A stretch of 52,623 bases of DNA. Origin: Candidatus Altimarinota bacterium. Its GTDB lineage: Bacteria; Patescibacteriota; Gracilibacteria; BD1-5; UBA6164. Within the stretch, counting starts at the first letter, position 1; each line of letters begins with the position of its first letter. Of the stretch, positions 1-52,623 are shown one piece after another. The translations under genes were made by a program, and so were the position numbers. The DNA lies in assembly GCA_028713225.1 (NCBI GenBank), contig JAQTOS010000008.1, positions 1 to 52,623 on the forward strand. The letters are read 5' to 3'. The notes beneath the pieces are model-generated. The model was not told where the DNA came from. It searched no databases and worked only from the letters and a program-made list of their open reading frames with translations.

Positions 1-1185
1 AAAGATGAATACACATATTGAGTAAATTCAGATCAAACTCAGTATCAAATTGCAGCTGTATTGGAAAATAATACAGTAGCTCAAATAAATACAATAGCAA
101 ATACTACTTATGCCGATTTATGAGTAGGTGCAAAAGTAAATTGAAACTATCCTGGATATGTAAAATATTCAACTTGAACTTCTACATATATTGCAAATAT
201 ACCTAGTTTACTATGGAATAACTCTTGATCTGTAGATTTACTAAATAATTCAACTAAATACGTAGTAAACAAAAAAACTAATCTTCCGTATAAACTAAAT
301 TCAACATCAGACATAGGAACAAAAGATGCTAATACTATAATTCAAGAAATAACTTGAACTTGAGTTGCAACTCTTACTTGAGTTAATATAACAAATATTA
401 CTAGTTCTAATATTTGAACTACTTTTACTTGAGCAATTCTTGCTTCTTTTGGGTGAGATATTTCTAAACTTACTACTAATGTTATTTGAGGTGCTGTTGC
501 TAGTGTTCCAACAATAGTTACTCCAAAAGTATGAGAGCAAACAAATCCTTGATTGTCGTGTTTAGATATATTGAGTAAATGATGAAATATATGAAATTGA
601 ATTTATTGGATAAAGCCTGATACAAATCCTACATTTCAAGTTTACTGTGATATGACTACTGATTGATGAGGTTGGACTCTTATAGCAAAAACTTTTGCAA
701 ATACAAATGATGCACTTACTTGATCTGTATGAAATGTGTATGATTATAATTCATCGACATTTACTAAATTATCAGATTTGAATATAAATTCTATTTTATC
801 AACAAATAGTGGACAAAGATATTTTATGTGAACATGAATTTCTTTAACTACATACTGGAAAGTAGTTGATAATACATTTATATGGGATTCTCTTTGAAAT
901 ACAAATAATTGAACTACTGCGGCAACGGCTAAAACCTATATATCAAAAACAGGTATAACTTGAACATATTATGCATCTTATCGGCCTGTTTATCCATCAT
1001 GATACTATTGAGCTTGAGTTCATTATTGGGGATATCGGAATTGAACTTCTGCTGGTTATGCTTGAACTAATGCTATACGGACTGCTTGATGTCCAGGTTA
1101 TTTAACTTATCAATGAAATAATCTTTTATGAAGCTGAAATTGTTATAGTACAACTTGATGACCAGTTATATGGTATCTTAAATAA
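1..1185 (+). CDS. Pseudopilin-like protein with C-terminal fibrinogen-like domain (5' partial)
   Basis: The frame is open from base 1 to TAA at 1183 when TGA is read as Gly. The first residues (YTYGVN..., then YQIAAVLENN) resemble the globular part of type IV pilin/pseudopilin proteins, so the missing N-terminus probably carries a prepilin helix; this is inference. From about residue 183 the text becomes a fibrinogen-related (FReD-like) module: SCLDILSKGGNIGNGIYWI, then QVYCDMTTDGGGWTLI. The remainder is rich in Tyr, Gly, Asn and Trp. Such domains usually bind glycans or proteins, so a surface adhesin or minor pilin is likely. Glycine is written mostly TGA, as in other host genes. Several CGG codons (for example in HYWGY[CGG]N) sit in aromatic-rich runs and may be Trp. 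A second FReD-like gene lies at 51743-52623. Confidence 0.72.
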
Positions 1186-1187
1186 AT

Positions 1188-1216
1188 AAAAAAGTCTAGA
1201 TTTCTAGACTTTTTTA
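1188..1216 (+). terminator. Rho-independent terminator
   Basis: Perfect inverted repeat AAAAAGTCTAGA / TCTAGACTTTTT directly after the stop of the fibrinogen-domain gene, ending in a T-run. The same GTCTAGA...TCTAGAC stem recurs at 51713-51745 beside the other fibrinogen-domain gene. Confidence 0.85.
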
Positions 1217-1296
1217 TTGACTTATTTTTATTTTCCTTAGAATAAGTCTCTTGTTTTAGATTTTGCTAAAACATGTGAAAATAAAAACAAAAATAA

Positions 1297-1304
1297 GGGG
1301 TGAT
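1297..1304 (+). promoter_or_regulatory. Strong Shine-Dalgarno GGGGTGAT
   Basis: GGGGTGAT ends four bases before ATG 1309. It matches the 16S-complementary TAAGGAGGTGAT with one mismatch and decides the ATG at 1309 over an upstream in-frame GTG at 1300. The same box at the same spacing precedes the gene at 16671; most host genes here lack so strong a site. Confidence 0.75.
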
Positions 1305-1308
1305 TATC

Positions 1309-1920
1309 ATGGATATACTAATGTGGAAGACTTATTACCATAGTTTTCTGTGGTATTTAGCTTCAAAAAACATCACACCAAATGATGTGACAGTTGCTAG
1401 AACTATAGCATTTCTATTGGTTGTTATTTTATGGATGATATTTCGTTTATATGCGGAAAATTGGACTTTGTTAATTCTTATTATTGTATCTGTGCCAATT
1501 TGGTTACTTGATATGGTTGATGGGGATTTGGCTCGAACTACGAATCAAATGACAGAACGCGGAAAGAGATGGGATCCTGCTGCTGATAAAGTTAAATTTT
1601 ATGCTATTATGATTGTTATGGGGATAATGGATTTAGGTATCATTGTTCTTGGATTAACTGCTTTGATGGGAACTTTAGATTTTTTATCCACTTACTTACG
1701 TGAATTTCAGAAAACTGGTGATAAAGGAGCTAATATCTTTGGTAAAGCAAAACTTGTATTCCAAGTTTTTACAATCATAGGATTTGCTTTGTATATTTAC
1801 CTTTGGGAATATGATTTTGGACAGTTCAATGATTGGATTTATAGAGTTGCTTTATGGTCACTTATTGCTGCAATTTTGCTGGCAACAATATCCGTAATTA
1901 AACGTTTAACTACAAAATAA
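1309..1920 (+). CDS. CDP-alcohol phosphatidyltransferase family membrane protein (standard-code gene)
   Basis: A 203-residue multi-pass membrane protein. It carries the whole CDP-alcohol phosphotransferase signature at about residues 69-95, D-x2-DG-x2-AR-x8-G-x3-D-x3-D, seen as DMVDGDLAR followed by GKRWDPAADK. The family moves a phospho-alcohol headgroup from a CDP-linked donor to an acceptor, usually in phospholipid synthesis; the substrate cannot be told. All 11 Gly codons are GGN, none TGA, and five of eight Arg codons are CGN whereas host genes use almost only AGA. The invariant Arg of the AR motif is CGA (1534-1536), so CGA must mean Arg for this protein to work. Together with its strong ribosome site and private terminator this suggests transfer from a standard-code bacterium. 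Start chosen at ATG 1309 from the ribosome site. Confidence 0.9.
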   Translation: MDILMWKTYYHSFLWYLASKNITPNDVTVARTIAFLLVVILWMIFRLYAENWTLLILIIVSVPIWLLDMVDGDLARTTNQMTERGKRWDPAADKVKFYAIMIVMGIMDLGIIVLGLTALMGTLDFLSTYLREFQKTGDKGANIFGKAKLVFQVFTIIGFALYIYLWEYDFGQFNDWIYRVALWSLIAAILLATISVIKRLTTK

Positions 1921-1950
1921 GAGAGCACTTAGCTCTCTTTTACTTTTTTT
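1921..1950. terminator. Terminator hairpin GAGAGC/GCTCTC
   Basis: GAGAGC-ACTTA-GCTCTC with a T-rich tail directly after the phosphatidyltransferase stop. It overlaps the last codons of the convergent gene at 1940. Confidence 0.75.
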
Positions 1951-2845
1951 CTAATTTCATATAAGCTCATCAAGCTATTGCTAGAAACATAATTATTCAA
2001 ATTATTAAGACAAGAGGATTTGTCTTTTTTTCTTTTTTAGAATCAAGAATAGATGTTTTTAAATTATTATTTAATGTGTTATCTGTCACTCAGGTTTCGT
2101 TTGTTCAACTTGTTTCTATATTTCAAGTGTTAACAGATTCATTAGTATTTCAACTTGATGCTGTGTTAGTATTTACTCAAGTTTCAGTAATTGGATTAGT
2201 TTCATTATTTGTAGTATTTTCAGAACTTGAAGTTTTTTCTGAAATTTCTCTTTTTACTAAGGAAATTACTTTTTTGGGAATATTGTAAGTAAAATTAATA
2301 TTTACTTTTTCATCTGGTGAAACTAGATTAATAGTTTCTCAGTCGTTCATTGGGTAATTATATTTATAAGTATCTTTTGAATTAATTATAGTAGGATAAA
2401 GAAATTCATTTCATTTTATTTTCCATCATCTCAAATCTATAGCTTTATTTTCATTATTTGTAATTATTATAGCATTGTCAGAATAAGACAAATTTATATT
2501 TTTTGGATAATTAAAAGTGTAAGTATTCTCTTTTATTAAGCTTGCTGTTTCATTTCTAGAAGCTGAATAATAATCAAGAGTAGTATTTTTTTTAATTGTT
2601 ATAGTAGTTCAAAGTTTATACTCAATTTGTTCGTCAAATCTTCCAACTTTATCAGTGTAGTAAAACACTTTTGCTCAGTCATCATTTGGAATCAATTTTA
2701 GATCTATTACTTTGTCATAAGTTCCTGACTCTACACTTGCTACAATATCTGAATTTTCAGTATTTGTATTTCAGTTCAAAGGAGCAGAAGCTAAACTTGT
2801 TAGCGGTATAAACAGAAGAAATATAAGTGTTATAAGTTTTTTCAT
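1940..2845 (-). CDS. Secreted, membrane-anchored protein with lamin-tail-like domain
   Basis: 301 residues with TGA as Gly. An N-terminal signal peptide (MKKLITLIFLLFIPLTSLASA) is followed by a segment like the chitobiase/hexosaminidase C-terminal beta domain (AKVFYYTDKVG, about residues 55-65). Around residues 120-170 comes a beta-rich stretch (NKAIDLRGWKIKG) resembling the lamin tail domain found in many surface proteins of candidate phyla. Then follow a low-complexity Asn/Thr/Glu/Ser linker and a C-terminal transmembrane helix (PLVLIIGIIMFLAIAGG) with a basic tail. Probably displayed on the cell surface; substrate unknown. The gene stands alone and converges on the phosphatidyltransferase gene, its 3' end lying in that gene's terminator. 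Confidence 0.75.
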
Positions 2846-2929
2846 ATTTGTCTTTATTTTTTATAATTTTTTTGTATTATATTAAAAGAAAAGCTAAAAA
2901 GCAATTTATATTTTAAAAATAATTAGATT

Positions 2930-3622
2930 ATGGAAATCTTGGTTACAAAAGCTATTATAACAGCGATGAAAGAAGAAGCGGAACATATAATAAATAGATA
3001 TTCTTTAACTTTAAAAAAAGAATTTAATACTTTGAAAATTTATGAATGAACTAGAGAAGTTGGAGGAGAAAAAGAACTAATTGTTTTAGCTTTAGCCGGG
3101 ATTGGTAAAATACAAGCTTCAATTGCAACAACTTATTTATTTGAAAATTATGATATTTTTAAACTTATAAATGTAGGAATCGCAGGAAATCTAAAAAGTC
3201 ACGATGTACAAGTATGAGATGTTTTCATCCCAAATACTTTTATTCAACACGATATGTATTTACCTTTTGACTGAGCACATCTAGATTATGCTAAAAAAGC
3301 AATTTTTCTAGATTATGCAACTGACCAAAATTATGATTTACAAAAATTTGGATTAATTCTAAATGGAATATGTTTGACTGGAGACCAATTCATTGATAAT
3401 CCAGAAAAAGTTCTAGAACTAGAAGAAGAATATGCTGCAGATATCATAGAAATGGAAGCTTTTGCAATTCTTTCAGTAGCAAGAGAATATAATGCACTAG
3501 ATAAATGTGTAGTTATCAAAGCTATTTCAGACTGAGCTGATAATGATGCAAAAGATGCACATATGGGAAATCTTGATTTTGCTATGCAAAATAGTTTAGT
3601 AGTTTTGGATATAGTTTTGTAA
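2930..3622 (+). CDS. mtnN: 5'-methylthioadenosine/S-adenosylhomocysteine nucleosidase
   Basis: 230 residues of the purine-nucleoside phosphorylase/hydrolase fold. It would hydrolyse MTA and S-adenosylhomocysteine to adenine plus the thioribose product, clearing by-products of SAM reactions in the cytosol. Family marks: N-terminal AIITAMKEEAEHI with the acidic residue that activates water, the phosphate/ribose-loop stretch NVGIAGNL near residue 85, IIEMEAFAI near residue 173 (ribose-binding Met-Glu) and ISDGADNDA near residue 199 with the catalytic Asp. Length is normal (E. coli enzyme about 232). The SDGAD glycine is TGA. Start is the first ATG giving the complete N-terminal strand. Monocistronic as far as can be seen. 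Confidence 0.88.
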
Positions 3623-3672
3623 TTAGTTTATAATACAAAAAATAATATTTTAATATTAAAAAATAAAAACAA

Positions 3673-4386
3673 ATGAATAAATTTTTAAAGCACTTTTTCT
3701 CAAAACTTTGAAATTGAATTATTTTATGAATTGGAATAATTCTTAGTATATGAATTATTACTGTAATATACGCAACATATTCATGGACTAATCAAGAATC
3801 AGTTTCTACTTGATCTACATTTACAGCCACTATGTGGAATGATATGGTAAGTAATATTAATTTTCTCAAGGATAGTATTGACTGAGTTAATAATAAATTT
3901 TGAACACTTACTGATGGAAAAATGTGTACATCTAATTGATGAACATTAAATTGTAATACAAATATTCCAATTTCATGAATAACAACTGAAGTAGATCCTC
4001 AAGTAGGAGCTTTAAACTCTTGAAAAATATGTACATCAGATTGATCTAAAATAAATTGTAATAGTGATAGTAGTTCAATTCCTGATTGGGATAGTTGATG
4101 GATTTATTATGCTAATACTAGCCCCTGACTTAAAACCTTGACTCATAATCTTTGAGTTTTACCAAATCAAGTTCAATGGTGGTATTCACCAGGAGCACCA
4201 GGTACATGGGAATGACCTGTTGCATGGAGTAAGCAGGATTTTTGGTCTAGTCCAATATGAGTACGGATGTCTTCAACTAATATACAATTTACAATACGGA
4301 GTGATAGAACATTATATAGATGATTCGATTGAGCAGCTTGGCAAAATTATCGGACAGGTTACTACAGAATATTATTATGGAAATAA
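3673..4386 (+). CDS. Small surface protein with N-terminal membrane anchor
   Basis: 237 residues when TGA is Gly. An N-terminal hydrophobic helix (IILGIGIILSIGIITVIYA) resembles a signal anchor. After it comes TFTATMWNDMVSNIN, a short helix motif of the type (T-T-A-x2-WN-x2-V) found just after the anchor of many candidate-phylum surface proteins and also present at 35097. The middle has two spaced Cys pairs (KMCTSNGGTLNC, KICTSDGSKINC) that look like a duplicated disulphide hairpin. The C-terminus is Trp/Tyr-rich and ends RTGYYRILLWK. No known enzyme domain is seen. A pilin-like or adhesin subunit is possible. Several CGG codons lie in the aromatic C-terminal part. Confidence 0.6.
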
Positions 4387-4441
4387 TATTGTTTAATCTT
4401 TTAAAATAATGTTAAAATTTCATCAAAAAAATATTTAGCAC

Positions 4442-4468
4442 TTGAAAAAATGAGTTTTTCCTTATAAT
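4442..4468 (+). promoter_or_regulatory. Candidate sigma-70-type promoter of the superoxide reductase gene
   Basis: TTGAAA (4442) and TATAAT (4463) separated by 15 bases, with about 30 bases from -10 to ATG 4502. By-eye assignment. Confidence 0.5.
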
Positions 4469-4501
4469 GGGGAAGAACTTATTTTTTAATTAAAAACCTT
4501 T

Positions 4502-4801
4502 ATGACAGGATTACAAGAACAAGCAAAAAAACATGCTCCAGGAGTGGAAGTTACTGACTCGCAAGTTATTATAAATGTTGGACATGAAATTGAACATCCA
4601 ATGTTGGATGCTCATTTGATTGAAACTATTGACGTACTACAATTTACAAAAGCGGGGCTTTTAAGAGTAAAAACTTTTACTTTAAAAGCTGGAGAAAAAC
4701 CAGAAGTTACAATAGAATTGGCTGATTTGAAACCAGGAACTTACAAAGTTCAAGCTAGATGTAATCTACACGGAACTTTTGATAACGATTTTGTAATATA
4801 A
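4502..4801 (+). CDS. Superoxide reductase (desulfoferrodoxin/neelaredoxin type)
   Basis: 99 residues, the size of single-domain class II superoxide reductase. The enzyme reduces superoxide to peroxide at a mononuclear Fe(His)4(Cys) site without making oxygen, typical of anaerobic or microaerophilic cells. Ligand motifs in order: KKHAP near residue 10, EHPMLDAHLIE around residues 31-40 (two His) and CNLHGTF near residue 87 (Cys and His). There is no desulforedoxin N-terminal domain. All seven glycines are GGN, none TGA; because the gene otherwise looks native (AGA arginine, host-like promoter) this may reflect codon choice in a well-expressed gene. BatD/MoxR genes follow on the same strand 10 bases later and may share its transcript. 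Confidence 0.88.
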   Translation: MTGLQEQAKKHAPGVEVTDSQVIINVGHEIEHPMLDAHLIETIDVLQFTKAGLLRVKTFTLKAGEKPEVTIELADLKPGTYKVQARCNLHGTFDNDFVI

Positions 4802-4811
4802 TAAAAGAAAA

Positions 4812-5672
4812 ATGAAAAGAAGGCTTAGTTTATTTCTAGTTTTCTTTTTTTCTGTTTCGGGGATTTCTTATGCTGACACAAAAGTAGAAGTGAATTTAGA
4901 AACTGATAAAAAAGAAATTAGTACTCAAGATACTGTTGATTTGAAACTGATAATCAAACAAAAATGACGAGATAATATAGATTTATGAAATCCTACTATT
5001 TCGGGAATTGAAAATTTTGATATTCAAGGACAATCTAGTTCTACACAAGTAGAAATGATAAATTGAGATAGTAAATCTGTTACAAGTATTGATTATACTT
5101 TAAAAGCTAAAAAAGCTTGAAATTTCGTAATTTGACCAGTATCTATAAATTTTTGAAGCTGAGATTATCAAACAAATCAAGTTGCAATAAAAGTTAATCA
5201 AAATGCTGCAGTAAATACTGATTGTTTGGATTGAACTAGTTGAACAGATTGTATTACTAAAAATACTATAGAAAATAAAAATTATAGTTCTCTTTACCTT
5301 GCGGCTATCTTACTTCTTGGATTTATTTTGTGACTTTTCTATAATTACAAAAGATTTATAAAAAATAGTCCGGATATAAAAGCAAAAAAATTTGAAAAAT
5401 TTGATTTAAAGGTAAATATAGATGATACTGATTTTGAAGAAAAAATTGATGAATTTATTAGAAAATATATTTGATGAAAATATAGACTAGATACTTCGAG
5501 TAAAACTTATAAAGAAATTTATGAATTTTTGAAATATAGAGAAGATATAAATGAAGAAAATTTGAAAGTTATAGATTCAATTTTTTCTCTATTAATTGTG
5601 AATAAATATTCAAGTTCAAAAATGTTTAACAGAGAAGAGATAATAACAAATATAAATGCTTTAGAATTATAA
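4812..5672 (+). CDS. BatD-like (aerotolerance-type) membrane protein
   Basis: 286 residues. Signal peptide MKRRLSLFLVFFFSVSGISYA, then a beta-sandwich region matching BatD proteins (VNLETDKKEISTQDTVDLKL; PTISGIENFDIQGQSSSTQV), a transmembrane helix near residues 158-178 and a cytosolic helical tail. BatD is the membrane partner of MoxR/VWA (Bat) systems, thought to act as chaperone-like or stress-tolerance machinery at the envelope; the molecular role is not settled. It starts 10 bases after the superoxide reductase stop and lies 10 bases before moxR, so the three are probably co-transcribed. A BatA-type VWA partner is far away at 45597. Shorter than many BatD proteins, with one Ig-like part. 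Confidence 0.72.
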
Positions 5673-5682
5673 TTTTATAAAA

Positions 5683-6663
5683 ATGGAAAAAAATATTTTA
5701 AATGAAGAAATTCAAAAATTTTGAGAACTGGCAAATAATTTGAGAAAGGAAATTGCTAAAAAAGTAGTTTGACAAGAAACTCTTATTAGAGATATGATTG
5801 TTGCACTTTTTGCTGGCGGACATATTTTGCTTGAATGAGCTCCAGGTTTGGCAAAAACTCTGACTATTGATACTATGAGTAAAGCTCTTGATACTGGCTT
5901 TAAAAGAATACAATTTACTCCAGATTTATTACCATCAGATTTAGTTGGAACAAAGATTTATAATCCTGCAAAATGAGATTTTTCTACGAAATTTGGTCCT
6001 ATTTTTACCAATTTTTTACTTACTGATGAGATAAATAGAGCTCCTTCAAAAGTACAATCAGCTCTACTTGAAGCTATGGCTGAAAAACAAGTAACAATTG
6101 GAGATGAAACTTATAAACTTGAAGCTCCATTTATGGTTTTGGCTACTCAAAATCCTATAGAACAAGAGGGAACTTATACTCTTCCAGAAGCTCAACTTGA
6201 TAGATTTTTATTAAAAACTATTGTAGTTTATCCTACAGAATTTGAAGAAATTCAAATTATGAAAAATAATTTTGAAAAATTAGATGAAATTCAAAAAGTT
6301 TTATCAAAATCAGATATTATAAAATATCAAGATTTAATAAAAAAAGTCTACTGTGATGATAAAATATTTAATTATGTTAGAGATTTAGTATTTGCTACAA
6401 GAGAACCAGCTAGATTTGGACTTGAAAAAATAGCAGCTTACATATCTTACGGACTTTCTCCAAGAGCAAGTATTGCAGTTATTGCTTGAGCAAAAGTATT
6501 AGCCGCTCTTGATGGAAGAAGTTTTGTAATTCCAGAAGATATTAAAGAAATGGCATATCCGGTATTCAGACACAGAATAATTATGAGTTATGATGCTATC
6601 GCTGATGAAGTGAAAACTGATGATATTATAAAAATTCTTCTTGATAATGTGAAAGTAATGTAA
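5683..6663 (+). CDS. MoxR-family AAA+ ATPase
   Basis: 326 residues, full length for MoxR. Walker A GAPGLAKT at about residues 52-59, Walker [11 protein letters not shown] near residue 113, sensor segment [14 protein letters not shown] near residue 150, and the C-terminal lid with GLSPRAS. MoxR ATPases remodel or load metal/cofactor onto VWA-domain partners. Here the upstream neighbour is a BatD-like protein, so it is probably the cytosolic ATPase of a Bat-type envelope system; the VWA partner BatA is coded at 45597. Both glycines at the Walker A entry and that of VVGQETL are written with TGA among GGN codons, showing the recoding. Confidence 0.9.
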
Positions 6664-6667
6664 AAAA

Positions 6668-6705
6668 ATAAAAGAGCCCTCGCGAATGCGAAGGGCTTTT
6701 GTTTT
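6668..6705. terminator. Terminator shared by moxR and the convergent MBL gene
   Basis: Hairpin with arms AAAAGAGCCCT and AGGGCTTTT plus an inner CGC-GAAT-GCG stem. The A-rich 5' side and T-rich 3' side let it work both ways. It is GC-richer than host terminators. Confidence 0.8.
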
Positions 6706-7606
6706 AGAAGGGAAATTGTTGACCTTTTTTTACGAGTCCAGCAAATCCAGCTTCAAGGACCATTTTTTCTCGGTCTTCAAAAGCTTCATAGATGTTTTCT
6801 ATATATCCATCAGGAGCTTCTTTTTCACCGATTTTTAGACTATAGTGGTATAAATACATTTTTTTGCGTATTTCATCGGGTAATTTACATAATTGATGAA
6901 ATTGTGCATGTATACTTTTTGGGTAGTTTGCAAATTCACAATCTTGGAAAATCCAGTCAACTTGCTCATAGAATGTAAACATTTGATTAGGGGCAAACTG
7001 AGTATCTCCAGTAATGAAAATTCTTTCGTTTCCATTTATGATTATACCATAGCTTGGAACAAATCTTTTATTATCAATACTATGGAGCGTTTGAACTGCT
7101 TCTATTTCTATTCCGTAAAATAAGAAATATCCATTATGGTCAAGATATGTACAAGTGAAGTATGATTCCAAAGAATTTACCTCTCCTTGAATACTCTGTA
7201 AGCCGCCTTTTAGTGAATCATGCCAAGTGTCATTAAGTACGTCAGCATTTCCTACAATATGGGGTTTATTTTGCCCAAAAGGAAGTTTTCCAAAATATCT
7301 TTTGAATGCAATATTCTCAAGTCCTCCGATATGATCGGCATGTTGATGACTGATAAAAATTGTATCAATATCATCTATATGGACTCTTACAGCATGCAAA
7401 GCATCAGCTATAGTTGCTCCGGCATCAAAGAGAAAATGTTTTTTCTTTTTCTTCCTATTAACAATATTTGTATCGGAAGAATTTTCAATCAGTTCCTCAA
7501 CTTCTCTTGTTATTAGAATATTACTTTGGTAATTTTCCTCAGCTCGACAGAATGCATTGCCACTACCTAAAAAGGTAATGACTAAATCTTTTTTAGGTGT
7601 AGCCAT
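6704..7606 (-). CDS. Metallo-beta-lactamase-fold hydrolase, RNase Z-like (standard-code gene)
   Basis: 300 residues. N-terminal strand ITFLGSGNAF, then the metal motif SHQHADHIGG (HxHxDH) around residues 85-94, a further Asp in FITGDTQ and a late His in LYHYS: the di-zinc site of the RNase Z/arylsulfatase/phosphodiesterase branch. The substrate (tRNA 3' end, cyclic nucleotide or other phosphodiester) cannot be decided. All 21 glycines are GGN, none TGA. Arg is sometimes CGA (as in NAFCRAEEN and FEDREKM) or CGC. A clear ribosome site AAAGGAG precedes ATG by six bases. It lies alone between the terminators of moxR and malic enzyme. I infer import from a standard-code donor. Confidence 0.85.
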   Translation of the reverse strand: MATPKKDLVITFLGSGNAFCRAEENYQSNILITREVEELIENSSDTNIVNRKKKKKHFLFDAGATIADALHAVRVHIDDIDTIFISHQHADHIGGLENIAFKRYFGKLPFGQNKPHIVGNADVLNDTWHDSLKGGLQSIQGEVNSLESYFTCTYLDHNGYFLFYGIEIEAVQTLHSIDNKRFVPSYGIIINGNERIFITGDTQFAPNQMFTFYEQVDWIFQDCEFANYPKSIHAQFHQLCKLPDEIRKKMYLYHYSLKIGEKEAPDGYIENIYEAFEDREKMVLEAGFAGLVKKGQQFPF

Positions 7607-7612
7607 GACAGA

Positions 7613-7619
7613 CTCCTTT
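7613..7619 (-). promoter_or_regulatory. Shine-Dalgarno AAAGGAG of the MBL gene
   Basis: AAAGGAG on the minus strand, six bases before ATG 7606. Unusually strong for this window and supports the chosen start. Confidence 0.7.
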
Positions 7620-7667
7620 TTTGTTTTTTGTTTGAATTACTTATATTTAATATATCTAATTAGTCAA

Positions 7668-7702
7668 ATAAAAGTCCCTGAAATTTCAGGGATTTTTTTG
7701 TT
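7668..7702 (-). terminator. Terminator of the malic enzyme gene
   Basis: TCCCTGAAATTTCAGGGA is a perfect palindrome; on the minus strand it directly follows the malic enzyme stop codon. Confidence 0.8.
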
Positions 7703-8834
7703 ATCTTATAGCATTTGCAATAATGTTTGCCACGTTTTTATCTAGTGGAGAAGGAATTATCATATCTTCTGTTGGATTTTGCACATAAGCAGCTAGAGCA
7801 ACAGCGGCTGCAATTTTATGAGCATCAGTTATTTTTGTAACTCTATTTTCTAGAGCTCATTTAAATATTCCAGGGAAAACGAGTACATTATTTAATTGAT
7901 TTGGAAAATCAGATCTACCAGTTGCTATAATTCTTGCTCATCAGGCTTTTGCTTCGTCAGGCATAATTTCTGGAGTGGGATTAGCCATAGCAAATATCAT
8001 AGAATCTGGATTCATTTTTGCTACATCAGAAGCATTTATTACATTTCCTTTTGAAACTCAGATAAACACATCTCTTCAAACAATTGCATCTTGCAAAGTT
8101 CAGCTAATGTTTTCAGCATTAGTTATTTCTAAAACTTTTAATTTTTCATCATTTAAATCAGTTCTTGATTTACTAACTATACCTTTACTATCACAAACTA
8201 CTATGTTTTCAAAACCATAAAGTTTTAAAAGTTTTATAATAGCTGTTCCAGCTGCACCAAGTCAGTTTACAACAATTTTTATGTCTTCTTTGTTTTTTCC
8301 AGTTACTTTTAATCAGTTTATTATACCAGCCAAAACTACGATTGCAGTTCAGTGTTGGTCATCATGAAATACGGGAATATCAAGTTCAGCTTTTAGTCTT
8401 TCTTCGATTTCAAAACATCTAGGAGCTGAAATATCTTCTAAATTTATTCCTGCAAAAGTAGGAGAAATATTTTTGATAGTTTGAATAATTTCTTCTGTAT
8501 CTTTTGTTCCAAGAACTATTGGAAAAGCATTTACTCAACCAAATTCTTTGAATAAAATTGCTTTTCATTCCATAACTGGAAGTCCAGCTTCTGGTCAAAT
8601 ATCACCAAGTCCCAAAACTGCAGTTCAATCAGAAATTACAGCAATTGTATTTCCTTTTAGAGTATATTTGTAAGCAAGACTTTTGTCTTCTGCTATTCTC
8701 TTACAAGGTTCAGCTACTCCAGGAGTATAAGCCAAACTTAAATCTTCTTTTGTTTCTAATTTTAGTTTTGAAACAGTTTCTAATTTTCCTCCAAGTCTTT
8801 CGTGTAATTTTAAACTTTCTTCAAAGTAATCCAT
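7701..8834 (-). CDS. Malic enzyme (NAD(P)-dependent malate dehydrogenase, decarboxylating)
   Basis: 377 residues, the short bacterial/archaeal form without a phosphotransacetylase tail. It converts malate to pyruvate and CO2 with reduction of NAD(P). Visible: SLAYTPGVAEPCKRIAED (catalytic Tyr region) near residue 33, VISDGTAVLGLGDIGPEAG near residue 67, KAILFKEFGGVNAFPI with the catalytic Lys, FHDDQHGTAIV (metal-binding Asp pair) and the Rossmann loop VVNGLGAAGTAI. The C-terminus has ANPTPEIMPDEA. Glycines are mixed TGA and GGN. The gene is single, with its own terminator. Cofactor preference cannot be read from the sequence. In a cell with few pathways it could feed pyruvate or NAD(P)H. Confidence 0.92.
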
Positions 8835-9007
8835 AATTTTTAAGTTAAAATAATAATAATTCTCATTTTAAGTATATTCAGAAAAAATATATTTTCAAAT
8901 AAATTTTACTATTTGTATATTAAAACAATGTTAAAATAAAAATTATTTTGAAATAATGGATTACTTGAGTATTATTGGCTTAAATTATAAACTAAAAAGA
9001 AATTTTT

Positions 9008-10153
9008 ATGATAGGACATATTTTGAAATTAATGCTGACTAGATGACTTTCTATGAAAAGATGGAATAATTTTCCTCGTATAGAAGATGTTAGTCATTTG
9101 GATAATACGGGTTTTGTTATTCATATAGCTCTTTTTATGATTCATTTAGAAGAACAAAATTGAAATAAATTAGATAAAGAATTTATTATAAAGAGAATTA
9201 TATTCAATTCTTTTGTTCCGCTTATACTATCTGATATTGATTCAGGAACTAAAGATTATATCAAAAAAGTTGATGCTGAAATTTTTGATTCACTAGAAAA
9301 AAAATCTATGGAATTTTTCTTATCTCTTGATGCTCCAGAATCTATAAAAGAAGATATAAGAAATACTTTTTATGATAATTCTAAACAGTCAGAATTAGAA
9401 ATAATAAAAGCAGCAAAAAAATATGCTTGATTTATGGAATGTTCTATTAATGAAAAAGTTTTTGATGGAATGTATGAAGTCCCTTTAAAAAATATTGAAG
9501 AATATTTCGTGGAAAATAGAAAAACTATTAAGAGTCTAGATACTATTTTGAGAGATAATGATTATAGGAAATATTTACTTCAAATAAGAAGATTATCACA
9601 TTCTTTTAGATGGAACCAAGAAAAAAGAATTTATAAAATTTCAGTTATGTCACATTTGGTGATAATAGCATTTTTAGCTTATGTAATAGCTAAAATAGAA
9701 AATGAAAATTGAGCAGATTATAATGTTTTAGAATTTTTACTAACTGCACTTTATCACGATATCCCAGAAGCAATAACAGGAGATATTATTACTCCAACAA
9801 AAAAAGCTATTCCAGGTTTTGAAGAACTTTTATGAGAAGTAGAAGTTGCAATGATGAATGATTATTTATTTTCATATATTAGTTCAGATTATAAGTCTGA
9901 AGTCTATGAATATATGTTAAATCCATTTTCTTCAGATATGTGAAAAATTGTAAAAAAAGCTGATATATTTTCAGCACTTTTTGAGGCCAAAGTTGAATTA
10001 AATAATGGTAATTTATCATACAATGATATTTATAGAAGAGTAAAGAAAAAGACTAATCAATTTTCTATATGACGAGCTTCATATTTACTAAAAGATGTAC
10101 TTGATTCTTTTGATTCAAATGATAAATGAGATATAAATTTAGCTGATTATTAG
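9008..10153 (+). CDS. YfbR-like HD-domain hydrolase
   Basis: 381 residues. The N-terminal 200 residues are not recognised. The C-terminal half has the HD phosphohydrolase pattern of YfbR/5'-nucleotidase-like proteins: KISVMSHLVIIAFLAY (first His), ALYHDIPEAITGDIITPTK (His-Asp pair then the Glu-Ala-x2-Gly-Asp stretch) and a later KKADIFSALFEAK. Such enzymes dephosphorylate deoxynucleoside monophosphates or related compounds. The unknown N-terminal part makes it about twice the usual YfbR length. The ATG at 9008 was chosen because an alternative ATG upstream (8957) runs in another frame into TAG. The next gene, the short priA, begins six bases after its stop, so the two are probably one transcript. 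Confidence 0.75.
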
Positions 10154-10159
10154 TAGAAA

Positions 10160-11104
10160 ATGTTTACAACAGTAATTCCAATTGATAGAAGTTTTGATGA
10201 TGTTTGACTTACATACCTTGTTCCGGATTTTTTATCTGAGCAAGTTTTTTTGTGAGCACTTGTTGAAATTCCTTTTGGTAAGCAAATAATTAAAGCAGTT
10301 ATTGTAGATATTTTTGATAATTTTAATGATGAAACTATTAGTTTGAAGCCAATAGTTTCAGTAGTTTATGATTTTCCTATTATAAAAGATTATCAAATAG
10401 AATTAATCAAATGGATGGCAACTTATTATTTTTCTTTAGTTCATCAAGTATTAGGAATATTTTTACCTAGAAATTTACTTGAAAAAATTGAAAAAAAGAA
10501 GTTTGAATTCAAAGAAACTAAAATTTTGAATTACAATAAAAATATTACAAAATCACTAACAGAAAATCAAAAAGAAGCTTATCAAACTATAAAAGAAACT
10601 GCTAAAAAAAATATACTTTTATTTGGTATTACTGGGTCAGGGAAGACGGAAATTTATATTAATTTAATAAAAGATTCTATAGAAGCAGGGAAGCAAGTTT
10701 TGCTTCTTGTTCCTGAAATTATCCTTACTTCACAAGTTGCAACAAATATAAGAGAAGTTTTTTGAGAAAATGTAGCAATTTTGAATTCTTCTATTTCACG
10801 AGCAAAAAAAACAGATATTTGGCAAAAAATTTACACTTGAAATATCAAAGTAGTTGTTTGAACTAGATCATCACTTTTTTATCCATACAAAGATTTATGA
10901 CTTATAATTGTTGATGAAGAGCATGATAATAGTTATATTTCAGATTCGGCTCCAAGATATGACGCAGTAGAAGTTGCTACAAAATTAGCTTGATTACTTG
11001 ATATAAAACTAATTTTAGCATCAGGAACTCCAGCAGTAAAACATATGTATAAAGCAATTAAAGAAAAGTATGAGATAGTGAATTTGTTTGAAGAAATTAA
11101 ATAA
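10160..11104 (+). CDS. priA: PriA-like primosomal protein, C-terminally short
   Basis: 314 residues instead of about 700. Residues 1-95 match the PriA N-terminal DNA-binding domain (TYLVPDFLSEQVFLGALVEIPFGK). The first helicase lobe follows: Walker A LFGITGSGKTEIY near residue 156, VPEIILTSQV, VVVGTRSSLFYP, Walker B with DEEH (LIIVDEEHDNSY) near residue 251, and ASGTPAVKHMYKAIKEKY. The protein then stops: the zinc-binding Cys motifs and second helicase lobe are absent. The stop is followed at once by a terminator, so this is an end and not a frameshift. PriA reloads the replisome at collapsed forks; without lobe 2 it could bind forks but not unwind. It follows the HD hydrolase by six bases. 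Confidence 0.82.
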
Positions 11105-11137
11105 AAAGAGTAAAATGTAAATTTTACTCTTTTTATT
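11104..11137. terminator. Bidirectional terminator after short priA
   Basis: AAAAAGAGTAAAAT-GTAA-ATTTTACTCTTTTT, a near-perfect palindrome that can serve priA and the convergent gene at 11137. Confidence 0.85.
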
Positions 11138-11778
11138 TAAAAATTTTCTGCTGAGATTGTACTTGGTAATCATAGTTCATCTTTACATTTATCAGTAACT
11201 GTATTTTTTCGACATACGCTACTTTCTATATTCCAATCTTCTTTTTTTATTCATTTAATATTCATAATAAATACAAATATTTCCTCAACTTTATCTTTAT
11301 TAAATATTGTTTCTGTATTTAATATTTCTGAATCAAAAGCTAATGGTAATATAGAATCATTTATATTTATTGATCTACCTGTAATATCTCAATTTAGACT
11401 TAATCTATTATCTCATAATCATGTTATTTGTTTTATTTTTCCTTTTTTTGAATTATCAGTTCTATTTTTAAGTCATTCTTCTACTGCTTGAATTACTTTA
11501 TCTAATTCTTTATGAGATTTTATTTCAATATTTAGTTTATTTCAGTTTATTTGTAGAAAATATGCTCATTCTACTGGGCTTATTGCTACTTTTACATCAT
11601 ATTTAGTTCAAAGTTTTTTTGATAAATTTGAAATTTTTCAGAGAACTTCATATTTTTCTTGAACATCATAAGATTTTTTATTTAATGAGTCCATTTTTTC
11701 TGAAATTTCTTTTTTATCAATCATTTTATTTATTTGTTCTGTGGGAGATTTATATAAATCTTTATTTTTTTCACTCAT
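11137..11778 (-). CDS. Hypothetical protein, charged, no recognised domain
   Basis: 213 residues, intact when TGA is Gly. The first 60 residues are Lys/Glu-rich and probably helical (MIDKKEISEKMDSLNKK). The rest is mixed, with a VAISPVEGAYFLQINGNKLN stretch that looks like a beta hairpin. There is one Cys pair near the C-terminus (VCRKNTVTDKCKDELG). No signal peptide or membrane segment, so probably cytosolic. I do not recognise a family. It stands alone between the priA terminator and the ndk promoter region. Confidence 0.6.
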
Positions 11779-11858
11779 AATTTGATTTATTTATTAATTA
11801 AATTTAGTTAATTTTATCATAAATTTTTAAATAAGTCCAATTTTTGCAAGTCTTAAAT

Positions 11859-11885
11859 TTGATTTATTTAAATTTTCTATATAAT
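11859..11885 (+). promoter_or_regulatory. Candidate ndk promoter
   Basis: TTGATT (11859) and TATAAT (11880) separated by 15 bases, about 35 bases before the ndk ATG. By-eye assignment. Confidence 0.45.
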
Positions 11886-11920
11886 GTCCGCGTTATTTTA
11901 TATTTTAAACATAAAGTTTT

Positions 11921-12367
11921 ATGCAAACTACTTTAGTTTTACTTAAACCAGATACTGTTCAAAGAGGTTTAATTGGTGCAATCGTTTCTAGATTTGAAAA
12001 TAAAGGATTAAAAATTTCAGGAATGAAATTAGTTCAATTATCAAAAGAAGTTGTTGAAGAACATTATGATTTCTTGGCTGATAAACCATTTTTCCCAGGA
12101 ATTTTAGCTTATATGACTGGTTCTCCTGTTGTTGCTATGGCTATTACTGGTAAAGATTGTATCAAAACTGTTAGAATGTTAACTGGTGCTACAAATCCTA
12201 CTGAAGCTCTTCCAGGTTCTATCAGAGGTGATTTTGCTCTTACTATTGATGCAAATATTATCCATGCTTCAGATTCTACTGAAACTGCTGCAATTGAATT
12301 AAAAAGATTTTTTGCTGATAGCGAAATCTATTCTTATGAAAAAATAAGTGATAAAGTTGTTGCTTAA
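11921..12367 (+). CDS. ndk: Nucleoside diphosphate kinase
   Basis: 148 residues, normal length. It moves the terminal phosphate of ATP to NDPs through a phosphohistidine. Landmarks: TLVLLKPDTVQRGLIG at the start, MTGSPVVAMAI near residue 65, GATNPTEALPGSIRGDFAL near residue 90 and the active-site NIIHASDS with the catalytic His near residue 118. Although it looks native (AGA arginine), none of its ten glycines is TGA and codon use is skewed to GGT/GGA, which fits a highly expressed gene avoiding the reassigned codon. It has its own promoter candidate and a long perfect terminator. Confidence 0.96.
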   Translation: MQTTLVLLKPDTVQRGLIGAIVSRFENKGLKISGMKLVQLSKEVVEEHYDFLADKPFFPGILAYMTGSPVVAMAITGKDCIKTVRMLTGATNPTEALPGSIRGDFALTIDANIIHASDSTETAAIELKRFFADSEIYSYEKISDKVVA

Positions 12368-12424
12368 TTAAAACGATAATAAAAAAACCTAGATTATTTC
12401 TAGGTTTTTTTATTATCGTTTTAA
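12368..12424. terminator. Long palindromic bidirectional terminator
   Basis: TAAAACGATAATAAAAAAACC... mirrors ...GGTTTTTTTATTATCGTTTTA across a CTAGA-type core. It serves ndk and the convergent small gene, whose stop codon (12413) lies inside it. Confidence 0.85.
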
Positions 12425-12670
12425 AAGAGTTTCCACATTTTTATTAAAAATATTTACTGCATGATAACAATTTTCGGGACATTTATTTACTTCCCTGAAA
12501 TTACTTAATTCTTGTTTAAATATATAATCTTTCTCTTTAACGCTTAAATTATTAAAATTAGTATGTTTTTCTTCTATTATTTTTTCAAAATGTTCAAGTG
12601 AAAACATATTTGCTTTTCATTCGGGACATTGGCATCTTGCTAGAGTACAATTTTTTATATACTTGTTCAT
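12413..12670 (-). CDS. Small Cys-containing protein, unknown
   Basis: 85 residues starting MNKYIKNCTLARCQCPEG. The in-frame TGA (Gly, near residue 18) makes a standard-code reading begin too late. Cys residues come as C-x5-C-x-C near the N-terminus and C-x3-C in KCPENCYHAV, with a nearby His, which suggests a small metal site; this is inference. The rest is charged and helical. No membrane segment. It lies five bases downstream of the gene at 12675-13544 on the same strand and may share its transcript. Confidence 0.6.
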
Positions 12671-12674
12671 ATTA

Positions 12675-13544
12675 TTAGTTATTCTTAAATTCAGCTTCTG
12701 TATAAATTAAATTCAAACTTTTTAGTAAATCAGATCCAGAATCCGGAATTACAAGTTGAGAATTTTTTACTATTAAATCTCTATTATTTATAAGAGTATC
12801 AAGTAGTTTTTTATTATAATTATTTAGGTATGTATAATATGCTATAAATTTATCTATAAAAATTATATAAGTTCTAGCATAAGTGTAAGAGTCTCTAGCT
12901 TTTAGATAAGTATCAACATCTTCTATTACAGACTGAGAATCAAATACTTTGAAATCAGAACTCATTTTTGTTTTAGTTGATTCTATATCAGTATTATTTT
13001 CATTAAGTGATGCAAGTAATACTGTTCTTTGATTTTTCAGGTTATTTATATTTTCAATAGTACTTGTATATCTAAACTCTAATTGACTTATATAAGAATC
13101 AAGAACTTTAGATCTATCTGATGATTGTCCAAGAGATGTTTTTAAATCCATTTTTAGAATATTTAAATACTCATTTATTAGAATCATATTTCGAGAAATG
13201 ATTTTATCACGAGCAATTTGTTTATTTCCAAGTATGTAAGAAATGCTCATAACATCATTATATACATTTGCTGGAGCTTCTGTTCTGTCTTTAAGTCTTG
13301 TTCAAATATTTGTAGTTATTGCTACTCAAATAGGAGCAATAATCATATTTTGGTTTCAAGCAGATACAAAATTGTCACTATTCTTATCAGCTTCCGTTTT
13401 ACTTATTACAGTACTGTCTGTTTCTGTTTTACTAGTATTTAGAGTAAAGTTATTAAAAAAACCTGTAGCTAAATTTATTACTACAATAAAGGCAAATGTA
13501 AGCAATGTTATTTTCAAAAAATAGTATATAACTTTTTTGTCCAT
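12675..13544 (-). CDS. Membrane-anchored coiled-coil protein, unknown
   Basis: 289 residues with TGA as Gly. One N-terminal transmembrane segment (YYFLKITLLTFAFIVVINLATGFF) follows a short basic start, so most of the protein lies outside the membrane. The region of about residues 95-230 is helical and likely coiled coil (KMDLKTSLGQSSDRSKVLD; TIENINNLKNQRTVLL). Around residue 62 there is a short Gly/Ile/Thr stretch. No catalytic motif is seen. It may be an envelope spacer or tether. The small Cys gene follows five bases downstream. A divergent partner, the big amidase gene, starts 75 bases upstream, so the region 13545-13618 must hold both promoters. Confidence 0.6.
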
Positions 13545-13618
13545 AGTTTATTATTGATTTTTAGGTTTAAATTCTTATACTCTACATACAAGATTATTTA
13601 GCTTTATAATATGAAAAA

Positions 13619-16573
13619 ATGAAAAAAATCAAACTATTTATTAGTTTTTTTCTAGTTTTTGCTGTCGCATGTGGATTTTTATATAATTTGAAATTACAAA
13701 AAAACTATACTTATGATACTCAAACCCTTAGTTTAAAAACAAATTTTAAAACAAATTTCAAGGAAGAAGCCTCTTTAAATAATGAAATTAGTCCAGTTAA
13801 ATGAACTTGGACAGATTCAAATACTGTAAATAGTAATACAAGTTTTGATACTATTTATTTTAAAATGCCAAAAAAAGCTGAGTTTGAAACTTATGGATAT
13901 AAGGCTAAATTGAAAATAATAGTAGATTGACAAACATATAATCCAGAAATTGATGAGGATTGAGATGAAAGACTTTTAACTGATTCTGATATTCATTTTA
14001 CACCAGTATTTTTAAATAAAGAAGTTAAAAATTTTTCATATGAGCTAAGTTTTACTGATAAAAATCTAATTGTTCCATCTTTAGCAATAAGTACTCTAGA
14101 TTCAAAGTCTTTTACTTATAAGTTAGCATTAAAAACTCCAGAAACTGAAGCAGATGATATAGGAATAATAAAAAGAGCAGATTGGGGGGCTGTTGAAGAT
14201 TATAGATATAAAGATTCAAAATACTGGAAATCTTATTATGATAAACTTGCTAGTGCAACTTGATGAATAACAGTTGCTCAACAAGCTGAAATTGATAAAA
14301 TTAATAAAATAAATAATTACTTAAATACAAATTATTCGGAAGATTCAAAAGTTTTAGAAACAATTACATCAGAAAACTGACATTCTCTTGTTCGGCCTAT
14401 TCAAAGAACTCAGTTTGTAAAAGCAATAATTATTCATCATACTGATACTCAAGATATTTCTAAACCTAGTGATCAAATATTAAGATGAATTTATTATTAT
14501 CATTCTGTTCAAAATTGACGGTGAGATATAGGGTATAATTATATAGTTGGACAAGATGGAAAAATCTATGAATGAAAAGCCTGATGAGATTATGTTGTTT
14601 GATCTCATACTCTTCGGAACAATAAATCGAATGTTTCTATTTCTGTTATTTGAAATTATCAAAATAATTATTTAACAGAAGAACAACAAGCTTCCATTAA
14701 TAAACTTGTTTGATATTTAGCAAAAAAATATTGAATTGATTTGGATAAACAAAGAGTTTATCATAAATCTTGTTTATCTAGTAGTAATTGTACTAATCCT
14801 TTAGTTAATGTAACTCGAGCTTCTCTTATATGACATAGAGATGCTGGATATACAACTTGTCCTGGTGATAATCGATATTGACTTTTAGCAAATTTTAAAG
14901 AGTCAAATATTGATTTAAGCTCAGGGAATAAGTTTATTCCAAATTTAGCATCAATGAAAGTTTATGAAGCAAATCAGGCTAAAATAGCTGTAGCTCAAAC
15001 TGTTATAGCAAATACTTGAATTAGCCTTGTTGCTAGTATAAGTACACAAACTCCAATAATTTCAAATTGATTTGATAAAAATAATGTAATAAAAGTTAAG
15101 CTTTCTTATCCTGAAAATCAAAATACTATTTCTTTAAAATCATTAGATAAAACTTATGATTTGGAAATGACTAATTGACAACTTTATAATAATTGAGTTT
15201 TAGTTTCTGGAAAATTGAAAATTTGAGATTTGAATTGAATTACTGAAATTACTTCTTGGTCTAGAATACCAGCATGGGATACAAAAAAAATCTATAATGA
15301 TAATAAATTTAGATGAATAATTACTCTTTACACAGAAAATTCTAAACTTGTTGTAGTAAATGAACTTTATTTGAATGATTATTTGAAATGAATTTGAGAA
15401 ATTTCAAACGACGCGCTAGAACAAAAAGCTAAAACTATATTAATTTCTGCAAGAACTTATGCTAGATGGTATATGTCAGCAAATAATAGAAAATTTCCTG
15501 GTAAATATTACGATTGATCAGATGATCCAAATATTTTCCAAAAATATTTATGATATGGAATGGAACAAAGAAATACAAATATAGTTAAATTTCTTTGAGA
15601 TACATTAGACGAGGTAATTACTTATAATGGGAAACTTGTAAAACCTTGGTATTTCAACCAAAGTAATGGAAAAACACTTTCTTATTATGATTATTGTCTG
15701 AAAAATAATCCAGGAAAAAATGATTATTGTAAATTAGGACAAACTACAAATTATCCTTATTTACTTTGAGTTTCAGATCCTGCTTGAGAAGGGAAGACTA
15801 CTCTTGGTCATTGAGTATGATTAAGTTGAGATTGAGCTACTTATTTTGCAAAAATGTGATGGGATTATAAAAAAATTATAGCTTATTATTATTCATGAGT
15901 GCAAGTAGTAAAATTGGAAACTAATACTTATAATCCAATTGTTGAAATAAAAACTACAGATACAACTACTTCAAATGAGACTGTAGGGAATGCAGGCCTG
16001 AATTCCCTACGAACAATAAAAACAACTACACAAACTACTTCTACTGCAAAAATTTTTACAGATATAGCAAGTTCAAATAAATATTATACTTCGCTTAAAT
16101 ATTTCAAAGATAAAAATACTTTGACTTGATTTTCAGACGGAACTTTTAGGCCTTTAAATAATATTACTAGAATTGAAGCTTTGAAAATAATTTTGACTTC
16201 ATTTGGATATGCGAAAATAGATAATAAAACATCAATTTTTACTGATATAGCAACTAAAACTTGGGAAAATGCTTATATCCAAAGAGCTATGCTTTTATCT
16301 CTTGTGGATACAAAAAATAAAACATTTTCTCCATCTAGAAATATAAATAGAGTAGAAGTTTTGAAAATGATAATGACTTTGAAAAAAGTAGATATATCGC
16401 TTTATAAAACTAAAGTATATTATATAAAAGATGTTGCTAAAACTGATTGGTATTATCCTTATGCTGTTTATGCTTTAGAAAATAAATTATTTACATTAAA
16501 TTCAGGATATTTCTATCCATCTCAAGTCGTATGAAGATGAGAATTAATTGATGTAATGTATAAACTTAAATAA
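13619..16573 (+). CDS. Amidase (PGRP/Amidase_2) - SpoIID/LytB - triple SLH wall protein
   Basis: 984 residues. Signal peptide KLFISFFLVFAVACGF. An Amidase_2/PGRP-type domain spans about residues 265-430 (IIIHHTDT, GDIGYNYIVGQDGKIYEG, GHRDAGYTTCPGD), with zinc-binding His residues, which would cut MurNAc-L-Ala bonds. A SpoIID/LytB domain lies at about residues 580-770 (ELYLNDYLKGIGE, ISARTYARWY); LytB stimulates amidases and SpoIID is a lytic transglycosylase. Three SLH repeats follow from about residue 811 and should anchor the protein to the wall. The start is ATG 13619: the ATG at 13611 is in another frame. TATAAT at 13605 lies so close that the mRNA may be leaderless. Codon 301 (CGG, 14519-14521) sits at the conserved Trp of GWGDIGY. 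Likely a cell-separation or wall-remodelling enzyme, possibly used against a host wall. Confidence 0.9.
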
Positions 16574-16610
16574 TTAAAAAAGCAAACTTGAATACAGTTT
16601 GCTTTTTTTT
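16574..16610 (+). terminator. Terminator after the amidase gene
   Basis: AAAAAAGCAAACT - loop - AGTTTGCTTTTTTTT, strong stem with eight T. Confidence 0.88.
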
Positions 16611-16658
16611 AATAAATAATTATAAATAACAAGTCAAAAATCAAAATAAAATAGAAAT

Positions 16659-16666
16659 GGGGTGAT
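16659..16666 (+). promoter_or_regulatory. Strong Shine-Dalgarno GGGGTGAT
   Basis: GGGGTGATT ending four bases before ATG 16671, identical in sequence and spacing to the site before the gene at 1309. It selects ATG 16671 over the in-frame GTG at 16662. Confidence 0.72.
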
Positions 16667-16670
16667 TCTA

Positions 16671-17459
16671 ATGAATATTCTACATAATACGCATTTTTAC
16701 TCTAAGACTTCACTTGATCTTATACGTGAGTTCATTTCTGAAGAAGAAGAGCAAATTCTGCTGGATAAATATGGAATTGAGTTTGTTTCATATGATGATT
16801 ATGAAACTTTGGATGAGCTTATTGAAGCTTGGAAAGAGGGGCTTTTGAATCTCGCTATTCAATACAGACAGAGAGAAAATGACCCAGTTTTTAATCCTTT
16901 GAAGAAGTATTATAATACTTTCTTGCGGGATATTATTATTGGGATTGGAATTCCTGATTTTGATAAAGAAAAGGTAGGTATTTTATACCAAAGATATCAC
17001 TATGAAAATGTATTTTTATTTGAACTTTGTTCAGATGTAAGAACTTTGTTTATTGAAGATTCATCTCATCCATATCTTTATAATTCTATTGATAAAGGTA
17101 GCAGCACAAATATTAGAGAATATCTAAAAGATATTTCTTTGAGAAGTGAAATTTTTGAAAAACCAGGTTCATCTATGACTAGAAATGATATTTCTAATAT
17201 CATAGATGAATCAAATCAAAAATATCGAGAAGAATCTGGGGATCAGTACTTTTTAGGTTTAGGAGAAAGCACTTGGATTGATAAAATTAATGAAATTTTT
17301 TGTACTATTTTTAACTTCTCTATAAAGGAAGCTTATGAAAAAAACAAAAAGTTTAATAAGGATATATCTGATGGTTTAGCTGCATCTATTGAATTGCTTA
17401 GACCATTTGATAATCCAAGGGCTAAAGCTCTTGTCGAATTATATGATTCAAAAAAATAG
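16671..17459 (+). CDS. Unknown protein, standard-code gene
   Basis: 262 residues, no recognised family, no signal peptide and no membrane segment; probably a cytosolic helical protein. N-terminal half: HFYSKTSLDLIREFISEEEEQ, then the acidic stretch YDDYETLDELIEAWKEG. The middle has FLRDIIIGIGIPDFDKEKVG and the C-terminus SDGLAASIELLRPFDNPRAK. All 11 glycines are GGN and three arginines are CGT, CGG and CGA, unlike the host. The stop is TAG. It has the GGGGTGATT ribosome site and a private GC-rich terminator. It stands between the terminator of the amidase gene and the 3' end of thrS, a site typical of single-gene insertion. I infer import from a standard-code bacterium. Confidence 0.72.
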   Translation: MNILHNTHFYSKTSLDLIREFISEEEEQILLDKYGIEFVSYDDYETLDELIEAWKEGLLNLAIQYRQRENDPVFNPLKKYYNTFLRDIIIGIGIPDFDKEKVGILYQRYHYENVFLFELCSDVRTLFIEDSSHPYLYNSIDKGSSTNIREYLKDISLRSEIFEKPGSSMTRNDISNIIDESNQKYREESGDQYFLGLGESTWIDKINEIFCTIFNFSIKEAYEKNKKFNKDISDGLAASIELLRPFDNPRAKALVELYDSKK

Positions 17460-17486
17460 CACCACTTAACGTGGTGCTTTATTCTT
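17458..17486. terminator. Terminator AGCACCAC/GTGGTGCT
   Basis: AGCACCACTTAACGTGGTGCT followed by a T-rich tail, directly after the TAG of the standard-code gene and next to the convergent thrS stop. Confidence 0.8.
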
Positions 17487-17487
17487 T

Positions 17488-19260
17488 TTATAATCTTCTT
17501 GTTTTTATTTCTGCAGCTATTTTTTCTATGAAATTTTCTACTTTTTCAGTTAATTGTTCTTTAGTTTTTACATTTCTAACAGAAACTGTATTATCAGCTA
17601 CTTCTTGTTCTCAAACTATTAGCACATAATTATATTTTGAAGTTTCAGCATTTCTTACTTTTTTATTCAAACTATCTGTTGAGTAATCAACTGTAGATCT
17701 AATATCAAGAGCTTTTAATTTTTGATTTAAAGCTTTAGCATAATCGTCAAATTTATCAGCAACAGGAACTATGATTACTTGTCTTGGAGATAACCAAGTA
17801 GGGAATAGTCCAGCAAAATGTTCTATAATAATTCAAATAAATCTTTCTAAACTTCCAGAAATTGCTCTATGAATTACAACTGGTCTTTCTGGATTTCATT
17901 CTTCATTTGTAAAACTTAAATTAAATCTTTCTGGTAGGTTGAAATCACATTGAATTGTAGCAAGTTGCCATTCTCTTCCTAGACAATCTTTGAACATAAA
18001 ATCTAGTTTTGGTCCATAAAATGCTGCTTCTCAAGGCATTCTTTTATATGGTAGGCCATTTGCAATAGCAGCTTCTTCAAGTGCTCATTCAGCTTTTGCC
18101 CAAACTTCATCACTTCACAAATATTTTGATTTGTCTTCGACATCTCTAACAGAAAGTGAAACCCAATAAGAATCAAGCATTCCCATTGTTTCATAGAATT
18201 TTTTGATGATATCAGTTATAAGTTTTACTTCGTCTTTGATTTGTCCAACTCTACAAAATAAATGTCAGTCATCTTGAGTAATAGATCTAACTCTAGTAAG
18301 TCCAGATAATTGTCCAGTTTTTTCATCTCTATAAACTGTTGCAGGTTCAAAATATCTAACAGGCATATCTCTGTAAGAAAATTGATTATCAGCAAATATT
18401 TGCATATGATGAGGACAGTTCATAGGTTTTAGGTGGAATTTTTCTTTTGAAGTTCATCCATAAACAGAAAACATATCTTCTAAATAATGACCAGCATGAC
18501 CACTCGTTACATATAAATCTTCTTTAGCTAAATGAGGAGTACAAACTCTATCATATCAATGATTTTTATGTAAATCCCATAAATAATTTTCAAGTTCTTT
18601 TCTAATTGCCATTCAAGCTGGTTGGAAAAGAGGTAACCCGGCTCAAACTAAATCTGAAATTGTAAATAATTTTAGTTTTTTACCAAGAACTCTATGATCT
18701 CTTTTTTTAGCTTCTTCCATCATTCTTACATGATTATCTAATTCTTCTCTAGTATCAAAAGCAAGTCCATAAATTCTTGTAAGCATTTTTTTTCGTGAAT
18801 CTCATCTCCAATAAGCTCCAGCAATTTTATCTAATTTGAATGCATTTTCATCAATTTGAGACATTTTTTCTACATGAGGACCAGCACACATGTCTTCGAA
18901 AGCTAATTCACCTTTTTGACTCATATTTTTATAAAAACCAAGAGATGTTTCTCCTTTTTCTTTCAAATCTTTAGCCATTTCAACTTTGTAGATTTCTCCA
19001 GCAGTTTCTAATTTTTTAATAGCTTCATCAACTGGAAGTGGTGCGTATTCAAAAATTTGATTTTGTTTGATGATATTTTTCATCTTTTTTTCTATTTCTT
19101 TTAGATTTTCTTCTTTTACTTCAGTTTCACCAAAATCAAAATCATAATAAAATCCAGTATCAGTATCAGGTCAAATTGCCATTTTAACTTCAGGGTAAAT
19201 GCTTTTTACAGCTTGTGCCATAATATGGCTCAGAGAATGTCTTTTTGTTGAGATTTCCAT
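17488..19260 (-). CDS. thrS: Threonyl-tRNA synthetase lacking the TGS domain
   Basis: 590 residues. Charges tRNA-Thr with threonine in the cytosol. It starts directly in the editing-domain region ([19 protein letters not shown], the HxxxH motif), so the usual N-terminal TGS domain of about 60 residues is missing. Then come the second additional domain (MCAGPHV), AYWRGDS...MLTRIYG, the class II core with [11 protein letters not shown], the zinc ligand segment [10 protein letters not shown], motif 2 around [10 protein letters not shown] and motif 3 [18 protein letters not shown], and the anticodon-binding domain ([10 protein letters not shown]) to the end. A leader-peptide attenuator lies upstream (19353-19500), predicting induction when charged tRNA-Thr falls. 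ATG 19260 is the only ATG before the HxxxH motif. Confidence 0.95.
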
Positions 19261-19283
19261 AATAATAATTTGTTAGTAAATAT

Positions 19284-19348
19284 AAGCTCCCCCTTAGTCC
19301 CCCTCGAGTGAGGGGGAAAGCGAAGAATAAAGCTGCGGGGGAGTTTTT
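19284..19348. repeat. GC-rich nested inverted repeat
   Basis: CTCCCCC...GGGGGAG as outer arms with CCCCCTC-GAGT-GAGGGGG as inner hairpin. It is strikingly GC-rich for this genome and sits between the attenuator terminator and the thrS start. It resembles small MITE-like or hairpin intergenic repeats; another one lies at 30336-30430. Confidence 0.65.
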
Positions 19349-19352
19349 TAAA

Positions 19353-19382
19353 TAAAAAAAATCTTCTATTTCTAGAAGATTT
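19353..19382 (-). terminator. Attenuator terminator in the thrS leader
   Basis: On the minus strand AATCTTCTA-GAAA-TAGAAGATT followed by eight T, about 90 bases before the thrS ATG and with no other gene to terminate. Its 5' arm (ATCTTCTAGA) is duplicated at the end of the leader peptide gene (19427-19436), allowing an alternative fold. Confidence 0.8.
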
Positions 19383-19427
19383 TGAAAAAGGGCTAAAGCG
19401 AAGCACAATACAAAAATCTGTCTAGTG

Positions 19428-19475
19428 TCTAGAAGATATTCGTTGTAGTGGTTACAAGTTGTGCTAGGCTCATCA
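19428..19475 (-). CDS. thrS leader peptide MMSLAQLVTTTTNIF
   Basis: A 15-codon gene ending TAG, too short for usual gene calling. Codons 9-12 are ACC, ACT, ACA and ACG: four consecutive threonines using each Thr codon once. AAAAGGA lies three bases before the first ATG and six before the second, so Met2 may be the true start (14 residues). Leader peptides of this kind (ThrL, PheM, TrpL) have no function as protein; their translation measures supply of the charged tRNA. The stop codon is inside the segment that duplicates the terminator arm, as needed for attenuation. The gene it would control is thrS, which consumes threonine and makes that same charged tRNA. Confidence 0.78.
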
Positions 19476-19507
19476 TACGTCCTTTTGTTATGATTTAATG
19501 TCAGTAG

Positions 19508-19534
19508 TGTATAAAAAAAAATCTATATGTCAAA
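19508..19534 (-). promoter_or_regulatory. Candidate promoter of the thrS leader transcript
   Basis: On the minus strand TTGACA (19534-19529) and TATACA (19513-19508) with 15 bases between, placing a start near 19500, shortly before the leader ribosome site. It overlaps the hairpin that ends the neighbouring gene. Confidence 0.45.
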
Positions 19535-19560
19535 ATTTATTTTGACATATAGATTTTTAC
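19511..19560 (-). terminator. Terminator of the 406-residue hypothetical gene
   Basis: AAATCTATATGTCAAAAT and its mirror ATTTTGACATATAGATTT with T-runs; contains the stop codon (19537) of the minus-strand gene. Confidence 0.8.
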
Positions 19561-20757
19561 AGCTTCAACTAAGGGGGTTAAAACATTGTCTTCATATAGC
19601 ATAATAATATCTGGATTTATTTGATTTTGTTTTTTTAGTAACAAATCTCTTTGATTTTGCACGTAATCTCTAGACCTTTGTATTCTTGCTTTTGGCTCGA
19701 TTTTCTTTTGTAGATCTGCTGGAATATGTCATATCATACTTCTGATTAAGCTATTATAAAAACCAAGTCACTTAGAAGTTCATGAATTTAAAATATTGAG
19801 TAATTTTTTAATTAGGGTATTTATTATAATATTTTCTCCAGCTAAATCTTTTTGAACTAATTTTATAGAAAAATTTGATAATTCATTTATATCTAGTCAA
19901 GATTCTTTTATTGTTCTGTTATGTTTTAATATTTCAGAAAGTTTTTTAGAAAAATTTCATTTAGTAAAAAAAGGATTACTTGGTATAGATGTTAATATAG
20001 AATCAGATCATAAAGAAGTAGCTGATTTTTTTAGAAAATTTCTTAAATCATCTTTTGTAGGGAATACTTTTTTTTCTAAATTATCTAAATCTATTTTAAC
20101 TTTCATATTAGATTTAGAAATTTTTATATCAGCATCTATGTTTCTAGGAATAATTATATTTGTTTGCTCTCAAAAAATTGATTTTAAAGTTTCATAAATT
20201 ATTTGCCTTTTTTTTGTATCAAAAGATTCTTTATTTTTTGAAAATTCTCATGCAAAACAAGCAAAATTAGAAATTTCATCTATTTCATTTATAATTTCTT
20301 TATGTTTTGAAGCTTCGATTTTATCTGTATTTGGAGTGATGATTTTTTTGATTTTACCTTTTACTAAGGCTCAAATTGCTTTATAGTAATTTGTTCTAAC
20401 GATAAGTGATTCTTTGATATTTTTTTCTCAAGTTTTTGTTTTTATAGTTTTATCATTTATAAACATAAAAACAATATCTTCTCTTTTTAGTTCTTTATCA
20501 ATTATATTTTTCATCAAATAATCTAAAACTATTTCTTTTTTTTCTATATCATTATTTGCAATTAAAAAAAGCTTGTGAGATAATTCTGGAGAAAAAAATC
20601 AATATTTCATTTTATTTTCATCATATAATCAGTCTTTTTTTAGTCACTTAAATAAAGAATCAAGATCTATTATTGCTTGTCCTTCTTTTGTAAGTGGATT
20701 TACTTCATATGATTCACCAGTTTCTAAATCATGATATTTCTTCTCAGGATTAGTCAT
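19537..20757 (-). CDS. Hypothetical protein, 406 residues
   Basis: Intact when TGA is Gly. No signal peptide and no membrane segment; Lys/Asn/Ile-rich and mostly helical. The N-terminus (MTNPEKKYHDLETGESYEVNP) is hydrophilic. Around residues 40-110 there is a helical repeat-like region (FFSPELSHKLFLIAN; KEIVLDYLMKNIIDKEL). Near residue 330 IRSMIGHIPADLQKKIEPKAR, and the C-terminus has RDYVQNQRDLLLKKQNQIN. I do not recognise a family. It is transcribed toward the thrS leader but closed by its own terminator, and lies downstream of the PBP gene's terminator, so it seems to be its own unit. Confidence 0.65.
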
Positions 20758-20768
20758 AACCTCAAAAT

Positions 20769-20818
20769 AAAAATGTGTTAAAATAAATTTTACTTTATCT
20801 TAACACATTTTTATTTTT
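20769..20818 (-). terminator. Terminator of the PBP gene
   Basis: AAAAATGTGTTAA and TTAACACATTTTT arms around an AT-rich loop, just after the PBP stop on the minus strand. Confidence 0.8.
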
Positions 20819-20829
20819 TTGGCAATTAT

Positions 20830-23800
20830 TTACCTAGCTAATACTTCAACACTTATATCTTTTGAATTTTTCGAGAAATTATTATTTATAACTTCTACTG
20901 TAAGTATATGGTTTCAAACACCAAGTTCTTTTCATTCAACAGCATAAACATTTGTTCATTCTGCTAATCCTGTAATTATTTCTTTTCCATCTGATGTTAA
21001 ATTAATAGCACTTATTCCAGATTTATCTGATGCTTCAAATCTGAAATTAAAACTTTGATCTTCAAATATTTTTATGCTTCCAGAAGCTGGATTTTTTATT
21101 ATTATATCTGGAATAGAAGACGTTAAGCTACTTGTACTTGTATCTTGTGTTGTTCAAGTATTTGTATCTATATTTGTAGAATCAGATCAATCTACATATT
21201 TAGAATTAGAATAATAGTTTTCATCAATTAATACTACTTTTACTTTTTGACTTAAATCTTTAATATCTCAACTTATCTCTACGCTAGATTTTTTTAAATT
21301 TTCTACTTTTACAGAATTTATTTTTTTATCTCAAGCATATAAATCTATTCTTTGAATAGGAGTATTACTTGAATATGAAATTGTAAATATATTTTTTCAT
21401 AAACTAATACTTCATCAATATACACTTGTATTTATATCAAAGGCTATTTGAGAAGAATCAGTAGTTCTTTCACAAACTTCAGTTGGCTCTCGTACTAATA
21501 TATCAGATCAAGAAGAGCTTCAGTCTATTTCTGACATATAACTACTTTTCCAATCACTTTGATTATGTTCTATATCTACTTGATTTTGCATTATATACAT
21601 AGTTTTTATAGCTTCAGGAGGAGTTGCATCAGTAACTTTTCAATTACATAAAGCATCTACTTGAACAGCTTTTGTTCAGCTATCATAAGTTTTAGGAATA
21701 TTGTAAAAATATGATCAAACAGAAAGTCCACTTCAAGTTGTACTTGAAACAGGATATCAAGTTATTTTAGATACATATGTAGTTTTTAAATCATCTGGTT
21801 TTATCCAATCTTCTTTAGCAAGTCATTTATGTGCATATTCCATAAAACCTTTCCATATAGGTCCAGCTCAAGCAATACCATCTCATTTTGCACTAAGCGC
21901 ACTACCATCATTATTTCATCACCAAACTATAGTTGTAATTTGAGGAGTATAACCAGCAGTCCAGATATCTCATGGAAGTATAGATTTTTTACCATTTGTC
22001 ATAAACACTTTATTTGATGTTCATGTTTTTGCACAAGCTTTTCTTCCATTAAGTGTTAAATACTTATTCCAGAAACTATTTGGTCTAGTTTCAGATGCGC
22101 TAAGTATATAGTTCATTATATAAGCTAGTTTTGGATCTATTACTTTTTCTCAATTAATATTTGTATCTAAACTTTCTATAGCTACTCATTTAGAATCTAA
22201 GATTTTTAAAATTGGAGTTATTTCTTTTTTATATCACATATTTGCAAATACTGAATATGCAGAAGCCATTTCTATAGGTTCTATTTCAGCAGCTCATATA
22301 GCAAGAGGAGCTCAATAGTAAAAATTTTTATTTAAAGAATTTATTCAAAGACTTTCCAAATAATTTATAATTGGTCATTGTTGACCAGCAAGAAAATACA
22401 TTTTTATAGCTGGAACATTTCTAGAATAATTTAGGGCAGTCATTATATTCATTTTTCCCATAAATTTCCCATCATAATTATTTGGAGCATAATCTCCAGG
22501 AAAAGTTGTCTTTGTATCATAAATAGCAGATTGAGTACCTATAGCATTTTTTTCTATAGCAAGAGAATATACGAGTGGTTTTATACTAGATCAAACTTGT
22601 CTTTTTGATGTTATTACATTTACATTTCAAGCTTTTTCTCTATCAAAATAATCAGCTCATCAAATCATAGCAAGTATTCATCCATTTCTATTATCTACTG
22701 AGACCATAGCAGCATTTGTTGCATTTATAGCTTTATTTGCTTTTACTTGTGCTGTTACTAATTCTTGAGCTTTATCTTGAAGACTAGAATCAAGAGTTGT
22801 ATATATTTTAAAACCACCAGATTCCATTATTGATTTACCATATTTATTTTCTAGGTATTCTTTAACATACATTACAAAATGAGGATATTTTATATCTTCT
22901 TTTACTTGTCCAAATGTCATTCATAGTCAATCAATAAAAGCTTTTTGATAATCGGCAAAAGTGATTTTTTTATCTTCAAGCATTCTTTGTAATACGAAAT
23001 CTTTTCTACCAGATTGATATTCAAAAACAGTATTTTTTTGTTCACTTGTAGATCAATCTAGAACAGATCATTTAATTTGAATATTATTTAGAAAACTAAG
23101 TAAATCAGAATAAGACATAATACTACAATTATCTGAATCCAAACTTATAGAAGCTTTATAATATTTCTTTTTTATTCCACATAATTGCATTTTATCATCA
23201 GTAAGTCTTTTTTCACTTAATGATGAGATTATATCTTTTAATTTTGTAGTAAAAATAGCATTATCATCTAAATCTTTTGTTGTTATTAATTTAGTAGTTT
23301 CATCAGGAGTTTCACTATTATAAGTATATGGATATCAAACTAATCTATCATAGTGATTATAAGGACTATAATAAGTAGGTCATTTTGGAAGAGATGCTAA
23401 AATAGAAGAATCAAGAATTCCTAAATCTTTAGCACTTTTCCCAAAAAAAGTTCTTGAAGCTTGTTCTATACCATAAGAATTAGATCAATAAGCAATTTTA
23501 TTTAAATATAATTCAAGTATTTTTTCTTTTGAATAATTTGTATTTAGTTTATAAGAAAGCCGTACTTCTTTTATTTTTCTCTCTAAACTTCTTTCATTTG
23601 TTAACATCATATTTTTTATAAGTTGTTGGCTTATAGTAGAGGTTCATTCTATTTTTGAAGTTTTTTGAAAAATATAATTAAATACAGATCTAAAAATACC
23701 TTTTATATCAAACCCAGAGTTTTCAAAAAAAGTATTATCTTCTGTTGAAACTATGGCATTTACCATATTTTTTGATATTTCATCATATTTTACATAAGTT

Positions 23801-24060
23801 CTTTTTTCTCAATAATAAATACTATAGATTTCTTTTCAATTTCTATCATATATAGTAGATGCTTCAGGAATTTTTTGATTTTCAATTTCTGATATATTAG
23901 GAAGATTTTTTATATATTTGCTGTATATAAAAAGAAAAGATATAAGAATTATTACAACTAGAGAATAGGCTCAATAAATAACATATTGTTTTAATTGTTC
24001 TTGTCTTGCGCGAGCTTCTTCTTTAGAAATTCGAGATACTTTTTTTACTTCAAAATTCAT
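20830..24060 (-). CDS. Class A penicillin-binding protein (PBP1A type) with Ig-like tail
   Basis: 1076 residues. Short cytosolic basic N-terminus, one transmembrane helix (about residues 29-48), glycosyltransferase GT51 domain ([28 protein letters not shown]), then the transpeptidase domain with VGSSIKP (Ser-x-x-Lys), YSRN and ACAKTGTS. It polymerises and cross-links peptidoglycan outside the membrane. A C-terminal extension after about residue 800 carries Cys residues and two beta-sandwich segments ([19 protein letters not shown]-like; [15 protein letters not shown]) of the PBP-associated Ig kind. Codon 167 is CGG (23560-23562) in KIKEV[CGG]LSYKL, where E. coli PBP1A has Phe; Trp is a better reading than Arg. 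Same-strand neighbour upstream is an LCP protein, another wall gene. Confidence 0.94.
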
Positions 24061-24096
24061 AATTTAAAAGTTAATGAATAATTTATTTATTTTATA

Positions 24097-25542
24097 TTAG
24101 TACATTTTATAAGATTTATAATCTTTTCAAATAATTATTTCTATTTTTGTACTCGGATCTGTTGAATACATAGGTTTTTCTACTTTTTTGAATTCAGTTT
24201 GCAAGTAAAATAATTTAAGTGCTTCAAGAGTTTTAGAATCTTCAGCTAAGTTGTTATAAAAAATTATACTCTTATCATATTTTACTCAAGAAGTGTTTCA
24301 TACTGAATCTTTTTCAGGAATTGCAAATCAATATTTTGTTAAGAAATTTCCCCATAAAGTAGCAAGTCCAGACACTTTTGTAGAATTAAAAATATTTATT
24401 GTATCATTTTGAGCAAAAATTTGAGGATAGTTGAAAATAACATTTGTAAATCTAAGAATATCAGAATAATCTGATACTTTTGAACTTGTTGCTGTATTTG
24501 GAATAACAACTGATGCTCAAGCAAAATCTGTTCTAGGTGGAGTATATAGAAATCATCATCTTTGACAATTATCTGCTCAATAAAAACAAGAATCATTTAA
24601 ATTGAAAGAAAAAATATTATTTTTTTCTACTTGTTTAGCAAGAAGCGCTAGAGAAATCATATCTGAAACTCATAAATCAGTTGTAATATTTTGTTTTATA
24701 GCAAGATAAAGAGATTTTATTTTAAAAGGATTAGCCAAATATCCAAGACTTGTTACTTTCTCTTTTATCGCTTGAATAACTAATTGTTGTCTAAGAGATC
24801 TATCAAAATCATTTGTAGAGTGACGAGATCTAGCATATTTCAAAGCTAAACTTCAATCCATATGTTGTAATCAGGCATCTACTGTTAGGGTTTGATATCC
24901 CCAGTTAAAATCAGGATACTCAGTATCAACTAATTTTTGAGGGACATTTATATCAACTCAACCAACACTATCAACTATACTTATAAATCATCTAAAATCT
25001 ATATTTATATAATTATCAATAGTTTCTCCTGTAATTTCTTCTATTTTTGATTCTAATTTTTTCATTCATTCGTCGGTATCTCATCAGTTTTTAGCTAAAG
25101 CTGATTGATAAACAGCATTTATTTTTCCAGCTCATCCAGTTGGATATTTTACCCATAAATCTCTAGGAATAGAAAGCATAGTAACAAATTTATTTTCACT
25201 ATCTACTTTTGCTAGTATTATAGTATCAGTAAGATTTGGAGCGTCATTTAAATCTCATCATCTTCAAACGATAAGTATATTTTTTGTATCTCATTTTTCT
25301 TGTGCGAAATTACTAGCACTTTCTCAAACTATATTTTTCATTATAGTTCAAGCTAGATCTATTTTTGGAAATTTTATAAAAAATCAAACTGCAACTAAAA
25401 AAATAAGTATAACAGCTATTATTCATATAGTGTTTCATACTATATAGTTTCTTCTTAAATCTTTTTGGTATATTTTTTGTAATTCTATAAGTCTTTGTAA
25501 ATCTAATTTTTTAGATCATAGCTTTTTCTTTTTAAAATTCAC
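24097..25542 (-). CDS. LytR-CpsA-Psr (LCP) family protein
   Basis: 481 residues. Basic start, one transmembrane helix near residues 36-58, then the LCP domain: NILIVGRGGD, NLTDTIILAKVD, MLSIPRDLWVKYP, INAVYQSALAKNGG, FRGFISIVDSVGGVDINVP and the Arg cluster RSRHSTNDFDRSLRQQ. LCP enzymes join polymers carried on polyprenyl-phosphate (teichoic acids, capsule, glycans) to peptidoglycan. A C-terminal domain follows. Start is GTG 25542: no in-frame ATG lies ahead of the conserved region. Only 36 bases separate it from the PBP gene downstream, so the two are probably one operon for wall assembly. A sugar-phosphate transferase at 41990 could make the polymer it attaches. Confidence 0.92.
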
Positions 25543-25627
25543 GGCTTTTAATATATTTAATATTTAATCTTAATTTTACCGCAAGATTTTAATTATTTTT
25601 AATTATTTTTCAATTTTTAATATAAAT

Positions 25628-25655
25628 TTGTCTTTACTATTTTAGATATTATAAT
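25628..25655 (+). promoter_or_regulatory. Candidate promoter of the SPFH/NfeD operon
   Basis: TTGTCT (25628) and TATAAT (25650) with 16 bases between, in the divergent gap between the LCP and SPFH genes. By-eye assignment. Confidence 0.45.
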
Positions 25656-25701
25656 GAACAATGTGTAAAAATACTTTATTTATATTTTTAACTATTAGAT
25701 T

Positions 25702-26577
25702 ATGAGCAGTATTTTCCTTTTACTTATAATACTTTGAGTGCTTTTCTTACTATTTTGAGTAAGAGTTATAAATCAATGAGAAGTTTGATTAAAAGAATTT
25801 CTTGGGCAATATACTGAAACTGTTACTCCAGGTCTTACTTTTGTAATTCCATGAGTTCAAACAATTAAAAAAGTAGATGTTAGAGAACAAGTAATAAATG
25901 TTCCTGAACAACAAATAATCACAAAAGATAATGTTTGAGTTGCAGTTGACTGAGTAGTTTACGTGCAAATTGTAGATCCATACAAATCTATGTATGAAAT
26001 TTCAAATGTATTTATGGCTGTAGTTAATCTTGCTCAAACTGGTCTTAGATCTGTACTTTGAACTATGAGTTTAGATGAAACTTTATCTAACAGAGAATTT
26101 ATTAATGGTAAATTACTTGAAGCACTAGATAGAGATACTGGAAAATGGTGAGTAAAAATAATGAGAGTTGAAATTAAGAGACTTGACCCCCCAAAAGATA
26201 TTCAAGAATCAATGAGTAAACAAATGAAAGCAGAAAGAGATAAAAGAGCACAAATTCTTGAAGCTGAATGATATAAATCAGCTCTTATAACTAAATCAGA
26301 ATGAGATAAACAATCTAAAATTTTGCAAGCTGAATGAGAAAGACAAATGCAAATTTTGCAAGCTGAATGAAAAGCTCAAGCAACTATAGTTGTAGCTCAA
26401 GCTGATGCTAAATCTATGGAATTACAATCACTTGCAGCACAAGAATTTTTCAAATGATCTGCTGTTACAAAAGAACAATTAAAAGTTATAGAAAATGCAC
26501 TTTGAGGAGGGAATACTAAATATATTCTTGATAATGATATTCTTGGTGCAGTTGGTAAAGCTTTTGGGATAAAATAA
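25702..26577 (+). CDS. SPFH/stomatin-like membrane protein (paraslipin type)
   Basis: 291 residues. One N-terminal hydrophobic helix ([16 protein letters not shown]), then the SPFH core: [50 protein letters not shown] and [19 protein letters not shown] long coiled coil with repeated AEG motifs (ILEAEGYKSA, ILQAEGERQ, ILQAEGKAQ) covers about residues 180-240. Such proteins oligomerise on membranes, organise microdomains and work with NfeD and proteases. The NfeD partner is the next gene, 17 bases on, which is the usual pairing. Many glycines of the AEG repeats are TGA. Confidence 0.93.
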
Positions 26578-26594
26578 TTTTTAAATAAAAATTT

Positions 26595-27017
26595 ATGGAA
26601 TTAGCATATATTTGGTTTTGAGCAGGAATTTTGTTTCTTATAATAGAAATTCTGACTTTTACTTTTTACTGATTATCGCTAGCTTTGGCTAGTTTCTTAC
26701 TTGCTTGTATGGTTTATTTGAATTGAGATAGTTCATTTACTATTGTACAAGGTTTGATTTTTGTATTTTTATCTGGAATATTTGCAATTTTGTTCACTAA
26801 ATATCTTAGACCAAAAACAAAAGCAAAATCTGTTTGACTTGATGTTTATATTTGATCTATTCATAAATTAGAAAAAATTTGAGATGATTGGAAAATAAAA
26901 GTAGATTGAGTAGACTATTTAGTGGATGATGATTCAATTGTTGTTGATTTCTGAGTAGGGAAAAAAGTAAAAATACTTGAACATAATTCTGGTTCATTTA
27001 AAGTTGAACTTGTATAA
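26595..27017 (+). CDS. NfeD-like membrane protein
   Basis: 140 residues. Three hydrophobic segments in the first 75 residues (FGAGILFLIIEILTF; LALASFLLACMVYL; LIFVFLSGIFAILF) and a C-terminal OB-fold-like beta domain (LDVYIGSIHKL, WKIKVDGVDYLVDD, KVKILEHNSGSFKVEL). This is the short NfeD form without the serine protease domain. It pairs with the SPFH gene 17 bases upstream; the two form a membrane-quality or lipid-microdomain complex. The terminator after it closes the operon before grpE. Confidence 0.88.
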
Positions 27018-27047
27018 TTTTTTTGAAATTTAAAATTTTTCAATATA

Positions 27048-27082
27048 ATAAGGCTTCCAAAATATTTGGAAGTTTTATTATT
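27048..27082 (+). terminator. Terminator after nfeD
   Basis: CTTCCAAA-ATA-TTTGGAAG followed by TTTTATTATTT. Confidence 0.75.
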
Positions 27083-27096
27083 TAATATTTAGATAT

Positions 27097-27642
27097 ATGA
27101 GTTTCAAAAAAGACAATGAAGAACAAAATGAAGAAGTTTTAGCTGGAGAAGATTTTGAAGAAATAGTAGAAGAAATTAAAGAAATAGAAGAAACTGAATC
27201 TGAAGATAATAATGTTTCTTCTAATAACGAAGTAAATGCCTTAAAAGAAGCCTTGGCTAGAAAACAAGCTGATTATGAAAATTTCAAAAAAAGAGTAGAA
27301 AGAGATAGAGAAGATATGATTCATTTTATGAAAGCTGATATATTGAAAAAAACTCTTCCTTGGCTTGATAATATAGAAAGAATTATAAAAAACACACCAG
27401 AAGATATGAAAAATGGAGCAGTTTTTGAATGAATCTTGGCTGTAGAAAAAGCAATGAAATCAGATTTAGAGAAAATGTGAGTTAGATGTTTTGAATCACT
27501 TTGATGTGAAATAGACCCAGATAAACATGAAGTTATGACTCAAGTTCCAGGTGAATCTGGAAAAGTAGTTGATGAATTTGAAAAATGATATGTTTTATGA
27601 GATAAAGTTATCAGAGTAGCAAAGGTTATTGCTTGAATATAA
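27097..27642 (+). CDS. grpE: GrpE nucleotide-exchange factor
   Basis: 181 residues. Very acidic N-terminal tail (about 60 residues, Glu-rich), then the long dimerisation helix ADYENFKKRVERDREDM and the beta-wing region (DPDKHEVMTQVPGES, GYVLGDKVIRVAKVIAGI). GrpE releases ADP from DnaK in the heat-shock chaperone cycle. The conserved glycine of KGYVLGDKVIRPA is TGA, so a standard reading would stop at residue 111. dnaK and dnaJ are not next to it here; a terminator follows immediately. Confidence 0.94.
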
Positions 27643-27684
27643 TTAAAAAATAGCGATTTTAATCGCTATTTTTTAATTATATTC
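27640..27684. terminator. Bidirectional terminator after grpE
   Basis: AATTAAAAAATAGCGATT and AATCGCTATTTTTTAATT form a perfect palindrome; it can also serve the convergent pilin gene. Confidence 0.88.
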
Positions 27685-27703
27685 ATATATTTCGGACTTA
27701 TTT

Positions 27704-29518
27704 TTAATTAATTCATACTATAGGACTAACAGCGGGGTTTCAAATACCAGAAAGATCATTATAAGATCACATAATATAGAAATTTGTAAAACCTGCATTA
27801 ATTCATGATGTATGTAAAGTATGTCATTGGACAGATATATAATCTCATGCAGTTACTGGCATATCATAAGTAAAAGTTTTAGAATAATTCCGACTATATA
27901 CAGGAGATATTATTACTCAATTTTTAAAAAATCACATCTGGAAAATATAATTTACATCATTAGAAGATCAAGTTATTTGCATTCTAAGCGTTCAAGAGTA
28001 AGGAACTTGAACTCTACGAACTATTTGCCGTTGAGGAGACCATCATTTTATTACAGCTGCAGTATTAGTATATAAAATATTTGTAGAAGCAGAATAATTA
28101 ACAAATGATGTTAAAGGAAGACATGTAGTTCAATAATATCAAGAATTACATTTATAATTACAAGATGTAGCACTAGTTGTTGTATTATATGTTGCCGTAG
28201 TACTTGTTGGTGACCAACTACTTCAATTCCATGTTTGTATGTAACTTGATACGCTATTCCAAATTGCATTTGTTGGAAGTCATGTACAAGTATATGTTTG
28301 AGTATTTGCTACACAAGAACTTCCATTCCAAGTGTAATTTATGTTACACTTAAATGTACAATCTGTTGTACTTGCTGTTGCATTATAAGTAGTTGTAGAA
28401 TTAGGTAACCAACTACTTCAATTCCATGTTTGTGTTATATTAGTTGCTGTATTTCTTGAGGAATTTGCAGGAATTGTTCAACAAGTAGCATTTTGAGTAT
28501 TTGCTATACAAGAGTTTCAAGTTAATGTATAATTTGTGCTACAAGTAACATTTTCAGTTCCATAAGATAAAGCTCAGTTTGTACATGTTGTATCTATATT
28601 TGATGTTCATCATGTAACAGCTTTTGATATACTTTGTGTAATACTATGATTTATTACAGGAATACTATATCAGTTATATGTTGTTGCACTACAATTTAGT
28701 GCGTTTACTGGTGAACAAGTATCATATTTATAACTTATATCTCAAGATAATATTCAAGCATTACAAGTTCTAGAAACAGGAGTACAAGTTTGATCATATG
28801 CTACACTAGTTGTATTATATGAATTTATTTGTCATCAGTTTGTTACTACTGTATTTCCAAGTACACACGAATTTTGTATTATTGAGATATTTGTTAATAA
28901 TTCTTCTCAAGTTCATGATATACTTCACGTATCTGAAAATACTGCTATATATGTTCCTGTATTTGTTGTTAAATCTATACTTCAAGTAGAAATAGTTTCA
29001 TTTACTGGAGCATTTGTTGTTGAATTTAAAAGAATTCATACATTATCTCATATTGTATAGATATACCTACTTGTATAATCTATATTTTCTGCAAAGGCTT
29101 GATTTATGAATAAATTAGTATTTGATTGAAATTTTATTTTATCTTTATTTTCTAGAAATCCAGATAGTTCTATTTTTTTTCAAGTAGAATCTAGGCTATA
29201 TAAATATCTAGTATTATCTTTTGGATCTTTAAATCATTCTCATCTAATTGATTTAGCAACTGTATCTCATATATATCATTGTTTTGATACTCAAACAATA
29301 TCTATATAGTCATCTGGTATTGTATATGTTTGTTTTTGAATGTATGATATTGTTAATCACTTATGAACTGTTTTTAATGTTGCTATTCTATTTCAATCTC
29401 TAGCTTCATTTGTATATTGTTGATATGATATAAACCCTATAGTAGCAAGTATTGATACTATTGTTATTACTATGATTAATTCAACTAATGTGAAGGCTTT
29501 TGTTTTGTGTGAGTTCAT
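27704..29518 (-). CDS. Type IV prepilin-like giant adhesin with Cys/Asn repeats
   Basis: 604 residues. The N-terminus is a textbook class III signal with methylation motif: KAFTLVELIIVITIVSILA (cleavage before Phe, Glu at +5), then the pilin helix. A pilin-like domain follows to about residue 150. From about 220 to 480 come irregular repeats of 40-60 residues rich in Cys, Asn, Thr, Trp (NYTLTGNSCIANTQNATC; TWNGSSWSPTSTTATYN; YTWNGSSCVANTQTYTC). A C-terminal beta domain (TFTYDMPVTAGDYISVQG) of about 120 residues ends the protein. Normal pilins are 130-200 residues, so this is a pilin carrying an adhesin. pilT is at 48647. The role would be attachment to another cell; this is inference. Confidence 0.85.
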
Positions 29519-29619
29519 AGAGAAAAATTTAATTATTAAATTAGTTGTGAGTTTATATTATTTTAAATATTTTTCAAATTAAATATACTTTACTTTACTT
29601 TTATATTATATTTTAATAA

Positions 29620-30306
29620 TTAGTTCTTTTTTAATTCTTCATAATTACACCATATTATCGCATCCAAATGAAGTGGAGGAATATTTAGTTGTTTAGATAA
29701 TGTTTTATAGAATTCTTTTATTTTTATATTTTTATCAGAGTTATATATTTCATAAATTGTTTCAAGTCTTGAATCAATAGGAATTTCAATTTCGTATGGG
29801 AATAGCACTAATTTGCTAAAATAATTTCTAGCAGCATATGAAAACATTTTTACAGCAAAAACGATTGTTTTAGCATCAAGAGCTTGATTCATAAGTAAGG
29901 CTAAATCGTCTCTTAAAATTTCCATATCTTCATAATAAAATTCTTTTTTGTTTTGAAACATATCTAGAAATTTATGAAGTTTTTCTAGTCTTTGCATTTT
30001 TACATCTATTAATCTTCTATTATTTTTTGAATTTTTAATAAAATTTTGCAGCTCTTTTATTATATTATCTTCAGATATTTTTTTTATCCTTGAAAAATAA
30101 TTAGAAAATTCTTCCCAATAAGCTTCTCATTTTCCTGATAACTGATAAGTAACCAAAGCATTTGCCATAACTAAAAAAAGATAAATTTCTCTATTCTCTA
30201 TATTTTCATAAAGTTTTTTTAATGATTTAAATTGAAAATCATTATTTTCTTGTTCTATTGCAGAATTTATATTATTTCATTTAAGTTTTTCTAATAGTTT
30301 TTGCAT
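29620..30306 (-). CDS. AGOG-type N-glycosylase/DNA lyase (archaeal-type 8-oxoguanine glycosylase)
   Basis: 228 residues. The match to the AGOG family is carried by ANALVTYQLSGKGEAYWEEF near residue 55, DLALLMNQALDAKTIVFAVKM near residue 135 (the Lys in KTIVFAVKM corresponds to the usual lyase region), PYEIEIPIDSRLETIY, and the ending NIPPLHLDAIIWCNYEELKK. AGOG enzymes, known mainly from Archaea, remove 8-oxoguanine and cut the strand by beta-elimination in base excision repair. Presence in a bacterial genome with UGA-Gly codons inside the gene (KLKGNN, SGKGEA) shows that it is adapted to this host. Monocistronic. The function rests on recognised motifs only. Confidence 0.78.
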
Positions 30307-30335
30307 ATATAAATTATTAATTTTAAATAATCCAT

Positions 30336-30430
30336 CCGTCCTTCGGACACCTTCCCTTAAGTCTAAGGGAAGGAAAATTATATTGTGGCTATCTCCCTCC
30401 ATTAGACTTAAGGGAGGGCTGGGGTGGGTT
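30336..30430. repeat. GC-rich compound inverted repeat
   Basis: Contains the palindrome CCTTCCCTTAAGTCTAAGGGAAGG-like hairpin in the left half and CTCCCTCCATTAG...CTTAAGGGAGGG in the right half, plus GTCC-TTCG-GGAC. Outer ends TCCATCC and GGGTGGGTT are imperfectly complementary. About 95 bases and much richer in G+C than the surroundings; resembles a mobile hairpin repeat (MITE/REP-like). Compare 19284-19348. Confidence 0.62.
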
Positions 30431-30486
30431 AATTCTTCTTATTATAGAAAAATAACTATTTAAAACAAGAAAAATACATCATTTTT

Positions 30487-30514
30487 TTGTTTTTTTAGAA
30501 AATACAATTATAAT
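30487..30514 (+). promoter_or_regulatory. Candidate promoter of the TIM-barrel gene
   Basis: TTGTTT (30487) and TATAAT (30509) with 16 bases between, 31 bases before ATG. By-eye assignment. Confidence 0.4.
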
Positions 30515-30545
30515 GGTATTAATTTAGTATTAAATATTTAATAAT

Positions 30546-31319
30546 ATGCTTTTATTATCTACTTCGAGTTTGAAAGGATACTCTTTACACAAGATATTTA
30601 TTTTCGCTAAAAAGGCTGGATATGATGGTTTGAATCTTGATTTAGATAAATCAAATTTTGATACACTTGATGGAGAATATATAAAAACTCTATCTGATGC
30701 ATTTGCTATTCCAGTTTTATCTATTACAGCTTATGATAAGTGAATTGATGAAAAAAAAGTAGATTCTTTTACTAAAATGGCAAAAACTTTGAATAGCCAA
30801 TTAGTTGTTTTTTCTCCACCACATATGACGGATAAAAAAACAGATTGGTTTACAAAATATTTACCTAGAGTAAAAAGAGATTCATGACTTAGTATAGCAA
30901 TCAGAAATGTTCCTTCTAAATTTTGGTTATTTGTAATACCAGAATATAAGACAAACACATTAATGGAATTAAAAAAACTTACTTGAGATACTGTACTAGA
31001 TGTTGCTAATATAGATAAATCAACTTGAATAGATTTACAAAAAGCTCAAACAATGCTAGGAAATAGTATTAAAAATGTATTTTTATCTGACAAGAATGGT
31101 CCAAAAGAATGACTTCTTCCTGGAAATTCTGGAGGATGAGTTTCTTACTTACCACTTGAAAGTTTTCTAATGAAATTAAAAACTTCTGGCTACAATGGAT
31201 TTATAAGCTTAACAGTTAATCCAAAAGAACTAGAAGCAGGGAACGACGAACTTGTTTTAGAAAAATTAGCTCAAGTTAAAAAATATTATACAAAACATTT
31301 TCTTGAATATAAATCATAA
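30546..31319 (+). CDS. Sugar phosphate isomerase/epimerase-like TIM-barrel protein
   Basis: 257 residues. N-terminal strand/helix units LLLSTSSLKGYSLHKIFIFAKKAGYDGLNLDLD fit the xylose isomerase-like/AP-endonuclease-2 TIM barrel family; later strands LVVFSPP, LSIAIRNVP, TVLDVANIDKSTG, KNVFLSDKNGPKEG and the ending GYNGFISLTVNPKEL match the order of barrel strands. The family includes metal-dependent isomerases, epimerases and endonuclease IV. Here the His/Glu metal ligands are only partly present, so the reaction cannot be named. It stands alone with promoter candidate and terminator. Confidence 0.72.
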
Positions 31320-31358
31320 TAAAAAAACTAGAACAATTAAGTTCTAGTTTTTTTGTTT
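31317..31358. terminator. Bidirectional terminator
   Basis: AAAAAAACTAGAAC-AATTAA-GTTCTAGTTTTTTT between convergent genes. Confidence 0.85.
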
Positions 31359-31362
31359 TGTT

Positions 31363-32745
31363 TTAAGCTTGTCTTCTTCTTTTGAAATATACAAATCCAG
31401 CAGCAAGTAATATTGCAAGTATTGCAATGAAAATTTCTTTTGGACCAGTTTGTACTTTTGTCATATCAGAGTATTCAGGACTTTCAATATCTTTATCTCA
31501 ATCTTTTCCAAATGCTTTGATTGCAAAATCTTCGTAAGTTACTTGGTCTCAAGTAATTTCTATTTCGTATCTAGGTTCAGTTACATTTGTTATTAATTTC
31601 ATTTCTCAAGTTGTAGGATCTTTCTTATATACATTATATGAAACTGCATTTGTTACAGCATCCCAACTTAGAATTGATTTAGTTTTCATTTTTACTAATT
31701 TCAAATTTTTTACTGTATCAAGTATCATACCAGTTCATACACTAAGTGCTCAAGTAGAAGCTGATTCCATAGCTTTAACTGTTATAGATTTAGCTGCTTT
31801 ATTTTCTGTTTTATGACCTAAATCATCAGTTAGAGTAACATCTATATTATATGCTCAAGCTTCAGTTGGAGCAGTTATTGTTCCAGTATATTTACCATCA
31901 GTTTTTTCTTCTAATTTTGTAACTGTATCATTTATTATAGTATCAACTTCAGTTAATCATTTAGTTGCAAGTACTTCAACTATAATTTCTGTTCCGGCAT
32001 CCATTTCTCATTCTGGAGATATAGATATAGAATTCATTTTTGGTGCGTTTGATTCTGTTGAAACTTTTACTTCTGTTGATTCTCAGATACTTTTACCATC
32101 TGAATCAAGTACAGTTGCTTTTAATACACTATCTCCAGTAGCAAGTCCAGTAACTTGAACTTCGAATGTTCCAGAATCATTTGAAGTTGCATCAAATGTT
32201 TTAGTTCCATTTAAACTTACTTTTACTTTATGATTTTTTGTAGTTGTACCACTTACTTTGATTGAATCAGTTCAGATAGTTGTTCCATTTTCAGGGTAAG
32301 TTATTTTGATATCTTCATTTCAAGTAGAAGTTGTAGCAGCAGCTCAACCTACAGTAATTTCAGTTTTTCCTAAAATTGCATCATTTTCGCTATCATATAC
32401 ACTAATATCTTGTTTACCATTTGCAGAAAATTTAATAGCATTTTCAAATTTTACTTTTCCTTGATCTGCAGCAGTGAATTTATAAGTATTATCTTTTATT
32501 GCAGTTCCAGGGAATTCAGCATTTGTATCACTTTCAGAGAATATAAGTATAGATCCAAGATAAGTACTTACTTTATTATTATCTTTATCAACTGCAGTTA
32601 CAGTTAAATCTATAGCTTCTCCTACTTTAGTTGTAGTTTTGCTTGTTTCTAATTGGAAATGATCAACAACTCCAGCTGCTAGTACAATGTTAGCTCCCAT
32701 TAATGATGTAGCAAATGCTCCAAGTAATAAACTTTTTATTTTCAT
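31363..32745 (-). CDS. Surface protein with Ig-like and fibronectin-type domains
   Basis: 460 residues. Signal peptide MKIKSLLLGAFATSLMGANIVLAA, then about four beta-sandwich modules: VVDHFQLETSKTTTKVGEAI (Big-type), DIKITYPENGTTIGTDSIKV, APKMNSISISPEGEMDAGTE and a fibronectin III-like LSWDAVTNAVSYNVYKKD. The C-terminus is QTGPKEIFIAILAILAAGFVYF then KRRRQA: a short TGPxE motif, hydrophobic helix and basic tail as in wall-sorting or rhomboid/archaeosortase-type signals. Likely an abundant cell-surface or S-layer-like protein. It has few Cys. A promoter candidate lies upstream at 32782-32808. Confidence 0.78.
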
Positions 32746-32781
32746 TTTTTCTTTTAGTTAAGATTAAATTTACTTACCTAT

Positions 32782-32808
32782 TTTATACTGAAATTTCAAT
32801 ATTTTCAA
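32782..32808 (-). promoter_or_regulatory. Candidate promoter of the Ig-like surface protein gene
   Basis: On the minus strand TTGAAA (32808-32803) and TATAAA (32787-32782) with 15 bases between; about 35 bases before ATG. Confidence 0.45.
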
Positions 32809-32841
32809 CAAATTACCATTTACAAACTATATAAATATTGT

Positions 32842-33900
32842 CTAATTCAAAAAAGTCTTTCTAGAATTTAGAAATTCTAGATCATTTATAGTACTAATTA
32901 TTGTTTGATAATTGGCTATTTTAAAAGATAAAAGCTCTATATGTTTATTGTCTAATTCAGAGAAAAAATCATCTATTAAAAGTATTGGTTTTTTACTTGT
33001 TTTTTCTTTTATAAAATCCAGTTCTAGAAGCTTTAATCAGATTATTATTGACTTTATTTCTCATCTTGACGCAAATTCTATTAATGATTTATTATCAACT
33101 ATAATATCAAAATCATCTATATGAGGTCAAATTTGAGTTTTTTTCAGGATTATATCTCTATCTAAATTTTTATCTAAATAATTTTTAATACTTCATTTTA
33201 TATCATTAAAGTCAGTTTTTGTAATATATTTGAATTCTACATTTTCTATTTTTCCTAGAAAATATTCACTAAAATTTTTAATTCCATTTTCTGTATAATC
33301 TATAAATATATTTCTATATTTATAGATTATTTCTCGAAGTTCTATCATTTTATTATCCCAGAATATGATTTCATCTTTATTACTGTTTCATTCTCAAATA
33401 TTTTTTAGTATTTTATTTCTACTTTTTACTACATTTTCATATTTTTTCAGACTATCTCTATAAATAGGGAAACAAGCTCATAATATATTGTCCAAAAAAT
33501 CTCTTCTTTTTGATGGTCACATATAAAATAAGTTCATTATTATTGGAGAAAAATATATGCTTTTTTCGCCAAGTTCATCTAATTTTTTGCTAGTAATGGC
33601 TTTTTTATTTATTGATATTTGCTTTTTTTTAGTATCAAGAGAATATGAAACACTTATTTCTTGCTCCAATCAATTTTCATCTTCAAAAATTCATCTAACA
33701 AAAAAAACTGAAAAATCATTTTTCACCATATTTTCAAGTCATACTTGCTCACTTGTATTGTTACAAATAAGATTTATAGCTTCAAGTATATTAGTTTTTC
33801 ATTTTCAATTTGGACCTATTATTGAATTTATATTTTCTGAAAAATCTATTTCAAAATCAGAGAAAGATCTGAAATTTTTTAATTTTAAATTTTTTAACAT
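32842..33900 (-). CDS. recF: RecF recombination mediator ATPase
   Basis: 352 residues, normal length. SMC-like ABC ATPase that binds gapped DNA and helps load RecA. N-terminus LKLKNFRSFSDFEIDF, Walker A IIGPNGKGKTN near residue 30 (both GKG glycines TGA), the RecF signature FSPIIMNLFYMGPSKRRDFLD near residue 115, the Q/signature region KTQIGPHIDDFDI near 255, and Walker B PILLIDDFFSELD near 315. Stop is TAG at 32842. Preceded by a promoter candidate and AGGTG ribosome site (33902-33908). dnaA, dnaN and gyrB, the usual company of recF, are not in this window. Confidence 0.92.
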
Positions 33901-33930
33901 TTTCACCTATTATTTATGTATATTGTTTTC

Positions 33931-33957
33931 ATTATAATAATCTAGATTATTAGTCAA
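33931..33957 (-). promoter_or_regulatory. Candidate recF promoter
   Basis: On the minus strand TTGACT (33957-33952) and TATAAT (33936-33931) with 15 bases between; the transcript would begin about 25 bases before the recF start. Confidence 0.55.
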
Positions 33958-34035
33958 ATTAAAAGTTTTACAGAAACATTGTTTACTCTCTAAATATAGA
34001 AATAACTTAATTTATTTGAATAGTGACTTATTTTA

Positions 34036-34078
34036 CTAAAAAAAGAAGATTTAAAAATAAATCTTCTTTTTTTCTTTT
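34036..34078 (-). terminator. Terminator of tilS
   Basis: AAAAAAAGAAGATTTA and TAAATCTTCTTTTTTT arms; the tilS stop codon (34051) lies in the loop/stem. Confidence 0.82.
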
Positions 34079-34980
34079 TTTAATTTCATATTTTGAATTT
34101 CCTTTTCTCACTTTCCATTTGGTCAGTTTATGAATCTCAAAACCTCATTTATATTAGCTTCACTGAGTCATATAGTAGAGCCTCAATTTGAAATATAATA
34201 AATATATCTTAAAATTTCTTTTTGAAGCAGGGAAGATAGATTATTAAAATTTGTTATTTCAAAACTCTTTTCTTCTCATAAAAACTTTTTAACTTCCGAA
34301 TCTAAAAAATCTTTTAATTCTTCAAAATAATCCATAGTTTTTTCTAGATTTTTCTTGAAAGCCGGATTAATATCATAAAATTCTGGAATTATTATGTTTC
34401 TTAGTTTATTTCTTGTTATTGTGTTATCTTTATTTGTTTCATCAAGGCGATATTCTAGATTATTATTATCTAAATATTTAAGAATTTCAGATTTTTCTAA
34501 ATGAAGCAAAGGTCTTAAAATAGCTCCAGAACTTTCTGTCATATTTATAAGTCCAGTAAGCTTTGTTCATCTAAGTAAATTATGGAAAAATGTTTCGATT
34601 TTATCATCCAAATGATGAGCTGTTAGAATATATTTAGATTCATAAATATTTAAAATAGCATTGAAAAATGCATATCTTTTTTCGCGAGCAAGTTCTTCTA
34701 GACTTTTACTTGGATAAAGTTTCTGAATATCTCTTATATAAGCATACCCTACTTCTACTTTGAATCACATTTTTTCTCCTAATTCCTCTAACCATTTTTC
34801 CTCAATATCTGCTTCATTTCTAAGTTTATGATTGAAATAACAGACAACTAAATTATCTTTGTATTTAGTTTTTAATATCTCATAAAGTAAACACATCGAA
34901 TCAGGCCCTGTTGAACAAGCCAAGATTATTGGTTCATTTGGGTTATAATATTTTTCTAAAAATTCTTCTATTTGTATCAT
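34051..34980 (-). CDS. tilS: tRNA(Ile)-lysidine synthase
   Basis: 309 residues. PP-loop ATPase that converts C34 of the CAU-anticodon tRNA-Ile to lysidine so that it reads AUA. PP-loop: IILACSTGPDSMCLLYE near residue 20 (Thr at the position where most have Gly), VCYFNHKLRNEADIEE near residue 48, LEELAREKRYAFF, ILTAHHLDDKIETFFHNLLRG near residue 120, and LRPLLHLEKSEILKYL. ITRNKLRNIIIPEF is the typical NLR motif. The second half is short compared with E. coli, which is common. Several arginines of the conserved parts are CGC or AGA, consistent with CGC = Arg. Preserving this enzyme fits heavy AUA use in the AT-rich genome. Confidence 0.92.
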
Positions 34981-35096
34981 ATTTTTGTTTAATTATTTTC
35001 ATCCATTATATAAAAAACTCTATTTAATCAAAAAAAAAGATTGTAAAAATCTATAAATGTTATAAACTATATTAAATATTTTTTAATTTCAAATTT

Positions 35097-35582
35097 ATGA
35101 AAGATATAATAAAAAAATCATTTTTAGCTTGATTTGTATTTAGTTGAACTGTATTGTTAATTGGATTAACGTATGCAGCATTTACAAATTTTACAGATTT
35201 ATGAGTTGCTACATGAGAAACACTAACAGCTGATAAATGGAATAATTTAGTAGATGCAGTTAAGGATGAATATGAATTAAACGAAACTATTACAAATAAA
35301 ATTTGGTTATGAAAACCTGTTTATAGAAAAGTAATTGATTGTGGTTCTTTTGCCTGAAATAAAAATTGTCCAACTAATATTTCAGGTGTTGATTTAATGT
35401 GGGTTGCTGATTTTGTTGAAAATGATTGAGCTGGGCAAATTTCCGGTTGAGCATCAAGTCATTATATCACTTGAACACAAGCAAGAATGGTTTATATAAC
35501 AGCTTATAATCAAATTTATATACAATGGTATAGTGCATATACTAGACATTTTTATGTTACTGTTGAATATACTAAAATATAA
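35097..35582 (+). CDS. Small surface protein with N-terminal anchor
   Basis: 161 residues with TGA as Gly. N-terminal hydrophobic anchor (FLAGFVFSGTVLLIGLTYAAF), then TGETLTADKWNNLVDAV, the same short post-anchor motif as in the protein at 3673 (T-x-T-A-x2-WN-x2-V). Two Cys follow (VIDCGSFAGNKNCPT). The C-terminal part is Tyr/Trp-rich beta (MVYITAYNQIYIQWYSAYT) and ends FYVTVEYTKI. Function unknown; a pilin-like or surface-exposed minor component is possible. It is a single gene with a strong terminator. Confidence 0.62.
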
Positions 35583-35583
35583 T

Positions 35584-35632
35584 AAAAAATAAAAACTCTA
35601 TTTAAACAAAATCAAATAGAGTTTTTTATTTT
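35584..35632 (+). terminator. Terminator
   Basis: AAAAACTCTATTT - loop - AAATAGAGTTTTTTA directly after the small surface gene. Confidence 0.85.
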
Positions 35633-35645
35633 TTTAAAGATGTTT

Positions 35646-36029
35646 TTACATCATTGTTTTATATATAATTATTATTCAAAATAAAGCATAAATTATTCAA
35701 ACTATTTTTAACATTTCTTTAGGAAATTTACATTTTTGTGCAAAATTATAGAAGAAATTTGGTATAAGTAAAAGCAAAGTAGACTTTATTAATATAGCCC
35801 ATCATAAAATAGTTATTATCATCTCCCAAGTCATACTCCATATATTGTTATTTTGAATCATAACTAAACCAATAACAAATCCTCGCATAGCCGAAACAAA
35901 TAATGCAACAGGTTCTTTTATAAAATCCTTTATCATTTTTAGATAAAGTTGTGTATTAAAAACTAAACTAATTCCAATTACTAGTACAAGTGGTCACAAA
36001 AGTGATCCAATAAGAATAGAATTTCCCAT
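35646..36029 (-). CDS. Small integral membrane protein, unknown
   Basis: 127 residues with four hydrophobic segments: ILIGSLLGPLVLVIGISLVF, VALFVSAM-x-GFVIGLVMIQ, MIITILGWAILIKSTLLLLIP, and MLKIVGIIYALFGIIIIY. Spacing and the pattern D-F-x3-P-x-L-F-x-S...G-L...N-x-W...G-W-x3-K fit a widespread family of small membrane proteins of unknown role. Residue 49 is CGA (35883-35885) in the middle of the second helix, at a position where relatives have a hydrophobic residue, so Trp is more plausible than Arg there. Lies downstream of the mraY-RNHCP pair but after their terminator. Confidence 0.66.
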
Positions 36030-36115
36030 AATTAAAAAAATGAAGAAATAAATTTAGCTTTTTTTGAAGCTATCTATTATTATAGATTATCTGAAATTAA
36101 GTCAATAGAATATAA

Positions 36116-36162
36116 AAAAATAAATAGTAATTTCTAAAAATTACTATTTATTTTTTTTATTA
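36116..36162 (-). terminator. Terminator of the mraY-RNHCP operon
   Basis: AAAAAATAAATAGTAATTT and AAATTACTATTTATTTTTT arms; holds the stop codon of the RNHCP gene. Confidence 0.8.
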
Positions 36163-36445
36163 AATCCAGAAAATTATCATCCGGGGCAACTTTGTTTAAT
36201 ATTTCTTTTCAGCATTTTTTGCACTTATGTTTTATCATCCAGCCTTTATTTTTCTTATTATCTATTCAAATTGGCTCCATAATTCATAGGCAAGTACTAG
36301 CTCTATCTCCGGGAAAATCTTTATCCATATGTTTACTACTTAAGCAAAATGGACAATGATTTCTAGCACTTCATTCTGGATGTTTTTCTATAGTCTTACC
36401 ACAATTTTCACAAGTAAAACTTTCATTTATCATTTTAAAAGCCAT
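36134..36445 (-). CDS. RNHCP domain zinc-ribbon-like protein
   Basis: 103 residues. It holds the RNHCP motif ARNHCPFCLSSKHMDKDFPGDRAS near residue 27-50 with a preceding CENCGK and a later CKKCGKEI: three Cys pairs arranged as zinc ribbons. The family is small, widespread in bacteria and of unknown function; a nucleic-acid-binding role is guessed from the ribbon. The gene begins six bases after the mraY stop and is probably translated from the same mRNA. The conserved GDR arginine is AGA. Stop is TAG. Confidence 0.85.
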
Positions 36446-36451
36446 AATTTT

Positions 36452-37510
36452 TTATACTATATAAAGAATTATTCAAACTATTGCAAGAATTAGTCAAACA
36501 AGCCACATTCTGAAAACTACAGTTTCTTCTGCCCATCAGATTGCTTCAAGGTGATGATGGAAAGGAGCTATTCTAAATATTTTTTTACCTTTTCTTAATT
36601 TTTTTGAAGTTAATTGAATTATAACTGAAAGAGTTTCAAATATGAAAATTGCTCAAACTATAACAAGTACAAAAATAGTATTTGTAAGCATTGCCATTAT
36701 TCATAGATTTGCTCCGAGAGCTAGGCTACCAACATCTCACATATAAAATTTAGCTGGTTTTACATTGTACCATAAAAATGCAGTAAGTGCTCAGATAATA
36801 GTAACACAAAGTGTTGTAAGTAAATATAATCCTTGGTCGTAAGTAATGTAAGCATAAACTGAATAACTCATAAGTAAAAGTCATCCAGCAAGTCAATCAA
36901 GTCAATCAGTTAAATTTACGCTATTTGAAGCAGCAAGTATTATGAATACAAAAAGAGGAATAAATCACCATCAGATTTGTATATTTCATTCAAAAGGAAT
37001 TTTTATAGTTTTTATAAAATTTCCTGCCGTATCAACTATATTCCAGCCAAGTTTATAATAAAACCAACTAGCTCAAATAAGGGCAAAAATAGTTAGCCAA
37101 AACATTTTAAATTTTGCAGATAATCCTTTTGTTCTACCTATTCATCTAATGTTCATAAAATCATCAATGGCTCCAAGAGCTCAAACTGTGAAAAGGGTAA
37201 AAAGAGTCAAATAAGTTTCTCTTTGATTTAGCAGGGAATTATTAGTATATCAAGCTTTATGTAAAACAATACTCAAAATTACCATAAAAAATACTACCAA
37301 AATAATAATTCAACCTCACATAGTTGGAGTTCAGGTTTTATATTGGTGAAGTTTTGCAAATTCTGTAGCTTTTCATATAGTTGCCTCTTCTCTTATCTGT
37401 TTACCAAGTTTATACTTTTTCAGTAGTTCTATATAGTATGGAATTATAAGTATTCAAAATATAAATGTTACTATAGAAAAAGAGAAAATTGGTATTAAAT
37501 GTGAATTCAT
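36452..37510 (-). CDS. mraY: Phospho-N-acetylmuramoyl-pentapeptide transferase
   Basis: 352 residues with about ten transmembrane helices. Makes lipid I by moving phospho-MurNAc-pentapeptide from UDP to undecaprenyl phosphate in the inner membrane. Family marks: QYKTGTPTMGGIIILV near residue 60, [24 protein letters not shown] near residue 120, VNLTDGLDGLAGGLLL near residue 215, and [18 protein letters not shown] plus [15 protein letters not shown] near residue 320. By my count 22 of 34 glycines are TGA, a good example of how fully the codon is used. Not in the usual mur/fts cluster; followed by the RNHCP gene. Confidence 0.96.
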
Positions 37511-37579
37511 TTTTACTTTGTTTTATATTTAAATTTTTAGGTCATATTTTTACTCAAAAAAGCAAAAAAAGCAAAAAAT

Positions 37580-37622
37580 ATTAAATAAAAAAGTCTTTTT
37601 TAAAAAGACTTTTTTATTTAAC
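37580..37622 (-). terminator. Terminator of the sugar-transferase/two-component operon
   Basis: TAAATAAAAAAGTCTTTTTAAAAAGACTTTTTTATTTA, a perfect palindrome after the response-regulator stop. Confidence 0.85.
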
Positions 37623-37630
37623 TTAGAGGA

Positions 37631-37996
37631 TTATCCAAGAATTGTTTTTATTTCTAATATTAGTTCTTTTGGTGATACATCAGCTTTTAGTAGAAATTTG
37701 TCAGCTCAAAGTGTTATAACATTATCTTTATCTTCTTGAGAGCTTAAGTTTGAAGATATAATTATTTTAACATCATTATTTGAATCAGATCTAATATCTT
37801 TAAGTATATCAAATCAGTTTACTCAAGGCATCATTAAGTCTAAAAGTATTAAATCTGGTTTGAATTTTTGAAATGATTCTACAGCATTTTCGCTTTCATT
37901 CTCAACAAAAACTTCATATCATTCAAGAGTTAATTTTAATTTATACATATCAGATAATACTTTATTATCATCAACTATCATTATTTTATGTGTCAT
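37631..37996 (-). CDS. Single-domain response regulator
   Basis: 121 residues: a receiver domain only. IMIVDDNKVLSDMY supplies the acidic pair near residues 9-10, LILLDLMMPGVNG the phosphoacceptor Asp53, IIISSN the conserved Ser and FLLKAD the Lys near residue 103. No output domain, so it acts by protein contact like CheY or Spo0F. The histidine kinase gene is just upstream (71 bases gap), making a likely cognate pair. Part of a leftward operon with the amidotransferase-methyltransferase-like protein and a sugar transferase. Confidence 0.92.
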
Positions 37997-38067
37997 TTTT
38001 ACGGGTATTTATTAATTATAAAAAAACATATACAATTTATAATATATTTTATTCTTTAGTTCAAGTT

Positions 38068-39255
38068 TTATTTTTTTAATTCAAAATAAAATTTTGTTCA
38101 TACTCATTCAACAGAATTTACATCTATTTTAGAATCATAATGTTTTATTATACGTTGGCTAATAGCAAGCCCAAGTCACAGTCATTCTACTGTTCTATGT
38201 TTGTATGAATCGACCTGGAAAAATTTATCAAATATTTTATGTATTTTTTCTTCACTTATTCATATTCAAGTATCTTCTACTTCAAAGACTAAAGTTTTTC
38301 ATAAATCTTTTATTCTAAAATCTACATATCCTCATTTATTTGTAAATTTTAGAGCATTATTTATAAGATTAATAAGAGTTTGTTTAAGTTTTCCTGGGTC
38401 TATTGTTATTTCATTTTTCTTGAATTCACCATCAATGGTAAATCTTAGATTTATTTCTTTTTCTTTGGCTATTATATCTAAATCTTGATAAAGTTTTTGT
38501 GAAAAATCTACTATATTTAATTTTTCATCATAATATTGCATATTACCAGATTCAATTTTTGATAAATCAAGCATATCATTTATTAACATTATCATTGCTG
38601 CACTAGATTCATAGGAAGCAGTTAATGCTTGTTTTATATTATCATTTATTTCTCACATATCTCCATCAAGTACCATATTTAGATATCATTTAACTATTGT
38701 TAGTGGAGTACGAAGTTCATGACCAACTATAGATATAAATTCATCTTTTACTTTATTTAATTGTTTTAAATCTTCTTCAACTTTTTTTAGAGATTTCATT
38801 TCTCTTAAATCTGTCATTATTCAAACTGTTCAACCACCCGGAATTGGAGTTCAACTACATAAAACAGGTATAAGAGTTCAATCTTTTGCTTTTAAAACTC
38901 ATTCATATTTAGAAGCTTCTCATTCTTTTCTTATTTCATTGTTATTCGCAACAGTTCTTGAACTTTCTTCGTCCCGAAAATCATAAGATTCTCTTCATAT
39001 CATTTCTTCAAGAGAATATCAAAGAAGTTTACAAAAATTAGGATTAGCATAAACTGTCCTTTCGTCTTTATCTCAAATCCATATGCTTTCTGACATATGT
39101 TCTACTATTTTTTTATACATCTCAAGTTCTTGAGAATGTCATTTTTTTACAAAATCTAACTTAGACCTGATTTTCTTTAATGTTTCTAATCGATTTAACT
39201 CAGTTTTTTTTATAATTTCTAATTCTCTTTCATAGAGTGGATTATATAATTGCAT
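38068..39255 (-). CDS. PAS-domain sensor histidine kinase
   Basis: 395 residues, no transmembrane segment, so cytosolic. A coiled N-terminus (about 45 residues) precedes a PAS domain (EHMSESIWIGDKDERTVYANPNF; LGYSLEEMIG) at about residues 45-160. The kinase core then shows H-box SIVGHELRTPLTIVKGYL with His179, N-box LINNALKFTNKGG, G1 VEDTGIGISEEKI, F-box FDKFFQVD and G2 GLGLGLAISQRI. It phosphorylates itself and then, probably, the single-domain regulator encoded next. The H-box Arg is CGT; CGG occurs in YDF[CGG]DEES of the PAS, where an aromatic would fit. It starts 30 bases after the large fusion gene, so they are co-transcribed. Confidence 0.92.
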
Positions 39256-39285
39256 ATCTTTTTATTTTTATTTTTTAATTTTAAT

Positions 39286-41967
39286 TTAATAATTTCTATT
39301 GGCTGTTATATTCATCCAATCAGGAATGTATATAGTTCAAGCTTTAATTATATCATTAATAGTTTCTCAATCAATAGAATATCATTCTAGAATATCCATA
39401 CTTATTAAATCATATTTTAATTTTGATTCATTATTACTAATTAATGCAATTTTATTAATTAAGTCTAGTATAACATTTTTGATTTCAAATGTAGCATTTG
39501 TAGAAAGAAGTGTCACTATATTTTTTAATGATGATATTATTTCATTATTTCAATACCAAAAAACATCATAATTTTTGAAATTTTTTATTATGAAATTTCT
39601 TATGAAATATTCTAATCTAAAAAAGGTAGATTTATAAGCTTCTTCTATATCCACTACAGAGTATCATTTTTTTAAAGATAATGCAAAATTTTTGTTGTCT
39701 GTTCTATAGGGAGCTTTTTCTATAACTGCAGCAGTAAAATAATTTGTTTTATGATGATAAATAAGAGATATTTTAAACCCCATGGCTTCTTCTGAAAGTT
39801 CTTGTAATTCTTTTAATCTAGGAATAGATGTATAAGACCTATGAACTCAATTATCTATATAAATACTTCATGGGTTTGCTGAATTATGTATATAATCCAA
39901 AATGTTTTTCTTATATTCTCTTGAATCAATATGTGATGTAGATCTAATTGCTACCTGAAAATCTACTTTTGCAATTCAAGTATCATCTAGTTCAAAATCA
40001 TTAAATTTTGATATATAAATTCTTTCAAAATAACCTCAAAATAAGTCATAAAAATTATCAATTATATAAGTTTTTAATTCTTCAATTTTACTTGGATTAA
40101 ACTTTATAAAATCTAGAGATTCTTTTGAAACATCACTTACTCATTCTCATTCAAACATTTTAGTAGTTTTAGAAACAATACTTGAGTTATGAATAGCTTT
40201 TACATCATTTATATTAATATTAGATAATGATTCCATTAATTTAGATATGACTGTTGTTTCAGTAGATTTTTTATAATCATTTAAAAGAGTTTCAAAAAAT
40301 ATTATTGATACTTCTATGGGAATTCATAAATCATCGGATTTATCTTTTATATGAGGGAAAATATCAAAATAGATATAATCTCAAACTCAATAAAAAATTA
40401 TATCTTTTCATTTATTTGTAGCATATAAATCTTTTAAAAGAGTTCAATCTCAAGCCCCCCAATCTCTAAAATAAAATGGTCTTTTTTCTCATTCTAGTTC
40501 AGTTAAAAATTCTATTTGAGTATTTATTAAATCGGTAATATTATCTATTCATAAAATATCTGATACATCTTCTATTCATCTATTTACTTTCCAATCCAAT
40601 TTTTCATTTAGTTTAAGCCTTCATGCATTATCTATTTTATTTACCCATTCTTTTCTATAGAATTTATTGAAAATATCTACTTTAGTCTTGTCTGAAACCA
40701 TTATATTTATTTTATTTAAAACACTTTGTTTTACTCTATAAAAAGCTTCATCAAAAGATATATTTTCATTTATGTTTTTTGATGCACTTATATTTTTTAG
40801 ATTTCTTCTTACTTTTAAAATTTTGTTTTTAATATCCTTTATATATGCTAATAGAGCAAATGTATAAAATGATTCTCATATATCTTTTGCTATAATTCAG
40901 TCAAAATTTGAATCAAAATTAAAGTTTTCATATAGTTTATCTGGATTTTTATATTGTTTTAAATATGGTAAAACTTCAGAAATATTTGCTTCTAAAAATT
41001 TTTTATCATCAAAAAAACTTATTTCTGGGTGGAATTGTATTCATAAAATATTAGAATTTCTACTCCCCCATCATACGATAGTATCCGTTGCATTATCTTT
41101 TACCAATGGAAGTATTGAATTATGATATGAAGTTTTTAATAAATCAGAATCAACATATCAAGTTCTAGTGAAAAATGTCGAGAAATTTGAATTTAGTCAA
41201 TTATTATTTAATCAAGACATTATATTGTAAAATACGTGATTATCATATTTTATAGAGTTATTTACAGTACAATTTGATGGTCAAAATTGAGCAGGTCATT
41301 TATATGTTGCTATTATACCAGAACTTTCAGAATTTGTTATTCCCATCAAATTTGCAATAAATTGTTGTCCAAAACAAATTCATATAATTCTTTGGTTTAT
41401 ATAATGAGGAGAATAGTCATTACCAATTAATTTTATCATTTCGGCGAATCTTGATTCATAATGGCTTTTATCAATTGTATAAGTATCATTTAAACTTCAT
41501 CAAAAAAGTATTAGACTGTTATTTGAAATTTCATCGGTTTTAAAAATTTCTTCATCATGTTCTTTTGATAAATCAATATTGACTATACTTACAAATCTTT
41601 CAAATTCTTTTTCTCACAAGATTTTTTCTAAAACCTTTATTAGTAATTTATTTGTAAAACAATCATCTATATACAGATAAATATGCTCATCTTTTCAAGT
41701 TATTTTAGATAATTCATATAATTCTTTTTTTAGTTCAAGTTTTGCTATTTCTAATTGTAAGTGATCAGAAATATTATAATTATCTGATAGAGCGGTTTTG
41801 TTTATAACTTTAAAATCCCTATTTGTTAATATAGATATACTTTCTTTAATAGCTGTTTGAAGAGTTGGTAGTAATCATAGAATTTCTTGATATTCTCTAG
41901 ATTCTATGGGATTTATGGTACAAGTTTCTAAAAATTTTCGTATATATATTTCTTCAGTCCTTTTCAT
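39286..41967 (-). CDS. Class I glutamine amidotransferase fused to methyltransferase-like domain
   Basis: 893 residues, no membrane segment. Part one (about residues 100-330) is a class I amidotransferase: IICFGQQFIANLMG-type nucleophile elbow with Cys198 (GICFGQQ) and catalytic pair in GIQFHPEISFF (His313, Glu315). This domain normally frees ammonia from glutamine or hydrolyses gamma-glutamyl bonds. Part two (about 490-720) looks like a SAM-dependent methyltransferase: motif I YFRDWGAGDGTLLKDL, then KDIIFYGVGDYIYFDIF, a motif-IV-like VDFQVAIRSTSHID and SIYIDNGVHRSY. Residues 330-490 and 720-893 are not recognised. I know no named family with this order. It sits 22 bases after a sugar transferase gene and 30 before a histidine kinase, so glycan modification or signal control is possible but unproven. 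Confidence 0.75.
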
Positions 41968-41989
41968 TTATATTTTTTTATAATTTATT

Positions 41990-43453
41990 CTATCTTTTTA
42001 TGATAATCATAAAAGTCTTTATTATAATTTTTATGTCGATTAGTAAAGACCAATTTTCGATATAGAACAAATCTAACTTGACTTCATCTGAAAAATCATT
42101 CTTATCTCTACCATTTACTTGAGCCATTCCTGTAATTCCAGGTTTAATTGTAAGAAGTCTTTTTTCTTCTTCTGCATAATTATTTACTTCTCTTGGTTGA
42201 TGTGGTCTCGGTCAAACTAGACTCATATTTCCTAGAATTACATTGAAAAATTGAGGAAGCTCATCTATAGAATATTTTTCTATAAAATTACCAATTTTAG
42301 TTTTTCTTGGGTCATTTTCTATTTTATAAAGAGGTCCATTTCTAGTACTTCTTTCTTCTATTAATTTCTTTTCATATTTAAGAGCAGTATCTGATTTTTC
42401 GCTTATTCAATAAGAATCTTTTATACAATATTCCCATTTCATATATCTGAATTTATATAAATTGAATTCTGTTCAATGTAATCAAACTCTTCTATTTTTA
42501 TAGATTACTGGACCATTTGGATCTTCTAGTTTTATAGCAATAGCTACAAAAATCATAAGTGGAGAAAAAATTATAGTTCAAATAATTCAAGCAACGAAAT
42601 CTAAACTTCTTTTTATTACTCTTCACCAAGCATCAAGAGGAGTATTTTTTATTTCTATTAAAGGAATTTTATATAGCATACTGATTTCAGTATTTAATTT
42701 CGTAATATCAAAAGAGTTTGTTATATATCTATATCTTACTGCATAAATTCTAGAATATTCCCATATTTCTTGTAAATCTTTATTCGAAAAATCACTAGTT
42801 AAAAATATAATTTCATCTATTTTTCAATCTTTAATAAGCTTAATCAATTTATCTTTATTTCATAAATATTTAAGCTCACTATCTGATTTTGTATCGTTTG
42901 AATAACCAATTATTTCATATATTGAAGCCTTTTTAATATCTTCTATAATATCTGATAATTCATCCGTATTTTTATTTGATAAAAGTACTATTTTTCTTTT
43001 TTCTATTATTCAAATATTCAGCAAATGATTCTGAACTAAATTTATTATAATTCTAGATAGAATAACAAAAAATATAGATAATAAAGTCGTAAAAAGTATT
43101 ATTAATCTAGGTAGTTCTTTACTATATAGGAAATCACGAGCGAAATAAACTACTGCTGAGAAAAATATAAAAAAATAGATAGAATAGAAAATAATATCAA
43201 AAAATTCTTTTAACTTAGATGAACTAAGCTTCATCTTATAAAGAGAGTGTATAGCAAAAATTGAAATATATAAAAAAGCTCAAAATAAGGCAAAGAAAAA
43301 AAGCTCATTTTCACTTATATATTGTTTAGGTAAGATTATGTAAGGTAAATCATGATTTAATCTAACATCACGAGCGATAAAAAATGATGCAAAAACCAGG
43401 CTAAAATCAAGTGGAATTTTAATTATACTAAAAAATATTTCGTGTTTTTTCAT
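41990..43453 (-). CDS. Polyprenyl-phosphate sugar-1-phosphate transferase (exopolysaccharide initiator)
   Basis: 487 residues. Four to five N-terminal transmembrane helices, a central nucleotide-binding-like domain ([17 protein letters not shown]), one more helix ([19 protein letters not shown]) and the cytosolic catalytic domain: [55 protein letters not shown] and [14 protein letters not shown]. Such WbaP/EpsL-like enzymes put the first sugar phosphate on undecaprenyl phosphate for surface polysaccharide. It begins the leftward operon; no other glycosyltransferases are nearby. The LCP protein at 24097 could attach the product to the wall. Confidence 0.92.
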
Positions 43454-43553
43454 AAAAGTGTTTTTTAATTATTTTCTCTATTATATTTCTATACTTTTCT
43501 TGTCAACTTTAATTTAAGAAAGCTTATTCATTAAATTAAAAGTTTTGTAAAAA

Positions 43554-43596
43554 TATAAAAAATAGTCCAGAATCTCTGGACTATTTTTTAATGCAT
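43554..43596 (-). terminator. Terminator of gatC
   Basis: AAAAAATAGTCCAGA-ATC-TCTGGACTATTTTTT; the gatC stop codon lies at its right edge. Confidence 0.82.
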
Positions 43597-43878
43597 TATA
43601 TTTGATATTGCAATTTGATTGTTTATTACTTTTTGAGGAGAACAGGCAAGTAATTCTTTTATTTTTACTTCTTTTTCCTTTTCAGTATCTACTCTAAGTT
43701 TGCTTTTAGAATCAATAACTGAAATTGTAGGAATAACTCAAGTTGTATCAACTTGGTTTAGTGTATCCATATAGTTTAATAAATCATTTACGTTCCCAAG
43801 TATTTTTTCTTCATGAGCTACTTTTAATTTACTCAAATTATGTGTAATATTTTTTAAAATTTCTTGTGTTATAGTCAT
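43588..43878 (-). CDS. gatC: Glu-tRNA(Gln)/Asp-tRNA(Asn) amidotransferase subunit C
   Basis: 96 residues. Small helical subunit that holds GatA and GatB together for transamidation of mischarged Glu-tRNA-Gln. N-terminal helix TQEILKNITHNLSKLKVAHEE, central DLLNYMDTLNQVDTTGVIPT (the conserved LxxLNEVDTTGVxPT motif) and a C-terminal extension SPQKVINNQIAISNIMH, seen in many candidate-phylum GatC proteins. gatA and gatB are not beside it. The motif glycine is TGA. Confidence 0.85.
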
Positions 43879-43945
43879 TTTTGTATATATTAATTTTAAA
43901 TTAAAGATTTTCCTAAATTTACTCTTAATTTGTAAAAAATCAAGT

Positions 43946-44275
43946 ATGGATGAAAAAAAAGATTTAAAATCAATTCTAGCTATGGATGAACTTAGATTGA
44001 AATGAGCAAAAAGCTTCTTTATATTAGCTAGTTTTGTTTTCTTATTAAGCTATTTTTTTGTAGCATCAGAGTTTTATAGTGATATATTTATATATGTTTT
44101 AAAATATTCATATTTTGCTTTTATTACTTCACTTTTTTTGGTATTTTTCTTGTTTTTTAAAATTTATACAAAAAATATTAGTTTCTATATAATATCGCTA
44201 GTTTTATTTTTGCTTTATATTTGAGCAAGTTTAGTTATTTTATTTCCAAAAAATTTATTTTTAAATCTAATCTAA
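43946..44275 (+). CDS. Small membrane protein, unknown
   Basis: 109 residues. Charged start (MDEKKDLKSILAMDELRLKG) and then hydrophobic segments: FFILASFVFLLSYFFVA, YSYFAFITSLFLVFFLFF and FYIISLVLFLLYIGASLVIL. No recognised family. It heads a rightward run with the lipoprotein (8 bases gap), the TtcA-like gene (9 bases) and batA (11 bases), so it is probably the first gene of an operon. Confidence 0.6.
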
Positions 44276-44283
44276 ATTCTTAT

Positions 44284-44844
44284 ATGAAAAAATATATAAT
44301 CTTTTTATCTTCAGTATTTTTACTAAGTTCTTGTTTCTTTTCTTCTACAGCAACTCCTGTTGATAGTTCTAGCTTAAAACAATATGTTTGAAGTGGTTTT
44401 ACTATGTCTACACCAAATTCTTGGACTTTGATAGATAAAAATAGTTCAACTTTACCAAAGCCAAATTGATCTAGTATAGCTCTTGCTGTGACTTCTCCAG
44501 ATATGAAATATGGTTTTGCTAACAATATGCTTATTTTGAAAACAAAAGTAGCAAAAGATATATCAAGTAAAAATTTTTCAACTTTGAATAATGTTGGTTC
44601 AAGTAGAGATTACAAAAATTATTTAAAATTAGCTGAAGCTGATATTACTTTTAATGACAGTGTAATTTCAAGTTTATATACTTTTGAAGCAAAATACAAT
44701 GAAACAACTCCAAATTTAAAATTTCTTCAAACTGCTGTAGTTTGTCCAAGTTTAGATGCTTATTTCATAACTTTAGCATTAAATGTGGATATTAAAGATA
44801 CATCAAAATATGAAGATATGTTAAAAACATTTAAATGTAATTAA
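44284..44844 (+). CDS. Lipoprotein, possibly PsbP/DUF-like
   Basis: 186 residues. Signal peptide MKKYIIFLSSVFLLSSC with lipobox LLSSC, so it is likely lipid-anchored at the Cys and exported. The mature part starts with a Ser/Thr-rich linker, then GSGFTMSTPNSWTLIDKN, which looks like the first strands of PsbP-like folds (also seen in MOG1/PspA types); later LPKPNGSSIALAVTSPD and YTFEAKYNETTPNLKFLQTAVVC. It ends with Cys in FKCN. Function unknown. It sits in an operon with a membrane protein, TtcA-like and BatA genes. Confidence 0.68.
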
Positions 44845-44853
44845 AATAAAAAG

Positions 44854-45585
44854 ATGAAATTAGAAGATAGAGTTAGAAAAAAGATTGTTCGAGCTATAAA
44901 TGATTTTGGGATGATAGATGACTGAGATAAAATAATTTTATGAGTTTCAGGATGAAAAGATAGTATGTTACTTGCTTATATGCTTTCTGAAATCAGAAAA
45001 AGATCTAAGAAAAAATTTGAAATTATTTGAGTATATATTTACAAAAGATTTCTTATCACTTGTGAAGTAGATTTTGCAGAGAGAATGAGTTTTTTTGAAA
45101 AAATAGGAATTCCACTTGAAACTGTAGAAATTAACCTTCCAGAAGAATCAAAATTAAATCAGTGAGTTGGATTATCTTGCCAATGGTGTTCTTATGCTAG
45201 AAGAATTGCTCTTATGAAATTGGCAGACAAACGGAAAGCAAATAAAATTTGTTTATGACATCATTTAGATGATGAAGTTATAACACTTTACATGAATATT
45301 CTAGAGTGAAGAAGATTCAAAATAATGGATCCAATCAATAGAATGGATAAAATGGATGTGGCTTTTATTAGACCATTAAGCTATGTTAGAGAAAAAGATA
45401 TTAGAGAACTTTGTAAAGTACTTGAAATTCCATTTTCACCTTGTCTTTGTCCTATTTGAGAACAATGAAGAAGAAAAGAAATAAAAACTTTACTCGAAGA
45501 TATTGAAAAAAGAGAACCAGAGTTTATGGAAAAAATGTATTTTTCTGTAATTAAAGAACTTTATAAAGATATTTTAGAAAAATAA
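44854..45585 (+). CDS. ttcA: TtcA-like tRNA thiolation PP-loop protein
   Basis: 243 residues. PP-loop ILGVSGGKDSMLLAY near residue 31-45, a CQWCSYARR Cys pair near residue 110, LGHHLDDEVITLYMNIL near residue 132, and a second Cys pair in SPCLCPIGEQ near residue 200. This matches TtcA, which makes 2-thiocytidine at position 32 of tRNA and binds an Fe-S cluster through the Cys residues. Related TtuA/NcsA thiolases cannot be excluded. Residue 127 is CGG (45232-45234) in ADK[CGG]KANKI, where relatives have Leu, again favouring Trp. A CGA at KIV[CGA]AINDF lies where relatives have Lys or Gln, which would favour Arg: the CGA evidence conflicts. Confidence 0.85.
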
Positions 45586-45596
45586 ATAAATAATTT

Positions 45597-46583
45597 ATGA
45601 TATTTCTACAAAATTACTATTTTCTATTACTTATCATTCCATTTATTTTTTTGATTTCATTTTTTATATTTAGAAAAAAATGAATTAAGTCGCCTATAAC
45701 ATCTGATGTGTTTAAAGTTTTTCAAAAAAATACTTATCTAAAATATGTAAATATTATTTTAATTATAGCTATATTATCAGTTTTTACTGTGATTTTAGCA
45801 AATCCAAATAATGTGAATACTTCTCAAATAGAAAAGAAAAATGGTATAGATATTGAAATTCTTTTTGATATCTCTTATTCTATGAAAGCCGAAGATTTGA
45901 AACCAAATAGACTAGAAATAGCAAAAGAGACTTTGGTTAATTTTATCTCAAAAATTACATCTGATAGAGTAGGGTTGACAATATTTGCAGGAAAACCTTT
46001 TACTTCAACTCCTCTTACTTTTGATTATGACTTTTTAAAAGATTATATAAAAAATATAGATATAAATACTATAAATCAAAATTATACATATTTACAGGGA
46101 ACTGCTATGTGAGATGCACTTCTTATGTGAATAAAATCTCTTGATAATTGAGATAAAACTAGACAAAAAGTTATCATTCTTATGACTGATTGAGAAGCAA
46201 ATAAATGAATTGCTCCACTTCAGGCTGTTAAATTAGCTCGTGAAAAAAATATAAAAGTTTATACTATTTGAATAGGATGACTTGATCAAAGTTTTGTTTA
46301 TTTAACTGATAATCTAGGAAGAAAAACAAAAGTAGAAATAGGTTGAGTAGATGAAAAAACTTTAAAAGCTATAGCTGAAATTACAAATGCTTCATATTTT
46401 AGAGCAACAGATTCGGGTAGTCTTAAAAAGATATTTGAAGAATTATGAAAATTAAACAAAACTGATATAGAAGTAAAAAAACAAGTTTTGTATAGTCCAA
46501 CTTATGAAATTTTTGAATACATATTACTTGTTTTATTTATAATTTTTATGTGATTTAATCTTATTTATTTTAATAGAGATTAA
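45597..46583 (+). CDS. batA: BatA-type VWA-domain membrane protein
   Basis: 328 residues. Two N-terminal transmembrane helices (FLLLIIPFIFLISFFIF; VNIILIIAILSVFTVIL), then a von Willebrand A domain with the metal-ion site DISYS near residue 91 (DxSxS), TSTPLTFDYDFL, TAMGDALLMG and VIILMTDGEANKG, then a last helix at the C-terminus. BatA works with BatB/BatD and MoxR in an envelope complex linked to aerotolerance. Its probable partners (BatD, MoxR) are at 4812-6663, so the system is split between two loci. Located in an operon after ttcA and before the polA fragment. Shorter than E. coli-type VWA CoxE proteins. Confidence 0.9.
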
Positions 46584-46629
46584 AAAAGTAAATTTATAGA
46601 TAATTATTAAATAAAAGAATAAAATACTC

Positions 46630-48090
46630 ATGTCAAACATATACGATACAATACTAGGTGAATACATAAAAAATCCAGGTAAAAAATGACTTGGACTTGA
46701 TGATTTGGCGAAAAAATTATTTCAGTACGAAATGATAAGCTATGATAGTGTAACAAACAAAGGTAAAATAGATTTTTGCGATATAGACTTAGAAACTCGA
46801 GCTAAATATTCTGGAGAAGATGTTTATATGACATCATTACTTTATAAAAAACAAAAAGAAGAAAAAGTACCTGATAATGAAGTATTACAAAATATTGAAT
46901 TACCACTACTTGAAGTTATAAAAGAAATAGAACTAAATTGAGTAAAAATAGATAAAAAAATTCTTGAAGATTTAGGAGTTATTTTCAAGGATGAAATAGT
47001 TAAACTTGAAAAAGCTATTTTTGAAGAAGCTGGATGCGAATTTAATGTAAAATCACCAAAACAAGTAGGAGAAATACTTTTTGAAAAAATGTGACTTGCA
47101 TCAAGCAAAAAAACAAAAACTTGATTTTCAGTAGATGCTGAAGTTTTAGAAGAACTTGCAAGAGAAAATAATATAGCTAAATTATTACTAGAACATAGAA
47201 CTTTTCAAAAGCTTCAATCAACTTATATAGAATGACTTATTCCACTAATAAATCAAAAAACTTGAAAAATTCATACAAATTATAATCAAATTGTAACAAG
47301 TACAGGAAGACTTTCTTCTACGAATCCAAACTTGCAAAATATTCCTTCATCAGTTTGAATTGCCTGAGAAATTAGATGAGCTTTTATTCCAGAAAATGAT
47401 GATAATATACTAATTGCTGCCGATTATTCTCAAGTAGAAATCAGGGTTTTAGCTCTTATGAGTGGGGATGAAAATCTGGTAAATGCTTTTAAAAATGATA
47501 TAGATATTCACTATAACACAGCAAAGCTTATATTTTGAAAAGACGAAATAAACAAAGATGAAAGAAGAATAGCAAAATCTGTGAATTTCTGAGTAATCTA
47601 TTGAATCAGCCCTTTCTGACTTGCTAAAATGCTAAATATAAGCCAAAAAGATGCTAAATCATATATAGAAAAATTCTTTGAAAATTATCCAAAAGTTAAA
47701 AGTTTTTTTGAAGAAGTTATTAAAAAAACTGAGGAAACTTGATACACTGAAACTATGTTTGGGAGAAAAAGATACATAGAGTGAATCAATGATAGAAATA
47801 AGATGATTAAGCAATCAGCTGAAAGAGAATCTATGAATATGCCTATTCAATGAACTGCTGCTGATATCATAAAATTTGCTATGATTAAAATTTCAAAATT
47901 CTTGAAAGAAAATAATCTAAAATCAAAAATGATTATGCAAGTACACGATGAGCTTGTATTTGATGTTCCAAAAACTGAAAAAGAGTTTATGGAAAAAAAT
48001 ATCAAAGAAATTATGGAAAATATTATTTCCGGGGCTATAAAACTTACAGTTGATATAGAAAGTGGAAAAAACTGGAAAGAGTGTAAGTAA
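46630..48090 (+). CDS. polA: DNA polymerase I, N-terminally reduced (polymerase core)
   Basis: 486 residues against about 900 for full Pol I. The 5' nuclease domain and nearly all of the 3' exonuclease-like domain are missing; it begins within the latter (YDTILGEYIKNPGKKGLGLDDLAKK). The polymerase core is complete: thumb, TSTGRLSSTNPNLQNIP, motif A ADYSQVEIRVLA near residue 265, motif B RRIAKSVNFGVIYGISPFG near residue 315 and motif C QVHDELVFDV near residue 437. The region upstream is batA, so the lost part is not simply frameshifted. Without proofreading and flap nuclease it would fill gaps; primer removal must come from another protein. Start ATG 46630 is the only one ahead of the conserved text. 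Confidence 0.9.
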
Positions 48091-48151
48091 ACTTGAAAAA
48101 AAACATTTTTTGATTAATATCAAGAAACTTAATATTTAATAAAAAAGAAAT

Positions 48152-48610
48152 ATGAACTTAATGTGAATAGCACAATTTGCGATGAAAAGACCAACAGATA
48201 AAACAATAAGAATTTGAAGAATAGTATTTGGTTTAATTTTAATTTTAGCTTTGTATTACAATTTAATAATCTTAAATAAATGAGTAGAAACTACTTATTT
48301 TGGACAAGATTTAGCTAATTTTGAAATGACTATCAAATATATTCTTATAGCTCTTGGAATAGTTCCAGTGTTTATGTGAGCCTCTAATATTTGTTTAGCC
48401 AAAAAGAAATATGTAAAAATTATTCAAATAGTTTTCTGAATTTTACTTATGTTTGTAGCTGGAAAAGTTCTAAAAGCTTCCCCAAATATAGATATAGATT
48501 TCTTAATTTGATTTATGAGTTTATTTCCTCTAATAGCTTGAATTACTGGAAAATGTATAACTAGCAATTGTATGAAATACAAAGAAAAAATAACTAAAAT
48601 AAGAGTATAA
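48152..48610 (+). CDS. Small membrane protein, unknown (DUF2892-like beginning)
   Basis: 152 residues. The N-terminus, AQFAMKRPTDKTIRIGRIVFG, resembles the start of DUF2892-type proteins, followed by four hydrophobic segments (LILILALYYNLIIL, YILIALGIVPVFMGAS, IIQIVFGILLMFVAG, FLIGFMSLFPLIAGI). A C-terminal CITSNC with the nearby lone Cys may form a disulphide or metal site. Function unknown. It follows polA by 61 bases and ends in a terminator shared with pilT. Confidence 0.6.
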
Positions 48611-48652
48611 TAATAAAAAAATCGCGAATTAATCGCGATTTTTTTATTACAT
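48611..48652. terminator. Bidirectional terminator
   Basis: AATAAAAAAATCGCGA-ATTAA-TCGCGATTTTTTTATT between convergent genes. Confidence 0.87.
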
Positions 48653-49696
48653 TTCATCTTGAAAATAATTTATATAATCTTCAGTATTTATCTCTCAAGT
48701 TTCTGCTAATTTATCAGCATAAGTTTTCATAGAAACCATTCATTCAGACATTCACATTTCTATATTATTTGGAATTTGTGCAAAATCTCAGGCTCTTATA
48801 AGATTTTTTATACCTGGAGTCATAAACATAAGTTCATAAATACCTTTTCTTGCTTTTTTATCTGGAGTTGGGATAAGTCTTTGAGATAATACTCAAAATA
48901 AAGTATCAGCTAATTTATATCTAACAGAATGTTGTAATTCTGGTGGGAAAAAGTTTACTATTCTTGTAATAGTTTGAACTGACCCCGAAGTATGAAGAGT
49001 AGAAATAACCAAATGTCCAGTTTCAGCAAGTTCCATAGCCGCTTCAACTGTTTCTTTATCTCTCATTTCTCCTACCATTACGATATCTGGATCTTCTCTC
49101 ATCGCAGCTCTAAGTGCTGAAGCAAAACCTTTAGTATCACGACCAATTTCTCTTTGAGAAAAAATTGAATTTTTATCTTTAAATATGAATTCTACAGGAT
49201 CTTCTATTGTAATAATATGTTCTCTTCTATTTTCATTTATAGTATCAAGAATAGATACCATAGAAGTCGATTTACCAGAACCTGTTGGTCACGTAACTAG
49301 AATTAAACCTTGCATAGCTTTTGTAAATTTTTCTACTCATTTAGGTAATCCAAGTTCTTCTATTTTTTTTGGACTTCATGCAATTCTTCTCATAACAAAA
49401 GCAATTTTTCCAAGTTTGAAAAATGCATTTACTCTGAATGGAGTACCATCTGTATAAATATAAGCAAAATCTGCATCTTTACCATCAAGAAATGCTTTTG
49501 CCATATCTTTATCATTATTCATAAGTTCAATAAGTATTTCTTTAACTTTTGAATTATCAATAACTCATGCTTGTTGCAATTTGCCTAAGTGTCAATTTAT
49601 TCTGAATGCAATAGCTTCTCATTCAGAAATATGAATATCTGAAGCTTCGTTTTTTATAGCATATTCCAAGATTGGTGCGATTGTTAAATTAGCCAT
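48647..49696 (-). CDS. pilT: Type IV pilus retraction ATPase PilT
   Basis: 349 residues. N-terminal PAS-like region (YAIKNEASDIHISEGEAIAF, typical of PilT), then the RecA-like motor: Walker A TGPTGSGKSTSM near residue 130, Asp box IITIEDPVEFIF, Walker B DPDIVMVGEMRDKETV, His box HLVISTLHTSGSVQTITR, and the late ASGxx...AIRNLIREGK-like ending IKNLIRAGDFAQIPNNIEMG. Hexamer that depolymerises pili and powers twitching. GPTGSGKST glycines are partly TGA. Other pil genes are not adjacent; pilin-like proteins lie at 27704, 1 and 51743. Confidence 0.94.
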
Positions 49697-49726
49697 TTTA
49701 TTTATTTCTTTAAAAAGTATTTAGCA

Positions 49727-49760
49727 TTTAATCCCCAAAAAATGGGGATTAAATCATTGA
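49727..49760 (-). terminator. Hairpin between the coiled-coil gene and pilT
   Basis: TTTAATCCCC-ATTTTTT-GGGGATTAAA on the minus strand, 25 bases after the coiled-coil stop; weak T-tail, so it may act as an attenuator rather than a full terminator. Confidence 0.5.
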
Positions 49761-49784
49761 ATTTAGTTTAACATTAAGAGAGAA

Positions 49785-50486
49785 TTATGCAACTTTTTTT
49801 GTAGTTTTTTTATAGTCTTTATTATTTACTGCTTCACCTAATTTCATAGATTGTAGAGCTGTAATATTTGTTACAATTTGTTCATCTTCAGATTCTAAAC
49901 TTTTTACTTCAGATTCTAAATCTTTTACTTTTGCTTTTAGTTCAGCAATTTGTTTATTTAGATCTTCGATATTTATTGATTTACTATCTTTTAGAGCAAA
50001 TAGATTTGTTTTTCTAAGTTCTAATTTAGAAATAGTTTCATCTAGTATAGAATTTAAATCTCCAACAACTGAAGACATTTTATCAGTTACTTCCATAGAT
50101 AATTCTGGCATAGCGATAATTGCTTCAGATTCTACTTCTTTTGCTTCTTCCATTAAGAAACTTGGAGTTTCATCTAATATTTCTTCTTCTTTTTCTTCCA
50201 AAATTCCTGAATCAGTTGCATCCATAGAAAAGAAATTCATTGAATCATCTTCTTTTATTTCTTCAAAAGAAATTTCTTCTTTAGCTTCACTTGGTGTATC
50301 AAAAGAAAATCCAAAATCTATAGAAGAATCTTCTTGAATTTCAGTAGAAGCTTCAGGAACATCAAAAGAAATAATAGCTTCTTCTTTAGTCTCAGTAGGA
50401 GTATCAAAAAATAAGAAATCATTATCTTCAGTTTTTACTTCATCAGATACGATAAGTAAATCATCATTATTTTGTGTAGCAGTCAT
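49785..50486 (-). CDS. Acidic, coiled-coil protein of unknown function
   Basis: 233 residues. N-terminal 130 residues are extremely acidic and repetitive (blocks such as FDTPTETKEEAII, FDVPEASTEIQ, FSFDTPSEAKEE: degenerate repeats of about 18-25 residues with a core F[D/S]xPxE). Then a predicted coiled coil (ISKLELRKTNLFALKD; NKQIAELKAKVKDLESEVK) and a basic tail (YKKTTKKVA) typical of nucleic-acid or membrane contact. No known family. None of its few glycines is TGA. It lies 88 bases upstream of pilT on the same strand with a hairpin between. Confidence 0.66.
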   Translation of the reverse strand: MTATQNNDDLLIVSDEVKTEDNDFLFFDTPTETKEEAIISFDVPEASTEIQEDSSIDFGFSFDTPSEAKEEISFEEIKEDDSMNFFSMDATDSGILEEKEEEILDETPSFLMEEAKEVESEAIIAMPELSMEVTDKMSSVVGDLNSILDETISKLELRKTNLFALKDSKSINIEDLNKQIAELKAKVKDLESEVKSLESEDEQIVTNITALQSMKLGEAVNNKDYKKTTKKVA

Positions 50487-50552
50487 AATTAAATATGGTT
50501 AAATTTGTAAAACAAGTAAATCTTACCATAATTTTTTTTTAAATGCAAAAAT

Positions 50553-50580
50553 TTGAAATAAAAAAAAATATGAATATAAT
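50553..50580 (+). promoter_or_regulatory. Candidate ybaB promoter
   Basis: TTGAAA (50553) and TATAAT (50575) with 16 bases between; about 65-base leader to the ybaB ATG. Confidence 0.42.
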
Positions 50581-50648
50581 CAATTCCGCTAAAATAATGA
50601 ATTAAAAGCAAATATTCATTATTAATATTATTATTAATTATTTAAAAT

Positions 50649-50975
50649 ATGGATTTTTCAAAAGCTTGAGAAATGATGAAATTACAACAAGAAGCAATGA
50701 AAGTAAAAAAAGAATTAGAAAATACTATTATTGAAGCTGAAGTATCAGGACTTGTAATAAGTGTTAACGGAGAAATGAAAGTAGAAAAAGTTGATTTTGA
50801 AACTACAGAACTTATCCCTGGATTAAGTCCTTCTCAAAAAGAAGCTCTTGAAAAAGCTATTGCTGAAGCTGTAAATAAATGAGTTAAAAAATCTCAAGAA
50901 GTAGCCGCTTCAAAAATGCAATGAGTAATGAGCGCTATGGGTATGAATTTCCCAGCTGGATGACTTCCTATGTAA
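50649..50975 (+). CDS. ybaB: YbaB/EbfC family nucleoid-associated protein
   Basis: 108 residues, usual size. N-terminal helix MMKLQQEAMKVKKELE, then VSGLVISVNGEMKVEKVDFE, the beta part of the tweezers dimer, helix SPSQKEALEKAIAEAVNKG and the Met-rich ending MQGVMSAMGMNFPAGGLPM. It binds DNA without strict sequence and affects nucleoid structure and gene expression. In many bacteria ybaB is beside dnaX and recR; here ung follows after a terminator. Confidence 0.9.
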
Positions 50976-50976
50976 T

Positions 50977-51018
50977 TCTAAAAAGTAGAGATAAGGCATT
51001 GCCTTATCTCTACTTTAA
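50977..51018 (+). terminator. Terminator after ybaB
   Basis: AAAGTAGAGATAAGGCA-TTGCCTTATCTCTACTTT, an unbroken long stem with a short T-tail. Confidence 0.8.
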
Positions 51019-51042
51019 TTTATATTTATAATAATTTAAATT

Positions 51043-51714
51043 ATGGAAATAAATATAGAAGCTTCTTGGTTAAAAGTACTTGAAGATGAATTTAGTAAAG
51101 ATTATTTCAAGAATATAAAAGAAAAAATAATCAGTGATATAAAAGATTGAATTCAAATATACCCTCCTCTTCCACTTATATTTAATGCTTTCGAGTTAAC
51201 TCATTTTGATGATTTGAAAGTAGTAATTATCGGACAAGACCCATATCATTGAGAAAATCAAGCTCACTGATTATCTTTTTCAGTTTTAGAATGAATTAGA
51301 AATCCTCCAAGCTTAAAAAATATTTATAAAGAAATAGAACGAGATTTAGGAATAAAAATGTCTAATTCTGGAAATCTAGAATCGTGGTGAAAACAATGAG
51401 TTTTACTACTAAACGCTGTTTTAACAGTTCAGGCATGAAATCCAGCAAGTCATTCTAAAATCTGATGGGAAAATTTCACGGACGCAGTTATAAAAACGAT
51501 TTCAGATAAAAAAGAGTGAATTATTTTCATCTTATGGTGAAACTTCGCGAAAAGTAAAAAATCTCTAATAGATGAGAAAAAACACTACATTTTAGAATCT
51601 GCTCATCCATCCCCACTTTGAGCCTATAAATGATTTTTCTGATCTAAACCGTTTTCAAAAACTAATGAAATTTTGAAAAAAAATTGAAAAAAAGAAATTG
51701 ATTGGAAAATATAA
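51043..51714 (+). CDS. ung: Uracil-DNA glycosylase, family 1
   Basis: 223 residues, full length. Removes uracil from DNA. Water-activating motif [19 protein letters not shown] near residue 62, [12 protein letters not shown] near residue 87, [18 protein letters not shown] near residue 118, and the minor-groove loop [22 protein letters not shown] near residue 186. The motif-A glycine and many others are TGA. One CGA codon (IEK-like position, EIE[CGA]DLGI) is at a spot that is polar in relatives. Together with AGOG (29620) and Pol I (46630) it forms the visible base-excision repair set. Confidence 0.95.
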
Positions 51715-51747
51715 AAAAAAGTCTAGAATTTCTAGACTTTTTTTATT
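51711..51747. terminator. Bidirectional terminator with GTCTAGA stem
   Basis: AAAAAAAAGTCTAGAA-TTTCTAGACTTTTTTT, the same core stem as at 1188-1216. It serves ung and the convergent fibrinogen-domain gene whose stop is at 51743. Confidence 0.85.
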
Positions 51748-52623
51748 TTATAAATACATATGCTGTTCATGTATTTATTACAGTTCAACAAGATGCTCAA
51801 CAACATGCATATTTAGAAGATGCATTATTTGAATATTCTAATGATAAACGACAAGAACCTCGTGCTGAACCTAATAAAGTGTCTGTTTGATACCAATTAT
51901 GCTGTGTAAATCATATATATCAAGCATATCAAGGAGTTAATAATATAGCAGCTTTAACTCAAGAATAAGTTTCTTTATTAACAATTTGTCAAACAGTTAG
52001 AGCTATTCAAGAAGTATCTATATATCAAGAATATTTAGAATACATTTTATTAGAACTTGGTATGTCAGCTCTAAAAATTTTTTCACTAGCTATATTATTT
52101 ATTGCTGTATCTGATAATTTATCACATCAAGTTGTACTTACAACATTTCATTTGGCACTAGCTGTAAAAGAACAACTTGTTCAAGGAAATGTTACATCAA
52201 AAACTCTAGTCCACCCACCTAAGTCAGTATTCATATCACAATATACATCAAATGGATTATTTCATCATACTCAATCAGTATCTATAGTATAAGTTCAATC
52301 TTTAAATCAAGCACCACTGGCTGTTAAACTTCAAGCTATGTAAAAAGTTCCTGAATTTGTAAGTAAATTATTACAAGTTGTTGGATATGTTATATTATTA
52401 TTTGAATCTTTAAATATCCATGAACTTCCTGATAAATACCAATTATATGTAACTGGAATTACTATTGGAGTTTGTGCTACAGTATTTGTTATATTGATAA
52501 TATTGTTATACAAACTAGTTCAAGTTCAAGTAATAGTTCCTGAATTAGTAGAAGTATTAGAAAATACTACTTTAAATGTAGTTCAAGTTGATGATAAATC
52601 AATATTTCCAGATAGTGTTTCTT
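51743..52623 (-). CDS. Fibrinogen-like domain surface protein (5' part outside window)
   Basis: The frame enters from the window's right edge and ends in TAA (51743), giving 293 residues of C-terminus when TGA is Gly. Early part: beta-rich, Ser/Thr/Asn-rich (LSSTGTTFKVVFSNTSTNSG). The middle has ISGSSWIFKDSN-like Ig-type stretches, then FKDGTYTIDTDGVGG and the fibrinogen-like signature FDVYCDMNTDLGGWTRVF near residue 135. The rest is Tyr/Ser-rich with several Cys (KLSD, GSARGSCRLSLEYS; ending ACCGASCGTVI). This is the same FReD-like module as in the gene at 1-1185, with low identity beyond the core. Probably another surface adhesin; the N-terminus is needed to see whether it is pilin-like. 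Confidence 0.68.

Follow-up and report, generated by a model that had tools for sequence, protein, structure and literature searches.

A probable threonine leader-peptide attenuator upstream of thrS in Candidatus Gracilibacteria

The threonyl-tRNA synthetase gene (thrS) of the window, by which we mean the whole 52,623-nt stretch of DNA analysed (contig C3 of a 1.24-Mb Candidatus Gracilibacteria genome), is very probably under the control of a classical ribosome-mediated transcription attenuator, whose Thr leader peptide would switch the gene on when charged tRNA-Thr runs short. The component parts, their conservation, the covariation of an antiterminator (2:3) and of a second helix (P1), and the geometry of the leader can all be read from the sequence. 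Gracilibacteria are ultra-small, largely uncultured bacteria that read UGA as glycine. Classical attenuation is known best from the Proteobacteria and Actinobacteria and in some instances from bacilli, and thrS is usually regarded as T-box- or self-regulated. The mechanism itself has precedents; what is new here is the lineage, the conservation across the class, the exchange with T-boxes and the occurrence of UGA sense codons in some of the leaders. Classical attenuation would thereby be extended to a class of the candidate phyla radiation with a recoded UGA.

The thrS locus and its leader

The threonyl-tRNA synthetase (ThrRS) of the window shares 89% identity with that of isolate STF1_204, and its closest named relatives are Candidatus Gracilibacteria MAGs. 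The gene contains 13 in-frame TGA codons and therefore code 25 (TGA = Gly) applies to the genome. The features of the locus are as follows.

17488-19260, minus strand: thrS, threonyl-tRNA synthetase, 590 aa under TGA = Gly (TIGR00418, 618 bits, E 5e-186)
19354-19383, minus strand: intrinsic terminator, 11-bp stem with a GAAA loop (hairpin 19383-19358, U-tract 19361-19354)
19372-19384, minus strand: region 3, CAAAAUCUUCUAG, 5′ arm of the terminator and partner of region 2
19402-19408, minus strand: 3′ arm of P1, TTGTGCT
19411-19425, minus strand: region 2, putative antiterminator strand, CUAGACAGAUUUUUG
19429-19437, minus strand: AUCUUCUAG, duplicate of the terminator 5′ arm at the leader stop
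19429-19476, minus strand: leader ORF, (M)MSLAQLVTTTTNIF, with ATG at 19476, an alternative ATG at 19473 and the stop TAG at 19431-19429
19441-19452, minus strand: regulatory Thr codons, ACC ACT ACA ACG
19459-19465, minus strand: 5′ arm of P1, AGCACAA (region 1), in the leader codons preceding the Thr run
19480-19486, minus strand: Shine-Dalgarno sequence of the leader ORF, AAAAGGA
19506-19533, minus strand: sigma-70-like promoter, TTGACA-16-TACACT (motif)
19517-19558, minus strand: terminator of the preceding gene
19537-20757, minus strand: gene preceding the thrS leader, on the same strand

The minus-strand ribosome site, the short ORF with its Thr run and the terminator 45 nt past the leader stop are all in place, as described in an original prediction made from the sequence of the window. 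That prediction also gave the leader 15 codons. The ORF is present, but the second ATG (19473) aligns with the start used in a same-genus relative, and a length of 14 codons is therefore at least as likely. The leader transcript would be expected to start near position 19499. Promoter-like motifs were found upstream of 37 of the 54 leaders compared below, against 7% of shuffles. The −35 hexamer of the window's promoter (19528-19533) falls within the 3′ arm of the terminator of the upstream gene, so that terminator and promoter have bases in common.

The folding energy of the leader segment is −36.5 kcal/mol (z = −5.0 against shuffles). The 1.24-Mb genome has 3,160 intergenic short-ORF starts, of which just 5 (4 distinct ORFs) encode at least four Thr in eight residues; the thrS leader is the one of these ahead of thrS. 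Moreover, among the roughly 60 listed of 1,029 short ORFs found before terminators near gene starts, it is the only Thr-rich ORF with a Shine-Dalgarno sequence. The scan of the window's own genome revealed no convincing second homopolymeric leader before a terminator, and the ORFs upstream of hisS contain no His run.

Between the attenuator and thrS lies a GC-rich hairpin (19287-19343, CCCCCTCACTCGAGGGGG...AAGGGGGAG), which the same-genus relative does not have. CCCCCT...AGGGGG stretches resembling it are found at the equivalent spot in several relatives (L025, L057). The hairpin was considered as a dispersed repeat, and this was rejected as it is present in a single copy in its own genome.

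Conservation and covariation across the class

A leader ORF ahead of thrS, proposed from the window alone, recurs in related genomes. At order level 77 genomes were searched, giving thrS upstream regions from the family (44) and from a sister family (21). In the same-genus relative (genome G001, locus L005) the leader MDLAQLVTTTTTIF occupies the equivalent place and the same terminator follows it; both can be aligned closely with their counterparts in the window, whilst the flanks have diverged. A Thr-rich leader and a terminator were found ahead of thrS in 31/44 regions of the family and 7/21 of the sister family, with no recognisable leader in 13/44 and 14/21 respectively. Loss, a thrS gene that has moved or missed detection may explain why roughly one third of the family has no leader. 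Elsewhere in the class, at least 16 further loci carry a Thr-rich leader and terminator, the longest Thr example being MNKITTTTTTTTCHIW; families f138, f5, f6, f8 and f134 have leaders such as MNKITTTTTTTTCHIW, MRVLRMTTTTTTTD, MKHIHSTTTTTTTTTIV, MHRPLTTTATTTTSV and MHIRLNTTTTTTARRVV. Conservation of the intrinsic terminator (3:4), located between leader ORF and gene, extends to 54 loci.

Order-level leaders typically follow the pattern M-x-L-A-Q-L-(V/E)-T-(Thr-rich). Thr accounts for 163 of their 597 residues (27%), against 5.7% genome-wide; some leaders are poor in Thr, with 1-2 residues each (L024, L020, L071). An in-frame TGA is found ahead of the Thr run in L053, L071 and L215. In these three leaders a ribosome gets to the run only by decoding TGA as Gly, which argues for their translation in the recoded code. 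Leaders of this kind, with UGA sense codons ahead of the Thr run, would be natural reporters of recoded decoding.

All four Thr codons are present in the window's leader, as the original prediction had emphasised, but the monitoring of four isoacceptors is unlikely. A single tRNA-Thr, with anticodon UGU, was identified by ARAGORN in the window's own genome (97% complete) and also in G064, a complete single-contig genome of the family in which all 34 tRNA matches were covered. Moreover, the mix of Thr codons differs between leaders. With one tRNA-Thr only, the four codons probably report a single tRNA pool, and this would offer a simple test of codon choice setting the sensitivity of an attenuator. 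ACC makes up 2% of Thr codons genome-wide, yet it is the first Thr codon in 23/38 leaders. Slow decoding or RNA pairing could possibly account for this preference. At first sight the preference resembles a slow-codon signal, but in several relatives ACC is also able to pair with the GG in region 2. The window's genome contains 33 tRNAs, with one U34 tRNA each for Thr, Ala, Val, Pro and Gly (for Gly, besides a UCA tRNA for TGA), which suggests superwobble decoding of these boxes.

At the leader stop, AUCUUCUAGA is indeed a copy of the terminator 5′ arm, and the antiterminator was originally placed here, with UUCUAGA pairing with UCUAGAA of the arm. The complementarity exists in the window. However, this duplex amounts to −3.6 kcal/mol in the window and to −0.1 kcal/mol in the same-genus relative, whose stop region has the sequence UCUUCUAAUAA; the Thr run is kept in relatives, but the pairing of the stop-region duplicate is not conserved in the genus. 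The sequences point instead to region 2 (19425-19411), just after the leader stop, as the actual antiterminator, with the terminator 5′ arm (19384-19372) as its partner. The corresponding duplex, CUAGA(C)AGAUUUUUG with CAAAAUCUUCUAG, reaches −9.3 kcal/mol in the window and −8.4 kcal/mol in the same-genus relative. We therefore consider it very unlikely that UUCUAGA is itself the antiterminator.

Pairing equivalent to the 2:3 helix of the window is kept in about 50 loci. When compared with dinucleotide shuffles of region 2, it was significant at p < 0.05 in 28/38 loci and at p < 0.01 in 21/38. The window's own duplex is marginal in this comparison (p = 0.07), and the antiterminator of its genus is weaker than in most relatives. 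Cognate arms outperformed swapped arms across the 54 loci by a mean of 4.7 kcal/mol (z = −13.7, 0/20,000 permutations); since these loci are mutually related, the permutation count should not be taken as a strict probability, although the result holds in each of two divergent groups (z = −9.7 for 38 order-level loci, z = −6.8 for 16 class-level loci). Covariation of the arms, to which the original prediction had looked, is thus seen at 2:3 and supports a mutually exclusive antiterminator. A second pairing proposed from the window, in which AGCACAA and TTGTGCT bridge leader and spacer, also proved to be a covarying helix. This helix, P1, joins leader codons to the sequence 3′ of region 2 and covaries across relatives (z = −5.6, 0/20,000 permutations). 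In several relatives P1 is extended into region 2 (AACC:GG), which makes it a true 1:2 helix.

Geometry, proposed mechanism and alternatives

The median start of the 2:3 helix lies 28 nt past the first Thr codon, 13 nt past the last one and 2 nt ahead of the stop codon, a placement that fits the needs of a ribosome-operated switch. The stalled state was modelled by masking a ribosome footprint at the second Thr codon. In these folds 2:3 forms before arm 4 has been made in 49/53 loci, against 22% with a shuffled region 2. For the full-length window RNA with a ribosome stalled on Thr, the values were 0.94 for 2:3 and 0.05 for 3:4. With a ribosome at the stop codon, or with none, 3:4 rose to 0.96, where the stop-codon state masks region 2 by construction and so that half of the test is not independent. 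In the model the stop codon is positioned such that a terminating ribosome would cover region 2 and a stalled one would not. The polarity originally proposed, with a Thr stall turning thrS on and completion of the peptide turning it off, agrees with the antitermination obtained in the Thr-stalled folds.

In the window the terminator hairpin on its own (about −10 kcal/mol) is at least as stable as 2:3 (−7 to −9 kcal/mol), and antitermination would therefore depend on co-transcriptional order together with pairing between AUCUUCU and arm 4. In the stalled full-length fold AUCUUCU, which is beside the leader stop, base-pairs with arm 4 and so reinforces antitermination, which is probably what the duplication is for. 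In folds of the off state the duplicated arm itself is paired to the beginning of region 2, and in those of the on state to the terminator 3′ arm.

From these features we infer a transcription start, stalling, pausing at P1, termination and read-through in the following scheme. RNA polymerase would transcribe the leader ORF, and regions 1 and 2 could then pair (P1 plus an inner AUCUUCUAG:CUAGACAGAU helix). When charged tRNA-Thr is plentiful, a ribosome at the stop codon would cover the start of region 2, leaving region 3 free for region 4, and transcription would stop upstream of thrS. When charged tRNA-Thr is scarce, the ribosome would stall on ACC ACU ACA ACG, opening P1 and freeing region 2. 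Region 2 would then capture region 3, the terminator could not form and thrS would be transcribed. Should no translation take place, 1:2 pairing would keep the terminator on.

The L-A-Q-L motif at the N-terminus is near-invariant in the family's leaders. A broader account can be envisaged in which attenuation of thrS by a leader is old and class-wide, is exchanged with T-boxes between families and operates in cells where one tRNA-Thr (UGU) decodes every Thr codon, with L-A-Q-L providing nascent-chain or RNA-level sensing beyond the counting of codons; taken as a whole, we regard this account as doubtful.

In E. coli, thrS is autoregulated by ThrRS, which binds a tRNA-Thr-like leader RNA. With this precedent in mind, the leader RNA of the window could mimic tRNA-Thr and be bound by ThrRS, the ORF being incidental. 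The sequence CUUGUAA, which exactly matches the anticodon loop in the genome's own tRNA-Thr(UGU), is found in 18/38 order-level leaders (19459-19450 in the window). However, 20/38 leaders do not contain it, GAA/GAT variants change U36, and no anticodon-like stem is visible around it. Moreover, leaders elsewhere in the class lack CUUGUAA yet keep their Thr runs and the 2:3 and 3:4 helices, and binding by ThrRS is not needed for regulation through a conserved terminator. Autoregulation by ThrRS therefore has little chance of being correct. Mimicry of the tRNA anticodon by CUUGUAA was judged to be mostly coincidental.

A spurious Thr-rich ORF that by chance precedes an ordinary terminator, the two being unconnected in regulation, would fit the shortness of the ORF and its absence from several family members. 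Conservation in the genus and across the class ahead of the cognate gene, covariation and geometry all stand against chance, which is extremely improbable.

T-box exchange and known systems

T-boxes are absent from the window's own genome and from the sampled members of its family and of family f138. In other families of the class, matches to the T-box lie directly upstream of thrS: G363:C53 (f132), G370:C31 (f139), G407:C11 and G416:C26 (f137) and G283:C9 (f11), all below the Rfam curated cut-off (E 1e-10 to 2e-5). The sequences thus indicate that sister families use different RNA sensors, leader or T-box, for thrS. Within a single class, thrS would clearly illustrate how two RNA sensors that respond to tRNA-Thr charging can replace each other. 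The two share an input (tRNA-Thr charging) and an output (antitermination before thrS), but the T-box senses the tRNA directly and has no leader peptide. On L133, a contig labelled Vogelbacteria, a T-box-like core, GGTGGAACCGCG, was recognised by eye upstream of thrS.

With T-boxes on thrS in these other families, a degenerate T-box in the window's lineage might be envisaged. However, there is no Rfam match in the window at gathering score; neither a stem I with specifier nor a T-box antiterminator was found at its leader, even below threshold; and T-box matches number zero in its own genome and all sampled family members. A degenerate T-box thus has next to no likelihood. Rfam Thr_leader gave no match in the window, even at a relaxed threshold, and Phe_leader was far sub-threshold (21 bits of a cut-off of 55, E 0.26).

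The proposed Thr attenuator most resembles known leader-peptide systems in its logic. The E. coli pheST operon (pheM) has a cognate-rich leader peptide before a synthetase operon, an intrinsic terminator and an alternative antiterminator, but it concerns Phe rather than Thr, is unrelated in sequence and belongs to the gammaproteobacteria. The E. coli thr operon (thrL) shares the Thr codons in the leader peptide and the termination/antitermination logic, but what it governs is Thr biosynthesis, and it responds to Ile as well as Thr. Among synthetase genes, pheST, trpS and leuS have known or predicted classical attenuators, those of trpS and leuS being in Streptomyces (PMC1262725). In bacilli, hisS*/hisZ have His leaders, and hisS likewise exchanges T-box and leader (PMC2965389). 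These cases also represent leader-peptide attenuation of synthetase or paralogous genes, but for other amino acids and in other phyla. The only thrS precedent found is thrL-thrS of Streptomyces lividans, a Thr-containing leader ORF upstream of thrS. As given in the available part of that report, the proposed leader has two Thr codons only and a leaderless start, and termination is 'not clear'; the system is actinobacterial, and the same part presents no comparative support (PMC8079986). No leader-peptide attenuator from the candidate phyla radiation was found in the literature searched, which comprised journals other than subscription journals.

A SAM-I riboswitch was detected on another contig of the same genome (C10; L304:3292-3394, minus strand; Rfam RF00162, 44.8 bits, barely above gathering). 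It is followed by a terminator and lies upstream of metK.
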